Shown in pieces: positions 1 to 64,000 of a stretch of DNA of 64,000 nucleotides; positions within the stretch are counted from its first letter, which is position 1; each line of letters starts with the position of its first letter. A model generated the notes under the pieces. The model saw nothing but the letters and a program-made list of their open reading frames with translations, did not search any database and was not told where the DNA came from. This DNA comes from a virus: positions 1-64,000 of IMG/VR virus record IMGVR_UViG_3300006752_006525; one strand, given 5' to 3'. A program made the translations under genes and the position numbers.

Positions 1-1077
1 TTAAGTATATTGTATAGTTACTGTGGCCGCACCTTGCGTACATCCACTAGCATTTGTTAAGTATACTTTGATAGTGTTATTAGCATCAACTTCTTCTTGG
101 TATATATAACTAGGGTTAGTTACATAAACACCAGTACTTGAAATATCAACATAGTTTACACTCATTAATCTGCTTGTATCGTCATCATCACCAACAGTTA
201 AAACTGTACCCGAACCATCAAATGTAGTCGTTACATCTACCATAACAGATATTGCTTTTGAAGTTGCACTAACATTTCCAAGTGTAACGTTTCCGCCATC
301 ATATGTTACATTAGCACTTAATGTTGCACTGTCACCGCCTGAACTATCTCTGGTGCTGATAAGTGTTAAGTCACCTGTGCTGGTTGGGTTATCAACTCTA
401 GCAAGATATACAGCATACTCACCGTCACCTGCATCACCTACTTCAATAATATCACCTTCGTTGATATCTGAGTCTGCGTATACTGCCGTTAAGTTTGCTT
501 TACGATATGTTGTTGCGGCACCTGTTGCATCTGAACTTAATCCAAACGAACCAACGTATTTTGCACCAGCAACATAAATTACATTACTTGTACTTGTACC
601 AATGTCGCTTGGCAAGTTGTTTCCTATAAAGTGTAATACACCTGATTGATAATCAAAGTACCATTGGTCATCGTTACCTGAACCTGTTTCAAATAATTGC
701 GTACCACTTGATTGTACGTTATTTGTACCTGTTGGAGCCGCATATACTTTTAATTGATATGTTGCACCAAATGAGGGTGGAATCCAGTTAGTAACATTTG
801 TTTTCCAAGTACGGTTATCTGTGGATGAACCGTCTTCAGTAGTTTCGTGTGCTCCGCTAATGCTATCTGCATACACTTCAACAATACTAGAATTTGCACT
901 AGGTATAACACCAGGAACTGATGTTGACTGAGCCCATATCTGACTTGTTTTGATAATAAAGTCTGATACTATCCCTTCGTTGGGTGCTTTCTTATTAGCA
1001 TTGGTGTCTGATTTGGCTTTGCTGAAGCCAACTTTTTTCCAAAGCAGGTCTACTTTTTGACTATCTGTAATTGCCAT
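1..1077 (-). CDS. Tail-fibre-like virion structural protein, 358 aa
   Basis: Complete gene whose TAA stop is at the window edge. The N-terminus (LLWKKVGFSKAKSD) is followed by Ser/Thr/Gly/Asn-rich beta-type sequence with few charged residues, as in phage fibre or adhesin proteins. Around residues 200-245 it has a module (EVGDAGDGEYAVYLA, then STRDSS) that closely parallels one near the end of the 677-aa tail protein at 40174. The last ~100 residues (AISVMVDVTTTFDGSG, ending VTIQYT) match the C-terminal domain type of the 40174 and 42308 proteins. The start overlaps the stop of the upstream tail gene as TAATG, so the two are translationally coupled and share its late promoter. The exact role is unknown; a distal fibre or adhesin subunit is inferred. 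Confidence 0.6.
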   Translation of the reverse strand: MAITDSQKVDLLWKKVGFSKAKSDTNANKKAPNEGIVSDFIIKTSQIWAQSTSVPGVIPSANSSIVEVYADSISGAHETTEDGSSTDNRTWKTNVTNWIPPSFGATYQLKVYAAPTGTNNVQSSGTQLFETGSGNDDQWYFDYQSGVLHFIGNNLPSDIGTSTSNVIYVAGAKYVGSFGLSSDATGAATTYRKANLTAVYADSDINEGDIIEVGDAGDGEYAVYLARVDNPTSTGDLTLISTRDSSGGDSATLSANVTYDGGNVTLGNVSATSKAISVMVDVTTTFDGSGTVLTVGDDDDTSRLMSVNYVDISSTGVYVTNPSYIYQEEVDANNTIKVYLTNASGCTQGAATVTIQYT

Positions 1078-4000
1078 TAACTTATACTCAGTGCAGTTAT
1101 GCTGTCACCGTCCTCTAATTTAATTCTCACAAGGATATTATTACCTGTGCTATTAGTTGCATTTTGGTCCCCAAGTGTAAGTGTGTAAGATTGATTACTT
1201 ACTGTACTACCAGTTGGCACTCTATCACCTGATGTAAATGCACAACCGTCACTTCCGTTACCGCCGTTACCTGTATCTGAACCTGGTGTTCCTGCGCCAC
1301 CATATGTTGTACTAGCATCTAACCAACCATTGATTCCTGAAGCGTCATCGATATCTGTGCCTGGAGCCGCAATCCATACGCCACTTACTTTACCACTTAA
1401 GGTGAAATCAAAGTTAGCCATTGTTGTTCTTCTAAATGCAAAAGTAAAGTATTGAGCTCCACTTCTGCCTGTTGCTAAATCAGGACCTACTGGTAAGTAA
1501 CCTGAACTTAAATCTGTATCATAATGTTGTAGTGTTCCAAATCTTACTACTGCTTCACTTGTGCCTGCAATGGTTTCTGCACCACTCCATACATTATCAG
1601 TGTAGAAGTTAGTTGAACTACTAAACGTTGGGTTGTCAGCACTTGCACCAAATCCTGTAACTCTCTTACCGTCATCATCATGTGTAGCACCTAAACTGTC
1701 TGCTACTGCAATTTCTTCTGAATCTAGTCCTGTTGGTGTCGCTGTATAAACTTGTATTTTCTCAGAAACTTCTGAGCTCATTGAACCTGCACCGTTAACG
1801 TTCTGCATTTGGAACTTGATTGTTTCAACTGTCTTAACGTTACTTGATGTGGTAATGTCTACTACAACATCACCTAATGCGTATGCACCAGCAATACCTA
1901 CGTTTGCTGTTGGTACACCTGATGCTAACATACTTGAAGCACCATCAATATCTGCATAACTTCTGTATTCTTCTTGGATAGCCGCTTGTGATGTACCCTC
2001 ATAATTAGTACCATCACTATTAAACCAAATTTGGCTACTGTCTCTGTACGCCTGTCCTATCCAGTTAGTGACTGTGGCACCTACTACTTTAACTTGTGGA
2101 CTACCTGTGTTGTAATATGGTATGCCCGAAATATATCTTTTTGTTCCAGCAGTTTCTTCTGCTAGAGAAGCACCACTTACATCAATTGTTGGTGTAGTTG
2201 ACAAGTTATCATAAACTACAAATACTTCGTTAGTGTCGCCTGTTGCATCATGGCTTAATTTAGTTTTGTGAGCACCGTAGTCTTGATCTGCTAAACTGTT
2301 AGAAACTCTTGCACTAAACACTTGATAGAAGTTTTTAGGATATGTTGTTGAACTTATTTGATCGTTTGCATCACCTTCTGCAGTGATAGTCAATGCATCA
2401 AACACACCTGTTTCACCTGCTGTGGTTGTAAACGTAACTGAACCATCTGTGCTACCGTTCCATACAGTACTTAATGTACCAGATGCACTGTTATATGCAT
2501 CTGCGGCAACCGATGTTTGCACTGCTGATGAAGTATCTCTTCTAATCACTGTTGATTGAGATAAACTATCACCTGCTGTTAAACCTGTTGAGCCTACATC
2601 GTTATATCCTGATGCCAGTTTAGGTGAAGTACCATCTGTTGATGTACTCCATGTAATACTCTTTGAACTTAATCCTGCTGGAGCACTTGGTACATCTTCT
2701 ACTTTAACAGTGAAACTGTCATTGTCAGTTTGTGCAGTGATATCTGGTGTACCACTTGCAGTCATTGTAACTGTTTTATTACCTGTTGAAGCACTGCTGT
2801 AGTCGTGTGTTACATTAGCACCACTGACACTACCTGCGCCACTACTTGCTTCTGTTACAGTAACGTTACTACTGCCGTCACCAAAGTCATATTCAAAACT
2901 ATCACCGTTTTGTGATGTATTATCTACAGTAAGTACTGCTCTGTTAGTACCTGACAAGTCTGTGCCTTTATATAAAGTTCTAATATTGTCATTGCTTGAC
3001 TTGAGGCTTGAAGTTGTGCTCGAACCTGTAATAGTTGCTCTCACATCTGGTTCAACGTGTACAGTAAAGTTTGCACTCTTAAATGGTGAACTGCTGTGAT
3101 TAGAGATAACTTCTAAGTTACCTGTGTAATCAACTGCTGTACCGTTTGCTTGTTCACTGCTACTTAATTCGTAAGTGTGATTAATTGTTCCACCGGTATC
3201 ACCTGCTGATCCAGTGCCTACGTTTACTGTAGATGTTGTACCATCTCCCCAAACGTATCTATATTGAATTCCGTATGACGCATAACTACCAATTGTGTTT
3301 TCAGTATTGTTAGTGAACTGTACTTGGTGTCCACTTGTTGATTCTTCGTTAATACCGCTGTTATCATCTAATGCTACTTCTGGAGTATGCGTATCATAAA
3401 CTTTAATTTGTTTTGTTGCAGTTGAAGGTATAACACTTGGGTCTGCAGTGCTATGACTGTCTAGACTTAATTCAACTGTATAAGTTTGTTCTTGTTCTGT
3501 TGAAGTTGTAAAGGTGTGTGCAAGTCTGCTACCTGCTGAACCACCTGGGAAAGCATCATTAGTAATTGTGCTATCCGATGTACCGTCACCCCAATCAATT
3601 GTAAACTGGATTGTTGCATCGTTGATGTTAGTTGTTTCGTTATCAAAGTACAATGATGTACCGTCATCAACTATAGTTACTGCTGAACCGCCACTTGCGG
3701 CCGCATAAAAATCAAAGTCTGCAACTGGGTTAGCAGTATATAATGTTATAAAGTCTGCTTTTGTTAAACTTGCTGAACTACCTTCACCAGCACCTGCATT
3801 GTTAAATGCTGTAACTGTTACATCAAATGGTGAATTGGAATTGTCAGTATAAGTGTGAGTTGGAGTGGAATCTGTTGTTGCAGTATCTGTAGTACCGTCA
3901 CCCCAATCAATTGTATATCTATTTGCGTTACCTGTAGCAGAAATATTCAGTGTACTAGTAAGTGGACTACCACCTGTGTCAGTGTCAACTGAAAAACTAA

Positions 4001-4427
4001 CATCTCTAACAAATGTATTATTATATACATTTAATGTAGTTTCGTTTAATTTATCAATTGCTTCTGATACTGTAGATGTATTTGTAAATGTAGTAACAGC
4101 ACCTTGTCTTGCAACAGAACTGTTTCCATCATACTCACCTTGATTAGGTGTAATATGCCAGTCACCATCACCACTTGCATCTACGTTACCTAACTGCAAA
4201 CTGAATCCGTCGGTTGCGGCACTTTGACTTACCACGTCAAGTTGCGATTTAGTTACAAAGTCAGTAGAGCCTATAGCATTTGCTCCACGCATGATGGATA
4301 ATGATCCACCTGCTGAGCTCACAGTGATTGCGCCTGAATCTGCGTTACCTTCTAATTTTGGTCCAAGTTTACCAAGTTGCAGATTTCTACCTGCACCTAT
4401 TAAACCGTAATCCTTATGTTGTGCCAT
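1077..4427 (-). CDS. Large PKD-repeat tail-fibre-like protein, 1116 aa
   Basis: Beta-rich protein with at least four PKD-type signatures: WGDGT near residues 174, 278 and 392, and FGDGS near 514. Each is followed by a HTYT-like strand, the immunoglobulin-like fold used in surface adhesins. The N-terminus (YGLIGAGRNLQLGKLGPK) parallels that of the 1209-aa tail protein at 42308 (FGIKGLSSDVQLGKGGGK), which suggests a common virion-attachment module. A Gly/Ser/Asp-rich C-terminus follows. A GATAAATA late promoter lies about 34 bp upstream of the ATG. The likely role is receptor-binding or decoration fibre; the receptor cannot be read from the sequence. Confidence 0.7.
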   Translation of the reverse strand: MAQHKDYGLIGAGRNLQLGKLGPKLEGNADSGAITVSSAGGSLSIMRGANAIGSTDFVTKSQLDVVSQSAATDGFSLQLGNVDASGDGDWHITPNQGEYDGNSSVARQGAVTTFTNTSTVSEAIDKLNETTLNVYNNTFVRDVSFSVDTDTGGSPLTSTLNISATGNANRYTIDWGDGTTDTATTDSTPTHTYTDNSNSPFDVTVTAFNNAGAGEGSSASLTKADFITLYTANPVADFDFYAAASGGSAVTIVDDGTSLYFDNETTNINDATIQFTIDWGDGTSDSTITNDAFPGGSAGSRLAHTFTTSTEQEQTYTVELSLDSHSTADPSVIPSTATKQIKVYDTHTPEVALDDNSGINEESTSGHQVQFTNNTENTIGSYASYGIQYRYVWGDGTTSTVNVGTGSAGDTGGTINHTYELSSSEQANGTAVDYTGNLEVISNHSSSPFKSANFTVHVEPDVRATITGSSTTSSLKSSNDNIRTLYKGTDLSGTNRAVLTVDNTSQNGDSFEYDFGDGSSNVTVTEASSGAGSVSGANVTHDYSSASTGNKTVTMTASGTPDITAQTDNDSFTVKVEDVPSAPAGLSSKSITWSTSTDGTSPKLASGYNDVGSTGLTAGDSLSQSTVIRRDTSSAVQTSVAADAYNSASGTLSTVWNGSTDGSVTFTTTAGETGVFDALTITAEGDANDQISSTTYPKNFYQVFSARVSNSLADQDYGAHKTKLSHDATGDTNEVFVVYDNLSTTPTIDVSGASLAEETAGTKRYISGIPYYNTGSPQVKVVGATVTNWIGQAYRDSSQIWFNSDGTNYEGTSQAAIQEEYRSYADIDGASSMLASGVPTANVGIAGAYALGDVVVDITTSSNVKTVETIKFQMQNVNGAGSMSSEVSEKIQVYTATPTGLDSEEIAVADSLGATHDDDGKRVTGFGASADNPTFSSSTNFYTDNVWSGAETIAGTSEAVVRFGTLQHYDTDLSSGYLPVGPDLATGRSGAQYFTFAFRRTTMANFDFTLSGKVSGVWIAAPGTDIDDASGINGWLDASTTYGGAGTPGSDTGNGGNGSDGCAFTSGDRVPTGSTVSNQSYTLTLGDQNATNSTGNNILVRIKLEDGDSITALSIS

Positions 4428-4460
4428 TTATTTCTACTCCAGCGGACGTTTTACAATAAG

Positions 4461-4468
4461 TATTTATC
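4461..4468 (-). promoter_or_regulatory. Late promoter GATAAATA
   Basis: The octamer GATAAATA, read on the minus strand, lies just upstream of the PKD-repeat fibre gene. It is the same element found before other virion-type genes here and resembles the T4 late promoter TATAAATA. Confidence 0.7.
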
Positions 4469-4487
4469 ATTATTGAGGAATAATTAT

Positions 4488-5633
4488 ATGAGCACTAATC
4501 AATTAGATTCTAGGTGGGACAATGAGACTCTCAACTATGATCTAACCAAACACAACTGGCCAGAGTATTGGCTATCCGTAGCTCAGGATAAGTTCCCTCA
4601 AATTGAACAACTAGAAACAATACACGAAGTTCTCTCACCTAGAGAGATCAGCGAACTGGGCAAACATTGCCAAATGCAGTTTGACACAGAAGAATTACAA
4701 TCTAGAATAGATTCATATTTTGGGGATTATGTACCTGACCTTATTGACGAAGATGACTGGATGTTACAAAGATTCTTTACTGTAAGAATTGTAATACCCA
4801 ACCAAGCAAAAGTAGGTAGACTACTTGCATTCCATCAAGGCATATGGGTAGGCAATGGTTTAGGCTTACGAACAATATGGACACCCTTTACAAAATGTTA
4901 TGGAAATAACAGTATGCAGATTATGGATTGGGAAACATCAGATGAACTAACAGCAAATGCATACAAAGAACAATGGGACTATGATAAAATACAAGATGAA
5001 TGCCGTAAGCATGTTTATCCTGTAACACTAGAACCTGGTCAAGCACACTTGTTCCAGCAACATCACATTCATGGTAACTTTAATAACGACACAGATATCA
5101 CACGTTGGAGCATGGATGGTAGAGTATTACCTAAAGGACAACATTATCATAGAAAACTACCAGGTGGGTATTTTAGATTTGTTGGTGAACGTGATGACAA
5201 ACGTGAAATAGATACAACTAAAAAGTGGATTACTTATGCAGGTTGGAACAGTAAGTGGAGCGAACACTTGCCCTTACCAATGCAACGTGCTATAATAGGA
5301 CAGTATACAAATAAGTTTGGTATTGAAATAAATGACTATCAATTTGAGAATGAATATCTCAATTGGTTCCCAGGCTTAGAAAAAATGATAACTGGATATG
5401 GTGTTGAAGGTATTGTGTTATGCAGTATCTATTGTTTACCAGATAATCCATTTAGACGTTATGAGTTACTCAAAATGGCAGTTGACAATGGTGTAGAGTT
5501 ACACTTTGCTAACGAAGTAACCAGAGTTGTAAATGAAGATGATATCAAACACGTTCAACATATTTTTGAATTTGTAAATGAAAATACCAATCCAAATATC
5601 ACATTAGGCATTGAGAATGAAACTAGATTATAA
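4488..5633 (+). CDS. Fusion: 2OG-Fe(II)-oxygenase-like domain plus sporadic-carbohydrate-cluster domain
   Basis: 381 aa. The ATG is chosen because GAGG sits 9-12 bases upstream; an earlier in-frame ATG has no such site. Residues ~100-230 look like a phytanoyl-CoA-dioxygenase-type fold: FHQGIWVGNG, then IWTPFT, a PGQAHLFQQHHIHGN segment and a following Arg. Residues ~255-375 (WITYAGWNSKWSEHLPLPMQ, then GIVLCSIYCLPDNPFRR) resemble the LIC12192-type sporadic carbohydrate cluster family, which in bacteria neighbours cytidylyltransferases and oxygenases of surface-sugar loci. The next gene here is a cytidylyltransferase, which supports a role in activating or modifying a surface sugar. The substrate is unknown. 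The family assignment is from memory and needs a profile search. Confidence 0.55.
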   Translation: MSTNQLDSRWDNETLNYDLTKHNWPEYWLSVAQDKFPQIEQLETIHEVLSPREISELGKHCQMQFDTEELQSRIDSYFGDYVPDLIDEDDWMLQRFFTVRIVIPNQAKVGRLLAFHQGIWVGNGLGLRTIWTPFTKCYGNNSMQIMDWETSDELTANAYKEQWDYDKIQDECRKHVYPVTLEPGQAHLFQQHHIHGNFNNDTDITRWSMDGRVLPKGQHYHRKLPGGYFRFVGERDDKREIDTTKKWITYAGWNSKWSEHLPLPMQRAIIGQYTNKFGIEINDYQFENEYLNWFPGLEKMITGYGVEGIVLCSIYCLPDNPFRRYELLKMAVDNGVELHFANEVTRVVNEDDIKHVQHIFEFVNENTNPNITLGIENETRL

Positions 5634-6087
5634 AGGCGTAGGCACAGTAGGATTTACATGTAGCACATTTGACTTGCTACATGCAGGTCATATCACAATG
5701 TTGGAAGAAGCAAAAAGACATTGTGATTACTTAATTGTTGGTTTACAAACAGACCCTACACTAGACAGAGAAGGTAAAAACAGACCTGTACAGTCTATTG
5801 TAGAAAGACAAGTTCAGCTCAGTGCTGTTAAATATGTTGATGAGATTGTTATCTATTCAACAGAACAAGATCTTGTTGACTTGTTACTAACATTACCAAT
5901 TGATGTTAGAATACTAGGAGACGAATACAAAGGTAAAGATTTTACAGGTAAAGACATTGCCAAACAACGTGGTAGTAAGATTATTTACAACGGCAGAGAC
6001 CACAGTTTCAGTAGTACAAGTTTGAGAAGGCGTGTTGCTGAAGCAGAAAAATTTTCAAGGAGCGATGTTGTACAATTACCTAAATAG
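5617..6087 (+). CDS. Cytidylyltransferase-like nucleotidyltransferase (TagD/RfaE type)
   Basis: 156 aa. It shows the nucleotidyltransferase signature GFTCSTFDLLHAGHITML with the HxGH catalytic motif at residues 22-25, and a C-terminal SSTSLRRRV equivalent to the STTxxIxxR motif. Such enzymes couple CTP to glycerol-3-phosphate or a related polyol or sugar phosphate; the substrate cannot be decided here. ATG at 5617 is used, although an in-frame TTG six bases upstream is possible. The gene overlaps the end of the oxygenase/carbohydrate fusion by 17 bases, so the two probably act in one pathway. Confidence 0.8.
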   Translation: MKLDYKGVGTVGFTCSTFDLLHAGHITMLEEAKRHCDYLIVGLQTDPTLDREGKNRPVQSIVERQVQLSAVKYVDEIVIYSTEQDLVDLLLTLPIDVRILGDEYKGKDFTGKDIAKQRGSKIIYNGRDHSFSSTSLRRRVAEAEKFSRSDVVQLPK

Positions 6088-6535
6088 TTTTGCACTTTTA
6101 TTTGGTGCAATTTTGGTGAGTAGATTTGCTGAATTACCAGCAAACTTTACACCCTTACTTGCGTCAGCCATTTTTATTCCTCAAATGATGTCAAACAGGT
6201 TGACGCAAGTACTTTTTCCAATATCAATTCTATTCTTAACAGACATTGTTTTGGGTTTCTACACTGTAATGCCCATAGTGTACCTATGCATGGGTCTAGC
6301 ACCTATTATAAGCAGTTTTAACAAGAATATTTATATGTCTGGTGCATTGAGTGTACTGATTTGGCACATTGCTGTAAACGGTGCTGTGTACGTCACAGGG
6401 CATGGATATCCGCCGTTTAGTGCAGAAGCAATGATATTTGACATGAGATTATTACTCAGTACAATGCTGTTCCTAGCATTGTTTGATGGTGTAAAAAGAT
6501 TCGTTTCAAACATCAAATACTTGACATCACAGTAA
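6065..6535 (+). CDS. Integral membrane protein, DUF6580-like
   Basis: 156 aa with four or five hydrophobic helices. The N-terminal segment RFAELPANFTPLLASAIF resembles the NFTPxxAxALF signature of DUF6580 membrane proteins (function unknown, with ECF-transporter-like topology). The start is set by AAGGAG (6056-6061) just before the ATG. It overlaps the cytidylyltransferase end by 23 bases. A role in the inner membrane is inferred only from topology. Confidence 0.6.
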   Translation: MLYNYLNSFALLFGAILVSRFAELPANFTPLLASAIFIPQMMSNRLTQVLFPISILFLTDIVLGFYTVMPIVYLCMGLAPIISSFNKNIYMSGALSVLIWHIAVNGAVYVTGHGYPPFSAEAMIFDMRLLLSTMLFLALFDGVKRFVSNIKYLTSQ

Positions 6536-6548
6536 AAGAGCGTATACT
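6521..6548 (+). promoter_or_regulatory. Sigma70-type promoter, leaderless
   Basis: TTGACA (6521-6526), a 16-bp spacer and TATACT (6543-6548). The ATG at 6555 falls at the expected transcription start. Confidence 0.7.
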
Positions 6549-6554
6549 TATAGT

Positions 6555-6986
6555 ATGAATATAGTACTCACACTTCTGGAAAAATTAGGACGTAAAAGAG
6601 TTATAATGGATCGTCTCAGTAACGAACCATACTTAACAAGATACTACTTGTTTCTGAAGGAACGCAAGTGGTTCCCTTTTAATATATTCCTTCATAACTT
6701 TCACAAAGGAGACCCGGATGATTTACATGATCACCCTTGGCCTTATTTCACTATTATCCTTAAAGGTGGCTATTGGGAGCACCTTGAGACTGGCGAGCGA
6801 AAATGGAGGTCCCCAGGTCAAGGACGCATTGCTGGCAGTCGTAGCCTACACCGTATTGAGTTGGAACCTGGCGTTGATTGCTGGACTCTTTTTATTCCAG
6901 GCCCCCAATTAAGGGAATGGGGATTTATAGACAAAGGCGAATGGAAACAACACGAACAGTATTTGGCTGAACGTTACAAAGGGTAG
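6555..6986 (+). CDS. Cupin-fold protein
   Basis: 143 aa. The core LHDHPWPYFTIILKGGYWEH resembles the first cupin motif (HxH, later E), and LHRIELEPGVDCWTLFIPG the second. A metal site from the two His of HDH and the later His (SLHRIEL) is plausible. The substrate is unknown; small phage cupins of this type have no assigned reaction that I can name. It has no Shine-Dalgarno site, because its promoter places the start codon at the predicted +1. It is followed without a gap by the Bfd-like gene. Confidence 0.6.
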   Translation: MNIVLTLLEKLGRKRVIMDRLSNEPYLTRYYLFLKERKWFPFNIFLHNFHKGDPDDLHDHPWPYFTIILKGGYWEHLETGERKWRSPGQGRIAGSRSLHRIELEPGVDCWTLFIPGPQLREWGFIDKGEWKQHEQYLAERYKG

Positions 6987-6987
6987 T

Positions 6988-7149
6988 ATGTATATTTGTG
7001 TGTGCAATGCAATTACCACAACCATGCTAAAAGAAAACCCAGAGTTAAAAAAGAAGATTGGCTCTAATTGTGGTAAGTGTCTAGAATGGTTAAAAGAAAA
7101 TAAATACCCAGGCACAGACATAAAAATTGAGGACACAGATGAAAATTAA
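6988..7149 (+). CDS. Bfd-like [2Fe-2S] protein, 53 aa
   Basis: Starts MYICVCNAIT and has Cys4-x-Cys6, then Cys28-x2-Cys31 in CGKC. This is the CxC...CxxC ligand pattern of the BFD-like [2Fe-2S] domain (bacterioferritin-associated ferredoxin, NirB, NifU central domain). In E. coli Bfd the second pair is at 39/42, so this loop is about 11 residues shorter. Known Bfd reduces bacterioferritin to release iron; here an iron-mobilisation or electron-transfer role is inferred. The stop overlaps the start of the deaminase gene, and NfuA follows. Confidence 0.7.
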   Translation: MYICVCNAITTTMLKENPELKKKIGSNCGKCLEWLKENKYPGTDIKIEDTDEN

Positions 7150-7546
7150 ATTTGTTTCAGCATTCATGGACTGTGCAGAAAGATTTGCACAATTAAGTAC
7201 AGCAACCAGAGCAAAGGTTGGAGCACTTATTGTAAAAGACAATAGAATTATTTCTATTGGTTACAATGGTATGCCATCAGGTTGGGATAATGAATGTGAA
7301 GAAGATGGAAAAACAAAACCAGAAGTTCTTCACGCAGAAACTAATGCTATTGCCAAAGTAGCACAAAGTTCAGAGAGCAGTAGAGGCTCAGAACTATTTT
7401 GCACACACTTACCTTGTATGGAATGTGCTAAACTAATTCATCAAAGTGGTATAGTCACTGTGTACTACCGAGAAGAATACCAAGCCGCCAAAGGCACTGG
7501 TAAACAATTTTTAATCGACAGTGGCATTGAGGTAATAAAGGTATGA
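7139..7546 (+). CDS. Deoxycytidylate deaminase-family protein
   Basis: 135 aa. The zinc site is intact: His65-Ala-Glu67 (HAETNAI) and Cys93-x2-Cys96 (PCMEC). The fold belongs to the ComE/dCMP deaminase group, which makes dUMP from dCMP to feed thymidylate synthesis. It is shorter than T4 Cd (193 aa) and more like the compact bacterial type. ATG at 7139 follows GAGG with good spacing. Its last bases overlap nfuA as ATGA. Confidence 0.85.
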   Translation: MKIKFVSAFMDCAERFAQLSTATRAKVGALIVKDNRIISIGYNGMPSGWDNECEEDGKTKPEVLHAETNAIAKVAQSSESSRGSELFCTHLPCMECAKLIHQSGIVTVYYREEYQAAKGTGKQFLIDSGIEVIKV

Positions 7547-8124
7547 ATATAACAGTAACAGAAACAGCAAGAGAATATCTCAGCAACTTACTCAGTAAAA
7601 ATAGTGAAGCAATTGGTGTGAGGTTGTTTGTAGACAAGCCTGGAACACCACGTGCAGAAACATTATTAACTTATGCCAAAGAATCAAGTATCGAAGAAAC
7701 AGATGTGAAAGAGTCATTTGGTCCACTTGATGTTTATGCTGTTGGTGAGAGTGTGAAATATCTTGATGATGCATTAATTAATTATGATGCTGACTTTGCT
7801 GGTGGAACACTGACTATCAAAGCACCTAACAGTAAGTTACCTAAGTTGGGACCTGATGCCACACTCAGTGACAAAGTAAATTATGTTCTATATAACGAAG
7901 TAAATGAAATGGTCAAGATGCATGGTGGCGAAGTTTCACTTGTTGAAATCACAGATGAGGATGTTGCTATCATCAGTTTCGGTGGTGGGTGTCAAGGATG
8001 TAGTGCAGTTGATGCAACACTTAAACATGTTGTGGAAGACACTATTATGAAGGCAGTGCCCGAAGTCAAAGGCGTTAAAGATATTACTGATCATACAGAT
8101 ACCAGTAACGCCTATTACACTTAA
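7543..8124 (+). CDS. nfuA: NfuA-type Fe-S scaffold/carrier
   Basis: 193 aa, almost the length of E. coli NfuA (191). Residues 1-~95 are a degenerate A-type domain without its cysteines, as in NfuA. Residues ~105-185 are a NifU C-terminal domain with GGGCQGCSA, Cys150 and Cys153, matching E. coli Cys149/Cys152. NfuA dimers bind one [4Fe-4S] through these CxxC pairs and deliver it to targets under oxidative stress or iron limitation. It is coupled to the deaminase gene and two genes after the Bfd-like gene. With the SufE-like and A-type proteins at 15.4-16.9 kb it completes a transfer chain. Confidence 0.92.
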   Translation: MNITVTETAREYLSNLLSKNSEAIGVRLFVDKPGTPRAETLLTYAKESSIEETDVKESFGPLDVYAVGESVKYLDDALINYDADFAGGTLTIKAPNSKLPKLGPDATLSDKVNYVLYNEVNEMVKMHGGEVSLVEITDEDVAIISFGGGCQGCSAVDATLKHVVEDTIMKAVPEVKGVKDITDHTDTSNAYYT

Positions 8125-8125
8125 T

Positions 8126-8254
8126 TTATTCAGGCCACATATTTTGAGCAACGACCTCAAGACGCCCTTGCTTCATCATGGTATCAAATTTTCTAAAGTA
8201 GTCCAATGCTAATCGATGAGTTGCACTGGCTACTATTCCTATGGATTTCGCCAT
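8126..8254 (-). CDS. Small protein, 42 aa, antisense to the nfuA/8471 spacer
   Basis: ORF starting MAKSIGIVAS and ending AQNMWPE, preceded by TAGGAGACTGAA, a good ribosome-binding site. It ends two bases before nfuA, convergently. A minus-strand TTGACG-N17-TACATT and a GATAAATA octamer lie upstream, so expression from this strand is plausible. No family was recognised. Confidence 0.45.
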   Translation of the reverse strand: MAKSIGIVASATHRLALDYFRKFDTMMKQGRLEVVAQNMWPE

Positions 8255-8318
8255 TTCAGTCTCCTATGTATGACACAATGTACCACAAAGCACCAGTAAC
8301 GTCAACTCTAATGAGTAC

Positions 8319-8351
8319 TGTTACAATCGGGCAACTTAAATGTTACAATCG
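8319..8351. repeat. Direct repeat TGTTACAATCG x2
   Basis: The 11-mer occurs at 8319-8329 and 8341-8351, a 22-bp period (two helical turns). It lies in the regulatory gap between the divergent genes at 8254 and 8471. A partial third GTGTTACA follows. It could be a regulator-binding site. Confidence 0.4.
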
Positions 8352-8361
8352 TGTTACAGAA

Positions 8362-8369
8362 TATTTATC
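8362..8369 (-). promoter_or_regulatory. Possible late promoter GATAAATA
   Basis: The octamer reads toward the 42-aa minus-strand ORF, about 108 bp upstream of its ATG. The distance is longer than for the other late promoters in the window. Confidence 0.4.
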
Positions 8370-8416
8370 ATTAACACAGTGTTTATTAACTGATTATAGA
8401 ATGACTTTCAAAAAGG

Positions 8417-8444
8417 TTGACAAACACCAGAAAAATGCTACAAT
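8417..8444 (+). promoter_or_regulatory. Sigma70-type promoter
   Basis: TTGACA (8417-8422), a 16-bp spacer and TACAAT (8439-8444), reading toward the ATG at 8471. Confidence 0.65.
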
Positions 8445-8470
8445 GTTGTTTTATTAATATAAGTATCAGT

Positions 8471-8689
8471 ATGAAGAAAAGCACTACGCAAATGACAAAG
8501 TCTGAATTGATAGAAACTATCAAAAACAAAGATATACTTATAGCCGACCTCAACGATCGTATCGATGAGTTAGAGGGAATGGCAATAAGTAGTCAAGCGG
8601 TTCCTATGGATGCTGATGCAAGTAAATTGCTGACGTTGATGAATCAACGAATCCAAGCATTAGAGGAACAGATAAGTGAAAAAACCTAG
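8471..8689 (+). CDS. Small coiled-coil protein, 72 aa
   Basis: The ATG is chosen downstream of the promoter -10 box; in-frame upstream ATGs would precede the transcript start. Heptad-like stretches (IADLNDRIDELEG and LMNQRIQALEEQI) predict two coiled-coil helices. No family was recognised. Its end overlaps the GTG of the next gene. Confidence 0.6.
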   Translation: MKKSTTQMTKSELIETIKNKDILIADLNDRIDELEGMAISSQAVPMDADASKLLTLMNQRIQALEEQISEKT

Positions 8690-9065
8690 ACTAGTTTTCG
8701 TCTACGGAACTCTCAAAACCGGTAACACAACCAGAGGAATGCAATATTTCGAAGGTGCTGAGTTTGTGGGTGAAGGCATTACCTCGGATAACATACATGA
8801 CATCTTTGACTTGGGAAGTTTTCCTGCTGTCACAGAAGGCAAGTATAAAATCAAAGGAGAAGTATATGCTGTCGATGATGAAACATTTGAATACTTAGAT
8901 GCAATTGAAGGGTATCCAGATTTCTATAATAGGAAAAAAATATCAGTTAATATATCATCTGCTAAAGTAACAGCATATATGTATTTTATTGATAGGGTAA
9001 CCCTTTTGAATTCATACAAAACATCACCAGTAGGAGCAATTGGTGATACTAAGGAGTGGAATTAA
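8676..9065 (+). CDS. Gamma-glutamylcyclotransferase-fold (AIG2/GGCT-like) protein
   Basis: 129 aa, GTG start placed by GAGGAA eight bases upstream. VYGTLKTG (residues 9-16) is the substrate-loop motif of the GGCT fold, and Glu78 in AIEGYP occupies the catalytic acid position. Family members release 5-oxoproline from gamma-glutamyl peptides or amines. The substrate here is unknown, though a link to glutathione or gamma-glutamyl compounds is the simplest reading. Confidence 0.8.
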   Translation: MKKPRLVFVYGTLKTGNTTRGMQYFEGAEFVGEGITSDNIHDIFDLGSFPAVTEGKYKIKGEVYAVDDETFEYLDAIEGYPDFYNRKKISVNISSAKVTAYMYFIDRVTLLNSYKTSPVGAIGDTKEWN

Positions 9066-9761
9066 ATGGCTAAATTTAGATATAGAATTGAAGCAGGCAA
9101 CTACGGTGGTGAACTCACTGTCGGCGAAGTACCAGCAGAATTTGTTGAGTATTGGAAACATGAGGAGCAAGAAGACCTCATTGATCAAGTAATATCATTT
9201 GATGATATGGATGATGATGAACCTGAAGATGCATTAGAGAATCCTGATGGACCACCAATGGTAGACAATTACTGGCATGACATTGATGATCTAGAACATC
9301 AAAATGGTTGTTATTCAGATGGCAGTTGGACAGTTACACCTGTACCAACAGACGGTTCAGATGATTGGGCATACGAAGATTCAATCGAAGTTGAACCTAC
9401 TCACATGTACAGCAGAGAATGTTACAGTTCAGATGAGGTTGACGAAGAGTACGAAGATCAAACTGTGCCTGTGTTAGCATTTCACAGTTCAGAGAAAGGT
9501 ACATTTGCATGTTGGTTCTTGGATACCGATGAACAGTTTGATGCAGAGAAATTGAGATTTGGCAGTTGTGAAAGTGACCTTGCAGATCTTGTTGAAGCAG
9601 TTTACTACGGCAAAGAAGAACTTGAAGCAAACTATGATTACAATGACACAACTGGCAAGGCATACTATGCTCATGTTGGTTACGTGAATAGAAAGTGGCA
9701 TGACCCACTTGATCATTACACTGTTGAACAGTTAGAGGAAGATGGCTACTTTGACGAATGA
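9066..9761 (+). CDS. Acidic hypothetical protein, 231 aa
   Basis: Very Asp/Glu-rich (for example FDDMDDDEPEDALE and DEVDEEYED), with aromatic-rich C-terminal repeats. It begins immediately after the preceding stop behind AAGGAG. No catalytic motif or membrane segment is seen. Such acidity is compatible with a DNA-mimic or a partner of basic proteins, but nothing proves this. Confidence 0.6.
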   Translation: MAKFRYRIEAGNYGGELTVGEVPAEFVEYWKHEEQEDLIDQVISFDDMDDDEPEDALENPDGPPMVDNYWHDIDDLEHQNGCYSDGSWTVTPVPTDGSDDWAYEDSIEVEPTHMYSRECYSSDEVDEEYEDQTVPVLAFHSSEKGTFACWFLDTDEQFDAEKLRFGSCESDLADLVEAVYYGKEELEANYDYNDTTGKAYYAHVGYVNRKWHDPLDHYTVEQLEEDGYFDE

Positions 9762-10024
9762 GTATGTACGGCCATCCGGCTTACACTAGGTACCCACATT
9801 TGAAACCAGGCCCAACAGATGCCAAGTACACCAAGTGGCAAAAAGTATTTGCGTGGCGGCCCATTAAAACACTTAGTGAACAACGAGTGTGGCTTAAATA
9901 CGTGTACAGGAGAGAAAGGATTGTAGAATGGACACCTCCTCAATTTCCTGAAGGTGCATTTAATCGTGTTGAATACGAAACAGTTGAAAAAATAATAGAA
10001 CGAAAATTAGCAGGAACTAGTTAA
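9758..10024 (+). CDS. Hypothetical protein, 88 aa
   Basis: Basic and aromatic-rich (YTKWQKVFAW, VWLKYVYRRERIVEW), contrasting with the acidic protein it overlaps by four bases (ATGA). No family was recognised. The last base is shared with the next start (TAATG). Confidence 0.6.
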   Translation: MSMYGHPAYTRYPHLKPGPTDAKYTKWQKVFAWRPIKTLSEQRVWLKYVYRRERIVEWTPPQFPEGAFNRVEYETVEKIIERKLAGTS

Positions 10025-11067
10025 TGTTAAATGAATCCAGACGTGTATTCGATACAGTTGTTACAGAAGCGTCTGTAAAAGATAACGCTCACAAAGGCAC
10101 ACTTGAACTATCTATATACGGTGATAGTTTTGCTGATCCTACTAACACAGAAATGTGTGACCCAGACCATTTAGATGCTCAGCCGTGGCCTAGTTTATTA
10201 GCAGAATACTTTTTAGGAATGGCAGGTGCTGATCTGTCTGAAGAAGATTATGAAGACACTCTCAGAGGACATTCGTACAAAGGGCCTGTTGAAATAAAAG
10301 GTCGAGGTGGCACCAACCTATGGTGGTCACTTAATAACCTAATTGCTGACATCAACGAAACTGACGAAATTAAAAATGTAGTTTTTGTACACACAAATCC
10401 ACAACGTATTATTTCCCTGCTAGAACCAAATGAAACTAGGTCTTTCCTGTCACCGCAATTTGCACATATAGAAGACGAATTACAGGGTGAAGACAATATT
10501 CAAAATTATATAAATCTATTTTTCAAGTACAGCCACGATGTAATGTTAAATGACATGTTTGGACAAATGGTTTTTGATACTGTACAAAACTTGTCAAAAC
10601 AACACAACTTCAATTTAATTAATGTTATGCCATTTAGAAACTCTGGCCCTAGTATACCTTTCATGCCTGATGTTCCAGTAGTGGACGTAGAAAACAGAGC
10701 AGGACCAGTGATATCAGGATTGCAAAATATATGTTTTGGTGAAACTGGAACACCAAGTCGGTACATGAATAATGGTGACTTCCATGACTGTTGGCTACCA
10801 CCGCATAACGATGCTGATACAAAATGGGAGTTCCATGGCAGAGACTTGCGTTTGTGTCATATGAATATTGATAACAATAATCTGTTAGCACAGACAATAC
10901 TAGATCTTTTCAATCAAATGAAAGATGTTGATGTTGATCATGGCGGTAGTCCTATCATTGATTTATATCATCAGGGCAAATGGGTTAGCACCAAAGAAAA
11001 ATGGAATTACTATAATTCCGCAGAATGGATTGATAGTGTTTATGACTATGAGGGCAATAAACAATGA
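10024..11067 (+). CDS. SGNH/GDSL-hydrolase-like protein
   Basis: 347 aa. [10 protein letters not shown] (residues ~31-40) fits block I of SGNH hydrolases with the nucleophilic Ser. GRGGTNLWW resembles the Gly/Asn blocks, and [15 protein letters not shown] near the C-terminus could supply the catalytic His. Family members are esterases, or acyl- or sugar-O-acetyl hydrolases. In this neighbourhood a role on surface polysaccharide or lipid is possible, but the large central part is unlike any family I know. The next gene overlaps it by four bases. Confidence 0.5.
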
Positions 11068-12182
11068 GAATTGAACGTGACGTAAAATTAGATTATGCTG
11101 ATGTACTGTTTAGACCTAAAAGAAGTGAAATAGGCAGTCGCAAGGACGTTGACTTAAACAGAGAATATAATTTTAGGAATAGCGGCAAAACGTACAGAGG
11201 TATTCCTATCATGGCCGCTAACATGGATGGTGTTGGTACATTTGATATGGCATTACCATTGGCTAAAAAAGGAATGTTTACCTGTTTAGCAAAAAGTTAT
11301 CAACCTGCAGAAATTTGGGATTGGTTAAATAATCATACTAACAAAGATGATTTGCGTCAAACAGTTGCAGTCAGCACAGGCATCACAGACATTGATCTCG
11401 AACGCATTGATAAAACATTATCACTCAGCAGATCTATTGACTATGTGTGTATTGATGTTGCTAATGGCTATTCAGAAAGATTTATAGATTTTGTTAAACG
11501 TTTTAGAGACAATCATCCTAATGTAACTATCATTGCAGGCAATGTTGTTACTCCGGATATCACAGAGGAGTTAATATTAAATGGAGCGGATATCGTTAAA
11601 GTGGGCATTGGCCCTGGTAGTGTTTGCACTACTCGGATTAAAACTGGTGTGGGCTATCCACAATTATCAGCAGTCATTGAATGTGCAGATGCCGCTCATG
11701 GTCTTGGCGGACACATCATCGCTGATGGCGGATGCAGTTCACCAGGTGACGTAGCAAAAGCATTTGGTGCTGGAGCAGACTTTGTGATGCTGGGCGGTAT
11801 GTTGTCAGGCACAGACGAAGGCGGTGGCGAAGTAATTACAAAAACTTTTATTACTGATGAACAAGCACCTAGCACAAGTGCAGGAGTAGGTAAAAAAGTT
11901 GAGAAACAATTTGTACAATTTTATGGTATGAGCAGTACCGCGGCACAGGAGAAACATGGTGGAACAAAAGAGTATAGAGCAAGTGAAGGCCGGGTGGTTC
12001 GTGTACCTTACAAAGGTCCTGTCGAATCCGTTATTGGAGACATTCTTGGCGGTCTCCGCAGTACTTGTACTTATGTTGGTGCAAAGAGTTTGAAAGAACT
12101 CAGCAAACGCACTACTTTTGTGCAAGTTAACAATGGCAAACAATTCAACACCACTTACGAACCATTTACTGTTGGTGAATAA
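11064..12182 (+). CDS. guaC: GMP reductase
   Basis: 372 aa. The sequence follows E. coli GuaC nearly block for block: [52 protein letters not shown] with catalytic Cys188 (Cys186 in E. coli), [19 protein letters not shown], and [18 protein letters not shown]. It deaminates GMP to IMP with NADPH, interconverting guanine and adenine pools. It is about 25 residues longer than E. coli GuaC, mostly at the C-terminus. It has no CBS domains, unlike IMP dehydrogenase. The ATGA overlap with the SGNH-like gene shows co-translation. nadE lies 29 bp downstream. Confidence 0.95.
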
Positions 12183-12210
12183 TAGGTGTTTTAATAAATA
12201 AAATTAAATT

Positions 12211-13155
12211 ATGAGCATACAAGAAAATATTCAAAGGTACAACAGAGATCCTTCTCTGTCACCTTGGTTTCAAGAGAGACTCACAGATCTTATTTCTTAT
12301 GGAGTCTATCACAATAATATAGCAGATTTAAGTAGATCTGTTGTCAGCGAATTAGCAAAGTACAAAATCCAACATGGTATAGATAATATTGTACTTGGCA
12401 TGAGTGGCGGCATAGACAGTGCTGTTACTGCCGCACTATTCAAGAATGCTGGATGGAATGTTACAGGTGTAGTAATGCCTATACATCAAAATCCAGAAGA
12501 AACTAACAGAGGCATAGAAGCATGTAATGCATTAGGTATTAGAATGCTAAAGATTGACCTTACTGATGCCTTTGACAACTTAGTAGAATTTTATCAAAAC
12601 ACAGATGTTGACTTCCACAAAGAACTTGTTGGTGTTAACATGAAAGAACAAAATATTAGAAAGGGTAACATTCGAGCCAGACTTAGAATGATTACACTTT
12701 ATAATCTAGCAAGTAAACTAGGAGGTTGTGTGGCAAGTACAGATAACTTCTCAGAACTTGCGGCAGGGTTTTGGACATTGCATGGTGATGTTGGTGACGT
12801 CTCACCTATCCAAGCAATGACCAAGAGCTGGGAGATACCTGCGTTAGCAGAATATCTCGGAGTACCACAAAGCATTGTGGAGGCAAAACCTACAGACGGT
12901 TTAGGCATTGCCGACGGTGACGAGGACCAATTTGGTTTTAGTTACTTGGAGTTCGATATCGCTCTATTCTCTCTTATGAGGGGTGGAGTCGATATGGAAT
13001 CACTTAACGAGCAAGATAAAGCGATTGTTCAGGCTGTCGCTGACAGAGTGAGGAGTACTACTTACAAACGAGCAAATCCTTTCAATCTTGTACACCCGTT
13101 CGATAGTTCACGTTATGAGGACTTAGAACAATTAGATATATATCTTAGGAGTTGA
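12211..13155 (+). CDS. nadE: NAD+ synthetase (ammonia-dependent type)
   Basis: 314 aa. P-loop pyrophosphatase motif SGGIDS at residues 65-70. GNIRARLRMITLYNLA and ASTDNFSELAAGFWTLHGD match the NadE dimer/ATP region, and KPTDGLGIADGDEDQFGF the deamido-NAD loop. There is no glutaminase domain, so ammonia (or free glutamine hydrolysis elsewhere) supplies nitrogen. It makes NAD+ from nicotinate adenine dinucleotide in the cytosol. No Shine-Dalgarno site is seen before the ATG; the gap holds TAATAAATA, which may be a late-promoter variant. QueC was considered and excluded on these motifs. Confidence 0.92.
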   Translation: MSIQENIQRYNRDPSLSPWFQERLTDLISYGVYHNNIADLSRSVVSELAKYKIQHGIDNIVLGMSGGIDSAVTAALFKNAGWNVTGVVMPIHQNPEETNRGIEACNALGIRMLKIDLTDAFDNLVEFYQNTDVDFHKELVGVNMKEQNIRKGNIRARLRMITLYNLASKLGGCVASTDNFSELAAGFWTLHGDVGDVSPIQAMTKSWEIPALAEYLGVPQSIVEAKPTDGLGIADGDEDQFGFSYLEFDIALFSLMRGGVDMESLNEQDKAIVQAVADRVRSTTYKRANPFNLVHPFDSSRYEDLEQLDIYLRS

Positions 13156-13157
13156 TT

Positions 13158-13469
13158 ATGGAAATTGTATTCATTATTGGTCTCTTAGTATTGGGTGGTG
13201 TTGTTTACTACTTTAACAAAGACAAAGGTCTTGACGTCAACAATGACGGAAAGGTTGATGTTGCTGATGTTAAAGAAGCAGTAGAAAATGCCAAGGCAGG
13301 CGTTAAAGCAGAAGTTAAAAAACTTCCTACACTTGCTAAACTCAAAGCACAAACTAAAGCACAACTTGAGGAATTAGGTCGTGATTTTGGTGTTGAGCTA
13401 GACAAGAGAAAAAACAAAGATACAATGATTGCCGATCTTAAAAAAGGCATCAAAGATCAAAAGAAGTAA
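13158..13469 (+). CDS. Membrane-anchored EF-hand/dockerin-loop protein with SAP-like tail
   Basis: 103 aa. An N-terminal helix (residues 3-19) anchors it. A Ca-binding-type loop D26-x-N28-x-D30-G-K-x-D34-x-x-D37 follows. The C-terminal LAKLKAQTKAQLEELGRDFG resembles HeH/SAP or Rho-N-type helix-turn-helix segments. The start is set by AGGAG six bases upstream. A rho-independent terminator follows. The function is unknown; an envelope or DNA-membrane link is speculative. Confidence 0.6.
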   Translation: MEIVFIIGLLVLGGVVYYFNKDKGLDVNNDGKVDVADVKEAVENAKAGVKAEVKKLPTLAKLKAQTKAQLEELGRDFGVELDKRKNKDTMIADLKKGIKDQKK

Positions 13470-13491
13470 TTCTTTTGTTTGCAAACATAAG

Positions 13492-13515
13492 AAGCCAGCT
13501 CTATGCTGGCTTTTT
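13492..13515 (+). terminator. Rho-independent terminator
   Basis: Perfect 8-bp stem AAGCCAGC/GCTGGCTT with loop TCTAT and a run of five T. It ends the transcript of the 4.5-13.5 kb block. Confidence 0.85.
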
Positions 13516-13538
13516 ATTCTTTAACGTAAATACACTAT

Positions 13539-15008
13539 ATGAAAGTTTTAATTCTCAGTGAAAACACAGTGGGAACTGACCTGTATACCAGTAATACATA
13601 CAGAAATATAGGAGCCACAGATGTTGCTAGAAGACTCGATAGCAGAGGAATAGAGAACACCATAATTGATTGGTTCAGTCATTGGCCCAAAGACCTATTA
13701 CTAGATTCTATAATAACTTATCTTAAGGACTCTAAAGACCCAATTATTGCATTAAGTACGCCGTTTAGTAATCATGTAACTTATTCAATTGAGAACGTTT
13801 TGTTGCAGGTTAAGCAAGAAATACCACATGTCAAAATACTCCTTGGTGGCAATAGATACTTTGAAAAAGGACTCTTAAATTTAGTTGATTATTTCTTTGT
13901 TGGTCGCAGTATGGAGATATTTGAAGCATGGTTAGATGATGAGGACATGAGCAGGTTTGCTACACCTTATCCTAATGTGTTTATAAATCGCAACGTAGAT
14001 GTCAACATTGAGAAGCCTGTGATTGGTTACTTCAGAGACTGTGACTTTATCACTAGCAAGGACATTGTGGGATTTGAATTAGGTTTAGGTTGTAAATTTA
14101 ATTGTAGTTTTTGCAGTTTTGATTTGCGTAATACAAAAAATCCATTACTGCAACAATCTGAATATATAACTCAATTCATGGAACACATGAATAACAAGTA
14201 CGGTTCAGAACATTTTTATCTTGCTGATGACACCTGTAATGATGATACCCAAAAACTTAGAACACTGTTAGAAGTAAAAAACAATTTAGACTTTGATCCA
14301 AAGTTGGCCGGGTTTTTTAGGGTTGAACTGTTTGGTATGCAAGAACAACAAGAGCTTTGGGAACAATTAAAAATATCAGGTGTTAGTTTTGGTATTGAAA
14401 CTTTAGAAAGTAGCAGTGCAAAGTTGGCAAACAAAAGTGGTAACATACACAAGACAGTTGACATTCTCAAAAAACTAAAACAATTATCTCCTGAAACACT
14501 AATAAGCAGTGGAATAATTTTAGGTCTTAGAGGAGAAAGTGAACAAAGTTTTCTCAACAATATAAAACGTATAGCGGACGAAAAATTATTAGATGCATTG
14601 TATATCAGTGTACTGGAACTTGGCAAACCCAACAGTGATGTATATGACGATAACTATGTAAGCGATATGAGTGCTAACCCTGAAAAGTATGGTTACACAA
14701 TCACTGAAGAAGAAGATTTCAGAGTCAGTAAAAAATTAATGCATTGGAAGAACGAATGGACTGATTCTAAATCTGCACTCACAATCAGAGACAAGGCAGA
14801 TGCTTACTTGAGGTCTGTTAATTTTCCAACAGGGTTGAGTTCATTTGAATACTTGAACTTTATGGCGCATGGTGTTGTGAGTAATGTTCCTGACATGGTG
14901 GCATACACACAACAAATTAAAAAGCGATCTCTGAGTGTTGCAAAAAAGATTCGCAAACAATATTTCACTCAAAAGTCAGAATGGTTCAAAAATAACCAGA
15001 AAACTTAA
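13539..15008 (+). CDS. Radical SAM protein 1 with B12-binding-like N-terminal domain
   Basis: 489 aa. Residues 1-~160 look like a Rossmann/B12-binding-type domain (VLILSENT start, KILLGGNRYF) but have no DxHxxG motif, so cobalamin may not bind. The radical SAM ligand set is Cys185-x3-Cys189-x2-Cys192 in LGCKFNCSFC. FGIETLES and IILGLRGE follow as the usual SAM-barrel strands. A paralogue lies at 24940. These enzymes use a [4Fe-4S] cluster and SAM to start radical chemistry; the substrate is unknown. It has no Shine-Dalgarno site. The SufE, A-type and NfuA genes nearby could supply its cluster. Confidence 0.88.
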   Translation: MKVLILSENTVGTDLYTSNTYRNIGATDVARRLDSRGIENTIIDWFSHWPKDLLLDSIITYLKDSKDPIIALSTPFSNHVTYSIENVLLQVKQEIPHVKILLGGNRYFEKGLLNLVDYFFVGRSMEIFEAWLDDEDMSRFATPYPNVFINRNVDVNIEKPVIGYFRDCDFITSKDIVGFELGLGCKFNCSFCSFDLRNTKNPLLQQSEYITQFMEHMNNKYGSEHFYLADDTCNDDTQKLRTLLEVKNNLDFDPKLAGFFRVELFGMQEQQELWEQLKISGVSFGIETLESSSAKLANKSGNIHKTVDILKKLKQLSPETLISSGIILGLRGESEQSFLNNIKRIADEKLLDALYISVLELGKPNSDVYDDNYVSDMSANPEKYGYTITEEEDFRVSKKLMHWKNEWTDSKSALTIRDKADAYLRSVNFPTGLSSFEYLNFMAHGVVSNVPDMVAYTQQIKKRSLSVAKKIRKQYFTQKSEWFKNNQKT

Positions 15009-15025
15009 CTGATGTTTTAACTATT

Positions 15026-15033
15026 GATAAATA
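15026..15033 (+). promoter_or_regulatory. Late promoter GATAAATA
   Basis: The octamer in context TTGATAAATAG precedes a structured leader and the 53-aa membrane protein. Confidence 0.75.
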
Positions 15034-15037
15034 GATG

Positions 15038-15149
15038 TTGGAAGGTAGGGCACTTCCCTTCCACAACAATGTAAATGTTGATGCCTCGGGCTATTATGCC
15101 TACACTATGTATGTGTATGAGGGTCTACAAAAGTTAAGGAACTTTTTTT
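15038..15149 (+). ncRNA. Candidate structured leader or small RNA
   Basis: Begins just after a late promoter and ends in a terminator-like hairpin. A 5' hairpin can pair GTTGGAAGG with CCTTCCACAAC. A three-way junction follows: CCTC (15084-15087) with GAGG (15119-15122), enclosing GGC/GCC (15089-15100) and TACAC/GTGTA (15101-15117). The closing stem AAAAGTT/AACTTTT ends in seven T. It is either a free small RNA or an attenuator for the gene at 15218. The pairing was done by hand and no RNA family was recognised. Confidence 0.5.
15129..15149 (+). terminator. Terminator-like hairpin inside leader
   Basis: AAAAGTT, loop AAGG, AACTTTT, with seven consecutive T. It lies between a late promoter and the ORF at 15218, so it either terminates a short RNA or attenuates the gene. 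Confidence 0.55.
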
Positions 15150-15217
15150 ACACTGAGCTGTGCTCGTAAGAGGCAGTGAACGAAGTTGCTAAATTTAATT
15201 TAGGACTGGAGAATAAC

Positions 15218-15379
15218 ATGACAACCTTGACAAAGGTTGCTCACTCAATCACCGATACCTGGAACGAGTTCAAAGACCGCGTCTGCAACGACGGACACTT
15301 TTGCGATGATATTGCAATGGGTTTTTTGAGTCTAACTACGGCATGGATGATGTGGGTGGCTATGCAACCAATTATGTAA
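15218..15379 (+). CDS. Small membrane protein, 53 aa
   Basis: The start (MTTLTK) is chosen because GGAG lies six bases before it. Residues ~32-50 (IAMGFLSLTTAWMMWVAMQ) form one transmembrane helix. The N-terminal half is amphipathic (ITDTWNEFKDRVCNDGH). It is late-expressed by position. Lysis-related or envelope roles are possible, with no direct evidence. Confidence 0.6.
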   Translation: MTTLTKVAHSITDTWNEFKDRVCNDGHFCDDIAMGFLSLTTAWMMWVAMQPIM

Positions 15380-15427
15380 CAAAAAACACTCGTGGTTCAC
15401 TTCCGTGGGCCACAACCTAACTCAGGA

Positions 15428-15435
15428 TATAAATA
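15428..15435 (+). promoter_or_regulatory. Late promoter TATAAATA
   Basis: Exact T4-type octamer six bases before the ATG of the SufE-like gene; the message would be leaderless or nearly so. Confidence 0.55.
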
Positions 15436-15440
15436 TCAGT

Positions 15441-15833
15441 ATGTCATCATTAGAAGAATACAATGCTCAAGCATTGCCAATTGATAATCCAAACGATTAT
15501 GTCGCTTGGTTAAACTCCATATCAGATGGAGTACTTACTAAAGTTACAGCAAGAAATGAAGAAGACTATGTAGCAGGTTGTAGTTCACCTGTATGGATTA
15601 CAGGTGCTAAGAATGCTGATGGTACATTTAGTTTTACTTTTCTTTCCGACAGTAAGTTTGTTAATGGCATTGGTAAAATACTCACAGACGTTTACGGTAA
15701 CAAAACTAAACAAGAGATTTTACAAGTTAAATTTAGAGATTTTGACAATATAACAAGATTTTTATTGTTTGAAAGAAAACGATCATTTCAAAAATTCATC
15801 AATAAAATATACAGTATTGCACTTAGTGATTGA
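15441..15833 (+). CDS. sufE: SufE-like sulfur-acceptor protein
   Basis: 130 aa (E. coli SufE is 138). Residues 43-52, YVAGCSSPVW, match the SufE active-site signature VxGCQSQVW, with the persulfide-accepting Cys47 (Cys51 in E. coli). The following GTFSFTFLSDSKFVNGIGKIL matches the SDAxIVRGLxALL strand-helix. SufE takes sulfur from the SufS cysteine desulfurase and passes it to the scaffold. No SufS or SufBCD is present in the window, so it would work with host enzymes. The start codon sits directly after a TATAAATA element. It is followed by clpP and then the A-type carrier. Confidence 0.85.
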   Translation: MSSLEEYNAQALPIDNPNDYVAWLNSISDGVLTKVTARNEEDYVAGCSSPVWITGAKNADGTFSFTFLSDSKFVNGIGKILTDVYGNKTKQEILQVKFRDFDNITRFLLFERKRSFQKFINKIYSIALSD

Positions 15834-15858
15834 CATACTTAACAAATTGTTATACAAT
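15830..15858 (+). promoter_or_regulatory. Sigma70-type promoter of clpP
   Basis: TTGACA (15830-15835), 17 bp, TACAAT (15853-15858). A leader of about 20 bases with a weak CAGGT site precedes the ATG. Confidence 0.65.
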
Positions 15859-15884
15859 TAACTTTTAACAAACAGGTAATAAAA

Positions 15885-16475
15885 ATGAATTTTGTCCCAT
15901 ACGTAATTGAAAAAACAAGTGCAGGAGAGCGTAGTTACGATATCTACAGCAGACTGCTAAAAGAAAGAATTGTATTTCTCAACGGAGAAGTCAATGATGC
16001 AGTAAGTAATAGCATTTGTGCTCAGTTACTATTCCTAGAAGCAGATGATCCAGACACAGACATCAACTTCTATATCAATTCACCTGGGGGTGTTGTAACA
16101 GCAGGTATGGCAATGTATGACACAATGCAATACATCAAGCCAGAAGTATCGACTATTGTAATGGGACAAGCGGCCAGCATGGGTTCATTCCTTGCTAACG
16201 CAGGTGCACCAGGTAAACGTTTTATGTTACCAGGAGCAAGGCACATGATTCATCAACCATTAGGTGGTGCTCAAGGACAAGCAAGTGATATTGAAATACG
16301 TGCTAAAGAGATTGTGCGTATCAAACGTGAACTCACAGAAGCATACGTTAAGCACAACACTGCTGGTAAAACATACGAAGAGTTTGAATCAGCAATGGAT
16401 CGTGATAACTTTATGACTGCCCAAGAAGCATTAGACTTTGGCCTTGTAGACGAAATCATTACCAAGCGAATTTAA
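15885..16475 (+). CDS. clpP: ClpP serine protease
   Basis: 196 aa mature-like length. The catalytic triad is intact: Ser98 in GQAASMGS, His123 in HMIHQP and Asp172 in MDRDNF, each one residue from E. coli 97/122/171. [15 protein letters not shown], the oxyanion region, is conserved. ClpP forms a tetradecameric barrel that degrades proteins fed by Clp ATPases. A cognate ATPase with a ClpP-binding loop lies at 32852. The gene has its own early-type promoter. Confidence 0.96.
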
Positions 16476-16520
16476 TTCACATACTATATAAACAATGCTT
16501 TAATTGTGTTAAATAGTAGT

Positions 16521-16886
16521 ATGGAGATTAAAACATTTGATCCTAACCAGGATCTAGTAACCCTAACAGAAAGTGCCCAACAACACTTTCTTGCTCAAAC
16601 AGAAGGTGCTGATGCTATTGGCATTAAGTTAAGTTTGACTGGCGGAGGTTGTGCAGGTTTTATGTACGACTGGAAATTGATCAGCGATATATCAGACATC
16701 AACTTAACAGACTACAGCAAAGAATACAACGGTTGGACATTTTATTTAGACACGTTAAGTAAACAGTATCTAGCAGGCAGTACCATAGAATTGGTCACAG
16801 GCATTGCTGGACAACACATAGAAATCAAAGCACCATTAGCAGACAGTGCATGTGGTTGCGGGGAATCAGTAACATTTAGCATATGA
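16521..16886 (+). CDS. A-type Fe-S carrier (IscA/SufA/ErpA family)
   Basis: 121 aa. It carries the three-cysteine ligand set: Cys44 in TGGGCAGF and Cys111-Gly-Cys113 in CGCG near the C-terminus, as in IscA/SufA/ErpA. These proteins carry [2Fe-2S] or [4Fe-4S] clusters from scaffold to apoenzyme. The acidic insertion between strands (ISDISDINLTDYSKEYNG) is slightly longer than usual. ATG at 16521 is preceded by GTTAAATAGTAGT, similar to the upstream of the 47211 minus-strand gene and perhaps a weak late promoter. Its stop overlaps the next gene (ATGA). Confidence 0.9.
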   Translation: MEIKTFDPNQDLVTLTESAQQHFLAQTEGADAIGIKLSLTGGGCAGFMYDWKLISDISDINLTDYSKEYNGWTFYLDTLSKQYLAGSTIELVTGIAGQHIEIKAPLADSACGCGESVTFSI

Positions 16887-17728
16887 CAACAGAGTACGCA
16901 TTTTTAGAATACACATATAATCCAAGTAGGTATTCAGATGAGAGCATAGGTGAGCAGTTTGCCGCCTTGGGTTTTCGTATGCGTACATCAAGTGAAACAA
17001 ACAATGCTCAACTGTGGACCCAACGTAATTCAATTATTTTATTAAACAGAAATGACGATGCAGAAAAAGATGGCATATCAGGGATAGGATTTGTTACCCC
17101 ACTGTCATCAATAGAACACTTGCCTGTTAAGTATGATGATGACTTAGCAATGTACATTCTCGATAATGGAACACCTTTTAGAAGTCTTTTTGTTGATGAA
17201 GATGAATATGCCAAGATACGAAACATACTGCAAAGACACAAAGTATACGACTTACCTGCATATTCCAAGCCTGAGTTTCAACACATATCAGGCATAGTGT
17301 ACAATCAACATCACAGATCAGTGATGGACCATTACCAAGATATAGGATTCAAATTTACCAAGCAAGGAGAAACCTATAACACATTGGTGAGCAACAACAA
17401 TAGATTCAGCATACTGATAGACAGGACAAGTAGAAACAATAATGTTCCTGCAATGATAGTAGACACTAACGATGTGTTTGCATCTACAGCAAGTCTACTT
17501 GTTAATAACTTAGACTTAAAAGAGTACAATGCAACAGTAGATAATTTTGGTGCATTGAATTACAAAATCAATTCCTACAACTGCCTAGCATTTGGCAACG
17601 AAGAATCATATAGCATAGAAAACAAAGTAGTCCAAGCATTACCCGGATTAGATGTGATATTCAGACAGAGAAAGCAGACCATACACATACTAGAACACAA
17701 CATATTATCACACTATGAACGGATTTGA
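16883..17728 (+). CDS. Hypothetical protein, possible glyoxalase/VOC fold
   Basis: 281 aa. Two halves each contain a segment like the beta-alpha-beta of vicinal-oxygen-chelate proteins: FLEYTYNPSRY...FAALGFRM at the start, and FQHISGIVYNQHHRSV...YQDIGFKF in the middle. This is reminiscent of hydroxyphenylpyruvate-dioxygenase-like double VOC proteins. A metal triad cannot be assigned with confidence. It is translationally coupled to the A-type carrier and the next gene. Confidence 0.4.
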   Translation: MTTEYAFLEYTYNPSRYSDESIGEQFAALGFRMRTSSETNNAQLWTQRNSIILLNRNDDAEKDGISGIGFVTPLSSIEHLPVKYDDDLAMYILDNGTPFRSLFVDEDEYAKIRNILQRHKVYDLPAYSKPEFQHISGIVYNQHHRSVMDHYQDIGFKFTKQGETYNTLVSNNNRFSILIDRTSRNNNVPAMIVDTNDVFASTASLLVNNLDLKEYNATVDNFGALNYKINSYNCLAFGNEESYSIENKVVQALPGLDVIFRQRKQTIHILEHNILSHYERI

Positions 17729-18047
17729 AATAGATACTCTTCCACGTAGTAATACGTATGCCAATATGTTCTCAGATGAGAAAATGTTTGAAGCATTTGG
17801 TAAACTTAATCCAACACTAACAGAACGCACTGCATACTTTGCAGAATGCTGGCTTGAATGGCGTCCAAACAGATATATGCTAATCAGAGGTAAATCAGAT
17901 AGAGAGTTACGTAAGGTACTTATTGACTACGGATTGCAAGATTTTTGGGATTTTCAATTAAAAAGCGGCCAGATTCGCTTCAGGACACCCGACTTAGCGG
18001 CGATAAGTAAGTTAAGTATTGCAAAGGATTATTTGAAAGATGTTTGA
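17715..18047 (+). CDS. Hypothetical protein, 110 aa
   Basis: Mixed alpha/beta sequence with several Trp/Tyr (AECWLEWRPNRYMLIRG). No family was recognised. It overlaps both neighbours, so it belongs to the same polycistronic unit as the A-type carrier. Confidence 0.55.
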   Translation: MNGFEIDTLPRSNTYANMFSDEKMFEAFGKLNPTLTERTAYFAECWLEWRPNRYMLIRGKSDRELRKVLIDYGLQDFWDFQLKSGQIRFRTPDLAAISKLSIAKDYLKDV

Positions 18048-18354
18048 TTATTATGATTATGTTAATAAGTTATCAGAAGATAAACTTGTTACTGAAATTG
18101 ACAAAGTAACAAAACGTTTATTAGCAACATCTCCAACATCTCCTGTTGTAGGACAACTACAAGGCATGTTGGAAATGGCACAACAAGCATATCAAGATTC
18201 CCTTTTCAAAGCAAGAGTCAAAGTAGAGGACAAAGTAATTGACATTGGTGAGATGGAAAGTGTTGATTACATACCAGAAGAATACAGCAAAGATGAATTA
18301 ATGATTGAGATTGTAAGATCATACTTAGGTAAGGATGGGCCGGATGGACAATAA
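18040..18354 (+). CDS. Hypothetical helical protein, 104 aa
   Basis: Predicted helical (MFDYYDYVNKLSEDKLVTEIDKVTK reads in heptads), with an acidic C-terminus. It overlaps the following start. No motif was recognised. Confidence 0.55.
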   Translation: MFDYYDYVNKLSEDKLVTEIDKVTKRLLATSPTSPVVGQLQGMLEMAQQAYQDSLFKARVKVEDKVIDIGEMESVDYIPEEYSKDELMIEIVRSYLGKDGPDGQ

Positions 18355-19072
18355 ATTTACACTACAAAAAACAACACCATTAAAGTTTATATTACTTGAT
18401 GATATACAAAAAGGATTTGAAATAATTGAATACAATTTTTCATTCAGTATGTACACAGGCGTGTCAGACATCAGTGAAGAAAGTGTATTGAATGCACAAA
18501 AACAACAGAACGTGAGTTTTGCAAAAGCACTTACATTCATAGAAGGTGTGTTAAACAAAAGCATAATGTACGTTATGAAGGACAATCAACTAGATGTTGA
18601 TGTAATATTCAAAGGCATAGAAAACAACTTTGTGGCATTACCTGATACATCAGAACAAACTATATGTGCAATGCTACACAGCAAGTTAAACACTATCACA
18701 GGTCCAAACACAGTAATTGAAACTGTCAAGTTAGAAGACATAAACGAAAACATGATGTATGAGTATTCACACAACAACGAAGATGCTTACATGGAATTAC
18801 CTGCTATCAACGAATGGGTAACAGACATGAGCTACTGGCAGATACCTTGGTGGTTTAGAAATGATATTAGTACGTCTGATAAGTTAGCAACCTCACATGA
18901 AGAATTAGAAGAATGGCAATCAAAATTTGATGAAGTAGAAAAGTGTAACACAGAAACATTCAAAGAAATAGAAATAGAAATTTTAGAGTCTTGGCAAAAA
19001 CTTGACAACTCCCCTCCTGGAGAACTAATTAAAGTTGACTTTGGTAAAAAGAAACCTGAAAAAAACATTTGA
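18344..19072 (+). CDS. Hypothetical acidic protein, 242 aa
   Basis: Start MDNKFTL is chosen because AAGGA lies upstream. The C-terminal third is Glu-rich and helical, with an aromatic patch (WVTDMSYWQIPWWF). No enzyme motif is seen. It ends next to the promoter of the Pol III-like fragment. Confidence 0.55.
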   Translation: MDNKFTLQKTTPLKFILLDDIQKGFEIIEYNFSFSMYTGVSDISEESVLNAQKQQNVSFAKALTFIEGVLNKSIMYVMKDNQLDVDVIFKGIENNFVALPDTSEQTICAMLHSKLNTITGPNTVIETVKLEDINENMMYEYSHNNEDAYMELPAINEWVTDMSYWQIPWWFRNDISTSDKLATSHEELEEWQSKFDEVEKCNTETFKEIEIEILESWQKLDNSPPGELIKVDFGKKKPEKNI

Positions 19073-19097
19073 CAAAAAAGCATTTATAAGGTATAAT
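19069..19097 (+). promoter_or_regulatory. Sigma70-type promoter, leaderless
   Basis: TTGACA (19069-19074), 17 bp, TATAAT (19092-19097). The ATG at 19103 is at the predicted +1. Confidence 0.75.
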
Positions 19098-19102
19098 ACA
19101 GT

Positions 19103-19573
19103 ATGCAAATTCTAAATGAAGAACAAGTCGGTATTGAAATGTTGTATAGAAATAAATCTATACAAGATGTTCCTTTTTTAGAAGATGTTGTAAAAAGATA
19201 TAACAGTGTTTGTGAAGAACTAAACATCATGCCAATTACTAGCGAAGGTAATTGGAGCAAAGAATTTAATATACCACAATACTACAAAGACTTAGATGTT
19301 GAGGAATATGTAAGAGGACTAATTCCTACAAGCGGAGATTCAGCCGAGGCTGTCGAAGCCAGAGTAGAAATGGAATTAGCCGAATTTAATGCCAGGAACC
19401 TATATCCTGTTCTACAACTTTTGATATATATTATAGACACAATGCGGAAAAACAACCTCATTTGGGGTGTTGGAAGAGGTAGTAGTGTTGCAAGTTATGT
19501 ACTGTTCCTATTGGGCATACATAAAGTAGACAGTATAAAGTATAACTTAGATATAAGAGAGTTTTTGAAATAA
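19103..19573 (+). CDS. Stand-alone fragment like the DNA polymerase III alpha palm
   Basis: 156 aa. The C-terminal ~40 residues, WGVGRGSSVASYVLFLLG then VDSIKYNLDIREFLK, match the conserved GxGRGSxxGSLxxYxLGI-VDPxxxxLxFxRFL block at the start of the DnaE palm. The catalytic aspartates of DnaE lie after this block and are absent. It is therefore not a polymerase by itself; it may be a remnant or a domesticated nucleotide- or protein-binding piece. The gene is expressed from a strong leaderless promoter, which argues against simple decay. The next gene starts at its stop (TAATG). Confidence 0.55.
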   Translation: MQILNEEQVGIEMLYRNKSIQDVPFLEDVVKRYNSVCEELNIMPITSEGNWSKEFNIPQYYKDLDVEEYVRGLIPTSGDSAEAVEARVEMELAEFNARNLYPVLQLLIYIIDTMRKNNLIWGVGRGSSVASYVLFLLGIHKVDSIKYNLDIREFLK

Positions 19574-20097
19574 TGGTAACAAGAAAAACTAACAGAGGTG
19601 CTCCAATTGATTTTGATGCACTTATGGCAAAACAGAATCCAAGTAGTCCTGCACTAGGAAACATGGGTGTAAATGCCAAAGGCGATAGGCTTGGTCCACG
19701 TAATGAAGTGGTAGAACCTGCTGAAGCAAGAGTTCGTAGAACCTATGCAAAAACAGAAACTGTTAGTAATGATCAAGTCAGTCTCAAAGGTGAAACTAGA
19801 ACGTTAACACCTGACACTGACCCTGCAATGAATGATGTTAAGACTGCAAAGACAGCATCTGAAAATGTACGAACCTCCGCTGAACCATCAGTTACAGAAA
19901 CAGTTAAAGAAGTATTAGATGATGCTAGTGCCGGGTTTGATAACAGACAAGAACATGACACAGAATCATTTGATGATCCCACTCCACCCGAAGGTGAAAA
20001 CTTTGATGAAGTACAACCTCTAGGTTTTAAGGAAGTAGAATTACCCAATGGCGATATTGAAATGGTTCCTTATTACCGAGAGGAAGACGCACCTTGA
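19573..20097 (+). CDS. Disordered hypothetical protein, 174 aa
   Basis: The N-terminus (TNRGAPIDFDALMAKQ, then GNMGVNAKGDRLG) has a conserved look that I recall from T4-like marine phages. The rest is low-complexity Thr/Glu/Pro-rich, hence probably disordered. The function is unknown; a virion or scaffold-associated role is only a guess. Confidence 0.6.
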   Translation: MVTRKTNRGAPIDFDALMAKQNPSSPALGNMGVNAKGDRLGPRNEVVEPAEARVRRTYAKTETVSNDQVSLKGETRTLTPDTDPAMNDVKTAKTASENVRTSAEPSVTETVKEVLDDASAGFDNRQEHDTESFDDPTPPEGENFDEVQPLGFKEVELPNGDIEMVPYYREEDAP

Positions 20098-20423
20098 GCA
20101 AACAACTAGATTTAGATTTCAACAGTACAGTAACTATTTCAACTCCTACTAGCACATATACAATGTGTGACAGTGACTGGAATAGTGATTCTATTACTGT
20201 GACCACTGACAGCGACTATTCCACAATAAGTGGTTACGATGATCTCACAATCAACACAGGTAATTTGTTTGAGGACTTACCTGTAAAGATAGGCAAATAC
20301 GAGTTGACCGAAAAAAGTTTGGAAAAGGTATTTGCTGTCATAGATATATTTGAGAATGATGAGGACCTCAAAGATGTTCTCAAATCACAAATAGCATTGA
20401 ACCGGATAAAAAATGAAAATTAG
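20094..20423 (+). CDS. Hypothetical protein, 109 aa (TTG start)
   Basis: TTG is used because it overlaps the preceding stop and has GAGGAAG upstream. The first 50 residues are Thr/Ser/Asp-rich; the remainder is helical and acidic. No family was recognised. Confidence 0.5.
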   Translation: MSKQLDLDFNSTVTISTPTSTYTMCDSDWNSDSITVTTDSDYSTISGYDDLTINTGNLFEDLPVKIGKYELTEKSLEKVFAVIDIFENDEDLKDVLKSQIALNRIKNEN

Positions 20424-20781
20424 AGCAATTAACGATAATATACTTTGTGTAGATGGTGACTTCGGAGAGCAAGTTACTCAAAGCGGTATTATTATTCAAA
20501 ACACCAGCGGTAAAGAAGAAGGTATATATTCACGTTGGTTTAAGGTATTTGAAGTAGGCCCAGACATTGATTGGTTAACACCAGGGCAATGGGTATATGT
20601 AGAATATGGTAGATGGACTGAAGCAATGAAACTGTCCGACGATAGGTTTGAAACTGATGACAACAAAGCAGATGTATGGAAAGTAGATCCTAAAGGTTGT
20701 TTAGCAGTTGCAGACGAAAAACCAGATGGAGTCAGTGTTGCTGACGTATTTGGTGATGTATATCGCAAACAGAGAGATTAA
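20413..20781 (+). CDS. GroES/gp31-like cochaperonin
   Basis: 122 aa. MKIRAINDNILCVDGDF, then TQSGIIIQ, FKVFEVGPDIDW, and PGQWVYVEYGRW follow the GroES barrel strands. The TQSGIII segment compares with T4 gp31 VTESGLII. A mobile loop would lie around GKEEGIYS. T4 gp31 replaces GroES to let GroEL fold the large capsid protein gp23. A similar job is expected here with host GroEL. It is coupled to the next gene (TAATG). Confidence 0.75.
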   Translation: MKIRAINDNILCVDGDFGEQVTQSGIIIQNTSGKEEGIYSRWFKVFEVGPDIDWLTPGQWVYVEYGRWTEAMKLSDDRFETDDNKADVWKVDPKGCLAVADEKPDGVSVADVFGDVYRKQRD

Positions 20782-20948
20782 TGAAGTTACCTAACATACA
20801 AAACAGAGTAGGCTTAACCACAGCAGGGTTGACAGGAAATGTAATTCTAGCAGGAATTATATTTGGCAGTCTAAATCCATGGTGGTTAATAGTTTCAATA
20901 GTAATGATAATGGCTGGAATGGGTTACGAATCAGGAAGAAATCAATAA
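20781..20948 (+). CDS. Small membrane protein, 55 aa
   Basis: Two hydrophobic segments (VILAGIIFGSL and WWLIVSIVMIMAGMG) and a polar end. It sits between TAATG overlaps on both sides, strong evidence for co-translation. No family was recognised. Confidence 0.6.
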   Translation: MKLPNIQNRVGLTTAGLTGNVILAGIIFGSLNPWWLIVSIVMIMAGMGYESGRNQ

Positions 20949-21187
20949 TGCCGTACATAGAAAAAACAGGCAACAAAGCAATCAGAGAGCAACTGTGGCA
21001 ATGGGAAGGCGTAATGCATGACCCTAACATAGATGGCTTCAATGGTTGGGGTTGTAAACAAAAAATATATGAAGTTTACTTTCAAGCAAAAGAAGCAATA
21101 GAAAATGGTCCTTCATATTTCGGCGAGGAAGAATGGTTACAGGAAAGGAAGGATGAAAAAGCCTTCAAAAAATTAGGAGGGGGATAA
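20948..21187 (+). CDS. Hypothetical protein, 79 aa
   Basis: The start at 20948 is set by the TAATG overlap. Charged and aromatic, ending FKKLGGG. No family was recognised. Confidence 0.55.
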   Translation: MPYIEKTGNKAIREQLWQWEGVMHDPNIDGFNGWGCKQKIYEVYFQAKEAIENGPSYFGEEEWLQERKDEKAFKKLGGG

Positions 21188-21571
21188 ATGAATACTAGAT
21201 TAGCAGTATTACTATCAATATTATTTGTCACAGGATGTGCAAACGTAGCAAAGTATATTCCTAGTGACTTTGATAATGTAGAGTTTGGTAAATTAGCAGA
21301 ACTGCATGTGATAGCAGAAGAGCCATTAGATGGTGTTAACTGGTGCGGACGAGCAGACATTGGCATGATGAACCACAATGCTAAAATTTTAACAGTATAC
21401 AGCGAACACAGATTAAACGACAACATCAAAAACATTTACACAGCAATACAAGACTTAACACAGGAACTATACGACAGAAAAAATCCTAGCGAAGGCTATT
21501 GTAAAATAAAAAGACAGGGTATTGCTAACATATCAGAACAAGCCTTGGCAACATTTGGAGACAGAAAATGA
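21188..21571 (+). CDS. Predicted lipoprotein, 127 aa
   Basis: Signal peptide with lipobox VTGC (Cys17), behind a very strong AGGAGGGGG site. The mature part has two further Cys (NWCGRAD and GYCKIKR) that could form a disulfide. Envelope location is expected; a superinfection-exclusion or lysis-related role is possible but unproven. Confidence 0.65.
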   Translation: MNTRLAVLLSILFVTGCANVAKYIPSDFDNVEFGKLAELHVIAEEPLDGVNWCGRADIGMMNHNAKILTVYSEHRLNDNIKNIYTAIQDLTQELYDRKNPSEGYCKIKRQGIANISEQALATFGDRK

Positions 21572-21783
21572 ATGTAGAACAATGGCAAACCAGCAAAGAA
21601 AAAGAAGTCAGAGAACTTAAGAATCTATGGGAAAGCGGCGGCATCTCAGAAAGCGAATACAAAGAACTTGTAGAAGATGTCATTGACATTGCCAAGATTC
21701 AAGATGACTTAGCAACAGAAGATCTCAAAAACAAAGTAGTAAAAGCAATTGACGCAATCAAGGTAGTGGCAGGCTTATTATAA
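21568..21783 (+). CDS. Small helical protein, 71 aa
   Basis: Charged helical sequence resembling short C-terminal (SHOCT-like) segments, with WESGGISESEYKELVED. It overlaps the lipoprotein stop by four bases. Confidence 0.5.
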   Translation: MNVEQWQTSKEKEVRELKNLWESGGISESEYKELVEDVIDIAKIQDDLATEDLKNKVVKAIDAIKVVAGLL

Positions 21784-22599
21784 ATGAAGTTGAAACTAGG
21801 CATCATTGGTGCCGGCTTTGTAGGCGGTTCAGTAATTGAAGGATTTGATACTGATACTGTAGACCAGTTTGTGGTGGATCCACTATATAACGACAACACA
21901 ATTGATGACCTTGTCAAATATGATCCACCACTTCTTTTTGTTTGTGTACCTACACCAGAAACAGAATCAGGTGATGTTGATGTATCTATAGCAAGACAAA
22001 CACTAAGCGATCTTGCTGACAGAAAGTACAAAGGCATTGTGGTAATCAAAAGCACAATCACACCTAAACATCTAACAAAAATGAAAAAGGATTTTGCAAT
22101 AAACTTGGTGTACAATCCAGAGTTTCTCACAGAAGCAAATGCACATCAAGACTTTATAAATCCAAACATGCAAGTGTTAGGTGGCAGTTGGAAATTCTGC
22201 GACAAAGTAGAAAAAGCATACGCAAGACACAGCAAAGTAAAAACTGTGCCTACATTCAAAGTAGATCTCATCACAGCAAGTTTAATCAAGTACACTATAA
22301 ACAGTTGGCTTGCAACCAAAGTCATTTTTATGAATGACTTGCACAACTTGTTTACACAAAGTGGTTCTAATTCTACTTGGGAGCAATTCACAGAAATATT
22401 ACAAACAGATCCACGCATGGGTAAAACACACATGCAAGTACCTGGTCCAGATGGTTCGTTTGGTTTTGGTGGACATTGTTTCCCTAAGGACACCAAAGCA
22501 CTGTTACACTATGCTAATAAACTACAAGCAGATTTAGGAGTGTTAAAAACTGCTGTAAAATTAAATGACAAAGTGTACAGAAATGACGCAGATAATTAG
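21784..22599 (+). CDS. Nucleotide-sugar (UDP-glucose/GDP-mannose type) dehydrogenase, short form
   Basis: 271 aa. Rossmann motif GIIGAGFVGG at residues 6-15. VPTPETESGDVD and YNPEFLTEANA match the UDPGDH family, and the catalytic Cys232 lies in GFGGHCFPKDT. Bacterial enzymes are ~390-440 aa; the C-terminal UDP-sugar-binding domain is missing. It may therefore use another partner or substrate. Such enzymes oxidise UDP-glucose or UDP/GDP-sugars to uronates for surface polysaccharide. The overlapping glycosyltransferase-like gene supports a sugar context. Confidence 0.85.
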   Translation: MKLKLGIIGAGFVGGSVIEGFDTDTVDQFVVDPLYNDNTIDDLVKYDPPLLFVCVPTPETESGDVDVSIARQTLSDLADRKYKGIVVIKSTITPKHLTKMKKDFAINLVYNPEFLTEANAHQDFINPNMQVLGGSWKFCDKVEKAYARHSKVKTVPTFKVDLITASLIKYTINSWLATKVIFMNDLHNLFTQSGSNSTWEQFTEILQTDPRMGKTHMQVPGPDGSFGFGGHCFPKDTKALLHYANKLQADLGVLKTAVKLNDKVYRNDADN

Positions 22600-23695
22600 A
22601 ACACATGCTGGCTCTATCTATCACTTAGATATAGAACCACCATGGTGGGGACCAATAAAACATCTAGTTAAAGATAAATTTTGTATACTCTGCTACGGCG
22701 GAAAAGATCTAACCAGTTGCAATTGGCAAGAGTTAAATTTTCACAACAAAGACATTGCTGTAATACAATATTCAGAAGCATTCGAAGATATAATGTTTGC
22801 TATAGAAGATTGGAATCTCAAAAACGTTACATTAATAACCAATAATCTAGGTCTTAGAAGCACAGAGAACGTCTCTGTGCATAGGTTTATGTGGTTTGAA
22901 TACATGCACACCTATCATCAAGAAAACTTTGTGTTAGAGGAAATGTGCCACAACGAAGCAGTAAACAAAAAGTTTATATCACTTAATGGTAGAAGAAATG
23001 TGACTAGGTTGTTCATGATACTTGGGCTGAAGTATAGAAATCTTTTAGACAAAGGCTTTGTGAGTTTATTACCTGCAACATGGAAACCAACAAAATTATA
23101 CAATTGGCGAGATGGTATAAAAGCAGTAATAGACTTTGTACAAAATTCAAGCGAGTCAGTTATTATACCCAATGACGGAAGATTTTTAGATAACTTGGTT
23201 GTTGACAGGAACATGAAAGGCAAAGACACTGCATCAAACATTATGTCCAATAGATGGCTTAAAGAATGTAATGTATCTGATGTATTAGATGGCCCATGCC
23301 ATTTTAGTTTACTGCCTATGATAAATCAATCCTTCTTTACTGTGATCAACGAAACATTTACATGCAATGGTGATCCAATGTTCTTTACTGAGAAAACATT
23401 TAAGGCCATGCAATATGGACACCCTTTTGTTTTATGTGGTGTGCCAGGTGCATTGGCAAAATTACGTGAGTTAGGATACAAAACGTTTCATCCTTACATT
23501 GATGAAAGTTATGATTTAGAGGTTGACGATTTAACAAGATATGTTAAAATATTAGAGCAGATTAAAATACTATGCGAACTAGATAACCAACAACTTAAAA
23601 CCTTTTTAAGTAACGTTCGACCTATCGCAGAGCATAACTATATGACACTAAGAGATAAAACAAACTGGATTTATAATGAAAGAACTTTGGACTGA
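22583..23695 (+). CDS. Glycosyltransferase-like protein
   Basis: 370 aa from ATG 22583; an in-frame ATG at 22565 is an alternative. The C-terminal block FFTEKTFKAMQYGHPFVLCGVPG, then LRELGYKTFHPYIDESYD, resembles the donor-binding end of phage and exostosin/fucosyltransferase-like glycosyltransferases (TEKxxKxxxxGxPF). The N-terminal half is unlike known folds. Together with the dehydrogenase it could decorate a virion or host surface glycan. Confidence 0.5.
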   Translation: MTQIIRTHAGSIYHLDIEPPWWGPIKHLVKDKFCILCYGGKDLTSCNWQELNFHNKDIAVIQYSEAFEDIMFAIEDWNLKNVTLITNNLGLRSTENVSVHRFMWFEYMHTYHQENFVLEEMCHNEAVNKKFISLNGRRNVTRLFMILGLKYRNLLDKGFVSLLPATWKPTKLYNWRDGIKAVIDFVQNSSESVIIPNDGRFLDNLVVDRNMKGKDTASNIMSNRWLKECNVSDVLDGPCHFSLLPMINQSFFTVINETFTCNGDPMFFTEKTFKAMQYGHPFVLCGVPGALAKLRELGYKTFHPYIDESYDLEVDDLTRYVKILEQIKILCELDNQQLKTFLSNVRPIAEHNYMTLRDKTNWIYNERTLD

Positions 23696-24599
23696 AAAAT
23701 ATCGACCAAGCACAATTGATACGTATGTATTCCGTGATGATAACCAACGTAGGCAAGTTGCTGGTTGGGTAAATGATGGCGCATTGCCTCACTTGCTGTT
23801 TAGCGGTGCACCTGGCACTGGTAAGACTACATTAGCAAAAGTATTGTTGCGTGAACTAGACGTAGCAGACATGGATGTATTAGAGATTAATGCTAGTAAT
23901 GAAAACAATGTAGACACAATTAGAAACAAGATTACAAACTTTAGTAGCACTATGCCTTTTGGTGATTTGAAATATGTGTTACTAGATGAGGCTGATTATA
24001 TCACGCCAAATGGACAAGCGGCATTACGTGGTGTAATGGAGATGTATCATACAAGTTGTAGATTCATTCTAACATGTAATTATCCACAACGTATTATTCC
24101 TGCACTACACAGTAGATGCCAAGGCTTTCACATTGAGAAGTTAGACATCAATGAGTTCACTGCAAGAATTGCAAAAATTTGTATAGATGAAAACGTTGAA
24201 GTAGACTTAGACACACTAGATACTTATGTACAAGCAAGTTATCCAGACTTGCGTAAAAGCATTAATCTAGTACAACAAAATGTAGTAGACAATTCACTAC
24301 AAAAGCCACAAGAAGGTGATCAAAGTGCTAGTGATTGGATGTTGAAAGTTGTTGAAATGTTCAAAGCAGGGCAATACAAGCAGGCACGTGAACTGATTGT
24401 TAGTCAAGCAAGACCAGAAGAGTATGATGACGTGTACAAGTTCATGTACAGGAACCTGGAACTGTGGGGAACAACAGAACAGCAACAAGACCAAGCAGTT
24501 GTTATTATCAGAGATGGTATGGTTAAGAGCGTATCATGTGCTGACCCAGAAATTAATCTCAGTGCAACACTTATAGAACTACACTTAAACAGTATGTAG
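23676..24599 (+). CDS. 44: Sliding-clamp loader large subunit (T4 gp44/RFC-like)
   Basis: 307 aa AAA+ ATPase. Walker A GAPGTGKTT (44-52), Walker B VLLDEADY (101-108), and the SRC arginine-finger motif at 146-148 (HSRCQG). WTEKYRPSTIDTYV is the typical RFC N-terminus. It loads the gp45 clamp (57035) for gp43 (54036). A gp62-like small subunit was not recognised in the window. It overlaps the glycosyltransferase end by 20 bases. Confidence 0.93.
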   Translation: MKELWTEKYRPSTIDTYVFRDDNQRRQVAGWVNDGALPHLLFSGAPGTGKTTLAKVLLRELDVADMDVLEINASNENNVDTIRNKITNFSSTMPFGDLKYVLLDEADYITPNGQAALRGVMEMYHTSCRFILTCNYPQRIIPALHSRCQGFHIEKLDINEFTARIAKICIDENVEVDLDTLDTYVQASYPDLRKSINLVQQNVVDNSLQKPQEGDQSASDWMLKVVEMFKAGQYKQARELIVSQARPEEYDDVYKFMYRNLELWGTTEQQQDQAVVIIRDGMVKSVSCADPEINLSATLIELHLNSM

Positions 24600-24601
24600 T
24601 C

Positions 24602-24609
24602 GATAAATA
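24602..24609 (+). promoter_or_regulatory. Late promoter GATAAATA
   Basis: GATAAATAGTGTTACACAGG gives the octamer, a short leader and a strong AGGAG site before the 103-aa gene. Confidence 0.75.
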
Positions 24610-24628
24610 GTGTTACACAGGAGAATAC

Positions 24629-24940
24629 ATGGCTGATAATAAACAAACCATAGTTGAAGATAAAGAAGTCGTAATCAAGAAATTACCTTGGTACAAACGA
24701 CTATGGCAATGGTGGCTTAGTCTATTCAAAGAAGAATACGAATTAATTGTTTGGTTTCATTCTGAAACTATTGAACATCAAGACGGATTAAAAACTATCA
24801 GACGCAGTTGCAAAACATTCATGTTAAAGGACGTCTCAAAGAAAACATCTACTCATATAGTTGGTAAAGACATATTTAACAAACCGTTTGAGATTAAAAC
24901 AGTTGAACCGTTCGATTACCAACTACGCAAATTAATGTAA
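24629..24940 (+). CDS. Late-expressed hypothetical protein, 103 aa
   Basis: An aromatic amphipathic segment (LPWYKRLWQWWLSLF) near residues 19-33 suggests membrane association. The remainder is beta-type. It is driven by a late promoter and coupled (TAATG) to the second radical SAM gene, whose late expression is thereby implied. Confidence 0.6.
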   Translation: MADNKQTIVEDKEVVIKKLPWYKRLWQWWLSLFKEEYELIVWFHSETIEHQDGLKTIRRSCKTFMLKDVSKKTSTHIVGKDIFNKPFEIKTVEPFDYQLRKLM

Positions 24941-26367
24941 TGAGATCAAACATAGATGGTGCATTTATATTAGAGTGTACTAATACTAACGTCAGAGACG
25001 AATACAGAGCCCACACAATACGTCCACTTGCACCTTTTGCATTACACGAAGTATTTCACAAACGCAACATACCCAGCACTGTAATTAATTACACAGACTT
25101 CTGGCATCCTGTTACCCTAATTGAAATGTTCGAAAAATGGGTAACACGTTTTGGTGTTAGAAATCCTGTTATTGTGTGTAGCACACTGTTTAACAATTAT
25201 ATGTTAAGCGGTGATAATACAGTGACAGCATTTATCAAACATGTGAAAAAAGAATACAACATAAAATTAATCATTGGCGGACCTATTAATCTAATAGATT
25301 ACAGTTTAGACAGTGTTATTCCAGATGCAGTATTCCAAGGTAGAAGTTTACATTTATTTGAAAGATGGTTAGAGGGCAGTGAGCCTTTGCCTAACACTGT
25401 AGAAACTGTTAATGGTGTTCAAAAATTTCACAATCCAAGCAATGAAGTAATCGAAGATCCTATTGTACCAGAACTACACAATGATTTCTGTTTGGATAAA
25501 AATGACATTATCAATTTTGAAACAAGACTAGGATGCAAGTTTAATTGTACTTTTTGCAATTTTGAATTTAGAAATGCTAAAAAAGTAAACGATGCCAGTG
25601 TAGCAAAATTAGAAAGATTTTTTAGAATAGCAAATGTACGTTATGGTATAGACACATTCAGTTGTGTAGACGATACCTTTAACGAGGACGACAACAAGAT
25701 ACAAACATTGCACACTGCCACAGGCATGTTAGATTATGTTCCTACCATAGTAGGATACAATAGATTTGATATCATGATGGCAAAACCTTACCAAGCAGAA
25801 CTACTTGATGAATGTGGCTTCCATGGTCATTACTTTGGTATTGAAACACTAAACCGCGAAGCAAGTAAAATGATTCGCAAAGGTATTAGAAAAGAAAAAG
25901 CATATGACTTTATGCGTTTTATCAGAGATACTTTCCCACATTGGCACACCTGTGCTGGATACATAATGGGTATACCCGGTGAACCTCTTGAAGAAGCCAT
26001 AGACACAATGAGTCATATTGCTGATAATAAATTACTCAAAAGCATCATACCTAACAGTTTAGGCTTATATAGAATACCAGGCAATGAACACAACTACAGC
26101 GAAATGAGCAAGAACCCTGAAAAATTTGGAATACGTCTCACACAACAAACAAGTGGACATGATGTGTTTTGGACTTCAGCAACCACAGACAAGAGAACTG
26201 CTGATGTAGCGGCATTGAGAGCCGCAAGTATTTTGGGCAAGAAAAAGTGTAAACCTTTAGACCCATGGGAATGGGCTAGTTCACGTACAACTGGACACGG
26301 TGAATCGGCGCATAATCATATACGCCGATACATATCACGTAAGGTTAATTATATAACTTGGTTATAA
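24940..26367 (+). CDS. Radical SAM protein 2 (paralogue of the 13539 gene)
   Basis: 475 aa. Ligand cysteines 199, 203 and 206 in LGCKFNCTFC. Shared blocks with the first paralogue include NFEFRNAK against SFDLRNTK, FGIETLN against FGIETLE, the helix IADNKLL against IADEKLL, and the NPEKFG end motif. The N-terminal ~180 residues are again Rossmann-like with no B12 His motif. It is transcribed with the late 103-aa gene. The last 19 bases overlap convergently with phoH. The substrate is unknown. Confidence 0.88.
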   Translation: MRSNIDGAFILECTNTNVRDEYRAHTIRPLAPFALHEVFHKRNIPSTVINYTDFWHPVTLIEMFEKWVTRFGVRNPVIVCSTLFNNYMLSGDNTVTAFIKHVKKEYNIKLIIGGPINLIDYSLDSVIPDAVFQGRSLHLFERWLEGSEPLPNTVETVNGVQKFHNPSNEVIEDPIVPELHNDFCLDKNDIINFETRLGCKFNCTFCNFEFRNAKKVNDASVAKLERFFRIANVRYGIDTFSCVDDTFNEDDNKIQTLHTATGMLDYVPTIVGYNRFDIMMAKPYQAELLDECGFHGHYFGIETLNREASKMIRKGIRKEKAYDFMRFIRDTFPHWHTCAGYIMGIPGEPLEEAIDTMSHIADNKLLKSIIPNSLGLYRIPGNEHNYSEMSKNPEKFGIRLTQQTSGHDVFWTSATTDKRTADVAALRAASILGKKKCKPLDPWEWASSRTTGHGESAHNHIRRYISRKVNYITWL

Positions 26368-27098
26368 ATTCCTAGCACTTCGTCAACTACAGGATGTCTT
26401 TCGATATCTGTATTTGCAAACTCAACAACCTTTATTCTGTCAGATGCAATTCTTTGCAATCTTTCTATAAACAGTTTCAAGCCATTGGATTCATAACCTC
26501 TATCGTGCTGAGCTAAGTCGCCTGTTACAACTAACTTACTGCCTTCACCTATTCTGGTTAGTAGCATTTTCATTTGACTGTCGGTAGCATTCTGCATTTC
26601 GTCAGCAATGATATATGAATTCTTGAATGTTCTTCCTCTCATGTAAGCAAGGGGAGAAATTTCAACCTTGTTATCTCCAATCATATATTCAATTTGGTCT
26701 GGAGTATAATACTCCTCAAATAAATCAAACACTGGTCTTGTCCATGGCGCCATCTTTTCTTGTAATGTGCCTGGTAAAAATCCATGTTGCTCGTCCACAC
26801 TGACTGCAGGTCGTGTAACTACGAACTTATCGATGTCACCTCCTTTGAGTTCTTTGATGCCTGCTAGTGTTGATATGAGTGTTTTGCCCGTTCCTGCTGG
26901 ACCGATTGCAAACACTATGTTTACATTTGGATTTTCTAATAGACCTAATAGTTTGTCTTGGTTAAAATTTCTGGGTACAATGTTTACTGTACTCTGTCTG
27001 TTGCGTTGGACGCCTCCTTGTATTACTCTCAAATATGATTCTCCATGTTGTTGTTTTCGATACTTGTTGCATTTCTGCTTTCTTGCTTTTCTAGACAT
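26349..27098 (-). CDS. phoH: PhoH-like ATPase
   Basis: 249 aa. Walker A GPAGTGKT at residues 66-73 and IADEMQNATDSQMKMLLTR as the Walker B/sensor region, then VVTGDLAQHD. This is the PhoH core without extra domains, widespread in marine phages and linked in bacteria to phosphate starvation; its biochemical role (helicase or RNase partner) is still debated. It is alone on the minus strand between plus-strand genes. Its leader holds a strong hairpin with a T-run. Confidence 0.93.
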   Translation of the reverse strand: MSRKARKQKCNKYRKQQHGESYLRVIQGGVQRNRQSTVNIVPRNFNQDKLLGLLENPNVNIVFAIGPAGTGKTLISTLAGIKELKGGDIDKFVVTRPAVSVDEQHGFLPGTLQEKMAPWTRPVFDLFEEYYTPDQIEYMIGDNKVEISPLAYMRGRTFKNSYIIADEMQNATDSQMKMLLTRIGEGSKLVVTGDLAQHDRGYESNGLKLFIERLQRIASDRIKVVEFANTDIERHPVVDEVLGIYNQVI

Positions 27099-27129
27099 TC
27101 GGGTACTCCCATTTTTTTGTCACAAAAAA

Positions 27130-27157
27130 ACGAGTAGAAGGTTTCCCCTGTACTCGT
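27130..27157 (-). terminator. Terminator-like hairpin in the phoH leader
   Basis: On the minus strand ACGAGTA pairs with TACTCGT around a 14-nt loop, followed by seven T. CACAAAAA upstream can extend the stem with TTTTTTGTG. It ends about 32 bases before the phoH ATG and no other minus-strand gene precedes it, so attenuation of phoH is the likely meaning. Confidence 0.55.
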
Positions 27158-27318
27158 GGTAACTTTTTGTGTCTTCCAACTTTTTAGATGGTTGATTATC
27201 ATCATACAATATTATTTAGCCGGAGAAATTACACAAAAACACAGTTGTTTATAGGTTAACCCCCATGTTAAGTGGCCAAAATAAGAATATTTCTTAACAA
27301 CTTATACTAAATAAAAGT
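27158..27318. other. Intergenic region between phoH and the 27362 gene
   Basis: AT-rich spacer. The minus strand contains GGCTAAATAATATTG, a weak match to the late octamer that could start phoH transcription. The plus strand has CTTATACTAAATA near 27301 as a possible -10. No ORF is credible here. Confidence 0.35.
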
Positions 27319-27342
27319 GGTTAGTATTTACTAACCTTTTTT
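27319..27342 (+). terminator. Rho-independent-terminator-like hairpin
   Basis: GGTTAGTA, loop TT, TACTAACC and six T. It sits only ~20 bases before the start codon at 27362, immediately ahead of the Shine-Dalgarno site, so it may act as an attenuator of that gene. Confidence 0.6.
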
Positions 27343-27361
27343 ATCTATATAGGAGTAACAT

Positions 27362-27592
27362 ATGGATAGTATTATGAAAATAGTCAATGACTTTGTCGGC
27401 GGCCTAAGTTCAATTTTTATTGGGCTACTAGGTTTAGGAATACTTTCAGGCTTATTGTTTGGAAATCAATTCTTTATCGGCGATGTTATTGGAAACATCA
27501 CAGCACTAGTTTCAGGACTCGGTGAAAGCGGATTAGTTGGACTAATCGTAGCAATCATTGTGCTTCACCTACTAGGAGTAAAAGCCAAGTAG
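27362..27592 (+). CDS. Small membrane protein, 76 aa
   Basis: Two hydrophobic helices (~12-34 and 50-72) rich in Gly/Leu/Ile, with a short basic tail. A strong AGGAG site is present. The size and topology recall holins or small pore proteins, but there is no specific signature. Confidence 0.6.
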   Translation: MDSIMKIVNDFVGGLSSIFIGLLGLGILSGLLFGNQFFIGDVIGNITALVSGLGESGLVGLIVAIIVLHLLGVKAK

Positions 27593-27604
27593 AGAAACGG
27601 GGTT

Positions 27605-27624
27605 GGGGTGACCCGCATCACCCC
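27605..27624 (+). other. GC-rich intercistronic hairpin
   Basis: GGGGTGA/TCACCCC 7-bp stem with loop CCCGCA and no T-run. It lies between the membrane protein and the barrel gene; mRNA stabilisation or processing is more likely than termination. Confidence 0.5.
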
Positions 27625-27654
27625 CTACAACTATAATAACAAAAAGGAGAAAAT

Positions 27655-28263
27655 ATGAAAGTATTTCATATCTTTGCAGTGGCACTATTGGGTTTTTCTT
27701 TCAGTGCAAATGCAGTTGAATTAGGTGGTAAAGTTGGAGTTGCGTCTGACAATTATTTCAGAGGTATAAACATGAGTGACGGTTTTGGATACTCTGCAGG
27801 TGGTTATTTAGATCACGACAGCGGTATTTGGGCAGGTGCTAAGTTTATGTCTATGGATGACAGTGAGTACATGCATAGTTATGGTATTGGATACGGCCTT
27901 GAATTAGGTGGCGTTGATATAAACGTTATGTATCAAGATCACAACTTTAGCATGGACGGTTCAGAAGGCTGGGAAGAAGTAGGCGTTAAAGCAGACTTTG
28001 ACTGGTTCGCAGTTCGTTACCATGTAGGCCTCGATGATGCAAGTGATTACTGGGAAGTAAGCTCTAGTGCATTAAAGTACCTAGACGTAGCATACGGTGA
28101 TTGGGACGATGCTGGTTCATTCTGGAAATTATCAAAAGGTTTCGACCTACTTGGTGGTGAACTAGAAATGGGCTACATTGACCATGACAGTAATGATGAA
28201 GATTTTGCAGATAAAATACAAGATCTTGACAACTTCTACGTTGGTTACAGTTACAGGTTCTAA
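27655..28263 (+). CDS. Outer-membrane beta-barrel protein, Gcw_chp-like
   Basis: 202 aa. Signal peptide with ANA cleavage after residue 20. The mature start (ELGGKVGVASDNYFRGINMSDG, shown in parts: VGVASDNYFRG, then GGYLDHDSGIWAGA) resembles the Gcw_chp/TIGR02001 porin-like family. Alternating hydrophobic strands and the terminal aromatic YSYRF fit Bam-dependent insertion. A phage-encoded outer-membrane protein could change permeability or receptors of the infected cell, or be carried on virions. It is flanked by a hairpin upstream and a strong terminator downstream. Confidence 0.75.
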   Translation: MKVFHIFAVALLGFSFSANAVELGGKVGVASDNYFRGINMSDGFGYSAGGYLDHDSGIWAGAKFMSMDDSEYMHSYGIGYGLELGGVDINVMYQDHNFSMDGSEGWEEVGVKADFDWFAVRYHVGLDDASDYWEVSSSALKYLDVAYGDWDDAGSFWKLSKGFDLLGGELEMGYIDHDSNDEDFADKIQDLDNFYVGYSYRF

Positions 28264-28279
28264 ACTTGTACAACTAGGG

Positions 28280-28301
28280 AAAAGGCCTCCGGGCCTTTTT
28301 T
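28280..28301 (+). terminator. Rho-independent terminator
   Basis: AAAAGGCC, loop TCCG, GGCCTTTT plus further T. It lies just after the barrel gene and abuts the next promoter. Confidence 0.88.
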
Positions 28302-28302
28302 C

Positions 28303-28330
28303 TTGACTTTTATTTCAAATCTGTTATAAT
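28303..28330 (+). promoter_or_regulatory. Sigma70-type promoter
   Basis: TTGACT (28303-28308), 16 bp, TATAAT (28325-28330). A leader with AAAGGAG precedes the ATG at 28354. Confidence 0.75.
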
Positions 28331-28353
28331 AATACAGTAAAAGGAGAAAACAA

Positions 28354-28557
28354 ATGAGTTTGATAAACGTAATTCTAATAGCAATAACCACATTCTTTAT
28401 AGTAAAGGCTGGCTGGTTATTAATTAGAGGCATGTTTGGCTTTGATAGCAATGGCTACAGAGGCATAACATATTCATTTTACTTTTTCCTTTGTGTACTA
28501 GGATGGTGGACTGCTATTTGTTTAGTGCTGTGGCTTATAGGATTTGATGTATTCTGA
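28354..28557 (+). CDS. Small membrane protein, 67 aa
   Basis: Two hydrophobic helices (INVILIAITTFFIVKAGWLL and the C-terminal LCVLGWWTAICLVLWLIGF). TGATG coupling to the next gene. No family was recognised. Confidence 0.6.
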   Translation: MSLINVILIAITTFFIVKAGWLLIRGMFGFDSNGYRGITYSFYFFLCVLGWWTAICLVLWLIGFDVF

Positions 28558-29108
28558 TGATAGTTAACCTAGATCAAATATTAAAAGAACGTCTTGTATA
28601 TCCTGAGAGCAAAAACCTACAGCAAAGAGGTATTGCCGACAAAATAGAAGAACGTTGCAACCTTATTATCAAGCAGAACTTTCCTGATGTACAAGACCCA
28701 CGCAGTAGACGTAGCATTGAAGACATCACAATAGGTGATACTTATGTGGATCACAAGAGCAGTGACGAAGCATTAGACTTCAAAATGCCTAATCTTATCA
28801 GCATAGACAGACTAATACATTTGGATAAACCGTTGATGTATAACTTTATTATATACAACAGCGATGACAAAACCATTGTGAAAAACTTTAGTTTGAATGT
28901 GTATGAACTCAATTGGGACCATCTCAGCATACAAAATCTAGGTAAAGGGCAACTGCAAATCAAAAATATGAAAGAGTTTTTGCAGAATCCTAAGTCAACA
29001 ATGACCAAAGAAGAGTGGATAGCACGTCTTAAAACAGAGGCTATTGCGTTCTACGATAAACTGTTATCAAAAACTACGGATCGTAAGACTTACTGGATGT
29101 CGCTCTAG
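28557..29108 (+). CDS. Hypothetical protein, possible PD-(D/E)XK nuclease fold
   Basis: 183 aa. The stretch IGDTYVDHKSSDEALDFKMP, then NLISIDRL, resembles the D-x(n)-(D/E)xK plus MPNLIS pattern of restriction-like nucleases (yvDVKTxd...fnMPNLISv), and is followed by beta strands (YNFIIYNSDD). A catalytic Lys of DHK or DFK is plausible. Degradation or processing of DNA is inferred and not certain. Confidence 0.4.
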   Translation: MIVNLDQILKERLVYPESKNLQQRGIADKIEERCNLIIKQNFPDVQDPRSRRSIEDITIGDTYVDHKSSDEALDFKMPNLISIDRLIHLDKPLMYNFIIYNSDDKTIVKNFSLNVYELNWDHLSIQNLGKGQLQIKNMKEFLQNPKSTMTKEEWIARLKTEAIAFYDKLLSKTTDRKTYWMSL

Positions 29109-29111
29109 ATT

Positions 29112-29119
29112 GATAAATA
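29112..29119 (+). promoter_or_regulatory. Late promoter GATAAATA
   Basis: In context TGATAAATAGTTGTAACAGG, nearly the same as at 24602 and 36292, followed by AGGAG and the ATG at 29141. Confidence 0.78.
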
Positions 29120-29140
29120 GTTGTAACAGGAGTTATTGTT

Positions 29141-29710
29141 ATGACTATAGCATTGAAAATACTAAACGATCAAATCAAAAAGATTTCAGAGACTAATACT
29201 CTACTGGATATGCTTCTAGAATTTGAAAAAGTATTAGATGATGTTGATCTATATGCATATAAAAATTGGAACCAAGGCGAGATACTAGAAGGTCCCATTG
29301 TTGATAGACATTTTGTAACAGTAAAACTAATGTTCCTCAATGAAGAAATGCCTGATCCATATGGAGCAAAAAGATTATTTGCTAAGGATTGTTTGGTAAA
29401 GTTTTCAAAGGACACTCTTATACGTCCAATCAAAGTCAAAAGTTGGGACGATATCACAACAGAGGCTAGACCGGATGGGTCTATCAAGAAAAAAGCAAGA
29501 TCAAAATCTGAACCTGTGTGGGTAGTTGAAATCAAAATGCCACGTAGATTCGTAGACGAATTTAGTTCAGAGCGTATAGAAATAGATAATGATAACTTTG
29601 TTGACTTAGATAGTCTAGATGCTGAAGTACAACAACAGCAAGAACAAGATATGATGCAGACCGATCCAAATATGGATATGAACATGGGTATGCAACAAGG
29701 AACTATATAA
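29141..29710 (+). CDS. Late hypothetical protein, 189 aa
   Basis: The N-terminal half is helical and acidic. The C-terminus is Gln/Met/Asp-rich (QQQQEQDMMQ and NMDMNMGMQQ), typical of flexible tails. Late promoter control points to a virion or assembly function. It is coupled (TAATG) to the next gene. Confidence 0.55.
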   Translation: MTIALKILNDQIKKISETNTLLDMLLEFEKVLDDVDLYAYKNWNQGEILEGPIVDRHFVTVKLMFLNEEMPDPYGAKRLFAKDCLVKFSKDTLIRPIKVKSWDDITTEARPDGSIKKKARSKSEPVWVVEIKMPRRFVDEFSSERIEIDNDNFVDLDSLDAEVQQQQEQDMMQTDPNMDMNMGMQQGTI

Positions 29711-30474
29711 TGGGAATCAAGCAGGGTGAATTAAAAGACACAATGCTCAGCAAGGTTAGTATTGATGAGTTTGTGCCTAAGACAGGTGATGTAGAAGATG
29801 TCATCACTGCTGGGTTTTATGTATCTGAAAGTGAAGTAGGCAATGATGTATACAAGTACATTTCAAACTCCACAGCAGATGTCAGAGACGTAGAAGTATC
29901 TCCAAACCCAAACCCAGATGGTTACTATATGGTGTTTGTGGAAATGGATCGTAACCCAGAAGCTCTTTCCAAGATAAGAGAAATTTGCAAAGACTTAGAA
30001 AATGTTGCAGGTTCTTTGAGATGGCAAGGTAAAACACATTTAATAGATGAGTATCACAGTCTATATGAAGACGATATTGAAAAGTATGTGATACTGGAGC
30101 CAGCAAAGTATATGGATAAAGAACAATTTGATGCAGAGCAGGTAGCCGCACAAGAAGCCGCAGAGCAACAAGACAATTCAAATAAGATTTTAGAGTTTTT
30201 AAGAGACAGCAGTTTATTAGAAGCAGGAATTAACGACAATAAAATTGTCATGCGTGGATCGAGAGATGTAGCACAATTAGAAATTGTGAACTTTGGTCCT
30301 GCAAAAGACATAATGGCAGAAGTTGGAATCAACGAAAGTGCAATCAAGCCATTGGACAGTACACTTAGAATGTTTAACAGTATGTTAGGTGAGATGAGAG
30401 CCGTTCCAATCGATGATTACATCGTGGTATTCCATCCAAGCCAAGATAACGTACTGGTAACAAAACAATGTTAG
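29710..30474 (+). CDS. Late hypothetical protein, 254 aa
   Basis: Mixed alpha/beta, with an acidic Ala/Gln/Glu helix near residues 140-165 and a C-terminal domain ending VFHPSQDNVLVTKQC. It shares the late operon with the two neighbours. No family was recognised. Confidence 0.55.
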   Translation: MGIKQGELKDTMLSKVSIDEFVPKTGDVEDVITAGFYVSESEVGNDVYKYISNSTADVRDVEVSPNPNPDGYYMVFVEMDRNPEALSKIREICKDLENVAGSLRWQGKTHLIDEYHSLYEDDIEKYVILEPAKYMDKEQFDAEQVAAQEAAEQQDNSNKILEFLRDSSLLEAGINDNKIVMRGSRDVAQLEIVNFGPAKDIMAEVGINESAIKPLDSTLRMFNSMLGEMRAVPIDDYIVVFHPSQDNVLVTKQC

Positions 30475-30941
30475 GATTTATAAAAGCACTCCCAATCATG
30501 ATAGTAATACTAGGAGCAGGTTATGCCGCTCATAGTTTTATTGTGAACGAAAAAGAAAATCGTATCAATCAATTACAATCACAAGTTGATTATCTCAACA
30601 CTGAAAATGTTGCACTGCAAACAGCGGCCGCAACTAACGAAGCAACCATTAGAAGCCTAGAAGCAAATGCAAAACAACAAGCAGAAGCAATGATGGGTTT
30701 ACAAAATAGAAACAATGAGTTGAATGCAGAGCGTGATAGTTATATGAGAATATTTGCTGACCATGATCTAACAAAATTAGCAAGAGCAAAACCAGGCAGT
30801 ATAGAATTAAAAGCAAATAGAGCAACAGCAGATGTATTTAGATCTGTTGAAGCAGACAGCAGAGAATTAGATAAAGCCGATGGCGAAGAAGCATTCGATG
30901 ATTTTACACTGAAGACAGAGACACAAGATGACAAAAAGTAA
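30468..30941 (+). CDS. Spanin-like inner-membrane coiled-coil protein
   Basis: 157 aa. One N-terminal signal-anchor (residues ~5-23), then a long periplasmic coiled coil (NRINQLQSQVDYLNTENVAL, then MMGLQNRNNELNAERD) and a charged C-terminus. This is the architecture of inner-membrane spanins (Rz). The next gene overlaps it by 14 bases and encodes a lipoprotein, as expected for an i-/o-spanin pair. The assignment rests on topology and context, not on sequence identity. Confidence 0.5.
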   Translation: MLGFIKALPIMIVILGAGYAAHSFIVNEKENRINQLQSQVDYLNTENVALQTAAATNEATIRSLEANAKQQAEAMMGLQNRNNELNAERDSYMRIFADHDLTKLARAKPGSIELKANRATADVFRSVEADSRELDKADGEEAFDDFTLKTETQDDKK

Positions 30942-31683
30942 AGCAATAAAAAGTATATTTGATTTTGCAGTTATAGGAGGATTAGTATTATTCCTAGCCT
31001 CTTGTAGTAGTATGCAAAGTGTACCATATCAGCAACCTAGTCAAGTTAAAGTATTCACAGAAGAAGTCAAGTTAGACATTTATCAACCACCTCTACCACA
31101 GGAAATATCTATGAGAGATATACAGTGGTATGTGATGACTAACACACCATGCAAACCTGCAACAGGCGAGAACAAGAATCCAAAGTATTACACCACTGAG
31201 AAGTATATGAGTGAGAAGTATACCAAGGAAGATGGTACAACAAGTACTCGTGCTGTCAGAGACGAAGCAGGTAAACGTATACTCAGAGAGCAACTCAAAG
31301 ACGAAAACGGTGAAGTCATAATGGTGTGTGGCAACATGGATCAAAAGATAGCAGAGTTGGAAAAAAAGATTGGCGGTGAGTTTGTAATGATGGGTATCAG
31401 TGTCAAAGGCTATGAGAACATGGCTTACAACTTACAAGAGATCAAACGTTATCTCAATCAACAAAAAGAAATTATTTTATATTACCGTGAAGCAACCGGT
31501 GGATTTGATAATGACAGCAAAGAAGATTGGTTAGAAAAGAACGAAACTAACCAAGCGGACCAAGTAGAAGATGCAAAACGTGATAACGAGCAACAAGCAT
31601 CTGAACTTGCACAACCTGAAGAAGAGAAATCAAGTTTTTCAATCGGAAACTTGATACCAGGATTACCAAAAACCAAAGACTAA
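30928..31683 (+). CDS. Lipoprotein, possible outer-membrane spanin partner
   Basis: 251 aa. Signal peptide with lipobox LASC (Cys26). PPLPQEISMRDIQWYVMTN near the N-terminus recalls proteins beside spanin-like genes in T4-like marine phages. The C-terminus is Gln/Glu-rich. It is much longer than classical o-spanins, so another envelope role is possible. Its start lies within the upstream anchor protein. Confidence 0.5.
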   Translation: MTKSKAIKSIFDFAVIGGLVLFLASCSSMQSVPYQQPSQVKVFTEEVKLDIYQPPLPQEISMRDIQWYVMTNTPCKPATGENKNPKYYTTEKYMSEKYTKEDGTTSTRAVRDEAGKRILREQLKDENGEVIMVCGNMDQKIAELEKKIGGEFVMMGISVKGYENMAYNLQEIKRYLNQQKEIILYYREATGGFDNDSKEDWLEKNETNQADQVEDAKRDNEQQASELAQPEEEKSSFSIGNLIPGLPKTKD

Positions 31684-31686
31684 ATT

Positions 31687-31908
31687 ATGCTTACACAAGA
31701 AGAATTTTTACGTCTGCTCAGGACAGAGCATGACTTTGATTTACAGATGGAAGATCGTTTTGATGAGATTCCTAACTTTGATAGTCTAAGTATTGTTGAA
31801 GTTATAATGACTTTAGAAACAGAATACGATATAGATATCGAAGACGACCTAATAGATGGTTTGGAAACAGTCAAAGAACTATTTGATTTAGTTAATGATT
31901 TAAGTTGA
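31687..31908 (+). CDS. Acyl carrier protein-like
   Basis: 73 aa. NFDSLSIVEVIMTLETEYDI matches the ACP signature LDSLxxVExxMxLExxF, with Ser33 as the phosphopantetheine attachment site. It is acidic throughout. The helix pattern ends TVKELFDLV, like ACP helix IV. No acyltransferase or synthase is next to it; it could feed on host lipid metabolism or carry an aminoacyl group. The DnaJ promoter overlaps its end. Confidence 0.75.
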   Translation: MLTQEEFLRLLRTEHDFDLQMEDRFDEIPNFDSLSIVEVIMTLETEYDIDIEDDLIDGLETVKELFDLVNDLS

Positions 31909-31933
31909 CATTACAGCATAATAATGCTATAAT
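31905..31933 (+). promoter_or_regulatory. Sigma70-type promoter of dnaJ, leaderless
   Basis: TTGACA (31905-31910), 17 bp, perfect TATAAT (31928-31933). The ATG at 31940 is exactly at the expected +1. Confidence 0.8.
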
Positions 31934-31939
31934 TTGACA

Positions 31940-32722
31940 ATGAATTATTACGACCTGTTAGGTGTAAATCACACTACCACACCCGGAGAGATCAAGAAAG
32001 CATATCGCAAACTTGCATCTAAGCATCACCCTGACAAGGGAGGTGACCCAGAACAGTTCAAACAAATTCAAGAAGCATACGAAACACTAAGTGACCCTGA
32101 TAAAAAATATGCTTACGACAATCCTGATCCATTCAGTAGGGGCAGTCCATTTGAACAGGGCAGTCCATTTGCAGACATATTTGGTGACGTGTTTGGGCGT
32201 AGAGCACAACCTTCACGTAATCCAGATACTGTAACACAATTACGTATTGATCTAGCAACAGCATACAACGGAAGAAGTATAATGGTTGACTTAGGTTATA
32301 TGAGAGAGTACATTGATATACCTGCTGGTATAAGAGATGGTTCTAGAATACGTTTAGCAGGCAAAGGACAAATAAGATATCAAGGATTACCGCCAGGTGA
32401 TTTACAAATCAAAGTATTTGTTGATATGCCATATGGAATGGCACGTGACAATGATGATTTGTATCAACGTGTAAGTATACCGTCAATAGATGCTATTACT
32501 GGCACTGAAATATTAGTAGAGAATGCAGTTGGTGGAGGATTAAAAGTTTCTATACCTGCTGGAACACAACCTGGTGCTAAACTAAAGTTATCAAATCAGG
32601 GTATGCCTAATCCTAGTACAGGAAGTTTAGGAAATATGATTGTGGTTGTAGAAGTTTCTACACCAAGAGTTACCAATCCTGAACACCTAGAGTGGTTAAA
32701 TAAAATTAAGAATGATTTATAA
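31940..32722 (+). CDS. dnaJ: DnaJ-family co-chaperone (type II, CbpA-like)
   Basis: 260 aa. J-domain NYYDLLGVN...[15 protein letters not shown] with His30-Pro31-Asp32, then a Gly/Phe/Pro linker (residues ~68-90), then a C-terminal peptide-binding domain ([19 protein letters not shown]). The Cys-rich zinc domain of DnaJ type I is missing, as in CbpA/DnaJB. It would activate host DnaK. The start MNYYD is chosen because an upstream TTG lies before the predicted +1. Confidence 0.93.
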
Positions 32723-32855
32723 GTGTTTCGAATGTGGCGTAACAGTAATGCTAGGCCTAATAAAATATCATACAGCAGATAAGACAAAAGTTTTCTGTGG
32801 TGCTGAATGTAGTGTAAAGTATCACGCAAAGCAAAGGAGCGATAAAAACAAATGA
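32712..32855 (+). CDS. Small zinc-finger-like protein, 47 aa
   Basis: Cys5-x2-Cys8 (CFEC) and Cys29-x3-Cys33 (CGAEC) with [11 protein letters not shown], a TRASH/MYM-like treble-clef pattern. It overlaps the end of dnaJ by 11 bases and the start of clpA (ATGA). It may be an adaptor within the chaperone/protease unit; that is inference from position only. Confidence 0.55.
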
Positions 32856-35047
32856 GTAAAAGTCCTACAGTAGAATTAATCATGCGTGATGCAATGAATA
32901 ATGCATCTAAGCAGAAGCACGAATATGTATGCTTAGAACATATCATGTATGTACTACTTGAAAATGATGACGTTATAGAAGTATGTGAGAAGAGTGATAT
33001 CGACAGAGATCAAATCCTCACAGATCTTTCTAACTATCTAAATGATCCAGATTCAAATGGATTACAAAATCCAAACGGCTCCAAAGGTGGACCTAAGAAA
33101 ACACAGGCTGTTGAAAGAGTATTACAACGAGGACTAGCCAATGTGTTGTTTAACAACAGAGAATATTTTGTCCCAATGGATTTGTTATTGAGCATATTAT
33201 CTGAGGATAATTGCATGGCAAGATATCTATGTGAGATCAATGGCTTGACAAATGAAGTTGTTAAGCATCATTTACGAACCTCACGTAACAATGAAGAAAG
33301 CAAAGAGTTGTTGGAAGAGTTTACAACTAACCTCAATGAAGAAGCCAAGAGCAGTAAGATTGATCCACTGATTGGTAGACATGAAGAAGTCAGCGACCTA
33401 GTACACATTCTTGCAAGACGTAAGAAAAATAATTGTGTAATGGTTGGTGAGCCTGGTACAGGTAAGACTGCTATTGCAGAAGGACTTGCTAAGAAGATTG
33501 TTGATGGAGAAGTACCTAAAACTCTCAAGAACAAAGTGGTATACAGTTTAGACTTGGGTGCTATGTTAGCAGGTACTAGATACAGAGGTGACTTTGAAGA
33601 ACGTATTAAAGGAGTACTTAATGTACTAGAAGCAGACCCAAATGCCATATTGTTTATTGATGAGATACACATGATTATGGGAGCAGGTGCAGGTGGACAA
33701 GGTAATGTCGATGCCGCTAATTTGCTAAAGCCTGTGTTAGGCAGAGGCACAATGCTTACAATAGGTGCTACAACACCAGACGAGTTTGCAGATACTTTTG
33801 AGAAGGATAGAGCATTACTTAGACGTTTTGCAAGACTAGACATTGAAGAAACTTCTGTAGAGGACACAAAACTAATTGTACTTGGATTGAAAAAGTATTA
33901 CGAAGACTTCCATTGTGTTACATACAACAACGAATTATTAGAACGCAGTGTTGATTTAGTTGACAGGTATCACAAAACAAAACACTTCCCAGACAAAGCA
34001 ATTGATGTTATCGATGCCGCTGGAGCCGCTGTTAAGTTGCGTGATGAAACACTAGTACAGATGTCAGACTTTGTGAAAGTAATTGCTAAAGTAAGTAAAA
34101 TTGGTGAAGATGTTATTGACACTGAAAGCACAAATGCATACAAAGATTTAGATGACAGAATTAAAAATACTGTTTATGGACAAAACGAGGCTGTAGATAA
34201 AATTGTAGAAGCCATTCTTGTAAGTAAATCAGGATTGAGAGAACCTCACAAACCAATTGGCAGTTTCTTGTTTGTAGGTCCAACTGGCACAGGTAAAACA
34301 GAAACAGCAAGAGCACTGGCAAAAGAGTTACAGGCAAAACTGGTCAAGTTTGATATGAGTGAATATCAAGAGAGACACAGTGTTGCTAAATTGATTGGTG
34401 CTCCTCCTGGATATGTTGGACATGCTGAAGGTAAGATGGGACAAGGACAACTTATTGCCGCAGTAGAAGATTCACCTAATTGTGTGTTGCTGTTAGACGA
34501 AGTAGAAAAAGCCGCACCACAGGTATTGCAAGTATTGTTACAAGTAATGGACGATGGTAAACTTACTGGCAGTATGGGCAAAGAAGTAGACTTCAGTAAT
34601 GTAGTATTATTAATGACTTCTAACTTAGGTGCCGCAGAAGCAGAATCTAAAAAGATTGGGTTTGGTGATCAAACAAAAACAAAAGCAGTTGACAAGGCTG
34701 TAGAAAAATTCTTTACACCAGAGTTTAGAAACAGATTGGATTCTGTTGTTAAATTTAACAAACTAGAACCTGAGCAAATGTTACTGATCGTAGATAGATT
34801 GCTCAAAGAGACAAACGAACTACTACAAACAAACAATTCAACTGTGAGTATTTCGTTAACTGAAAGTGCTAGACAACAATTATCTTTAGATGGTTATGAA
34901 CCAAGCATGGGTGCAAGACCGTTGAAGAGAATATTTGAAGAGAAAATTAAAAAGCCTTTAAGTAAAAAGATATTGTTCGAAGACTTGGAAAATATTACTA
35001 TCACAGTTGATTGGAATGAAAGTGAAACCTACTATTTCAACACATGA
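32852..35047 (+). CDS. clpA: ClpA-type AAA+ unfoldase
   Basis: 731 aa. N-domain ~1-145, Walker A1 GEPGTGKT (199-206), Walker B1 ILFIDEIH (266-273), Walker A2 GPTGTGKT (476-483) and Walker B2 VLLLDEVE (545-552). It lacks the ClpB middle coiled coil. KKIGFGD (601-606) contains the IGF tripeptide used by ClpA/ClpX to dock ClpP. The phage has its own ClpP (15885), so a complete phage protease is likely. It is coupled to the zinc-finger-like gene and dnaJ. Confidence 0.95.
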   Translation: MSKSPTVELIMRDAMNNASKQKHEYVCLEHIMYVLLENDDVIEVCEKSDIDRDQILTDLSNYLNDPDSNGLQNPNGSKGGPKKTQAVERVLQRGLANVLFNNREYFVPMDLLLSILSEDNCMARYLCEINGLTNEVVKHHLRTSRNNEESKELLEEFTTNLNEEAKSSKIDPLIGRHEEVSDLVHILARRKKNNCVMVGEPGTGKTAIAEGLAKKIVDGEVPKTLKNKVVYSLDLGAMLAGTRYRGDFEERIKGVLNVLEADPNAILFIDEIHMIMGAGAGGQGNVDAANLLKPVLGRGTMLTIGATTPDEFADTFEKDRALLRRFARLDIEETSVEDTKLIVLGLKKYYEDFHCVTYNNELLERSVDLVDRYHKTKHFPDKAIDVIDAAGAAVKLRDETLVQMSDFVKVIAKVSKIGEDVIDTESTNAYKDLDDRIKNTVYGQNEAVDKIVEAILVSKSGLREPHKPIGSFLFVGPTGTGKTETARALAKELQAKLVKFDMSEYQERHSVAKLIGAPPGYVGHAEGKMGQGQLIAAVEDSPNCVLLLDEVEKAAPQVLQVLLQVMDDGKLTGSMGKEVDFSNVVLLMTSNLGAAEAESKKIGFGDQTKTKAVDKAVEKFFTPEFRNRLDSVVKFNKLEPEQMLLIVDRLLKETNELLQTNNSTVSISLTESARQQLSLDGYEPSMGARPLKRIFEEKIKKPLSKKILFEDLENITITVDWNESETYYFNT

Positions 35048-35681
35048 CATTAAACTGCTTGATGAGAAAAAATACAAAAAGTTTTTATTAGTCCCAAGTT
35101 CTAGAGTTTATTACGGCAGTAAACCTTATAAAGTATCTATAAACGTACTGAAAGACTCAGACGAACTAATAGGTAACAGTCGACGATATCACTGGTGGGC
35201 ATGGCAGGATTTGATCAAAGTCATGTGTCTGAATCATGATATCACTGTGAGAACACAGGGCAGATTTCCAAACATGTATCTATTCTTTTCTCATAGAGAA
35301 GGCGTAGATCTCTGTATCAAAAACTATTCTACTAGAATAAATTTTATAGAAGGGCCATTAAGTGATGATCACTTAGAAAAAATATCTGGCCGTAATGATA
35401 TAATTGTTAGAAGAAATCTGTTCTACAATCAATATCCAATGAAAGTGAATTGCTGGATGCCCTGGGGTTACGGTAATTATTACAATAGACAAAACGCAGT
35501 CAATGAAGTCAGAGAGTATGTGAAAGACAATATAGGTTCTGGTAGATTATCAAGTTCCAGATGGAAAGCATCGTTTTTTGCTTCTCCAGATGAGATAAGC
35601 GATATCATTCCATTTATTAAACTTCAGTGGCCTTCACTGAGAATAGAGTACACAGAAATCTATTATCCTGACTCTTTGTGA
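35016..35681 (+). CDS. Hypothetical protein, 221 aa
   Basis: Starts within the clpA end. Aromatic- and Arg-rich (RRYHWWAWQDLIKVM, VNCWMPWGYGNYYN). No motif I can name. Alternative start TTG at 35007 was not preferred. Confidence 0.55.
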   Translation: MKVKPTISTHDIKLLDEKKYKKFLLVPSSRVYYGSKPYKVSINVLKDSDELIGNSRRYHWWAWQDLIKVMCLNHDITVRTQGRFPNMYLFFSHREGVDLCIKNYSTRINFIEGPLSDDHLEKISGRNDIIVRRNLFYNQYPMKVNCWMPWGYGNYYNRQNAVNEVREYVKDNIGSGRLSSSRWKASFFASPDEISDIIPFIKLQWPSLRIEYTEIYYPDSL

Positions 35682-35687
35682 TAAATA
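35680..35687 (+). promoter_or_regulatory. Late promoter GATAAATA
   Basis: GTGATAAATAGTTACACAAGGAG leads directly to a Shine-Dalgarno site and the ATG at 35707. Confidence 0.78.
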
Positions 35688-35706
35688 GTTACACAAGGAG
35701 ACACAG

Positions 35707-35871
35707 ATGGCAAAAATAGTAAGTGAAGCAGTTGTAATTGAAATTAGCAGAATTGCTAAGGAAGATGAGCATTTAGAAACTGCTATCAATGAAGAGATTA
35801 CTGCTACCATTGAGCAAGTTGTACAACAACTTGTAGGTGATAGTGCAGTAGTAGAAGTTAAAAACGGATAA
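35707..35871 (+). CDS. Late small protein, 54 aa
   Basis: Acidic helix-rich (SEAVVIEISRIAKEDEHLE, then TIEQVVQQLV). Late promoter and position before tail genes suggest a virion-associated protein; I recall similar short proteins in T4-like marine phages. Confidence 0.6.
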   Translation: MAKIVSEAVVIEISRIAKEDEHLETAINEEITATIEQVVQQLVGDSAVVEVKNG

Positions 35872-35874
35872 GAT

Positions 35875-36288
35875 ATGCCTATTAATAGACGAAGTATTAT
35901 ACTAATGAGTGCCAGTGGCACAGAGATGAATCAGTATTCAGACACTGTGAAAGGTGATAGTTACTATGGCTACACTGACGGATACCACACAATTCAAGTA
36001 ACATACGATCAATTTATAGGTAGATTGCGAGTACAAGCAACTCTAATGCTAGAGCCAACTGACGACGATTGGTTTGATTTAGTACCTTCCGAGTCAACAG
36101 GCACTACATTTAATCCATTAGGTTACATTCAATACAACGCAAATGACCCAGCAAGTAAGTCAGAAGCATACTCCTTCAAAGGAAATTACGCCTATATACG
36201 TATCTACATGGACAGAGAGCATGTAGGTGACGGCGAAACCTACGATACCTCATACGGACAAGTTAGTCGAATAGTCTTATCTAGTTAA
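35875..36288 (+). CDS. Virion-type structural protein, 137 aa
   Basis: Beta-rich with SASGTEMNQYSDTV, then GYHTIQVTYDQFIGRLRVQA and YAYIRIYMDR, a compact sandwich reminiscent of tail or capsid decoration proteins. It sits in the late unit four bases after the 54-aa gene and just before the long fibre genes. The role is inferred. Confidence 0.6.
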   Translation: MPINRRSIILMSASGTEMNQYSDTVKGDSYYGYTDGYHTIQVTYDQFIGRLRVQATLMLEPTDDDWFDLVPSESTGTTFNPLGYIQYNANDPASKSEAYSFKGNYAYIRIYMDREHVGDGETYDTSYGQVSRIVLSS

Positions 36289-36291
36289 AGT

Positions 36292-36299
36292 GATAAATA
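36292..36299 (+). promoter_or_regulatory. Late promoter GATAAATA
   Basis: TGATAAATAGTTGTAATATC precedes the 1275-aa fibre gene by ~35 bases. Confidence 0.78.
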
Positions 36300-36333
36300 G
36301 TTGTAATATCACTTAAACTGAGATAGGACATAT

Positions 36334-39300
36334 ATGGCGGCTAATACATTTGTAGAATTAAACGATACCCCTTCTAATTACACTGGTTCAGGTAATAAGT
36401 TCCTTGTGGTTAAAGGCGACGAGTCGGCTCTTAACTTTACAAACATATCATTAGAAAAAGTCAGCGATGTAAATGTTACAGGTGCATACGTTCCTGTTGG
36501 TGGCCAAGTATTACAATATAGTTCAGCCGCTAATGAATGGCGAGCAATGGACAATGATCCTTACAGTTTTGGTGCAGGTTTATTAAAGTCAGGCGGTACC
36601 ATCGATGTTATTGCAAGTGGTGGTCTAGTTTCAAATGCGTCTGGTGTATATATCCAGGACATAGCAAATGTTGCAGGAACATACGGCAACTCATCAGCAG
36701 TCCCTCAGTTTACAGTTAATACCAAAGGTCAAATCACAGCAGTAGATTTAGTTGACATTGGTGTTCCTAGTGCAGACGAACTTACAGCAGATTATGTAGG
36801 CAACGTTGCAGGCACATCAGGGCAAATTCGTGTAACAGGTGGCACAGGTAATAATTCAAATGCCACAATAGACTTAGTAGCAACAGGTGTAACAGCCGCA
36901 GTATATGGTAATGCTACACATGCTCCTCAAATAACAGTTGACACTTACGGTAGAATATCAAATGTAACAGAGATTGAATTATCAGCAGGTGACGGAAATA
37001 GTGTTGCAGGGCTAGGGTACAGCAGTATTGCAGTATCTGGACAGACAACTATTGCCGCAGACAAAGTTGAAGATGACTTAACTTTTGTTGCTGGTGATGG
37101 CATGTTGATTTCAACTGATGCTTCAAATGATTCAATTACATTTAGTATCACAGGAAGTGTAGTAGCAGATGATATTGCACTTGGTCAAATATCAGATGTA
37201 AGTATTGGCAGTATCAGTGACGGACAAGTTATTAAATGGGATAGTGCAAACAATCAATTTGTACCTCATACATTAGTTGACAACGGTATACTATTAACAG
37301 ATTTAAGTGGCACCAATGGTGTTAGTTACGATAACACATCAGGTGAGATATCTTTAGCAACCTCTGGTGCAGTAGCAGGAACATACGGCAATTTATCAAA
37401 TGTTGCTCAAGTCACAGTAAATGATAAAGGTATTGTAACAAATATAACAAACGTAAGTTTGTCCACAGGTGTTACTGCAGGTACATATGGTAATGCAACA
37501 TTAACACCTTCATTTACTATTGATGCATCAGGACGTATCACTGACATTGAAGAAGTAAGCAGTGCCAGTTATATTCAAAGTTTAAGTTGGAATACAGCCA
37601 ACGATGAATTAAGTTTAAGTGGCGGTGGCAACACAGTTGATTTATCAACATTAAGAAATCCAAGTTTCAGAGGTGTAACAGGACCAGGACAACCTTTAAT
37701 ACTCGCAGAGAATGTAGAAGACACACTTAATTTTGAGGGTGGCACTGGTATCAGTGTTACAATTAATAGTGTAACTGACACAGTAACAATCAGTGCAACA
37801 GGCGATGCGGCTGAAGCAGATTTAAGTAACAGCAGTATTTCAGGATTGAGTGATGTGGGTGCAATAGGTGCAATCACAGACGGACAGGCTCTTGTATGGA
37901 ATGCAAGTTCAGGTGAGTTCCAGCCAGGCACAGTTGCAGGCAGTTATGGTAATGCCACAGTACAAGCATATTTAGATGCTCAAGGTTACAGCACTACTGA
38001 TAACGACAGTCAAACATTAAGTTGGAATGCTGGTTCAAACTCATTGAGTATATCAGGTGGTAACAGTGTTGATCTAAGTGTATTATTAGATAACGTAGAT
38101 TCACAGGCAATAAGTTTATCAGGCAATGTAATTAGTATCACAGGCGATGCTTCAACTGTAGACTTAGGTCCATTGCTAGGCAGTGTTGACAGCAATTATG
38201 GTGACAGTAATGTATCAGCATATTTGTCAGCACAAGGATACGCAACACAATCTACAATAGTAGCGGCAATAACTGACAGTGCTCCAAGTACGTTAGATAC
38301 ATTAAATGAATTAGCGGCCGCACTTGGTGACGATCCTAACTTTGCAACCACAACAACAAATGCTATTGCTCTTAAAGCAAACTCAGCAGATTTAGCCACA
38401 GTTGCTACAAGTGGTGATTATACAGATTTAACAAATAGACCTACAATAGCATTAAGCGGTAGTGACTTATCATATGATGGTACTACATTAGACTTATCAG
38501 GTGTAGGCGCAGTAGGACCTCAGGGTAACATAGGACCAACAGGTGCTACTGGTAATGGAATAACAAACGCAACTGTTAGCAGTGGCGATTTAATTCTAAC
38601 ATATTCAAATACTTCAGTTCAAAACTTAGGCGACATTACTGGCCCAACTGGTGCAACAGGTCCACAGGGTATACAAGGTAATACAGGACCTACTGGTGCA
38701 ACAGGACCTCAAGGTGCAACAGGACCAGCGGGTGCAGATGGCAGTGATGGAGCAGACGGCAGTAACGGAACGGACGGTGTAGGTGTAACCAACGTAAATT
38801 TAGTTGGTGGCAACTTGATGTTTACATATTCAAATGTAAGCACACAAGACGTTGGTAATATACAAGGTCCAACAGGTGCTCAAGGACCTGCTGGTAATGA
38901 CGGAGCCGACGGAGCAGATGGTACAAGTATCAGCAGTGGTAGTGTTACAAATGGTGTAATTACTCTCACAATGAGTGATAGCAGTACAATTAATGTATCA
39001 GGTAACGTTGAAGGAGCAGTGGGTGCTACAGGTGCTACTGGACCACAAGGTGTTCAGGGTCCTGCAGGTGCTGACGGAAGTGATGGTGCTACTGGTCCAC
39101 AGGGTGCTGGCTTAAATGATGTAAGTGTTACATCAGCAAGTGCAAGTGGTTCAGGTAGTTTAGCATACAACAGCGGTACTGGTGTATTTACATTTACTCC
39201 ACCAGACCTAAGTTCATACTTAACAAGCGAAACTGATAGTCAAACTTTAACATTAAATAGCACAGCCGGGCAACTGGCAATATCAAGTGGTAACAATGTT

Positions 39301-40161
39301 GATTTAAGACAAACACAGTTCTTATATTCAGCATTAAGTGATTTGCCAAGTGCAAGTTCATATCATGGTGCTATTGCTCATGTACATGCAGAAGGTGCAA
39401 TGTACTTTGCACACGCCGGCAACTGGGTTGAACTAGCCAATGCTAGTGATTTATCAACTAACACAGATGCTCAAACATTAAGTTTATCAGGTAACACTGT
39501 CACAATCAGTGGTAGTGGTAGCTCAGTAGACTTAACGCCTATACTAGGAACAAGCGGCGGCGGAGGCGGCATAGCCTTAACAGATTTATCAGCCACAGAT
39601 GGCGTAGAATATAGCAACGTAACTGGTGTATTTAATCTAACTGACACAGGTGTAAGTGCTGGCACTTACGGTAGCAGTACACTTGTACCACGAATAACAG
39701 TAGATGCCAAGGGTAGAGTCACATCGGTTACCACTCAAGCAGTAAGTGGCGGAGGTGGCGGTGGCGGATCGGGTGCCACTGTAGAAAGATTCAAATTAAA
39801 CTACACATCTGCAGGCGCTCTTGACAGCATCACAGATACCACAGGAGGTATCAGCAGTGTGAGTATTGACAGTGCATCGGGTGGTGATGTCACAGTCGCA
39901 TTCACAGGATATAATTTCCCTCCAGCATCTATTATGATATATGGTTATGTGTATGCAAGTAACAAATATCAAATCGCTCCTCTAGAATCATCTATGGGAT
40001 TGAGAGAAGTTGCAGGCGGTGGTTCAACAGGTGCACCAAGTTTGTTTGGTGGCATGGGTGTTCCAACAACTAAACTCAGATTACGTGAAGCAGAAACAGG
40101 CGCAAGTAGAGGTTTTGGTACAACTACACATGCTTGGGTTCAGTTTGTAATGTATGATTAA
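36334..40161 (+). CDS. Long tail-fibre-like protein with collagen-like segments, 1275 aa
   Basis: The N-terminal part has repeated fibre units of the type GTYGNxxxVPQxTVNxKGxIT (near residues 110, 185, 350, 390). Between ~728 and 930 are Gly-X-Y runs (GPTGATGPQG, GPAGADGSDG) interrupted by short beta pieces, as in collagen-like trimeric fibres. The C-terminal ~110 residues after a Gly linker (VERFKLNYTSAG...AWVQFVMYD) form a separate globular tip. Trimeric fibre or receptor-binding protein is the likely role. Late promoter control. Confidence 0.75.
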   Translation: MAANTFVELNDTPSNYTGSGNKFLVVKGDESALNFTNISLEKVSDVNVTGAYVPVGGQVLQYSSAANEWRAMDNDPYSFGAGLLKSGGTIDVIASGGLVSNASGVYIQDIANVAGTYGNSSAVPQFTVNTKGQITAVDLVDIGVPSADELTADYVGNVAGTSGQIRVTGGTGNNSNATIDLVATGVTAAVYGNATHAPQITVDTYGRISNVTEIELSAGDGNSVAGLGYSSIAVSGQTTIAADKVEDDLTFVAGDGMLISTDASNDSITFSITGSVVADDIALGQISDVSIGSISDGQVIKWDSANNQFVPHTLVDNGILLTDLSGTNGVSYDNTSGEISLATSGAVAGTYGNLSNVAQVTVNDKGIVTNITNVSLSTGVTAGTYGNATLTPSFTIDASGRITDIEEVSSASYIQSLSWNTANDELSLSGGGNTVDLSTLRNPSFRGVTGPGQPLILAENVEDTLNFEGGTGISVTINSVTDTVTISATGDAAEADLSNSSISGLSDVGAIGAITDGQALVWNASSGEFQPGTVAGSYGNATVQAYLDAQGYSTTDNDSQTLSWNAGSNSLSISGGNSVDLSVLLDNVDSQAISLSGNVISITGDASTVDLGPLLGSVDSNYGDSNVSAYLSAQGYATQSTIVAAITDSAPSTLDTLNELAAALGDDPNFATTTTNAIALKANSADLATVATSGDYTDLTNRPTIALSGSDLSYDGTTLDLSGVGAVGPQGNIGPTGATGNGITNATVSSGDLILTYSNTSVQNLGDITGPTGATGPQGIQGNTGPTGATGPQGATGPAGADGSDGADGSNGTDGVGVTNVNLVGGNLMFTYSNVSTQDVGNIQGPTGAQGPAGNDGADGADGTSISSGSVTNGVITLTMSDSSTINVSGNVEGAVGATGATGPQGVQGPAGADGSDGATGPQGAGLNDVSVTSASASGSGSLAYNSGTGVFTFTPPDLSSYLTSETDSQTLTLNSTAGQLAISSGNNVDLRQTQFLYSALSDLPSASSYHGAIAHVHAEGAMYFAHAGNWVELANASDLSTNTDAQTLSLSGNTVTISGSGSSVDLTPILGTSGGGGGIALTDLSATDGVEYSNVTGVFNLTDTGVSAGTYGSSTLVPRITVDAKGRVTSVTTQAVSGGGGGGGSGATVERFKLNYTSAGALDSITDTTGGISSVSIDSASGGDVTVAFTGYNFPPASIMIYGYVYASNKYQIAPLESSMGLREVAGGGSTGAPSLFGGMGVPTTKLRLREAETGASRGFGTTTHAWVQFVMYD

Positions 40162-40173
40162 TAGGAGATTTGC

Positions 40174-42207
40174 GTGGCTTTGATTAACTACAAGTCTAGT
40201 CAAATTAAACTTAACTATCCAAATAAAGTATTGGCAGTTAATGTAACAAGCATTGCTGGTAGAGACTACTGGCAACATGCCAACGGTTCCAGCGACCCTT
40301 GGTACTCAGGTTCAAGTTCTCCAAAGTATTATCGTTGGGAAATCACATTCACTGTAACTGCACAAGGACACGGTTCTCACTTAACCAGAGATGATAGAAC
40401 ATACAACGGTTTAGATATTGTTGTAGGTGATTGGGTAGGCAGTGCAACAGCAGGTATTTGTTGTAAAGTAATCAGCATCACAAGTAAAACTTCCACAGAA
40501 GTAAGTTGTATTGTAGAAGATTGGTTACGTTATAATACTTTTGCAAACTCCACAGGTAATGGTATATTTGGTTTAGGTTCAGCCGCAGTGTTCTCATTGA
40601 ATGAGAATGGTGTGCCAATGCTTGATCCTCTACCAACCACAGTATCCAGTTCATTCTATGCAACTGTGATGAGTAGATTCCAATACTTAAATCCGCAAAC
40701 AAACTATGTGTTAGAACAAACAGCACACGGTTTTGACAAAGGTGATGTTGTAGTAGTTACCAGTAGTGGATTCTCAAAAGCAAATTCAACTACATTAAGT
40801 AAAAGTATTGGTGTGGTAACAGAGCCTGGTCCAGGACCAGATCAGTTTATGATATTACCTAACAACAGGATCATTGACTTTGAACCACGCATACCAGGAA
40901 CACAAGGCCAATATGTTTATGTAGACACTGATGGTGACTTAACAACCAGCGAAACAGATGCCCCAACATTTTTAGTTATACAACCTGCAATAGAAACTTT
41001 ACTAGAAGGTGACCAAGATGGTCCTGAGATACCTCATGGACATACTGTAACAATAAATGGTTACGACACAGTTATCAGTGCAGGAGCAGGTTCAGGTAAT
41101 GCAAACGTAAGTGAAATAGTTTCAAGCATTAACAGTCACACTGCAAATCATAATGTTGTAGCAAGTACAGTTGCAACAAAGACTGTGATAAATTCAGACC
41201 CAAGTGGTACAGTGTACGGACTCGTAGGTGGCTTTACGCCATTCAGTGCCGCAATAGATAGTGGTAGTGGTAACACAACAATTAATTTTACAACCAATGC
41301 CGCAGGTCAAGCCGCATACAGTCAAGCAGTTGCTATTCCACAAGACATGGCAACAGACATTAATGCCGCTGGTATTGCAAACTTAACTGCTACATATAAT
41401 TCAGGTACATTAACATTAACAGAAACAAATGGTAATGCTGTTACTATAGTTAATGTAACCAATGATTCTAACAATAATCCTTATGTTGGTGCTGGTAATA
41501 TATCAGGTTTGCCAGCAAGTGTAGCCGCACCTGGAACAGAACGTATTAATCTCACACGCAGTGACGGTGGTGAGATATTAATTTTTGAAAGCACAGAATT
41601 CTTTAGAGTGAACACAGGTATTGCAAGTGGACACACAGGAATGTATCCATTAGCACTCAACGTTGAACAAGGTATCAGAGGTGGTACTGTTAAAGTGGTT
41701 GCAGATGTCAGTGCAAGAAATGCATTGAATGCACAGGTTGGTGACCAGGCACATGTATTAAGTGCCGACGATGGTGAATGGGCACTGTACTTATATGATG
41801 GTTCAAGTTGGGTTAAGATATCTGACAGAGATAGCAGTACAACAGATGCTAGAACACTCACAACAACATTCACAATGCCAGTGGGTGGCTTTGGTGTTAG
41901 CACAACAAACTTACTTGGTAACATATCACCCGGTGGTAAAATTGTTAGTGTTGCTGTAGAAATTAACACAACATTCTCAGGACACAGTGGTGGTGAACCA
42001 AACATTGAAGTTGGTACACTAGCAGACCCAGATGTGTATTGTGACTCACCAAGTAATGACTTAACTGAAAGTGCAGGTGACACTTTCTTATGTCAACCAG
42101 AGTATGTGTGGCCTTCAACACAGACACAAGATTTAGAAGTGAGAGCACGTTGTAATCACTACAATGCAAGTGCTGGAAGTGTCACTGTCATATTAACATA
42201 CGTTTAA
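40174..42207 (+). CDS. Tail-associated structural protein, 677 aa
   Basis: GTG start behind AGGAG. Beta-rich with several small domains. VGDQAHVLSADDGEWALYLY, then ISDRDSS (near 525-560), parallels the module in the 1-1077 protein. The last ~110 residues (KIVSVAVEINTTFSG ... VILTYV) share the C-terminal fold type of that protein and of the 42308 protein. It probably assembles beside the long fibres; an adhesin role is inferred. Confidence 0.65.
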   Translation: MALINYKSSQIKLNYPNKVLAVNVTSIAGRDYWQHANGSSDPWYSGSSSPKYYRWEITFTVTAQGHGSHLTRDDRTYNGLDIVVGDWVGSATAGICCKVISITSKTSTEVSCIVEDWLRYNTFANSTGNGIFGLGSAAVFSLNENGVPMLDPLPTTVSSSFYATVMSRFQYLNPQTNYVLEQTAHGFDKGDVVVVTSSGFSKANSTTLSKSIGVVTEPGPGPDQFMILPNNRIIDFEPRIPGTQGQYVYVDTDGDLTTSETDAPTFLVIQPAIETLLEGDQDGPEIPHGHTVTINGYDTVISAGAGSGNANVSEIVSSINSHTANHNVVASTVATKTVINSDPSGTVYGLVGGFTPFSAAIDSGSGNTTINFTTNAAGQAAYSQAVAIPQDMATDINAAGIANLTATYNSGTLTLTETNGNAVTIVNVTNDSNNNPYVGAGNISGLPASVAAPGTERINLTRSDGGEILIFESTEFFRVNTGIASGHTGMYPLALNVEQGIRGGTVKVVADVSARNALNAQVGDQAHVLSADDGEWALYLYDGSSWVKISDRDSSTTDARTLTTTFTMPVGGFGVSTTNLLGNISPGGKIVSVAVEINTTFSGHSGGEPNIEVGTLADPDVYCDSPSNDLTESAGDTFLCQPEYVWPSTQTQDLEVRARCNHYNASAGSVTVILTYV

Positions 42208-42225
42208 TACTTTTCCCTTAATTTA

Positions 42226-42233
42226 GATAAATA
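42226..42233 (+). promoter_or_regulatory. Late promoter GATAAATA
   Basis: The octamer followed by a ~70-base leader with TTATCGATAA palindrome before the 1209-aa fibre gene. Confidence 0.7.
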
Positions 42234-42307
42234 TACATAACGTTTAGCTCTTATGGCTGGATGTTATCGATAACACGCAAAAAATACGTATTATATAGGA
42301 GATATAA

Positions 42308-45300
42308 ATGGCTGACATTAAGAACTTTGGTATAAAGGGTCTATCGTCAGACGTCCAACTCGGTAAGGGTGGCGGTAAAGTCAAATATGATTCTAGTAAT
42401 AACAGATTCGACCTCACGCAGTCGGATGGTTCAACACTAGAAAATTTAAGACTTGGCGCGATCACTGCAGGTGCATGGACGGCAACAGCAATTGGTACGC
42501 AATATGGTGGTTTAGGACTTGACGGTTCCTCTTCAACTGGTATTGCAACGTTCTCATCTGGTACGGCTAGTATTGGTACAATCGATCTAAGCGATTCAGG
42601 CTTAGTTGATGCATCTTCGCAACTTCCAGTTGCACAAGGTGGTACTGGTGCAAGTACAGCAGGTGGAGCAAGAACTAACTTAGGGTTAGGTTCAATTGCA
42701 ACGCAAGACTCAAACAATGTTGCTATTACAGGTGGTGCTTTAGATAGCACCGTCATCGGCGGTAGTACGGCGGCGGCAGGTAGTTTCACAACTATTAATG
42801 CTTCCGGTGCAATCACAGGTAACTTAACAGGTACAGCAGATGATGCTGATGGCCTATCAAGTGCTGTTACAGTTGGTCTTTCAGGAGACGCAACAGGTAC
42901 AGCAACTTTTCAAGATGCTGGTGATACCGCAACAATTTCCACAACTTTAGCCACTGTTAACAGTGATGTAGGATCATATGGTAGTTCAACTGCTATTCCT
43001 GTACTCACAGTTAATGCTAAAGGTTTAGTTACAGCAGTAAGTACTGCTAGTATCTCAACAAGTTGGACAATTAGCGATGGCTCAAACACTTCTTCAATTG
43101 ACGGTGGCGATACTTTAACGGTATCAGGTACTGCAAACGAAGTAGATGTTGTTGTAAGCGGCGACTCATTAACAATCGGTTTACCTAACGATGTAACAAT
43201 AGGTAACAACTTGACAGTAACTGGTTCATTCCTTTCGGATGACATTACAGCGGCACAGGTAAGTGTTGCAGGTGATGCAGTTATTACAGGTAACTTAACA
43301 GTACAAGGAACTCAAACAACAGTTAATTCGACAACAGTTGAAACTGCTGATGCAATTTTCCGTGTAAACAGTAATGGTACAACAGGTACTGACGTAGGTT
43401 TCGAAGCCAACGTTGGTGGCACTGCAAAGCAAATTGTTTATACAGGTGCTGGTAGTAAGTGGAGTGTAGGCTCCGAAACTTTTGTAGCGGCAACGTTCGA
43501 AGGTGATGTAACTGGTGATGTAACTGGTGATGTAACAGGTAATGTTACAGGTAACTTAACTGGTGATGTAACTGGTGATGTAACTGGTGATGTAACTGGT
43601 AATGCAGATACAGCAACAACTTTAGCGAATGCTAGAACAATAACAATAGACGGTGATGTAGATGCAACTGCTACTGCTTTTGATGGTAGTCAGAACATTA
43701 CATTAACAACTACACTTGATAACACAGGTGTTACAGCGGCTAGTTATGGTTCTGCTTCACTAGTTCCAGTATTAACTATTGATGCAAAAGGACGAGTAAC
43801 ATCTGCTAGTACAGCGGCTATTACAACTTCTTTCACATTAGCAGGTGATACAGGTACGCAACTTGTTGAAGGTGGAGACACAGCAACAATAGCAGGTGGT
43901 ACTAACATCACTACAGTAGCAAGTGCAACTGATACTTTAACAGTTAATCTAGATCCAAATATTAGTTTAACAAACGTTACTACATCAGGTGGCATTTTCA
44001 CTGATGACATCTACGAGCAAACTACTAATGCAGGTATTACTTTTGGACATGACGTCAATGGTGGTGCGGCAACATTTAGTGGTACAGTAACTGGTGGTAC
44101 ATTAACTGACGGCACATTAAGTGCTTCAAGTGGTGCAATCACAGGTGCTACAACAATCACTGCAAGTGGTGCAATCACTGGTGGTAGTTTAACAGACGGT
44201 ACTGCTACATTAAGTAGTGGTGCATTAACAGGTGCAACTAACGGTACATTTAGTGGTACAGTAACTGGTGGTACATTAACTGATGGCACATTAAGTGCAA
44301 GTTCAGGTGCTATTACAGGTGCTACAAATATCACAGCAAGTGGTACTGTTCAGTATGGTTCATTAAGTGATGGTTCAATCACAGTTACTGGTTTTGTCGA
44401 TGAAGACAACATGGCTAGTGACAGTGCAACACTTATCCCAACGCAACAATCTGTTAAAGCATACGTCGACGCAGTTGCAACAGCGGCTGACTTAGACTTC
44501 CAAGGTGATGACGCAACTGCTTTAAGTATTGATCTTGATAGTGAAGTACTTACAATCGCAGGTGGAACTGGTCTAACAACAGCAGGTAGTGGTAACACTC
44601 TTACTGTTAACTTAGACAACACAGCAGTAAGTGCTGGATCATATGGTAGTTCAACTGCTATTCCAACATTTACAGTTGATGCACAAGGACGTATTACAAA
44701 TGCCTCTACAGCGGCAATTAGTACTTCTTGGACATTAAGTGATGGTTCCAATACACAAACTATCGATGGTGGTGATACTTTAACAGTATCAGGTACTACT
44801 GGCGAAGTTGATGTAGCGGTTAGTGCAACAGATACATTAACAATTGGTTTACCAAGCGATGTAACAATCGGTAATGACTTAACAGTTACTAACGACTTAA
44901 CAGTATCAGGTACACTTAACTCGGATGATATTACATCTGCAACAGTTAGTGTGTCAGGTGATGCAGTTATTTCTGGTAACTTAACAGTTAACGGTACACA
45001 AACTATTGTTAATTCAACAACAGTTCAAACAGAAGATGCTATCTTCAGAACAAACAGTGGCGGTGCTAATACTGATGCTGGTTTTGAAGCAAACACAGCA
45101 AGTGGTGTAAAACAAATTCTTTACACAGCGGCTGGTACAGAATGGGACTTCGGTTCTGAGAATGTAAAAGCAAGTACGTTTGAAGGTAACTTAACAGGTG
45201 ACGTAACAGGTGACACAACAGGTGCTCACAATGGTACAGTTGGTGCAACAACACCAGCAACTGGTGCATTTACTACAATTAATGCTTCAGGTACAATTAC

Positions 45301-45937
45301 TGGTGATGTAACTGGTGATTTAACTGGTGACGTAACTGGTGATGTAACAGGTGATGTAACTGGTGATTTAACTGGTGATGTTACAGGTAGCATCAGTGGT
45401 GCAACTGGTACGTTTACAGGCGCAGTAAGTTTTGGTACATTAACAGATTCAGGTGAGAGCATTGCAATCACTAAGTTTGTTGATGAAGCAGATGGCATTG
45501 GCAACAACGACAATGACACTACTATTCCAACTTCAGCGGCAGTTGTTGATTATGTTGCAACAAATGGTGGTGACGGACTATTACTTAGACAAGCATTGAC
45601 ATCAGGTAGTGCAACTATCGATACAAGTGCTATGCCTAACATTAGTAGCAGAACTTACTATGCACAAAAAATTGTAATTAAGATTGGAACAGCATTTAGT
45701 GGCGGTTCTTTCAACCATATTCTTGTTAAAGAGAATGGTGGTAGTGGAACAGTATTAGTAGCGGCTGATGACGCAGATGCGGCAACAGCAGGTACTTACA
45801 TCATCGAGTTAGATGGTGATGCGGCACTTACAAAGAATGCGGCTGTACAAGTACAGTTCATGCAGGCAGACAGTAGCACAGCGGCTACAACTACTGCAGG
45901 TTCAGGTACAATCTCAGTACATTACAACTATGTCTAA
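42308..45937 (+). CDS. Long repetitive tail-fibre-like protein, 1209 aa
   Basis: The N-terminus FGIKGLSSDVQLGKGGGK resembles that of the PKD fibre at 1077-4427. The body has GDVTGDVTGNVTG runs near residues 400-425 and 995-1030. It also contains a large internal duplication: a block with VTIGNNLTV, then DDITAAQVSVAGDAVITGNL, near 295-400, and a similar block near 855-960. Fibre units of the SYGSSTAIPxxTVxAxGxxT type recur. The C-terminal ~110 residues (KIVIKIGTAFSG ... ISVHYNYV) are of the shared tip type. Late promoter upstream and strong terminator downstream. Confidence 0.75.
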   Translation: MADIKNFGIKGLSSDVQLGKGGGKVKYDSSNNRFDLTQSDGSTLENLRLGAITAGAWTATAIGTQYGGLGLDGSSSTGIATFSSGTASIGTIDLSDSGLVDASSQLPVAQGGTGASTAGGARTNLGLGSIATQDSNNVAITGGALDSTVIGGSTAAAGSFTTINASGAITGNLTGTADDADGLSSAVTVGLSGDATGTATFQDAGDTATISTTLATVNSDVGSYGSSTAIPVLTVNAKGLVTAVSTASISTSWTISDGSNTSSIDGGDTLTVSGTANEVDVVVSGDSLTIGLPNDVTIGNNLTVTGSFLSDDITAAQVSVAGDAVITGNLTVQGTQTTVNSTTVETADAIFRVNSNGTTGTDVGFEANVGGTAKQIVYTGAGSKWSVGSETFVAATFEGDVTGDVTGDVTGNVTGNLTGDVTGDVTGDVTGNADTATTLANARTITIDGDVDATATAFDGSQNITLTTTLDNTGVTAASYGSASLVPVLTIDAKGRVTSASTAAITTSFTLAGDTGTQLVEGGDTATIAGGTNITTVASATDTLTVNLDPNISLTNVTTSGGIFTDDIYEQTTNAGITFGHDVNGGAATFSGTVTGGTLTDGTLSASSGAITGATTITASGAITGGSLTDGTATLSSGALTGATNGTFSGTVTGGTLTDGTLSASSGAITGATNITASGTVQYGSLSDGSITVTGFVDEDNMASDSATLIPTQQSVKAYVDAVATAADLDFQGDDATALSIDLDSEVLTIAGGTGLTTAGSGNTLTVNLDNTAVSAGSYGSSTAIPTFTVDAQGRITNASTAAISTSWTLSDGSNTQTIDGGDTLTVSGTTGEVDVAVSATDTLTIGLPSDVTIGNDLTVTNDLTVSGTLNSDDITSATVSVSGDAVISGNLTVNGTQTIVNSTTVQTEDAIFRTNSGGANTDAGFEANTASGVKQILYTAAGTEWDFGSENVKASTFEGNLTGDVTGDTTGAHNGTVGATTPATGAFTTINASGTITGDVTGDLTGDVTGDVTGDVTGDLTGDVTGSISGATGTFTGAVSFGTLTDSGESIAITKFVDEADGIGNNDNDTTIPTSAAVVDYVATNGGDGLLLRQALTSGSATIDTSAMPNISSRTYYAQKIVIKIGTAFSGGSFNHILVKENGGSGTVLVAADDADAATAGTYIIELDGDAALTKNAAVQVQFMQADSSTAATTTAGSGTISVHYNYV

Positions 45938-45958
45938 TTAATTTTAGATAACTAAAAA

Positions 45959-45983
45959 GGGCAGTTTAACTGCCCTTTTTTTT
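45959..45983 (+). terminator. Bidirectional rho-independent terminator
   Basis: GGGCAGTT/AACTGCCC palindrome with eight T on the plus side and five T on the minus side. It ends both the 1209-aa fibre gene and the minus-strand 49-aa gene. Confidence 0.9.
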
Positions 45984-45986
45984 GAC

Positions 45987-46136
45987 TTAAGGATAGAAAG
46001 GATTATCTGTGATATACTTAGGCCACTCTGTTCTTTTCTCCACAGTGGGGAAACTCAAAGTTGACACTCTTTTTACTTTCTTAAGTTGTTTTTGTACAGC
46101 ACGTCGAACGAGTACTGTCTCTTGATACTTAGTCAT
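45987..46136 (-). CDS. Basic 49-aa peptide controlled by tandem glutamine riboswitches
   Basis: Start ATGACTAAG behind TAGGAG; another ATG four bases earlier is out of frame and stops at once. The protein is strongly basic in its first half (LVRRAVQKQLKKVKR) and ends DNPFYP. It is the only gene between the riboswitch pair and the terminator. Glutamine riboswitches of the glnA/downstream-peptide class are known to precede short ORFs, including small basic inhibitors of glutamine synthetase in cyanobacteria. Whether this peptide has that function is unknown. Confidence 0.7.
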   Translation of the reverse strand: MTKYQETVLVRRAVQKQLKKVKRVSTLSFPTVEKRTEWPKYITDNPFYP

Positions 46137-46155
46137 GTCATTCTCCTATCGGAAA

Positions 46156-46206
46156 ATGCGTTCCTTCGGCTTCATTGCCTACTTCCGTCCTTTACAGGAT
46201 GAACGT
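46156..46206 (-). promoter_or_regulatory. Glutamine riboswitch (glnA type), promoter-distal copy
   Basis: Minus-strand RNA: ACGTTC, hairpin TCCT/AGGA, CGGAAGTA, hairpin GGC/GCC, then GAAGGAACGC. CGTTC pairs with GAACG to close the three-stem junction. The fixed sequences are those of the glnA glutamine-binding motif as I remember it. It lies ~20 bases before the 49-aa ORF. Confidence 0.85.
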
Positions 46207-46210
46207 AACA

Positions 46211-46262
46211 ATGCGTTCCTTCGTCACTATTGACTACTTCCGCCCAATGATTGGGTGAACGT
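46211..46262 (-). promoter_or_regulatory. Glutamine riboswitch (glnA type), promoter-proximal copy
   Basis: Same layout as the neighbouring copy but with different stems: CCCAA/TTGGG and GTCA/TGAC. The unpaired CGGAAGTA and GAAGGAACGC are identical. Stem changes with conserved core are the mark of a selected RNA structure. Confidence 0.85.
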
Positions 46263-46268
46263 ATAAAA

Positions 46269-46276
46269 TATTTATC
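46269..46276 (-). promoter_or_regulatory. Late promoter GATAAATA driving the riboswitch transcript
   Basis: The octamer ends seven bases before the first riboswitch stem, so the RNA begins almost exactly with the aptamer. It lies just beyond the stop of the ferredoxin gene. Confidence 0.72.
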
Positions 46277-46280
46277 ACTT

Positions 46281-46607
46281 TTAGGATTCTAATTGTACGA
46301 TTTTAATGGCTTCTTCTGTGCTATATGGACTTGATTCTGCCATTGGAGGCTTAGTTTCGTAGATGTTTTCATACTTTTCTACCATGTCAGCATTGATTTG
46401 TATGAATGGCTTTTCTGCTTCTGGCACATCAATCTCATCAAATATTGCATCAACAGGACATTCTGGTACACACAATCCACAATCAATACATTCATCTGGA
46501 TCTATGACCAACATATTTGGTCCTTCATAAAAACAATCAACAGGACATACTTGAACGCAATGTGTGTCCTTACAGCCGACACAAGCACTAGTTACTACAA
46601 ATGCCAT
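46281..46607 (-). CDS. fdxA: 7Fe-8S ferredoxin (FdxA/FdI type)
   Basis: 108 aa. Cysteines at 9, 12, 17, 21, 25, 40, 43, 46 and 50 match Azotobacter FdI shifted by one. Cys9/17/50 would bind a [3Fe-4S] cluster and Cys21/40/43/46 a [4Fe-4S] cluster. The ~50-residue C-terminal extension of the family is present, so it is full length. It is a low-potential electron carrier, which could supply the radical SAM proteins. It follows the oxygenase-like gene by one base. Confidence 0.93.
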
Positions 46608-46608
46608 T

Positions 46609-47211
46609 TTACCCCTTTTGAAATTTTGGTTTTAAGTCTATATGATACGTGCAAGAAAATACCAGTGTTCTTTTATCTGATAAGTTTGGTGTCATGCCCC
46701 ATGGAATATGACTTGGCCAAAACATTACCTTTGCTGGCTTACCTCTTTTAACAACATTGGATGGTGTCACTATAGGTGGCGTAGCCCAACGTTTGTCTCC
46801 AAAGTGTTCAAAGTAAACACTTGAACTTTTATCTGCACTCTCATCTACATCGAGGAACACTAATGCTGAATACCATCTAAGTCTTTCAGCATTGAGTGGA
46901 AAATTATGTTTAGGATTAATTGATATAAATTTACTATTAGCACAGGTTATATCTATTTGTGCTTGATTCAACTTATAGTAATCAAAAACTTGCTGGTGAA
47001 AAACGTTGCCAAGTATCTGTACTAGTTTCCTAGTCTTGTCAACTGTGTTGTTTTCTCCTGTGATAAATCCAAAGTTAGTTTCAATTCGAGGAAGTTTTGT
47101 ATCTACCTCAGTAATAATATCAGATATCATATTGCTATCTAATTCTAGTTGTCCATCAAAAACCAAGTCTGGAAACATAGGAGTAATATTCCACCCTAGC
47201 GATTTCCTCAT
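46609..47211 (-). CDS. Degenerate 2OG-Fe(II)-oxygenase-like protein
   Basis: 200 aa. [12 protein letters not shown] at the start, [15 protein letters not shown], then [26 protein letters not shown] fit the 2OG-FeII_Oxy_5 layout (FPSxxxHxVxPNxSxxRxSISFN). The distal iron-binding His position appears as Trp, with a His three residues earlier; the first His/Asp pair is unclear. It may be inactive or a variant. GGTAAATAGTAGT before the ATG may be a weak late promoter. It is coupled to the ferredoxin, which could serve as its reductant. Confidence 0.5.
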
Positions 47212-47241
47212 ACTACTATTTACCGGCTGGCTTTAATATGC

Positions 47242-47269
47242 TTGACATATAATGAATGTACTGTATAAT
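47242..47269 (+). promoter_or_regulatory. Sigma70-type promoter
   Basis: TTGACA (47242-47247), 16 bp, TATAAT (47264-47269). It fixes the lipoprotein start downstream at 47297. Confidence 0.75.
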
Positions 47270-47296
47270 ATAGTTTTTACACATAGTAGGTATGAA

Positions 47297-48736
47297 ATGA
47301 ATAAGCATTGTTTATTGTTAGGTACAATATTATTAGCCAGTTGTGGAGGCGGAGGAACATCTCCTGCTGTTGGTTTGCAACCGTTAAATCCAACACCACC
47401 TGCACCAACACCACAATTCAAAGAAGATGCAGTAGTATTATCAAATCCCAATACATATTTTACACAAAGTTGTATGGAGCCAAACGTTCAATTTGTTTTG
47501 CCTACTAAACTTAACGGTGATGAACATGTTGATTTCATAGTACACTATTGGTGTTCTGCTGATCCATGGGGTGACTCTAAACGTGAACCCACACCAGATA
47601 CACTAGTAGCATGGGCAAGTAATGGACTAGGTGGATATGATGTTGTTAACTATGAAGTGTTTAATGATTCGTATCCAAAGATAGGCTCAGCAACAAGAAA
47701 AGTTTCTGTCAAAGACATCAACAATGATGGCTTACCCGACTTTGCATTTGCTACAAACATGGAAGATGGTAGAGCAACAGGTGGTCCAGATAACCAAGAA
47801 GATGCATTGAGCAATGGTGCCTACCCTGCTATCCTATTAAGTTCTGCTGATTACAAATACACAGTCCACACTATGGGAGAAATTGATTGGGGACATGCTG
47901 TAGACTTTGCACCCAACGGTGATGCAGTTTTTGCTGGTTACTTATGGACAGCAGAGCAACAGGCATTTAGATTACAAGACAGTTCTTTTGTAGATGTATC
48001 TGATCAATATCCAGTTGTGCAAGGTAACTCGTTTAGGTTTGGTGCAGAATTGTTAGTAAACACTAACCGATTGGAAAGTGGTAATCACTCAATTGAATTA
48101 TACAACGGAAAAGAACTTTTACATGTGTGGGAAAGGCCTACATTGTTTGAAGTAGATATAGACAACCAAATGTATCCAGTATCAGATATCAATGGTAGAA
48201 AAGCAGTTGGTGGAACAGTGCCTGAGATATGTGTAATGGACTACAACGGCAAAGAAACATTTGTGATGTCTGTGCTGTCTAGTCAATTAGTATCCGGTGA
48301 GGACTTACAGGAAGATTATTACTACACCAACAGCGAATTTCTAAACGCATTACGCATTGAATTCTTCCAAGTAGAGAACAATCAATTAATAAGGATTGCA
48401 GACCCAATTGATGTAGAGTTAGACACAGCAGACTTCAACTTTATGGTGTGTGATGATATCAATGGTGACGGATTAGATGATTTGCAAATACAAAAACACA
48501 GTAATCGCATTGACAATGACAGAGATACAGGCGGTATACCTGACGTTTTATTGCAATCTTCTAGTGGTATGAACTATGTAAACACCACAGAATGGCCACA
48601 ATACAGCAGTAAAAACATGTCTACTTGGGGTATGTTACTGGATGTAAATGCTGATGGATACAGTGATCTCATGCTGTGGGAAGAAGCAGTAGACTTGGGC
48701 GATATAGAAATATATTTAGGAAACAAAGACTTATAA
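47297..48736 (+). CDS. Large lipoprotein with FG-GAP/VCBS-like repeats
   Basis: 479 aa. Lipobox LLASC (Cys16), then a Gly/Pro-rich linker. Calcium-loop repeats of the FG-GAP type occur at ~141 (DINNDGLPDF), ~387 (DINGDGLDDL) and ~448 (DVNADGYSDL), suggesting a beta-propeller. Surface or periplasmic display is expected. The start is placed after the promoter; an earlier ATG lies upstream of the -10 box. The promoter class implies early expression, so it may modify the infected cell envelope. Confidence 0.7.
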   Translation: MNKHCLLLGTILLASCGGGGTSPAVGLQPLNPTPPAPTPQFKEDAVVLSNPNTYFTQSCMEPNVQFVLPTKLNGDEHVDFIVHYWCSADPWGDSKREPTPDTLVAWASNGLGGYDVVNYEVFNDSYPKIGSATRKVSVKDINNDGLPDFAFATNMEDGRATGGPDNQEDALSNGAYPAILLSSADYKYTVHTMGEIDWGHAVDFAPNGDAVFAGYLWTAEQQAFRLQDSSFVDVSDQYPVVQGNSFRFGAELLVNTNRLESGNHSIELYNGKELLHVWERPTLFEVDIDNQMYPVSDINGRKAVGGTVPEICVMDYNGKETFVMSVLSSQLVSGEDLQEDYYYTNSEFLNALRIEFFQVENNQLIRIADPIDVELDTADFNFMVCDDINGDGLDDLQIQKHSNRIDNDRDTGGIPDVLLQSSSGMNYVNTTEWPQYSSKNMSTWGMLLDVNADGYSDLMLWEEAVDLGDIEIYLGNKDL

Positions 48737-48741
48737 AAAGG

Positions 48742-48792
48742 TTGACAAATATGCAAAATTTGCTATACTATATACATAGTTAGGAAATAGGA
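48742..48792 (+). promoter_or_regulatory. Promoter plus conserved leader, copy A
   Basis: TTGACA (48742-48747), 16 bp, TATACT (48764-48769). From 48756 to 48792 it matches 50096-50132 with one mismatch, including the leader CATAGTTAGGAAATAGGA. Confidence 0.8.
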
Positions 48793-48806
48793 AACAGGAG
48801 TTAAGT

Positions 48807-49118
48807 ATGTATATTTTAGAAAACAAAACAAACGGTTCGGTCTTTGGTGCAAAGAGTTATTACATCAAGTCTGAATTTTCAACAGCGGCGGCGGCTAAAG
48901 CGGCTTTAACCAGATACACTAAGAAGTATGCTGATCATGACTACATCAACTTTGATCCAGAGAACTTCAAGGTAACTGCTTGGGCTGATTATGATGAGCC
49001 TCAAGTTACTAGAACTGCAAGGTTCCCAGGTACTGGTGAAGAGAGAACTTACACAATTGGTATCAATAGTGTTGGTACTTGTGTAGACCCAGCAACAGAA
49101 ACTTACTGGAGTATGTAA
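48807..49118 (+). CDS. Hypothetical protein, 103 aa
   Basis: Ala-rich helix (FSTAAAAKAALTRYTKKYADH) within a small alpha/beta protein. Own promoter and strong site CAGGAG. No family was recognised. Confidence 0.6.
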   Translation: MYILENKTNGSVFGAKSYYIKSEFSTAAAAKAALTRYTKKYADHDYINFDPENFKVTAWADYDEPQVTRTARFPGTGEERTYTIGINSVGTCVDPATETYWSM

Positions 49119-49124
49119 TCAAGA

Positions 49125-49201
49125 GCGGCTGTAGCTCAGTTGGATAGAGTATGTGGCTACGAACCACAAGGTCGGGAGTTCGAATCTTCCCAGCCGCGCC
49201 A
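49125..49201 (+). tRNA. tRNA-Arg (ACG)
   Basis: Acceptor GCGGCTG/CAGCCGC, anticodon stem TGTGG/CCACA with loop CTACGAA (anticodon ACG at 49159-49161), T-arm GGGAGTTCGAATCTTCCC and encoded CCA. Confidence 0.95.
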
Positions 49202-49212
49202 AGAGGAAATGT

Positions 49213-49830
49213 ATGGTAGTTAAAAACAACAAAATTATTCTCACAGATTGTGATGGAGTCCTACTCGATTGGGAGGAGGGCTTTTCTGTTTGGATGGAAC
49301 ATCACGGACATGAAAAGGTAGAAGGCTATCAATACATGTATAACATTGGTGATAGGTATGGTATCACTAAAGAACAAGGTAAGAAGTCTATCAAGACATT
49401 CAATGAGAGTGCCGCCATTGGCTTCTTACCTCCCCTCAGAGATGCACAATACTATGTGAAGTTACTTGCTGAAAAACATCAGTATAGGTTTGTTGTGCTC
49501 ACAAGTCTCAGTTTAGATCCTTATGCAAAAGAACTGAGAATCAGAAACCTAAACAAAATATTCGGCGACATATTCTTAGACGTCATTTGTTTAGACACAG
49601 GTGCAGACAAAGATGAAGCACTGGACCAACTTGCTCAAAAGTACCAAGGTAACTATTGGGTTGAAGATAAACCTGAGAATGTTATGGCTGGTGTAGACAG
49701 AGGCTTTACAGGTATTCTCATAGAGCATGGACATAACATGGGTTGGGAAGATACCTTTGTTGCTAAGAAGTGGGAAGATATCTACAATCTTGTAACAAGG
49801 AATGAAAAGCAAGAAGACTACTCTCGGTAA
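49213..49830 (+). CDS. HAD-family phosphatase (5'-nucleotidase-like)
   Basis: 205 aa. Motif I ILTDCDGVLLDW with Asp12/Asp14, motif II VVLTSLS, and motif IV region VEDKPENV. The layout fits the 5'(3')-deoxyribonucleotidase-like group of phage HAD proteins. It would dephosphorylate nucleotides or a related phosphoester. Start ATG 49213 follows AAGAGG, directly after the tRNA. Confidence 0.75.
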   Translation: MVVKNNKIILTDCDGVLLDWEEGFSVWMEHHGHEKVEGYQYMYNIGDRYGITKEQGKKSIKTFNESAAIGFLPPLRDAQYYVKLLAEKHQYRFVVLTSLSLDPYAKELRIRNLNKIFGDIFLDVICLDTGADKDEALDQLAQKYQGNYWVEDKPENVMAGVDRGFTGILIEHGHNMGWEDTFVAKKWEDIYNLVTRNEKQEDYSR

Positions 49831-50059
49831 GTATCTCAAGTTTAGATTACCCACTGGAGGTGCAGGGTTGCCAGCTCAAATGCACAAGAACAAAATAGCA
49901 AAATGTGTAAGAGGTTACACAGAACCAGTTGGTATAGATGTTAAATTTGAAACAGAAGGGTACACATTGAACGTGTATTTTGAATCAAATACGGATTTAG
50001 CACAGTTTTTATTGCTATACAGCAACGAATACGGCAAACCCAGTGTGCTAAGTTATTGA
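49802..50059 (+). CDS. Hypothetical protein, 85 aa
   Basis: Basic N-terminus and a beta-type C-terminal half (VDVKF-like strands GIDVKFETEGYTLNVYFES). It overlaps the phosphatase end. No family was recognised. Confidence 0.5.
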   Translation: MKSKKTTLGKYLKFRLPTGGAGLPAQMHKNKIAKCVRGYTEPVGIDVKFETEGYTLNVYFESNTDLAQFLLLYSNEYGKPSVLSY

Positions 50060-50081
50060 TTTTATTAGAGAAAAAAACCGG

Positions 50082-50132
50082 TTGACAATACACAGAAATT
50101 TGCTATACTATATGCATAGTTAGGAAATAGGA
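50082..50132 (+). promoter_or_regulatory. Promoter plus conserved leader, copy B
   Basis: TTGACA (50082-50087), 16 bp, TATACT (50104-50109), preceded by CCGG. It shares the 37-bp promoter/leader with copy A at 48756. Confidence 0.8.
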
Positions 50133-50139
50133 GAGCAGA

Positions 50140-50805
50140 ATGAAATTCCCAGTAATAGAAGTTATATCAACGTCTGTAGCAATACACAAAATGAATGGTG
50201 GCTTTGTAAAGACACATAATCTTCGTGAGGAAGATGAGAGCAAAACACCAAACAGCAAATTGCTATATTCTTATTTCCTTGATTCAAAGAAGAAGCCTGA
50301 TGTAACAATCACTCAGGATGACACTAACAAGGCTATGGAGATCATTGAGTATCTCAAAGGCTTAGGCTTCAAAGCAATTGAGCGTAAGCTCACAGATTTT
50401 GAGAGCAATGTTCTCAAATTGGTCACTGCCGAAGAGATTGGCAAAGACAAGATTGGTATTGCCGCTAGTTTACCTAAGGTATACCAAAACAAACTTGATC
50501 AAGATACTTGGTCTGTACGTGAGAACGAACTTGCTAACCAAAGTGAATTCGAGGGCGAGTTGCACAAAAGAGGTAACTTTGAACTCACAGTTGAGAACGT
50601 GAGGTACATTGCTTCAGTTGGTAGCACACTGTTCTGCACTTGCTCATCTAAGGGCAACATTGTCAAGTTCTTTAATGACAATGAACGCAAAATCAAAGTG
50701 GGCGACAAGATTCATGTTACAGGTTACATCAAGTCTCATGAAGAAAGCAAGTATCATGGCGGTAAGGAAACTATGATCAATCGTATAAAATATTGCGATA
50801 AGTAA
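50140..50805 (+). CDS. Hypothetical protein with OB-fold-like C-terminus
   Basis: 221 aa. The C-terminal ~75 residues (VRYIASVGSTLFCTCSSKGN, then KIKVGDKIHVTGYIKSH) read as an OB-type barrel found in nucleic-acid-binding proteins. The N-terminal half has no recognised motif. DNA or RNA binding is inferred. Confidence 0.5.
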   Translation: MKFPVIEVISTSVAIHKMNGGFVKTHNLREEDESKTPNSKLLYSYFLDSKKKPDVTITQDDTNKAMEIIEYLKGLGFKAIERKLTDFESNVLKLVTAEEIGKDKIGIAASLPKVYQNKLDQDTWSVRENELANQSEFEGELHKRGNFELTVENVRYIASVGSTLFCTCSSKGNIVKFFNDNERKIKVGDKIHVTGYIKSHEESKYHGGKETMINRIKYCDK

Positions 50806-50815
50806 AAATTTCCGG

Positions 50816-50843
50816 TTGACACATAGTACAGTTCCTGTATAAT
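50816..50843 (+). promoter_or_regulatory. Sigma70-type promoter
   Basis: TTGACA (50816-50821), 16 bp, TATAAT (50838-50843), again preceded by CCGG as at 50078. Confidence 0.75.
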
Positions 50844-50872
50844 TAACAAATATTCACAAGAGGTATTCAACC

Positions 50873-51292
50873 TTGAACATTGGCATTGAAGGTCCACGAG
50901 GCGGTAAAGTTGATTTAGGTTTACAGGCGTATGCTACTCTGGCTGTACGCAGTTTTGCCCAGCAACTTGGCATTAGCCGTTTGAAGACAAACATTGTGGT
51001 GCGTTTGCACAACAGGATTCATGTTGGTGACTTTGGTACTGAAGGTTTATGCGAGAGCATCGACAATCGTAATTTTGTAATTGATGTTGCTCTGTTTGGC
51101 AACTGGCTGAGCATACTTGCACACGAAATGGTGCATGTAAAACAGTTTGCTCGTGATGAGATGGACGCAGGTCTTACTCGTTGGAAGAGCAACCACTATG
51201 CAGGCAACATTGATTATTGGGACCAGCCCTGGGAGAAAGAGGCTCGTAAATTGCAACACAAGATGGTTGCAGAATTTGACAAACTAGATTAA
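50873..51292 (+). CDS. Zinc metallopeptidase-like protein (HExxH)
   Basis: 139 aa, TTG start behind AAGAGG. LSILAHEMVHVKQF carries His84-Glu85-x2-His88, and a downstream WEKEA gives a possible third ligand Glu, as in gluzincin/SprT-like small proteases. There is no signal peptide, so it is cytosolic. The target is unknown. Confidence 0.7.
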   Translation: MNIGIEGPRGGKVDLGLQAYATLAVRSFAQQLGISRLKTNIVVRLHNRIHVGDFGTEGLCESIDNRNFVIDVALFGNWLSILAHEMVHVKQFARDEMDAGLTRWKSNHYAGNIDYWDQPWEKEARKLQHKMVAEFDKLD

Positions 51293-51298
51293 GTTTAT

Positions 51299-51375
51299 GC
51301 GCCTGTAGCTCAACCGGATAGAGCATCGGCCTTCTAAGCCGAGGGTTGCAAGTTCGAGTCTTGCCAGGCGTGCCA
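51299..51375 (+). tRNA. tRNA-Arg (TCT)
   Basis: Acceptor GCGCCTG/CAGGCGT, anticodon arm TCGGC-CTTCTAA-GCCGA (TCT at 51333-51335), T-arm TTGCAAGTTCGAGTCTTGCC and encoded CCA. It reads AGA, a frequent codon in AT-rich genes. Confidence 0.95.
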
Positions 51376-51579
51376 AAGAAGTGAGTGAGTTGAAAACAGT
51401 AGACTGCATTCACATAAAGTGTAGTAAAAGTTAAGAAGAGGGTAATAGTTAGAGGGCAAGAAAGGACGGCTAGTTGGCGGTGGCAAGAGAAGACCACAGG
51501 AGTTTAGATTTAGTCGTGATGTGCAATAACCTATCATACAGGTTGCGGGGTCCTTTCGATTATTTTGTAAAAAGTATAT
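51376..51579. other. Purine-rich spacer between tRNA genes
   Basis: About 200 bases rich in G and A, unlike the AT-rich flanks. It holds one clear hairpin (AACCT 51528-51532 with AGGTT 51540-51544) followed by GCGGGGTCC. No credible ORF or complete tRNA was found. It may be tRNA-operon processing RNA or an unrecognised small RNA. Confidence 0.4.
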
Positions 51580-51667
51580 GCCTGAGTGGTGAAATTGGTA
51601 GACACAAGGGACTTAAAATCCCTCGCCTGTAATGGGTGTGCCGGTTCGAGTCCGGCCTCAGGTACCA
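51580..51667 (+). tRNA. tRNA-Leu (TAA)
   Basis: 88 nt class II tRNA with a long variable arm. Acceptor GCCTGAG/CTCAGGT, anticodon arm AGGGA-CTTAAAA-TCCCT (TAA at 51614-51616), T-arm CCGGTTCGAGTCCGG and encoded CCA. Confidence 0.95.
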
Positions 51668-51676
51668 TTTTAATTA

Positions 51677-51753
51677 GGGCCCTTAGCTCAGTTGGTTAGA
51701 GCATCCGACTCATAATCGGCAGGTCGTTGGTTCAAATCCAACAGGGCCCACCA
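51677..51753 (+). tRNA. tRNA with CAT anticodon, probably tRNA-Ile2
   Basis: Acceptor GGGCCCT/AGGGCCC, loop CTCATAA (CAT at 51711-51713) and encoded CCA. The body (CCTTAGCTCAG, GACTCATAATCG, GGTTCAAATCCAAC) is very close to E. coli tRNA-Ile2, whose C34 is changed to lysidine to read AUA. Elongator Met is the alternative. Confidence 0.85.
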
Positions 51754-51756
51754 ACT

Positions 51757-52359
51757 TTATTTTAGTGATATGAATTCTGGATTTGCAAATGACAATTCTC
51801 TTTGCTCTTGCCATTCAGTAAAGCTCACAGGTTCAAACTCTATATCATCTTTCACAAACCAAGTTTCGAATACACCAACTTCTAAACCTTCGGGTATATA
51901 TCTCACAGGTGTTACATCATATACAGCAACTTTATAACCTCTATCAAGCAAGTAGTCCTCTACATCTTGCTTTGTGCTGTCCTCAAACCTGTAGTAATCG
52001 TGTTCAAATGTAATGCTGTCAAACGTACAGCCTGCTTCTATAATGTGCTGTAGGGCCTTGTACGTTGTTGTAGAGCCCAGTATGTCTATGCTGAGATAGC
52101 CATAATGTCCTGCATGTTGTTCAAAGTCATAGTTAAATACATCTATAAAATGTATGTTCTTTCTATTATGATATGCCCAATGTTTCCACCATTGGTCTCT
52201 GTCAATTTCAATACTGAAACCTTGCCAGCATAATGTGTCTAATAGAAATGTATTGTTACTGATAACAGGATGGTGGCCACCTATCTCTATATAGGTATTG
52301 TGTTTGCATGTTTCTAATGCAAAGATATCTTGATAAGATTGGCTAAAACTACTGTACAT
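51757..52359 (-). CDS. FkbM-like SAM methyltransferase-fold protein
   Basis: 200 aa. YIEIGGHHPVISNNTFLLD, then WQGFSIEIDRDQ resembles the FkbM motif I/II (DIGAxxP...NT...GWxGxxxE), and YLSIDILGST the downstream DxEG strand. The second acid of the last motif is changed, so activity is uncertain. FkbM-type enzymes O-methylate sugars and other small groups. It is driven by its own minus-strand TATAAATA and reads convergently toward the tRNA cluster. Confidence 0.55.
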   Translation of the reverse strand: MYSSFSQSYQDIFALETCKHNTYIEIGGHHPVISNNTFLLDTLCWQGFSIEIDRDQWWKHWAYHNRKNIHFIDVFNYDFEQHAGHYGYLSIDILGSTTTYKALQHIIEAGCTFDSITFEHDYYRFEDSTKQDVEDYLLDRGYKVAVYDVTPVRYIPEGLEVGVFETWFVKDDIEFEPVSFTEWQEQRELSFANPEFISLK

Positions 52360-52366
52360 GTAATAG

Positions 52367-52374
52367 TATTTATA
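52367..52374 (-). promoter_or_regulatory. Late promoter TATAAATA
   Basis: Exact T4-type octamer eight bases before the methyltransferase-like ATG, back to back with a plus-strand late promoter. Confidence 0.72.
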
Positions 52375-52386
52375 ATCCTACTTTAT

Positions 52387-52394
52387 GATAAATA
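52387..52394 (+). promoter_or_regulatory. Late promoter GATAAATA
   Basis: ATGATAAATAGTACAATAAGG precedes the EF-hand membrane protein gene. Confidence 0.75.
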
Positions 52395-52419
52395 GTACAA
52401 TAAGGTAGGAGATTTTATT

Positions 52420-52749
52420 ATGGCAGAGGAACAAACAGCAGACAAACACTTTCATCCAGCAGACAGCAACGGTGATGGTAAAGTCTCAAAACAAGAAGAG
52501 CAAATGTATTTGGAATTCAGACGTAAGGAGTTAGAAGACCAAGACGCAATGAGAGACGCACAAAGACAGATGGCGTGGTTCTCATTGTATGGAATGTTAG
52601 CATACCCAGTGCTAGTTATCGGTACAAATTTTGCAGGCGTTGAAAAGGCCGCAGACATTTTAGGTGACATGGCAGGCGTATACTTCATTGCAGTTGCAGG
52701 TATTGTTGCCGCATTTTTTGGTGCCCAGGCTTGGACAGGTAAGAAGTAA
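52420..52749 (+). CDS. EF-hand membrane protein, 109 aa
   Basis: A canonical EF-hand loop (D15-x-N17-x-D19-G...E26) is followed by a charged helix and two hydrophobic segments (~50-70 and ~83-103). Late promoter. I recall similar proteins in T4-like marine phages without an assigned role; the two-helix C-terminus allows a holin-like or membrane-sensor reading. Confidence 0.65.
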   Translation: MAEEQTADKHFHPADSNGDGKVSKQEEQMYLEFRRKELEDQDAMRDAQRQMAWFSLYGMLAYPVLVIGTNFAGVEKAADILGDMAGVYFIAVAGIVAAFFGAQAWTGKK

Positions 52750-52751
52750 AG

Positions 52752-53054
52752 ATGGATTTTATCAAACACTTTTGTAGATTGATTACTAAGGAAGAACTTA
52801 GTAATGATGATGTAGTGAACTATTTTGACATAGTTCAAAGTGTTTGTCCATCTAAAATTGTTAAAGCATACAGCAACGACGGAACACAAATAGAAGCCAA
52901 CGTTACTGTATATGAAGCAGACAATGATAAACTTATCTATGAGATTGTTTTAGAACAACAACTCGACATAAACGAAGGGGAAGACATAGCAGATGAAATT
53001 GCAGAAGAATTCCCTGATTTAGATTTTGAATACGAGACCAGTTTAGAGTTTTAA
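52752..53054 (+). CDS. Acidic hypothetical protein, 100 aa
   Basis: Small alpha/beta protein ending in a strongly acidic helix (EGEDIADEIAEEFPDLD). It starts two bases after the EF-hand gene. No family was recognised. Confidence 0.55.
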   Translation: MDFIKHFCRLITKEELSNDDVVNYFDIVQSVCPSKIVKAYSNDGTQIEANVTVYEADNDKLIYEIVLEQQLDINEGEDIADEIAEEFPDLDFEYETSLEF

Positions 53055-53055
53055 T

Positions 53056-53412
53056 ATGAGATTACAAGAACTATTTTTAACGCAAGAAGACAAAGTCAAG
53101 AAGGCAGAGCAAAAGCTCAAAGGTCTTAGACGTGCAATCGAAGATGGTGATACACCAGAGATTCACAATGCTGGTTACACTATTCAAGGACCTGCTTGGG
53201 GTGACCTAGAGAAGATGGGTTTTGCTGAGAAGCAACAAGAACCTTCAGGTGGTAACTATGTACGTGAGCGTTGGATGTACAATGGACCAGGTCCAATTAA
53301 ATTGTTAACCAAGTACGCCAAGTCAACCGACAGTGGAATGCAACATGGTACAAAGGAACGTGTCATGCAACCAGGCGATGCAACTGATTGGATAGAAGTA
53401 GACTATACGTGA
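53056..53412 (+). CDS. Hypothetical protein, 118 aa
   Basis: Basic helical N-terminus (KVKKAEQKLKGLRRAI), then a Gly/Pro-rich segment. No family was recognised. The GTGA overlap links it to a 31-residue ORF. Confidence 0.55.
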   Translation: MRLQELFLTQEDKVKKAEQKLKGLRRAIEDGDTPEIHNAGYTIQGPAWGDLEKMGFAEKQQEPSGGNYVRERWMYNGPGPIKLLTKYAKSTDSGMQHGTKERVMQPGDATDWIEVDYT

Positions 53413-53504
53413 GCGTAGGCGTTTTCTTTCTTGGAGTAATTATGATGCTACCAATGATTGCAGGTGCCATTACATTCTATCTATCAGTTAAAGAATGCAA
53501 ATAG
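53409..53504 (+). CDS. Micro membrane protein, 31 aa
   Basis: GTG start overlapping the preceding stop. One hydrophobic helix (VFFLGVIMMLPMIAGAITFYL). It overlaps the next start, so it fits the polycistronic pattern. Confidence 0.45.
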   Translation: MSVGVFFLGVIMMLPMIAGAITFYLSVKECK

Positions 53505-53704
53505 AAGTATACAGAATAGGCGATATATTTGTTGCATACGATAAGCAAGGCAACAGAATTAAAGATCGCAACATCCTCGATCAAATATCATTTGATCAAA
53601 TCCCAGGTCTTAAGGTACACTACGAAATAGATTTACCGATTGACACTAGCCAAAAACCTGCTATAATTAATGCTGTGGACATAAATATTAACACAGGAAA
53701 ATAA
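53495..53704 (+). CDS. Hypothetical protein, 69 aa
   Basis: Beta-type small protein (EVYRIGDIFVAYDKQGNRI). It lies immediately before the DsbA-like gene. No family was recognised. Confidence 0.5.
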   Translation: MQIEVYRIGDIFVAYDKQGNRIKDRNILDQISFDQIPGLKVHYEIDLPIDTSQKPAIINAVDININTGK

Positions 53705-53705
53705 T

Positions 53706-53969
53706 ATGGCATTTAACAGATCATTTAATACAGAAGAACAAGCACGTCTTAAGAAGTTAATCGACGAAGGCATGCAAGTTACGTATGAGATTGAAAATCT
53801 CAAAGAAGGTCTTCGCGATACAGTGAAAGCAATCGCAGAAGAAATGGACCTCAAACCAGGTGTGCTAAACAAAGCAATTCGTATTGCACACAAAGCAAGT
53901 TTCCAAGATGAGTATGACAAGTTCGATGAACTAGAAACTATCCTTGAAACTGTTGGTAGAACTCTTTAA
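53706..53969 (+). CDS. DsbA-like dsDNA-binding/late-transcription protein
   Basis: 87 aa, all-helical. LKKLIDEGMQVTYEIENLKEGLRDTVKAI, shown in parts LKEGLRDTVKAIAEEMDLKP, then KAIRIAHK and the acidic ELETILETV tail, follows the layout of T4 DsbA (89 aa; KDIRIRAKDELGVDGK...LLALYHK). T4 DsbA binds late promoters. Its position before gene 43 and the late promoters found here support this. Confidence 0.65.
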   Translation: MAFNRSFNTEEQARLKKLIDEGMQVTYEIENLKEGLRDTVKAIAEEMDLKPGVLNKAIRIAHKASFQDEYDKFDELETILETVGRTL

Positions 53970-53999
53970 TTAGATAACTATCTTTTTTAATTTGGTATT

Positions 54000-54019
54000 G
54001 CGTCAGCCGGAAGTGATGC
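54000..54019 (+). promoter_or_regulatory. Hairpin upstream of gene 43, possible autogenous operator
   Basis: GCGTCA/TGATGC (6 bp, one G-U) around an 8-nt loop GCCGGAAG. GGAG follows at 54022-54025 and the ATG at 54036. T4 gene 43 has a similar stem with 8-nt loop just before its ribosome site, bound by its own polymerase. Confidence 0.55.
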
Positions 54020-54035
54020 TCGGAGACAGACAAAT

Positions 54036-56717
54036 ATGAGTTACGTAGACGCCTTCTACGATAAGCAGAAAGATCTTATTCGCGTTGTCGAACGTATAAA
54101 CGGACAACGTCTGCTAGTGGAACACAAACCCGAATACAATTTTTATGTTGCCGATCCGAGAGGTTCGCATAGAAGTATCTATGGCGAGCCAGTTGCAGAA
54201 ATTCGCTGTAAGAATATCAAAGACTTTCGCAAGAATGTTGCTATCAATAAAACAAACAAAACGTTTGAAACTGATATCAAGCCTGTAAATAAAACATTAG
54301 CAAAGCATTATCTCAATGCTGATATCCCTAAACTACATACTGCATTTTTAGATATCGAGGTAGACTTTGATCCACAACGTGGATACAGTTCACCCGAAGA
54401 TGCATTCATGGAGATCACATCTATTGGTGTGTACTTACAGTGGATGGATGCTATGGTGTGTTTGGCTGTTCCGCCTAAGACACTTAGTTGGGGTCAAGCA
54501 CAAAACGTTGCCAGTGAATTGCAAGAAGTAATACTGTTTAAGACTGAGAAAGAAATGCTACAAACATTTCTCAACCTCATAGAAGATGCAGACATACTGA
54601 GTGGTTGGAACAGTGAGGGCTATGATATTCCTTATATTGTAAATAGGATTATCAAGGTACTGGGCAAAAGTGAATTACGTAAACTTTGTTTGTTTGATCA
54701 ACTGCCAAAGCAGAGAACATATGAAGCATTCGGTAGTGAGCGTGAGACATATGATTTAATTGGTCGTGTACACTTAGACTATATGCAACTGTATCGCAAA
54801 TACAACTATGAGGAACGACACAGTTACAGGCTGGACTACATTGGTGAGATGGAAGTAGGTGAGAAGAAGGTAGCCTATGAAGGTAGTTTGGACAGGCTTT
54901 ATAATCATGACTTCAAACTGTTCTTAGAATACAACATCCAAGACGTTATGCTGTTGGATAAACTAGATAAGAAACTACAGTTTATTGACTTAGCAAACAC
55001 TATTGCACATGATAACACAGTGCTATTGCCAACCACAATGGGTGCTGTGGCAACAACAGAACAAGCAATTATCAATGAAGCACACAGACGTGACTACATT
55101 ATTCCAGACAGAGATCGCAGTGAGCGAAAGAACACACAGGCGGCAGGTGCTTATGTTGCGTTCCCCAAGAAAGGTTTTCATGAATGGGTAGGTAGCATGG
55201 ACTTAAACAGTCTGTACCCTAGTGTGTTCAGAGCATTGAATATGGCACCAGAGACTATTGTAGGGCAACTGAGACAAGACTACACTGAAGAAGAAATCAT
55301 AAACAAGCAGACACTGGAAAAGAAATCATTTGCAGATGCATGGTTAGGTAAGTTTGGTAGCAATGAATATGAAATGGTCATGGGCAAAGACGTTAACCAC
55401 ACAATGCATTTGGATATGGAAGATGGCTCAACTGTAGAAGTTACAGGCGCCGATGTTTACAACTTAGTTTTTAATAGTGGGCAACCTTGGAATATCAGTG
55501 CTAATGGTACAATATTCAAAACAGACTTCCAAGGTATTGTTCCAGGCTTATTGGAGAGATGGTATGCAGAAAGAAAAGAGTTACAAGCAAACAAAAAGAA
55601 AGCAACCACAGATGCCGACATTGCATTTTGGGATAAGCGACAGTTGGTCAAGAAGATTAATCTTAATAGTTTGTATGGTGCTATTCTCAATCCTGGTTGT
55701 AGATTCTTTGACAAAAGAATCGGTCAATCCACAACACTTACTGGACGGGCCATTACCAAACACATGGGAGCAGAAACAAACAGAATGCTTACAGGAGTGT
55801 ACGATCATACTGGCGACACTATAGTATATGGTGACACTGACTCTGTGTACTTTACTGCAACTCCAGCATTAAAAGAAGGACAGACATTAGATATGGAGAG
55901 TGCAATTAATTTGTATGACCACATCTCAGATAGTGTTAGTTCTACTTTTCCTAAGATGCTGAAGGAACAATTTAACGTACCTTATGAACAAGGTGCAGTT
56001 ATGCAGGCAGGTAGAGAAGTAGTTGGTAGGTCAGGTTTGTTCATTACCAAGAAGCGATATGCAATCAAGTGTTTAGACATTGAGGGATATCAACCTGAGG
56101 GTGGTAAACTAAAGATCATGGGCATGGACATCAAGCGAAGTGATACGCCTGAGTTTATACAAGACTTCTTAGAAGAAGTATTAGATGATGCTCTTGATGG
56201 TAAGCCTGAAGATGAAGTATTGGATAAGATTAGAACATTTAAGAAAGGCTTCCAAGAACTAGATCCTTGGTTAAAAGGTATGCCTAAACGTGTAAACAAC
56301 TTAACAACATACAGTGAGAAACTTGCAAAGCAACGTAGAGTCGAAGCAAACAACTACAAGTTAAAACGTCTCACAGACATGGCACCAGAGAACAATATGA
56401 TACCTGGACATGTTAGAGCAAGTATAAACTGGAACGAACTTAAAAATGCACACGGTGACAACTACAGTATGACTATCATGGATGGCATGAAAGTGATTGT
56501 GTGTAGGCTTAAAAATAATCCTATGGGTTACTCAAGTATTGCATATCCCACAGATGAAATGCATATACCTGAATGGTTTAAGGATTTGCCGTTTGATACT
56601 GAAGCAATGGAGCAGGCAGTATTGGATAAGAAGATCAGCAATGTACTAGGTGCAATGAATTGGGATCTCAAACGAATTAACGAAAGTGAGGCCTTACAAG
56701 CCTTCTTTGAATTTTAA
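54036..56717 (+). CDS. 43: Family B DNA polymerase (T4 gp43-like)
   Basis: 893 aa (T4: 898). Exo I LDIEVDFD with Asp106/Glu108. The exonuclease region includes LSGWNSEGYDIPY. Motif A SMDLNSLYPS with Asp389, motif B KKINLNSLYGA, and motif C VYGDTDSVYF near 598-605. The C-terminus ends LQAFFEF, a PIP-like clamp-binding tail. All active-site acids for polymerisation and 3'-5' proofreading are present. The clamp follows two genes later. Confidence 0.97.
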   Translation: MSYVDAFYDKQKDLIRVVERINGQRLLVEHKPEYNFYVADPRGSHRSIYGEPVAEIRCKNIKDFRKNVAINKTNKTFETDIKPVNKTLAKHYLNADIPKLHTAFLDIEVDFDPQRGYSSPEDAFMEITSIGVYLQWMDAMVCLAVPPKTLSWGQAQNVASELQEVILFKTEKEMLQTFLNLIEDADILSGWNSEGYDIPYIVNRIIKVLGKSELRKLCLFDQLPKQRTYEAFGSERETYDLIGRVHLDYMQLYRKYNYEERHSYRLDYIGEMEVGEKKVAYEGSLDRLYNHDFKLFLEYNIQDVMLLDKLDKKLQFIDLANTIAHDNTVLLPTTMGAVATTEQAIINEAHRRDYIIPDRDRSERKNTQAAGAYVAFPKKGFHEWVGSMDLNSLYPSVFRALNMAPETIVGQLRQDYTEEEIINKQTLEKKSFADAWLGKFGSNEYEMVMGKDVNHTMHLDMEDGSTVEVTGADVYNLVFNSGQPWNISANGTIFKTDFQGIVPGLLERWYAERKELQANKKKATTDADIAFWDKRQLVKKINLNSLYGAILNPGCRFFDKRIGQSTTLTGRAITKHMGAETNRMLTGVYDHTGDTIVYGDTDSVYFTATPALKEGQTLDMESAINLYDHISDSVSSTFPKMLKEQFNVPYEQGAVMQAGREVVGRSGLFITKKRYAIKCLDIEGYQPEGGKLKIMGMDIKRSDTPEFIQDFLEEVLDDALDGKPEDEVLDKIRTFKKGFQELDPWLKGMPKRVNNLTTYSEKLAKQRRVEANNYKLKRLTDMAPENNMIPGHVRASINWNELKNAHGDNYSMTIMDGMKVIVCRLKNNPMGYSSIAYPTDEMHIPEWFKDLPFDTEAMEQAVLDKKISNVLGAMNWDLKRINESEALQAFFEF

Positions 56718-56741
56718 TCGAAAAAAATGGATAAATTTATC

Positions 56742-56769
56742 TTGACTTTTCTAAATAATAGTGTACAAT
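56742..56769 (+). promoter_or_regulatory. Sigma70-type promoter, leaderless
   Basis: TTGACT (56742-56747), 16 bp, TACAAT (56764-56769). The ATG at 56777 is at the expected +1. Confidence 0.65.
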
Positions 56770-56776
56770 TAGACTT

Positions 56777-57025
56777 ATGCCAGAACCTAAACAAGTAAAA
56801 CAAGCATTCTACGAAGCATTAACTGATACAGGTATTGCGGCCGTAGTTAACATACCACTAAACTTTGTGTTAGTGTATTTGTGTATTGATGTATGGCAAG
56901 TAGGTACTATGTGGACTAGTGTTATTATGACAACTTTGTTCACGGCGTATGCTATTATACGTAAGACAATAGTTAGACTATATTTTGAACGTGAAGCAAT
57001 TAAGAAACAAGCCAAAGTAATTTAA
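56777..57025 (+). CDS. Small membrane protein, 82 aa
   Basis: Two helices (AAVVNIPLNFVLVYLCI and MWTSVIMTTLFTAYAII) with a basic C-terminal tail. No ribosome-binding site, in line with leaderless transcription. It sits between polymerase and clamp. Confidence 0.65.
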   Translation: MPEPKQVKQAFYEALTDTGIAAVVNIPLNFVLVYLCIDVWQVGTMWTSVIMTTLFTAYAIIRKTIVRLYFEREAIKKQAKVI

Positions 57026-57034
57026 GGAGATAAT

Positions 57035-57790
57035 ATGGCAGATAATTATATCAAAGATACATTGCGAGATGTATTAAGGCATACCCATAACTTGGGTATT
57101 TTTGAAATGGTAAAGATCAAAGGCAGTGTTGAATCAACTGACATTGAAACTGTTGATGCAGAAAAGACTGTGATCTTAAAAGGTAACACAATTAATCCTG
57201 TGCCAGACTTTGTTGATGCAACAGTAGGTCTAAGCAGAATGGGTGTGTTAGATGGTTACTTGAAGTTTCCAGGCTTTGATGATGAGGCGGCCACAGTGCA
57301 AGTTGTTACACAAAATCGTAACGATGAAGATGTGCCTGTTGAAGTTGAATTTGTTAGTCCTGAAGGAACAGATGCACACTACAGATTTATGTTAGCAGAT
57401 GTTGTTAACCAGCAACTAAAAGACATCAAGTTTAAGGGTGCAGAGTTCGATGTAAACATTGTGCCTAGTGCAAAGATGCTTAAAGATCTAAGTTACTTCA
57501 ACAGTGTAATTGGTGCATTTGAAACTAACTTCTCGCCAAAGACTGAAGACAATAAGTTGTATTTCTACATTGGTGATGAAGGCAGTGACAGAACTAAAGT
57601 ACTTGTTGCTGATGGTGTTGATGGCGACATCAAACATGACTTCCGTTGGAACTTAGATATTGTACTTAAGATTTTACGTTTAGGTGACAATTCAAATGTT
57701 GTTATGAGTTTTAATGCACAAGGTCTATGTCAAATTGTTGTTGACAGTGGACTAGGTGTATACACTTACTTACTACCAGCAAGGAGTTAA
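57035..57790 (+). CDS. 45: DNA polymerase sliding clamp (T4 gp45-like)
   Basis: 251 aa (T4: 228). NTINPVPDFVDATVGLSRMGVLDGYLKFPGF, in parts VGLSRMGVLDGYLKFPGF, then ADVVNQQLK and the terminal YTYLLPARS, match the gp45 pattern. It forms a trimeric ring that tethers gp43 and, in T4, also activates late transcription; the late promoters here fit that dual role. The gene lies behind AGGAG. Confidence 0.9.
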   Translation: MADNYIKDTLRDVLRHTHNLGIFEMVKIKGSVESTDIETVDAEKTVILKGNTINPVPDFVDATVGLSRMGVLDGYLKFPGFDDEAATVQVVTQNRNDEDVPVEVEFVSPEGTDAHYRFMLADVVNQQLKDIKFKGAEFDVNIVPSAKMLKDLSYFNSVIGAFETNFSPKTEDNKLYFYIGDEGSDRTKVLVADGVDGDIKHDFRWNLDIVLKILRLGDNSNVVMSFNAQGLCQIVVDSGLGVYTYLLPARS

Positions 57791-57792
57791 GT

Positions 57793-59352
57793 ATGGATTT
57801 AGGCAAGAGACAGAGAGACTATGCAGTTTATCTCCCTGCGATTAGTAGTTTCTATGTAAAACAAGTAGACAAGATTGTGAACAAAGTTCCACAAGACAGC
57901 AGAACTCCTGCAGGCTTTGAACACGGTAATGAAGGTCTTGACTTCCTAAAGCCTAAAGATACATACTATCATTATCCTTGGGGTCTATATTCTGCAGGTC
58001 ATGCTCATTTAGACATTGACAAAAGTCATGCCGATGAGCCAATGATACAAGACAGAGATAGAAATGACACATTAATTTTAGGTGACAGTGGTGGATTCCA
58101 AATTGCTACTGGTGTACTAAAACTAGATTGGGCTAACGCAAAGGATCCACTTGATCCTGCTCGAACTGCGATCTGCGAGAAGATATTGCGTTGGCTCGAA
58201 CACACCGCAGATTGGAGTATGACACTTGATATTCCAGCATTTGCCGCAGTTGAGCCTCTCAGCAGTAAAACTGGGTTGACATCTTTTGATGATACATTAG
58301 ATATCAGTCTACTAAACCTGGACTACTTTGTTCGTAATCGAGTACCAGGTGCAACCAAGTTCCTTAATGTATTAAGTGGTACAGATGAGGCCACAAGTAA
58401 AACTTGGTATGAAGCAGTTAAGAGCTTCAGTCAACCGCAGTTTACTGCTGACGCATACGGTGATGCCAATAGGGCATTAGAAGGATATGCCTTTGCTGGT
58501 ATTAACATGAAAGACCTTAGTTGTGTCTTGAATAGGTTACTAGACTTGCGTGAAGATGGATTACTAGAAGGCAAGGATTGGATACACTTCCTTGGTACTG
58601 GTAAACTACAATGGGCCTGTTTCCTAACCAGCATTCAGAGAATGTTACGACAGCACGATAACCCAAACATTACTTTGAGCTTTGACGCGGCATCACCGTT
58701 TGTGAATACAGCATATGGACAAACGTATGCACATAACTTTTTTGAGCCTGGTAAGTTTGGTTACTTTATGGACAGAGCATTTGATCAACAAGAACTTGTT
58801 GGTAGTGATTTGCCTGCTCCGTTTGGCCACAGTCCTATTATGGAAAGGCTTACAATGGGAGACCTATGTTCAATGGGTCCAGGTGCTCAGGACAAGAACG
58901 GTAACTACAAGTTCAGTGAAGGACAACCACTTACAGATAAGCATGGTGAGCCTAAACTAGATGCAGAAGGCAATCAGTTGTATGCAGAACGTGACAGCAC
59001 TACTTGGGACACACAAAGTTATTTGTATTACATGGCTCACAGTGTGTTCAATCACATTGACGCAGTACAAGAAGCAAACAGACTTGCTGACGTAGAACGT
59101 ACAAGAGAATCAGTACACTATACACAGTGGCGTAAACCTACAAAGAAAAGCAGTAAAGCACAAGAGGTATCACCTTACGTGCCAGTTAACTTGTTCTTCT
59201 TTGATAGTTTTGTTAAAGATGTATTAGACCCTGCGTGTAGTGAACCGAGAAAACTAATCAAAGACTACAAGGAAATGTTAGATTCATTCAGTGTAGGCGG
59301 CGAAGCAGAAGATACTAAAGAAGAGGTGTTAAATGAGTTTTTTGAATTTTAA
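57793..59352 (+). CDS. tRNA-guanine-transglycosylase-fold protein (DpdA-like)
   Basis: 519 aa. LILGDSGGFQIATG with Asp98 corresponds to the TGT substrate-binding TDSGGFQ. HFLGTGKLQ resembles HxLGxG. TLSFDAASPF with Asp298 fits the covalent nucleophile segment (FDCVxPTR in TGT). A bacterial TGT CxCxxC zinc site is not seen. Phage DpdA proteins use this fold to insert 7-deazaguanines into DNA. A pterin-synthase-fold gene (62486) lies in the same block, but QueC/QueE were not recognised. The C-terminus ends EFFEF, like the polymerase tail, and could contact the clamp. Confidence 0.65.
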   Translation: MDLGKRQRDYAVYLPAISSFYVKQVDKIVNKVPQDSRTPAGFEHGNEGLDFLKPKDTYYHYPWGLYSAGHAHLDIDKSHADEPMIQDRDRNDTLILGDSGGFQIATGVLKLDWANAKDPLDPARTAICEKILRWLEHTADWSMTLDIPAFAAVEPLSSKTGLTSFDDTLDISLLNLDYFVRNRVPGATKFLNVLSGTDEATSKTWYEAVKSFSQPQFTADAYGDANRALEGYAFAGINMKDLSCVLNRLLDLREDGLLEGKDWIHFLGTGKLQWACFLTSIQRMLRQHDNPNITLSFDAASPFVNTAYGQTYAHNFFEPGKFGYFMDRAFDQQELVGSDLPAPFGHSPIMERLTMGDLCSMGPGAQDKNGNYKFSEGQPLTDKHGEPKLDAEGNQLYAERDSTTWDTQSYLYYMAHSVFNHIDAVQEANRLADVERTRESVHYTQWRKPTKKSSKAQEVSPYVPVNLFFFDSFVKDVLDPACSEPRKLIKDYKEMLDSFSVGGEAEDTKEEVLNEFFEF

Positions 59353-59701
59353 GAATCCTTTTAAGAAGACTGTTAAAGTTAATGGTTTAATAAAAGGCGA
59401 TGTCCAGATGTTTGATAATGCTATTAGACAATGGCATCATGATAGAAATTTAATTGATGGTAGTACTGATAAAGATCAAGTACTTAAATTAATGCAGGAG
59501 TTAGGCGAACTGTCTGATAATTGTTGCAAGGGTAAAGACATGCGTGATGACCTAGGTGACATGATGGTAGTAATGCTTAATATTATGGAACGCAATGGCT
59601 ACTCATTAGAAGGTTGCCTTGCACAGGCATATGGTGACATCAAAGACCGTAAAGGTAAAATGGTAGATGGTATCTTTGTCAAGGAAGAAGACTATCTATG
59701 A
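59333..59701 (+). CDS. MazG-like nucleotide pyrophosphohydrolase
   Basis: 122 aa. LMQELGELSDN (Glu56, Glu59) and RDDLGDMMVVM (Asp73, Asp76) form the Mg-binding ExxE...D/ExxD set of all-alpha NTP pyrophosphohydrolases. Viral MazG-like enzymes hydrolyse dNTPs or modify (p)ppGpp pools. It overlaps the TGT-fold gene by 20 bases and the next gene by four. Confidence 0.8.
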   Translation: MSFLNFKNPFKKTVKVNGLIKGDVQMFDNAIRQWHHDRNLIDGSTDKDQVLKLMQELGELSDNCCKGKDMRDDLGDMMVVMLNIMERNGYSLEGCLAQAYGDIKDRKGKMVDGIFVKEEDYL

Positions 59702-59886
59702 CTAGGATTATTGTTGGGTTGTATACCAACGAGGGACACGATGTTGTATTCGAAGAACACAGCGACAGCGAAGTGCAGGTAACAGAAACATATAATGGTA
59801 ACACAATGCCAACTGTGATTGTTAATCTTGCTGATGCTAAAGCAAAACAAGATCAACTATCAGCATTAGGTTATCAGTTGGTATGA
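59698..59886 (+). CDS. Small hypothetical protein, 62 aa
   Basis: Beta-type (RIIVGLYTNEGHDVVFE). Coupled at both ends by ATGA-type overlaps. No family was recognised. Confidence 0.5.
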   Translation: MTRIIVGLYTNEGHDVVFEEHSDSEVQVTETYNGNTMPTVIVNLADAKAKQDQLSALGYQLV

Positions 59887-60068
59887 AAACTATCAGAGCA
59901 ACTATCACAGTAGAAATTCCGTACAGTAATGAACTTATGAACTATGGTGATAAGTTGAGCGATAAGTTAAAGCAAGTAATTGCAGATACAGATTTTATAT
60001 CACACGAAACTCAGGCAGGTGATTTACAACCTTGTACAAGACCAGTTATAAGAGTAACAGATGAATAG
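59883..60068 (+). CDS. Small hypothetical protein, 61 aa
   Basis: MKTIRATITVEIPYSNEL opens a small beta-alpha protein. It overlaps the next gene by eight bases. No family was recognised. Confidence 0.5.
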   Translation: MKTIRATITVEIPYSNELMNYGDKLSDKLKQVIADTDFISHETQAGDLQPCTRPVIRVTDE

Positions 60069-60573
60069 AGAAGGACACACAATAGACACAAAGTTCTTTA
60101 TAGGCACTGAAGTAGAGCATAGCCCTGCTTATGGTCAGAGAACATTGTTTGTTATTGGACCACAACCTTACAAAGAAGTATTAGCAAGGGCATTGAATAA
60201 TAACTGTCCTCACATATACTTAGGTGCTAATCAAAGTTTTGACATCAGCACAGAACATGCTAAACAAGAATGGGACTTTATGTTAAACAAACTTGTAGTT
60301 GATACAGGTATTTGGGTAACACTTGACTTTGATGTAAAACATGTTGAATGGGTACTCGATAGTGGTATGACAGAGTATAACACTTTTATACCAATGATGA
60401 GTTGTAAGTTACCATTTATAAATCAATTAGGATACAATGCATGTCTCAAATTAGATGACATGGATTTCAAAGCAACAAACCCAGGTGTATGGACACACAG
60501 AGTACACGACTTGATGGATAGGAAAGTATTCACCGATTGGACCAAGTACACCAAAGATGAGGTAATAGAGTAA
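60061..60573 (+). CDS. Hypothetical protein, 170 aa, possible metabolic TIM-like fragment
   Basis: GTEVEHSPAYGQRTLFVIG, then CPHIYLGANQSF and WVTLDFDVKHVEWV suggest alternating strands and helices like part of a barrel. It resembles phage proteins beside DNA-modification genes in my memory, without a named function. Confidence 0.5.
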   Translation: MNREGHTIDTKFFIGTEVEHSPAYGQRTLFVIGPQPYKEVLARALNNNCPHIYLGANQSFDISTEHAKQEWDFMLNKLVVDTGIWVTLDFDVKHVEWVLDSGMTEYNTFIPMMSCKLPFINQLGYNACLKLDDMDFKATNPGVWTHRVHDLMDRKVFTDWTKYTKDEVIE

Positions 60574-60587
60574 TCGAGGAAGATACT

Positions 60588-60755
60588 ATGAAAAGAGATG
60601 AAAGAATGTATAAGTCTACAAAAGCAAGACAAAAACGCAGACTAGTAAAAGCAATCAGAGCAAAAATTAAACGTAGTTACTATGCTCACATGCGACATCT
60701 CCGAAAGAAGTATCAAAAGATCAGAGGAAGACATCATGATGAGGCAACAAATTGA
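60588..60755 (+). CDS. Highly basic small protein, 55 aa
   Basis: Roughly 40 percent Lys/Arg (TKARQKRRLVKAIRAKIKRS), with strong CGAGGAAG site. Nucleic-acid binding is likely from charge alone. It shares bases with the TTG of the next gene. Confidence 0.6.
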   Translation: MKRDERMYKSTKARQKRRLVKAIRAKIKRSYYAHMRHLRKKYQKIRGRHHDEATN

Positions 60756-60994
60756 CAATAACTGATGTCATAGGATTGATAGGGGTAGCATTATTAATCT
60801 ACACTTATGCAATGCTACAGTTTGATAGGATAGACCCTAAAGGATTTTGGTACAGTTTTAATAATATGGTTGTTGCCATACTGGTAACTGTGAGTTTACT
60901 CTACAGTTTTAACTTAGCAAGTATGGTTATAGAAGTATTTTGGTTTAGTCTAAGTGTGTATGGCATTTGGAATTATTATAGGAAGAAGAAATAA
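60752..60994 (+). CDS. Membrane protein, CBU_0592-like
   Basis: 80 aa, TTG start behind GAGG. Three helices: DVIGLIGVALLIYTYAML, NNMVVAILVTVSLLYSF and VIEVFWFSLSVYGIWNYY. The order GLIG...YxxL...N...WxxxSxYG recalls the CBU_0592-like family of unknown function. Confidence 0.55.
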   Translation: MTITDVIGLIGVALLIYTYAMLQFDRIDPKGFWYSFNNMVVAILVTVSLLYSFNLASMVIEVFWFSLSVYGIWNYYRKKK

Positions 60995-61156
60995 ATGGAC
61001 GGTGTAATATTAGCGGCAGGTATGGTAGCAAGTTTGATTGCTATTGTGGGTTTACTATTTGGTGCAGAAGGCAGTAAAGGTATTACAGAAGAATACACCA
61101 CAAAGTCGGGTGTCAAGCACACTGCAAAAAAAGATAGAGAGGAACACTTAGTATGA
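60995..61156 (+). CDS. Small membrane protein, 53 aa
   Basis: N-terminal helix (VILAAGMVASLIAIVGLLFG) and a polar basic tail. It begins at the previous stop and overlaps the psiE-like start by four bases. Confidence 0.55.
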   Translation: MDGVILAAGMVASLIAIVGLLFGAEGSKGITEEYTTKSGVKHTAKKDREEHLV

Positions 61157-61599
61157 GAGAACTATTTGATACTTTACTGAAGCAGGACCACAAGTTACAT
61201 TGGACCACAGTACTAACTGAACGTGCAATTATTGCACTGATTGGTTTGTGTACTGTTATGGCCGTAGGTGATTATGTTTATGGCATGTGGTTAATAAAGT
61301 CTGTTCAACTAGCAGACTTGTTTATGTTGTTTATTTTTGCAGAGGTAGTTGCAATGATTGGTGCGTTTTATAATACAGAACGTATTCCTGTAACATTGCC
61401 AATAATCATTGCCATTACAGCACTATGTAGATTAATAGTGTTACACAGCAAAGAAATGGAGAGTTTGGACTTGATTGCTGAGGCAGGAGCCATATTAATC
61501 TTAGCAGGTTCGGCTTACTTGATGAGCCTCAAAGATAAACTCAGTTTAGAAAAATTAAAAATTCAATCTAAGAAAGTAAAGGTTGACAAAAAGAAATAG
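61153..61599 (+). CDS. psiE: PsiE-like phosphate-starvation membrane protein
   Basis: 148 aa (E. coli PsiE 136). Four helices; ADLFMLFIFAEVVAMIGAFYN, in part LFIFAEVVAMI, then RIPVTLPIIIAITALCRLIVL match the LxLFIYLEVxAMI and IPxxxIIIAITALxR blocks of PsiE. In bacteria it belongs to the phosphate-starvation response with unknown biochemistry. With phoH it gives the phage two phosphate-linked genes. The C-terminus is Lys-rich. Confidence 0.75.
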   Translation: MRELFDTLLKQDHKLHWTTVLTERAIIALIGLCTVMAVGDYVYGMWLIKSVQLADLFMLFIFAEVVAMIGAFYNTERIPVTLPIIIAITALCRLIVLHSKEMESLDLIAEAGAILILAGSAYLMSLKDKLSLEKLKIQSKKVKVDKKK

Positions 61600-61610
61600 G
61601 TATGTATAAT
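61583..61610 (+). promoter_or_regulatory. Sigma70-type promoter, leaderless
   Basis: TTGACA (61583-61588), 16 bp, TATAAT (61605-61610). The ATG at 61618 is at the expected +1. Confidence 0.78.
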
Positions 61611-61617
61611 ATATAGT

Positions 61618-61797
61618 ATGAAGATAAATCTATCGACCAGAAAAGGCAGAACAGAAATTGCCACAGAAATTGACAGTGACTTTGAAACTGAATATGACTG
61701 GCAAGAGTTTATGTTAGGCGTGTTTGATTTTTTATTAGCGGCAGGCGTTGAACTGCCAGATGAAATAGCAGATGCTTTAGACGATTTTAATGATTGA
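61618..61797 (+). CDS. Acidic small protein, 59 aa
   Basis: MKINLSTRKGRTEI then a long acidic amphipathic region (DSDFETEYDWQEF and ADALDDFND). Leaderless start. No family was recognised. Confidence 0.6.
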   Translation: MKINLSTRKGRTEIATEIDSDFETEYDWQEFMLGVFDFLLAAGVELPDEIADALDDFND

Positions 61798-61885
61798 GTT
61801 ATTATTGTGGAGTCTAATAGTTATTACATGGTTAAGTTATGGAATGCATGTGATAAGAGAATACATAAGGCATCACAGTGAATAG
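61790..61885 (+). CDS. Micro membrane protein, 31 aa
   Basis: ATG overlaps the previous gene by eight bases. One helix (IELLLWSLIVITWLSYGMHV) and a basic end. Plausible but short. Confidence 0.4.
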   Translation: MIELLLWSLIVITWLSYGMHVIREYIRHHSE

Positions 61886-61893
61886 GAGAATTT

Positions 61894-62304
61894 ATGATTG
61901 AACCACATATGAAAAAGCCACCTTTATTTAGAAGGGCAGTAATGAATACTGTTTGGTTATGGAGACGTATAATGAGTCTCAAATATAATCCACTAGGCAA
62001 GATTCCAGACCCAAGTCTGCAGACTTACTTTATGTTAGTGCTGTTTACTATTTGGAGTGTATGGTTTGGTTTCTTAGCATCAAGTTACCTAGGCTGGTTT
62101 GGCTATAGTACTGTAGCAAGTATTATTATTCATGCCGCTATATTGGTACCATTGGCAATGACTAATGCAATCTTTATTGATGCAGAACGTGATGGTCATA
62201 AGTGGCTAAAAGAATGGAAAGAAGAACACAATAGATGGACTATTGTTACCAATAGACTCAAGACAAAGAACTTGACTATATGGGATCCGAGCAAGGAGGC
62301 GTAA
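61894..62304 (+). CDS. Membrane protein, 136 aa
   Basis: Basic N-terminus, two hydrophobic helices (YFMLVLFTIWSVWFGFLA and STVASIIIHAAILVPLAMT) and an aromatic basic tail. AGGAG before the ATG. No family was recognised. Confidence 0.6.
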   Translation: MIEPHMKKPPLFRRAVMNTVWLWRRIMSLKYNPLGKIPDPSLQTYFMLVLFTIWSVWFGFLASSYLGWFGYSTVASIIIHAAILVPLAMTNAIFIDAERDGHKWLKEWKEEHNRWTIVTNRLKTKNLTIWDPSKEA

Positions 62305-62486
62305 TGGCAATATCAGATGAAATGAGAGAACAACTTGAACAGGTTGTTCAGTATGGTGATCAAATCAAAGCAATGTTTGCAGAACAAGACGACGTTGACT
62401 ATGAGATTGGTGACTACGATGAACCTATCACACAACTGCTAGGACACATGAATGAAGTCATGGAATCAATAGACGGAGGTTGGTAG
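62304..62486 (+). CDS. Small acidic protein, 60 aa
   Basis: MAISDEMREQLEQVV helix and an acidic Asp/Tyr-rich middle. AAGGAGG sets the start. It overlaps the upstream stop by one base. Confidence 0.55.
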   Translation: MAISDEMREQLEQVVQYGDQIKAMFAEQDDVDYEIGDYDEPITQLLGHMNEVMESIDGGW

Positions 62487-62917
62487 TGAGAAGTATTTGG
62501 GTAACGTTTACTAAAGAGGGTATTCACAAGTACCCTGCCGCCTTAGATGATCCTAAGTTAGCAACAGGCGATTGGGACGATGTATCCTTTTTAGGATATC
62601 CACATAGACACACCTTTCACTTTAAGGTGTGGCTCGAAGTGTTCCATGATGACAGAGACGTAGAATTTATACAGTTTAAGAGATGGATGGAAAGACTGTA
62701 TGCACAAGACACATTGCAATTAGATTACAAGAGTTGTGAAATGATTGCAGACGATTTAGCGAGTGAGATACAAGCAAAGTATCCTGATCGCTGGATTAAG
62801 ATTTCGGTAGCCGAAGATAATGAAAACGGTTGCGAAATGGAGTATCCAATAAATTATATGGATGGTCCAAACTTTGATGCTGATGGTATCGAAGAAGTAT
62901 TTGATAGTCTAAAATAA
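62486..62917 (+). CDS. Pterin-synthase (PTPS/QueD)-fold protein with altered active site
   Basis: 143 aa, GTG start six bases after GGAGG. His14, His40 and His42 (GIHKYP and PHRHTF) match the zinc triad of QueD/6-pyruvoyl-tetrahydropterin synthase (H-x(n)-HxH). DVEFIQFKRWM resembles the VxDFxxLK strand and VAEDNENG the xxExxxx end. The catalytic Cys four residues before HxH is Leu here, and the Asp-His pair reads LDY. So it may bind pterins without normal synthase activity, or do new chemistry. It lies within the block of the TGT-fold gene. Confidence 0.6.
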   Translation: MRSIWVTFTKEGIHKYPAALDDPKLATGDWDDVSFLGYPHRHTFHFKVWLEVFHDDRDVEFIQFKRWMERLYAQDTLQLDYKSCEMIADDLASEIQAKYPDRWIKISVAEDNENGCEMEYPINYMDGPNFDADGIEEVFDSLK

Positions 62918-62927
62918 GGAGAAAACT

Positions 62928-63110
62928 ATGAGTTCAGAAATACATTTACAAATCAAAGCCGCAATGGATACTTACTTAGAGGAAAGTTCTAAGTTTGAAG
63001 ACAAAGGTGTAAAGGCCGCGGCTACTAGAGCACGTGGTGCTTTGATGGAATTAACTAAACTTGCAAAAGCAAGACGTGGTGAAATCCAAGACAAAAAGAA
63101 TGCAATGTAA
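62928..63110 (+). CDS. Histone H1/Hc1-like small protein, 60 aa
   Basis: Helical; DKGVKAAATRARGALMELTK, then AKARRGEI, resembles the N-terminal part of Hc1-type histone-like proteins (NKAAATRARKALLxLxKLxKExRxEI). DNA or nucleoid interaction is likely. AAGGAG before the ATG; coupled to the next gene (TAATG). Confidence 0.6.
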   Translation: MSSEIHLQIKAAMDTYLEESSKFEDKGVKAAATRARGALMELTKLAKARRGEIQDKKNAM

Positions 63111-63277
63111 TGACAAAGAAGAAGGCAAACACTAGCTCAACACCTAAAGTTATTAGCAAAAATGAGGCTGACAAAATGGACAACTATGTTCAAAGTCTCG
63201 AAGATGAAGTAACTCATGTTGTTGACTATGGTGACATAGCAGAACCAAAAAAGAAACGAGGTAAAAAGAAGAAATGA
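63110..63277 (+). CDS. Lys-rich small protein, 55 aa
   Basis: Lys-rich ends (MTKKKANTSS and KKKRGKKKK) around an acidic centre. Nucleic-acid binding is possible from charge. It overlaps the glycosyltransferase start by four bases. Confidence 0.5.
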   Translation: MTKKKANTSSTPKVISKNEADKMDNYVQSLEDEVTHVVDYGDIAEPKKKRGKKKK

Positions 63278-64000
63278 GAAAACTGTTTTATATGGGACTT
63301 GAGTCCTACGAGGCACGATATACACTTCAGTTACAAGACTGGAATGAACGAGTATTCAAACGCAGAGGCATTGACTATGAGATCATTACAGGTGAAGAGC
63401 TGGATAACAGCAAGGCTATTGTAACAGGTAGTGTGTTAGATGCACATGGGCGTTCCTATTACAGTTTGTCTCAGACTATGAACCTTGTTCAAATGATGAA
63501 GAACGGCGAACTAACAAACGAGGATGTTATCTTTTATGAAGATATGTTTACTCCTGGTATTGAATGTTTGCCTTACATCATGGATCAGTCACCGCCAGAA
63601 TACAGACCCAAAGTGTATTTGCGTTTCCTTGCACAAACTACAGACCCAGATGACTTCCTTATTAGAGAAGGAATGTTCCACTGGATGCGTAAGTATGAGG
63701 AAATGGTAGATCACGTAGTAAGTGGTATTATGGTAGCGAATGAAGAGTTTGCCGCACACTTGCGTATTGCTGGATTGTTAGCACCTATTTATGTAACTGG
63801 CTTGCCATATGGTAAAGAAGAAGTACAAGGTAGGGTTGATCACAGCACACCATTGCATAAAAGAAAGAAGCGTGTAGCCTTTGCCGCACGTTGGGATGAC
63901 GAGAAGCAACCTAACTTCTATATGGATCTTGCAGAAGCATACTACAAGATTGATCCTGAAGTAGAGTTTGCAGTATTTTGCGGACACCCAGAACTAAAGA
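63274..64000 (+). CDS. Glycosyltransferase (GT-B-like), cut by window end
   Basis: Open through 242 codons to the edge. The N-terminal half has WNERVFKRRGIDYEIITG, and RVAFAARWDDEKQPNFYMDL then FAVFCGHPEL fits the GT-B donor-side start (xxFxGRxxxxKxxxxLxEA ... xxxxG). Such phage enzymes glucosylate modified DNA bases or surface sugars. Its position near the TGT-fold gene makes DNA modification a fair option, but the acceptor is unknown. Confidence 0.6.
   Translation, partial: MRKLFYMGLESYEARYTLQLQDWNERVFKRRGIDYEIITGEELDNSKAIVTGSVLDAHGRSYYSLSQTMNLVQMMKNGELTNEDVIFYEDMFTPGIECLPYIMDQSPPEYRPKVYLRFLAQTTDPDDFLIREGMFHWMRKYEEMVDHVVSGIMVANEEFAAHLRIAGLLAPIYVTGLPYGKEEVQGRVDHSTPLHKRKKRVAFAARWDDEKQPNFYMDLAEAYYKIDPEVEFAVFCGHPELK

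Follow-up and report, generated by a model that had tools for sequence, protein, structure and literature searches.

A segment of the viral record IMGVR_UViG_3300006752_006525 (IMG/VR; 97,319 bases), of which positions 1-64,000 form the window analyzed here, has the organization of a self-contained late transcription unit: a late promoter, two type-1 glutamine riboswitch aptamers, a hairpin masking the Shine-Dalgarno site, a peptide gene, and a terminator (Table 1). The initial annotation had described two adjacent minus-strand units with differing stems and had read them as a tandem glnA-type glutamine riboswitch. Both units are present as described, and both, when scored with Infernal, lie above the curated Rfam cutoff of 35 bits for RF01739 (the type-1 glutamine riboswitch, or glnA RNA); they are the only RF01739 matches in the whole 97-kb record. 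The other covariance model that had been proposed for checking, RF01704 (Downstream-peptide, type 2), found no match at its gathering cutoff in the window. As in type-1 glutamine riboswitches, both aptamers lie in the 5' leader and an expression platform precedes the start codon. Judged from its sequence, this RNA presumably binds L-glutamine, and if the switch holds, CGGAAGTA in the leader RNA (46263-46134) is predicted to show Mg-dependent modulation by glutamine.

Table 1. Features of the riboswitch locus and the iron-sulfur genes of the window
Feature	Position	Strand	Remarks
T4-type late promoter octamer GATAAATA	46276-46269	minus	7 nt upstream of first CGTTC
Glutamine riboswitch aptamer 1	46263-46210	minus	RF01739, 54.5 bits, E 3e-9, full model
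Glutamine riboswitch aptamer 2	46207-46155	minus	RF01739, 61.8 bits, E 3e-11, full model
Expression platform hairpin CAUUUUCC-GAUA-GGAGAAUG	46158-46139	minus	8 bp, hides Shine-Dalgarno site
Shine-Dalgarno site AGGAG	46147-46143	minus	Within 3' arm of platform hairpin
49-aa basic peptide MTKYQETVLVRRAVQKQLKKVKRVSTLSFPTVEKRTEWPKYITDNPFYP	46136-45987	minus	pI about 10.2, net charge +7
Terminator	45980-45954		12-pair stem plus T run, GGGCAGTTAAACTGCCC-TTTTT on minus-strand reading
Ferredoxin, proteobacterial type	46281-46607	minus	Neighbor of riboswitch locus
NifU/IscA-like protein	7543-8124	plus	
IscA-like protein	16521-16886	plus	Read by eye

The late promoter claimed for the octamer ahead of the first unit is borne out by the distribution of GATAAATA, of which the window holds 10 copies where 3.6 are expected (0/100 shuffles reached 10); 7 of these 10 are wholly intergenic though the window is 93% coding. 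Several copies stand immediately upstream of tail-fiber or other late-type genes, as the TATAAATA-like octamers of T4-type late promoters do. The mRNA would start near the 5' end of aptamer 1. Nearly all phage loci of the peptide family described below have a [T/G/C]ATAAATA motif ahead of the first aptamer, 5-11 or 21-25 nt away. Downstream, the Shine-Dalgarno site, the basic 49-aa open reading frame (ORF), and the terminator of the initial annotation were each located, the last separating the peptide gene from a convergent tail-fiber gene. Many family members (L123, L131, L144, L158, and others), the window not among them, have a short hairpin, TGTAAC-GCAA-GTTACA, between the late promoter and aptamer 1, perhaps as a 5' mRNA stabilizer.

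The hairpin that forms the putative expression platform had been overlooked. It folds at -9.7 kcal/mol (z -5.3), and its 5' arm overlaps the conserved 3' end (GCA) of the aptamer. Across 27 distinct leaders, picked to cover several peptide families and only partly controlled for relatedness, compensatory changes were seen in five of the six pairs, and 93.8% of cells are paired; none of 500 shuffles reached this pairing score, and slid versions of the hairpin pair at 32-60%. When arms were swapped among 110 distinct leaders, again with relatedness only partly controlled, mean pairing weakened from -6.1 to -4.7 kcal/mol (0/500). The presence, after the aptamer, of a covarying hairpin in which the Shine-Dalgarno site is buried appears to be new and points to translational control. 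The C at its base is invariant (27/27 leaders). Ligand binding is known to insert G23 opposite C60 at the base of P1 (PMC11477058), and C60 is expected, by a putative match of numbering, to be the invariant C after GAACG that also forms the base of the platform hairpin. This insertion (PMC11477058) and the activating precedents (PMC6316151) favor an ON switch as the likelier direction.

The 49-aa ORF, which the initial annotation had taken to encode a phage peptide, can be regarded as a genuine gene because it has relatives at 44 other viral loci, found by a peptide-only search of 2.9 million viral contigs (the homologue search in other phages then suggested), and because dN/dS between the window peptide and its closest relative, L123, is about 0.11. 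Together with values of 0.18-0.24 among the SAR86 copies described below, this indicates purifying selection on the related peptides. A glutamine riboswitch lies upstream of every relative examined that has sufficient upstream DNA. All 33 family records scored with Infernal contain RF01739, 29 in two copies and 4 in one, and none of these records has a match other than those at the peptide. The peptides are 45-56 aa long with a charge of +5 to +9, small and basic like the glutamine synthetase inactivating factors; their ends (MTKYQ..RAVK and LPxYITDNPFYP) are conserved and their middle is variable. A helix is predicted for N-terminal residues 3-25 of the window peptide.

The peptide matched no Pfam, PHROG, NCBIfam, or PDB family, a fold search found nothing, and no named phage was found to encode it; it appears to found a new, unnamed family. 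By Pfam, it is not recognizable as an IF7/IF17 protein, and neither the window peptide nor 24 family members matched PF14105 (DUF4278/IF17 N-terminal domain) above the cutoff. DUF4278 is a domain of cyanobacterial proteins behind the type-1 glutamine riboswitch (PMC6316151). Five members have YRG in their middle (YRGVRY in L131, L132, and L183; YRGI in L069 and L113), and YRGVRY, although it is the DUF4278 signature, is only a hint here, given that the PF14105 profile does not match. Loci L123 and L175 have identical tandem leaders and very different peptides, which suggests that leader and ORF are swapped as separate modules.

Outside viruses, homologues of this cassette were found only in SAR86 among the SAR86, Pelagibacterales, and Pseudomonadota genomes sampled. 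SAR86 bacteria, which are gammaproteobacteria, are among the most abundant heterotrophs of the surface ocean. RF01739 is present in 95 of 203 genomes from the order of SAR86 isolate MED-G166, in 2 of 197 Pelagibacterales genomes, and in 0 of 399 evenly drawn Pseudomonadota, with the reservations that few candidates were scored in large genomes, so that zero is not absolute, and that genome completeness is not stated. Five of the 203 genomes (L339-L343) encode a family peptide, about 50% identical to the phage peptide, directly behind tandem RF01739, one of the five copies being cut off by a contig end. These copies came from a profile search; a pattern search of the genome contigs, which confirmed none, had missed them because the pattern required YI where SAR86 has YV. 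The loci have conserved, clearly chromosomal settings next to a quinone-reductase gene, and one is near an ilvBHC-like cluster. Like the phage locus, they have the aptamer pair, the Shine-Dalgarno hairpin, and a peptide, here of 46 aa, with the ends MTKYE..RAVKK...LPAYVTDNPFYP; unlike it, they have a shorter peptide middle and no late promoter. The late box [T/G/C]ATAAATA is absent upstream of the SAR86 leaders, where a -10-like TAATAT or TAACAT was read by eye instead. At L339 the leader, 133 nt long, shares 96.2% identity with that of phage locus L118 and 72.8% with that of the window. Either phages acquired the cassette and switched its promoter, or transfer ran the opposite way; the virus has probably borrowed, or shares, a part of host nitrogen control and placed it under a late viral promoter.

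The same riboswitch also precedes other SAR86 genes, whose names were read by eye from translations: GSII, GSI, GltB (glutamate synthase, GOGAT), a porin-like gene, and DUF4278 peptides. The GSII or GSI genes stand behind a riboswitch that is often tandem (L292, L295-L300, L303-L305, L309, L313-L315, and L319-L320). Their platform is different, with a conserved GTTAAAC..GAGTTTAAC hairpin and a start codon about 80 nt off, and SAR86 glnA may therefore respond with the opposite sign to the peptide gene. GlnE, the enzyme that adenylylates glutamine synthetase, was detected by PF03710 in none of the 203 SAR86-order genomes and in all of the positive controls (E. coli, Caulobacter, and Corynebacterium). 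Cyanobacteria also lack GlnE and have small inactivating factors in its place (PMC6316151).

By its polymerase and late octamer, the phage classes as T4-like. The cyanobacterial setting of the initial annotation did not survive: the closest cellular copies of riboswitch and peptide are in SAR86, the neighboring ferredoxin is of proteobacterial type, and the photosystem gene Photo_RC (PF00124) is in 0 of 33 family records, so a cyanophage origin was rejected. Whole-record similarity was also tried as a guide to the host and returned no close phage, and the DNA polymerase is only about 42% identical to those of jumbo phages of alphaproteobacteria and enterobacteria. The shared cassette makes SAR86 the candidate host. 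In the ferredoxin tree, the phage sequence sits on a long branch and is not placed with SAR86. The phage has several iron-sulfur genes (ferredoxin, NifU/IscA-like, and, by eye, IscA-like). A TorF-like reading of the protein at 27655-28263 was dropped, since its match to the SAR86 riboswitch-controlled porin-like gene is at 26% (E 4e-5) and it matches no family.

The nearest known system is cyanobacterial. Glutamine riboswitches there act as activators of expression, and the glutamine synthetase inhibitor IF17 is under the control of one of them (PMC6316151); the type-1 riboswitch controls gifB/IF17 and DUF4278 proteins (PMC6316151; Klahn et al. 2018 as cited there). The present locus resembles the gifB/IF17 system in its RF01739 aptamer family, in the small basic protein downstream, and in having likely hosts without GlnE. 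It differs in that its peptide is not DUF4278/IF by Pfam, its promoter is a phage late promoter, and its homologues are gammaproteobacterial. Weinberg et al. (2010, PMC2864571) described tandem glnA RNAs and short downstream ORFs in sequences of cyanobacterial and marine origin, the marine copies not being assigned, in the parts of that report consulted, to SAR86 or to the present peptide; from the Downstream-peptide RNA of the same authors (RF01704), the present locus is set apart by its score below the cutoff.

The interpretation builds on what is established at the level of sequence: how the unit is laid out, with its tandem aptamers and covarying hairpin; that its coding sequence is conserved; and that phages and SAR86 share the cassette but differ in its promoter. 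The reading that we prefer, with a probability of roughly 0.55, is that the locus is the phage form of a SAR86 nitrogen-status cassette, encoding a late, glutamine-ON peptide that modulates host nitrogen assimilation. The leader would be a late transcript. Its Shine-Dalgarno hairpin would stay closed as long as glutamine is scarce; once glutamine is plentiful, both aptamers would close their P1 stems, and the C just 3' of P1 would be drawn into the aptamer, opening the base of the hairpin and allowing the peptide to be translated. The peptide would then bind a host protein of nitrogen assimilation, with glutamine synthetase the likeliest target, as the cyanobacterial inactivating factors do. 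This last step is an analogy, since the peptide matches none of the families searched; the host homologue, the lack of GlnE in SAR86, and the DUF4278-like YRGVRY in some members strengthen the idea. Weighing against the preferred reading are the modest identity of the window leader to the SAR86 one (72-73%), a ferredoxin that does not group with SAR86 in the tree, and the small share of SAR86 genomes (5 of 203) that encode the peptide. A more ambitious version, which we advance tentatively and at somewhat under even odds, is that SAR86 glutamine synthetase is ruled by riboswitches and small proteins, a gammaproteobacterial counterpart of the inactivating factors, and that phages, carrying the cassette under a late promoter, make an inhibitor gated by glutamine with which nitrogen assimilation in the host is reset while virions are produced.

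The switch could also work as described and the peptide act elsewhere, on phage or host gene expression (the ribosome, RNA polymerase, or lysis timing), with glutamine serving only as a sign of cell state. The peptide would be late and phage controlled, glutamine riboswitches of other phages precede unrelated short basic peptides, and a function in controlling translation or lysis was suggested in the study of phage Melnitz (PMC9004378), all of which would suit such a role. We nevertheless consider it less likely, as the homologue is on SAR86 chromosomes, where this riboswitch otherwise stands before nitrogen genes, and the DUF4278-like motif occurs in some family members.

Less credible to us is an OFF switch, in which glutamine-bound P1 would stack on the Shine-Dalgarno hairpin and stabilize its closure, so that the peptide would appear only under glutamine shortage, for instance to release nitrogen or increase nitrogen uptake. 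The hairpin starts directly after the 3' strand of P1, which makes coaxial stacking possible, but the cyanobacterial type-1 and type-2 glutamine riboswitches that have been tested activate expression on binding (PMC6316151), and the invariant hairpin-base C sits where the linchpin C of the aptamer is expected. A decayed or non-switching relic, traveling with a selfish small gene, seems a very improbable reading of this RNA: the exchange of leaders between loci seen in L123 and L175 would fit it, but every member has full-length, high-scoring aptamers, the tandem layout is kept, the platform shows compensatory changes, and the peptide is under purifying selection.

Glutamine riboswitches carried by phages or arranged in tandem are of known kinds, as are small proteins and inhibitors under riboswitch control. 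Apparently undescribed so far are the cassette common to SAR86 and phages, the difference in promoter between the two, and the peptide family, and our literature search found no paper naming a glutamine riboswitch together with SAR86. In 2018, a review regarded glutamine riboswitches as restricted to cyanobacteria (PMC6316151), in contrast to the RF01739 found here, which about half of the SAR86-order genomes sampled contain, which stands before GS/GOGAT genes, and which phages share along with a tiny protein. Should the peptide inhibit glutamine synthetase, the phage would, through a shared RNA, link nitrogen control in the host to a signal from a host metabolite. Peptides of 45-56 aa are easily synthesized and tested.

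RF01739-type RNAs are likewise found in other T4-like marine phages, namely, Melnitz, Mosig, and cyanophage S-CREM1 (PMC9004378, PMC9964418), where they are followed by an unannotated 32-aa ORF, a 51-aa ORF, and a YRG peptide, respectively, none of which belongs to the present family. The Melnitz riboswitch was published as controlling tmRNA (PMC9004378). In that genome (L355, MZ577097; locus 919-1080), the riboswitch directly precedes the 32-aa ORF MTLYQQWCYLKAQKEYRRRQKILMYFRIRLKG and has the same type of Shine-Dalgarno hairpin, and this ORF is more likely the target than tmRNA. Of 114 readable viral loci with a glutamine riboswitch, 108 were found by a crude script to be followed by an ORF of at most 100 codons, which suggests that phage glutamine riboswitches elsewhere, published ones included, mainly serve overlooked short ORFs. 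Cultured SAR11 phages with GNGTSGY-type riboswitch-peptide relatives, distant kin of the peptide at L347 and L348, had no RF01739. Phages would seem to tend to carry riboswitch-peptide pairs resembling pairs in their likely hosts. On the two Pelagibacterales (SAR11-order) chromosomes L347 and L348, RF01739 precedes a 70-aa GNGTSGYVVKNG peptide with 65% identity to one encoded by a phage.
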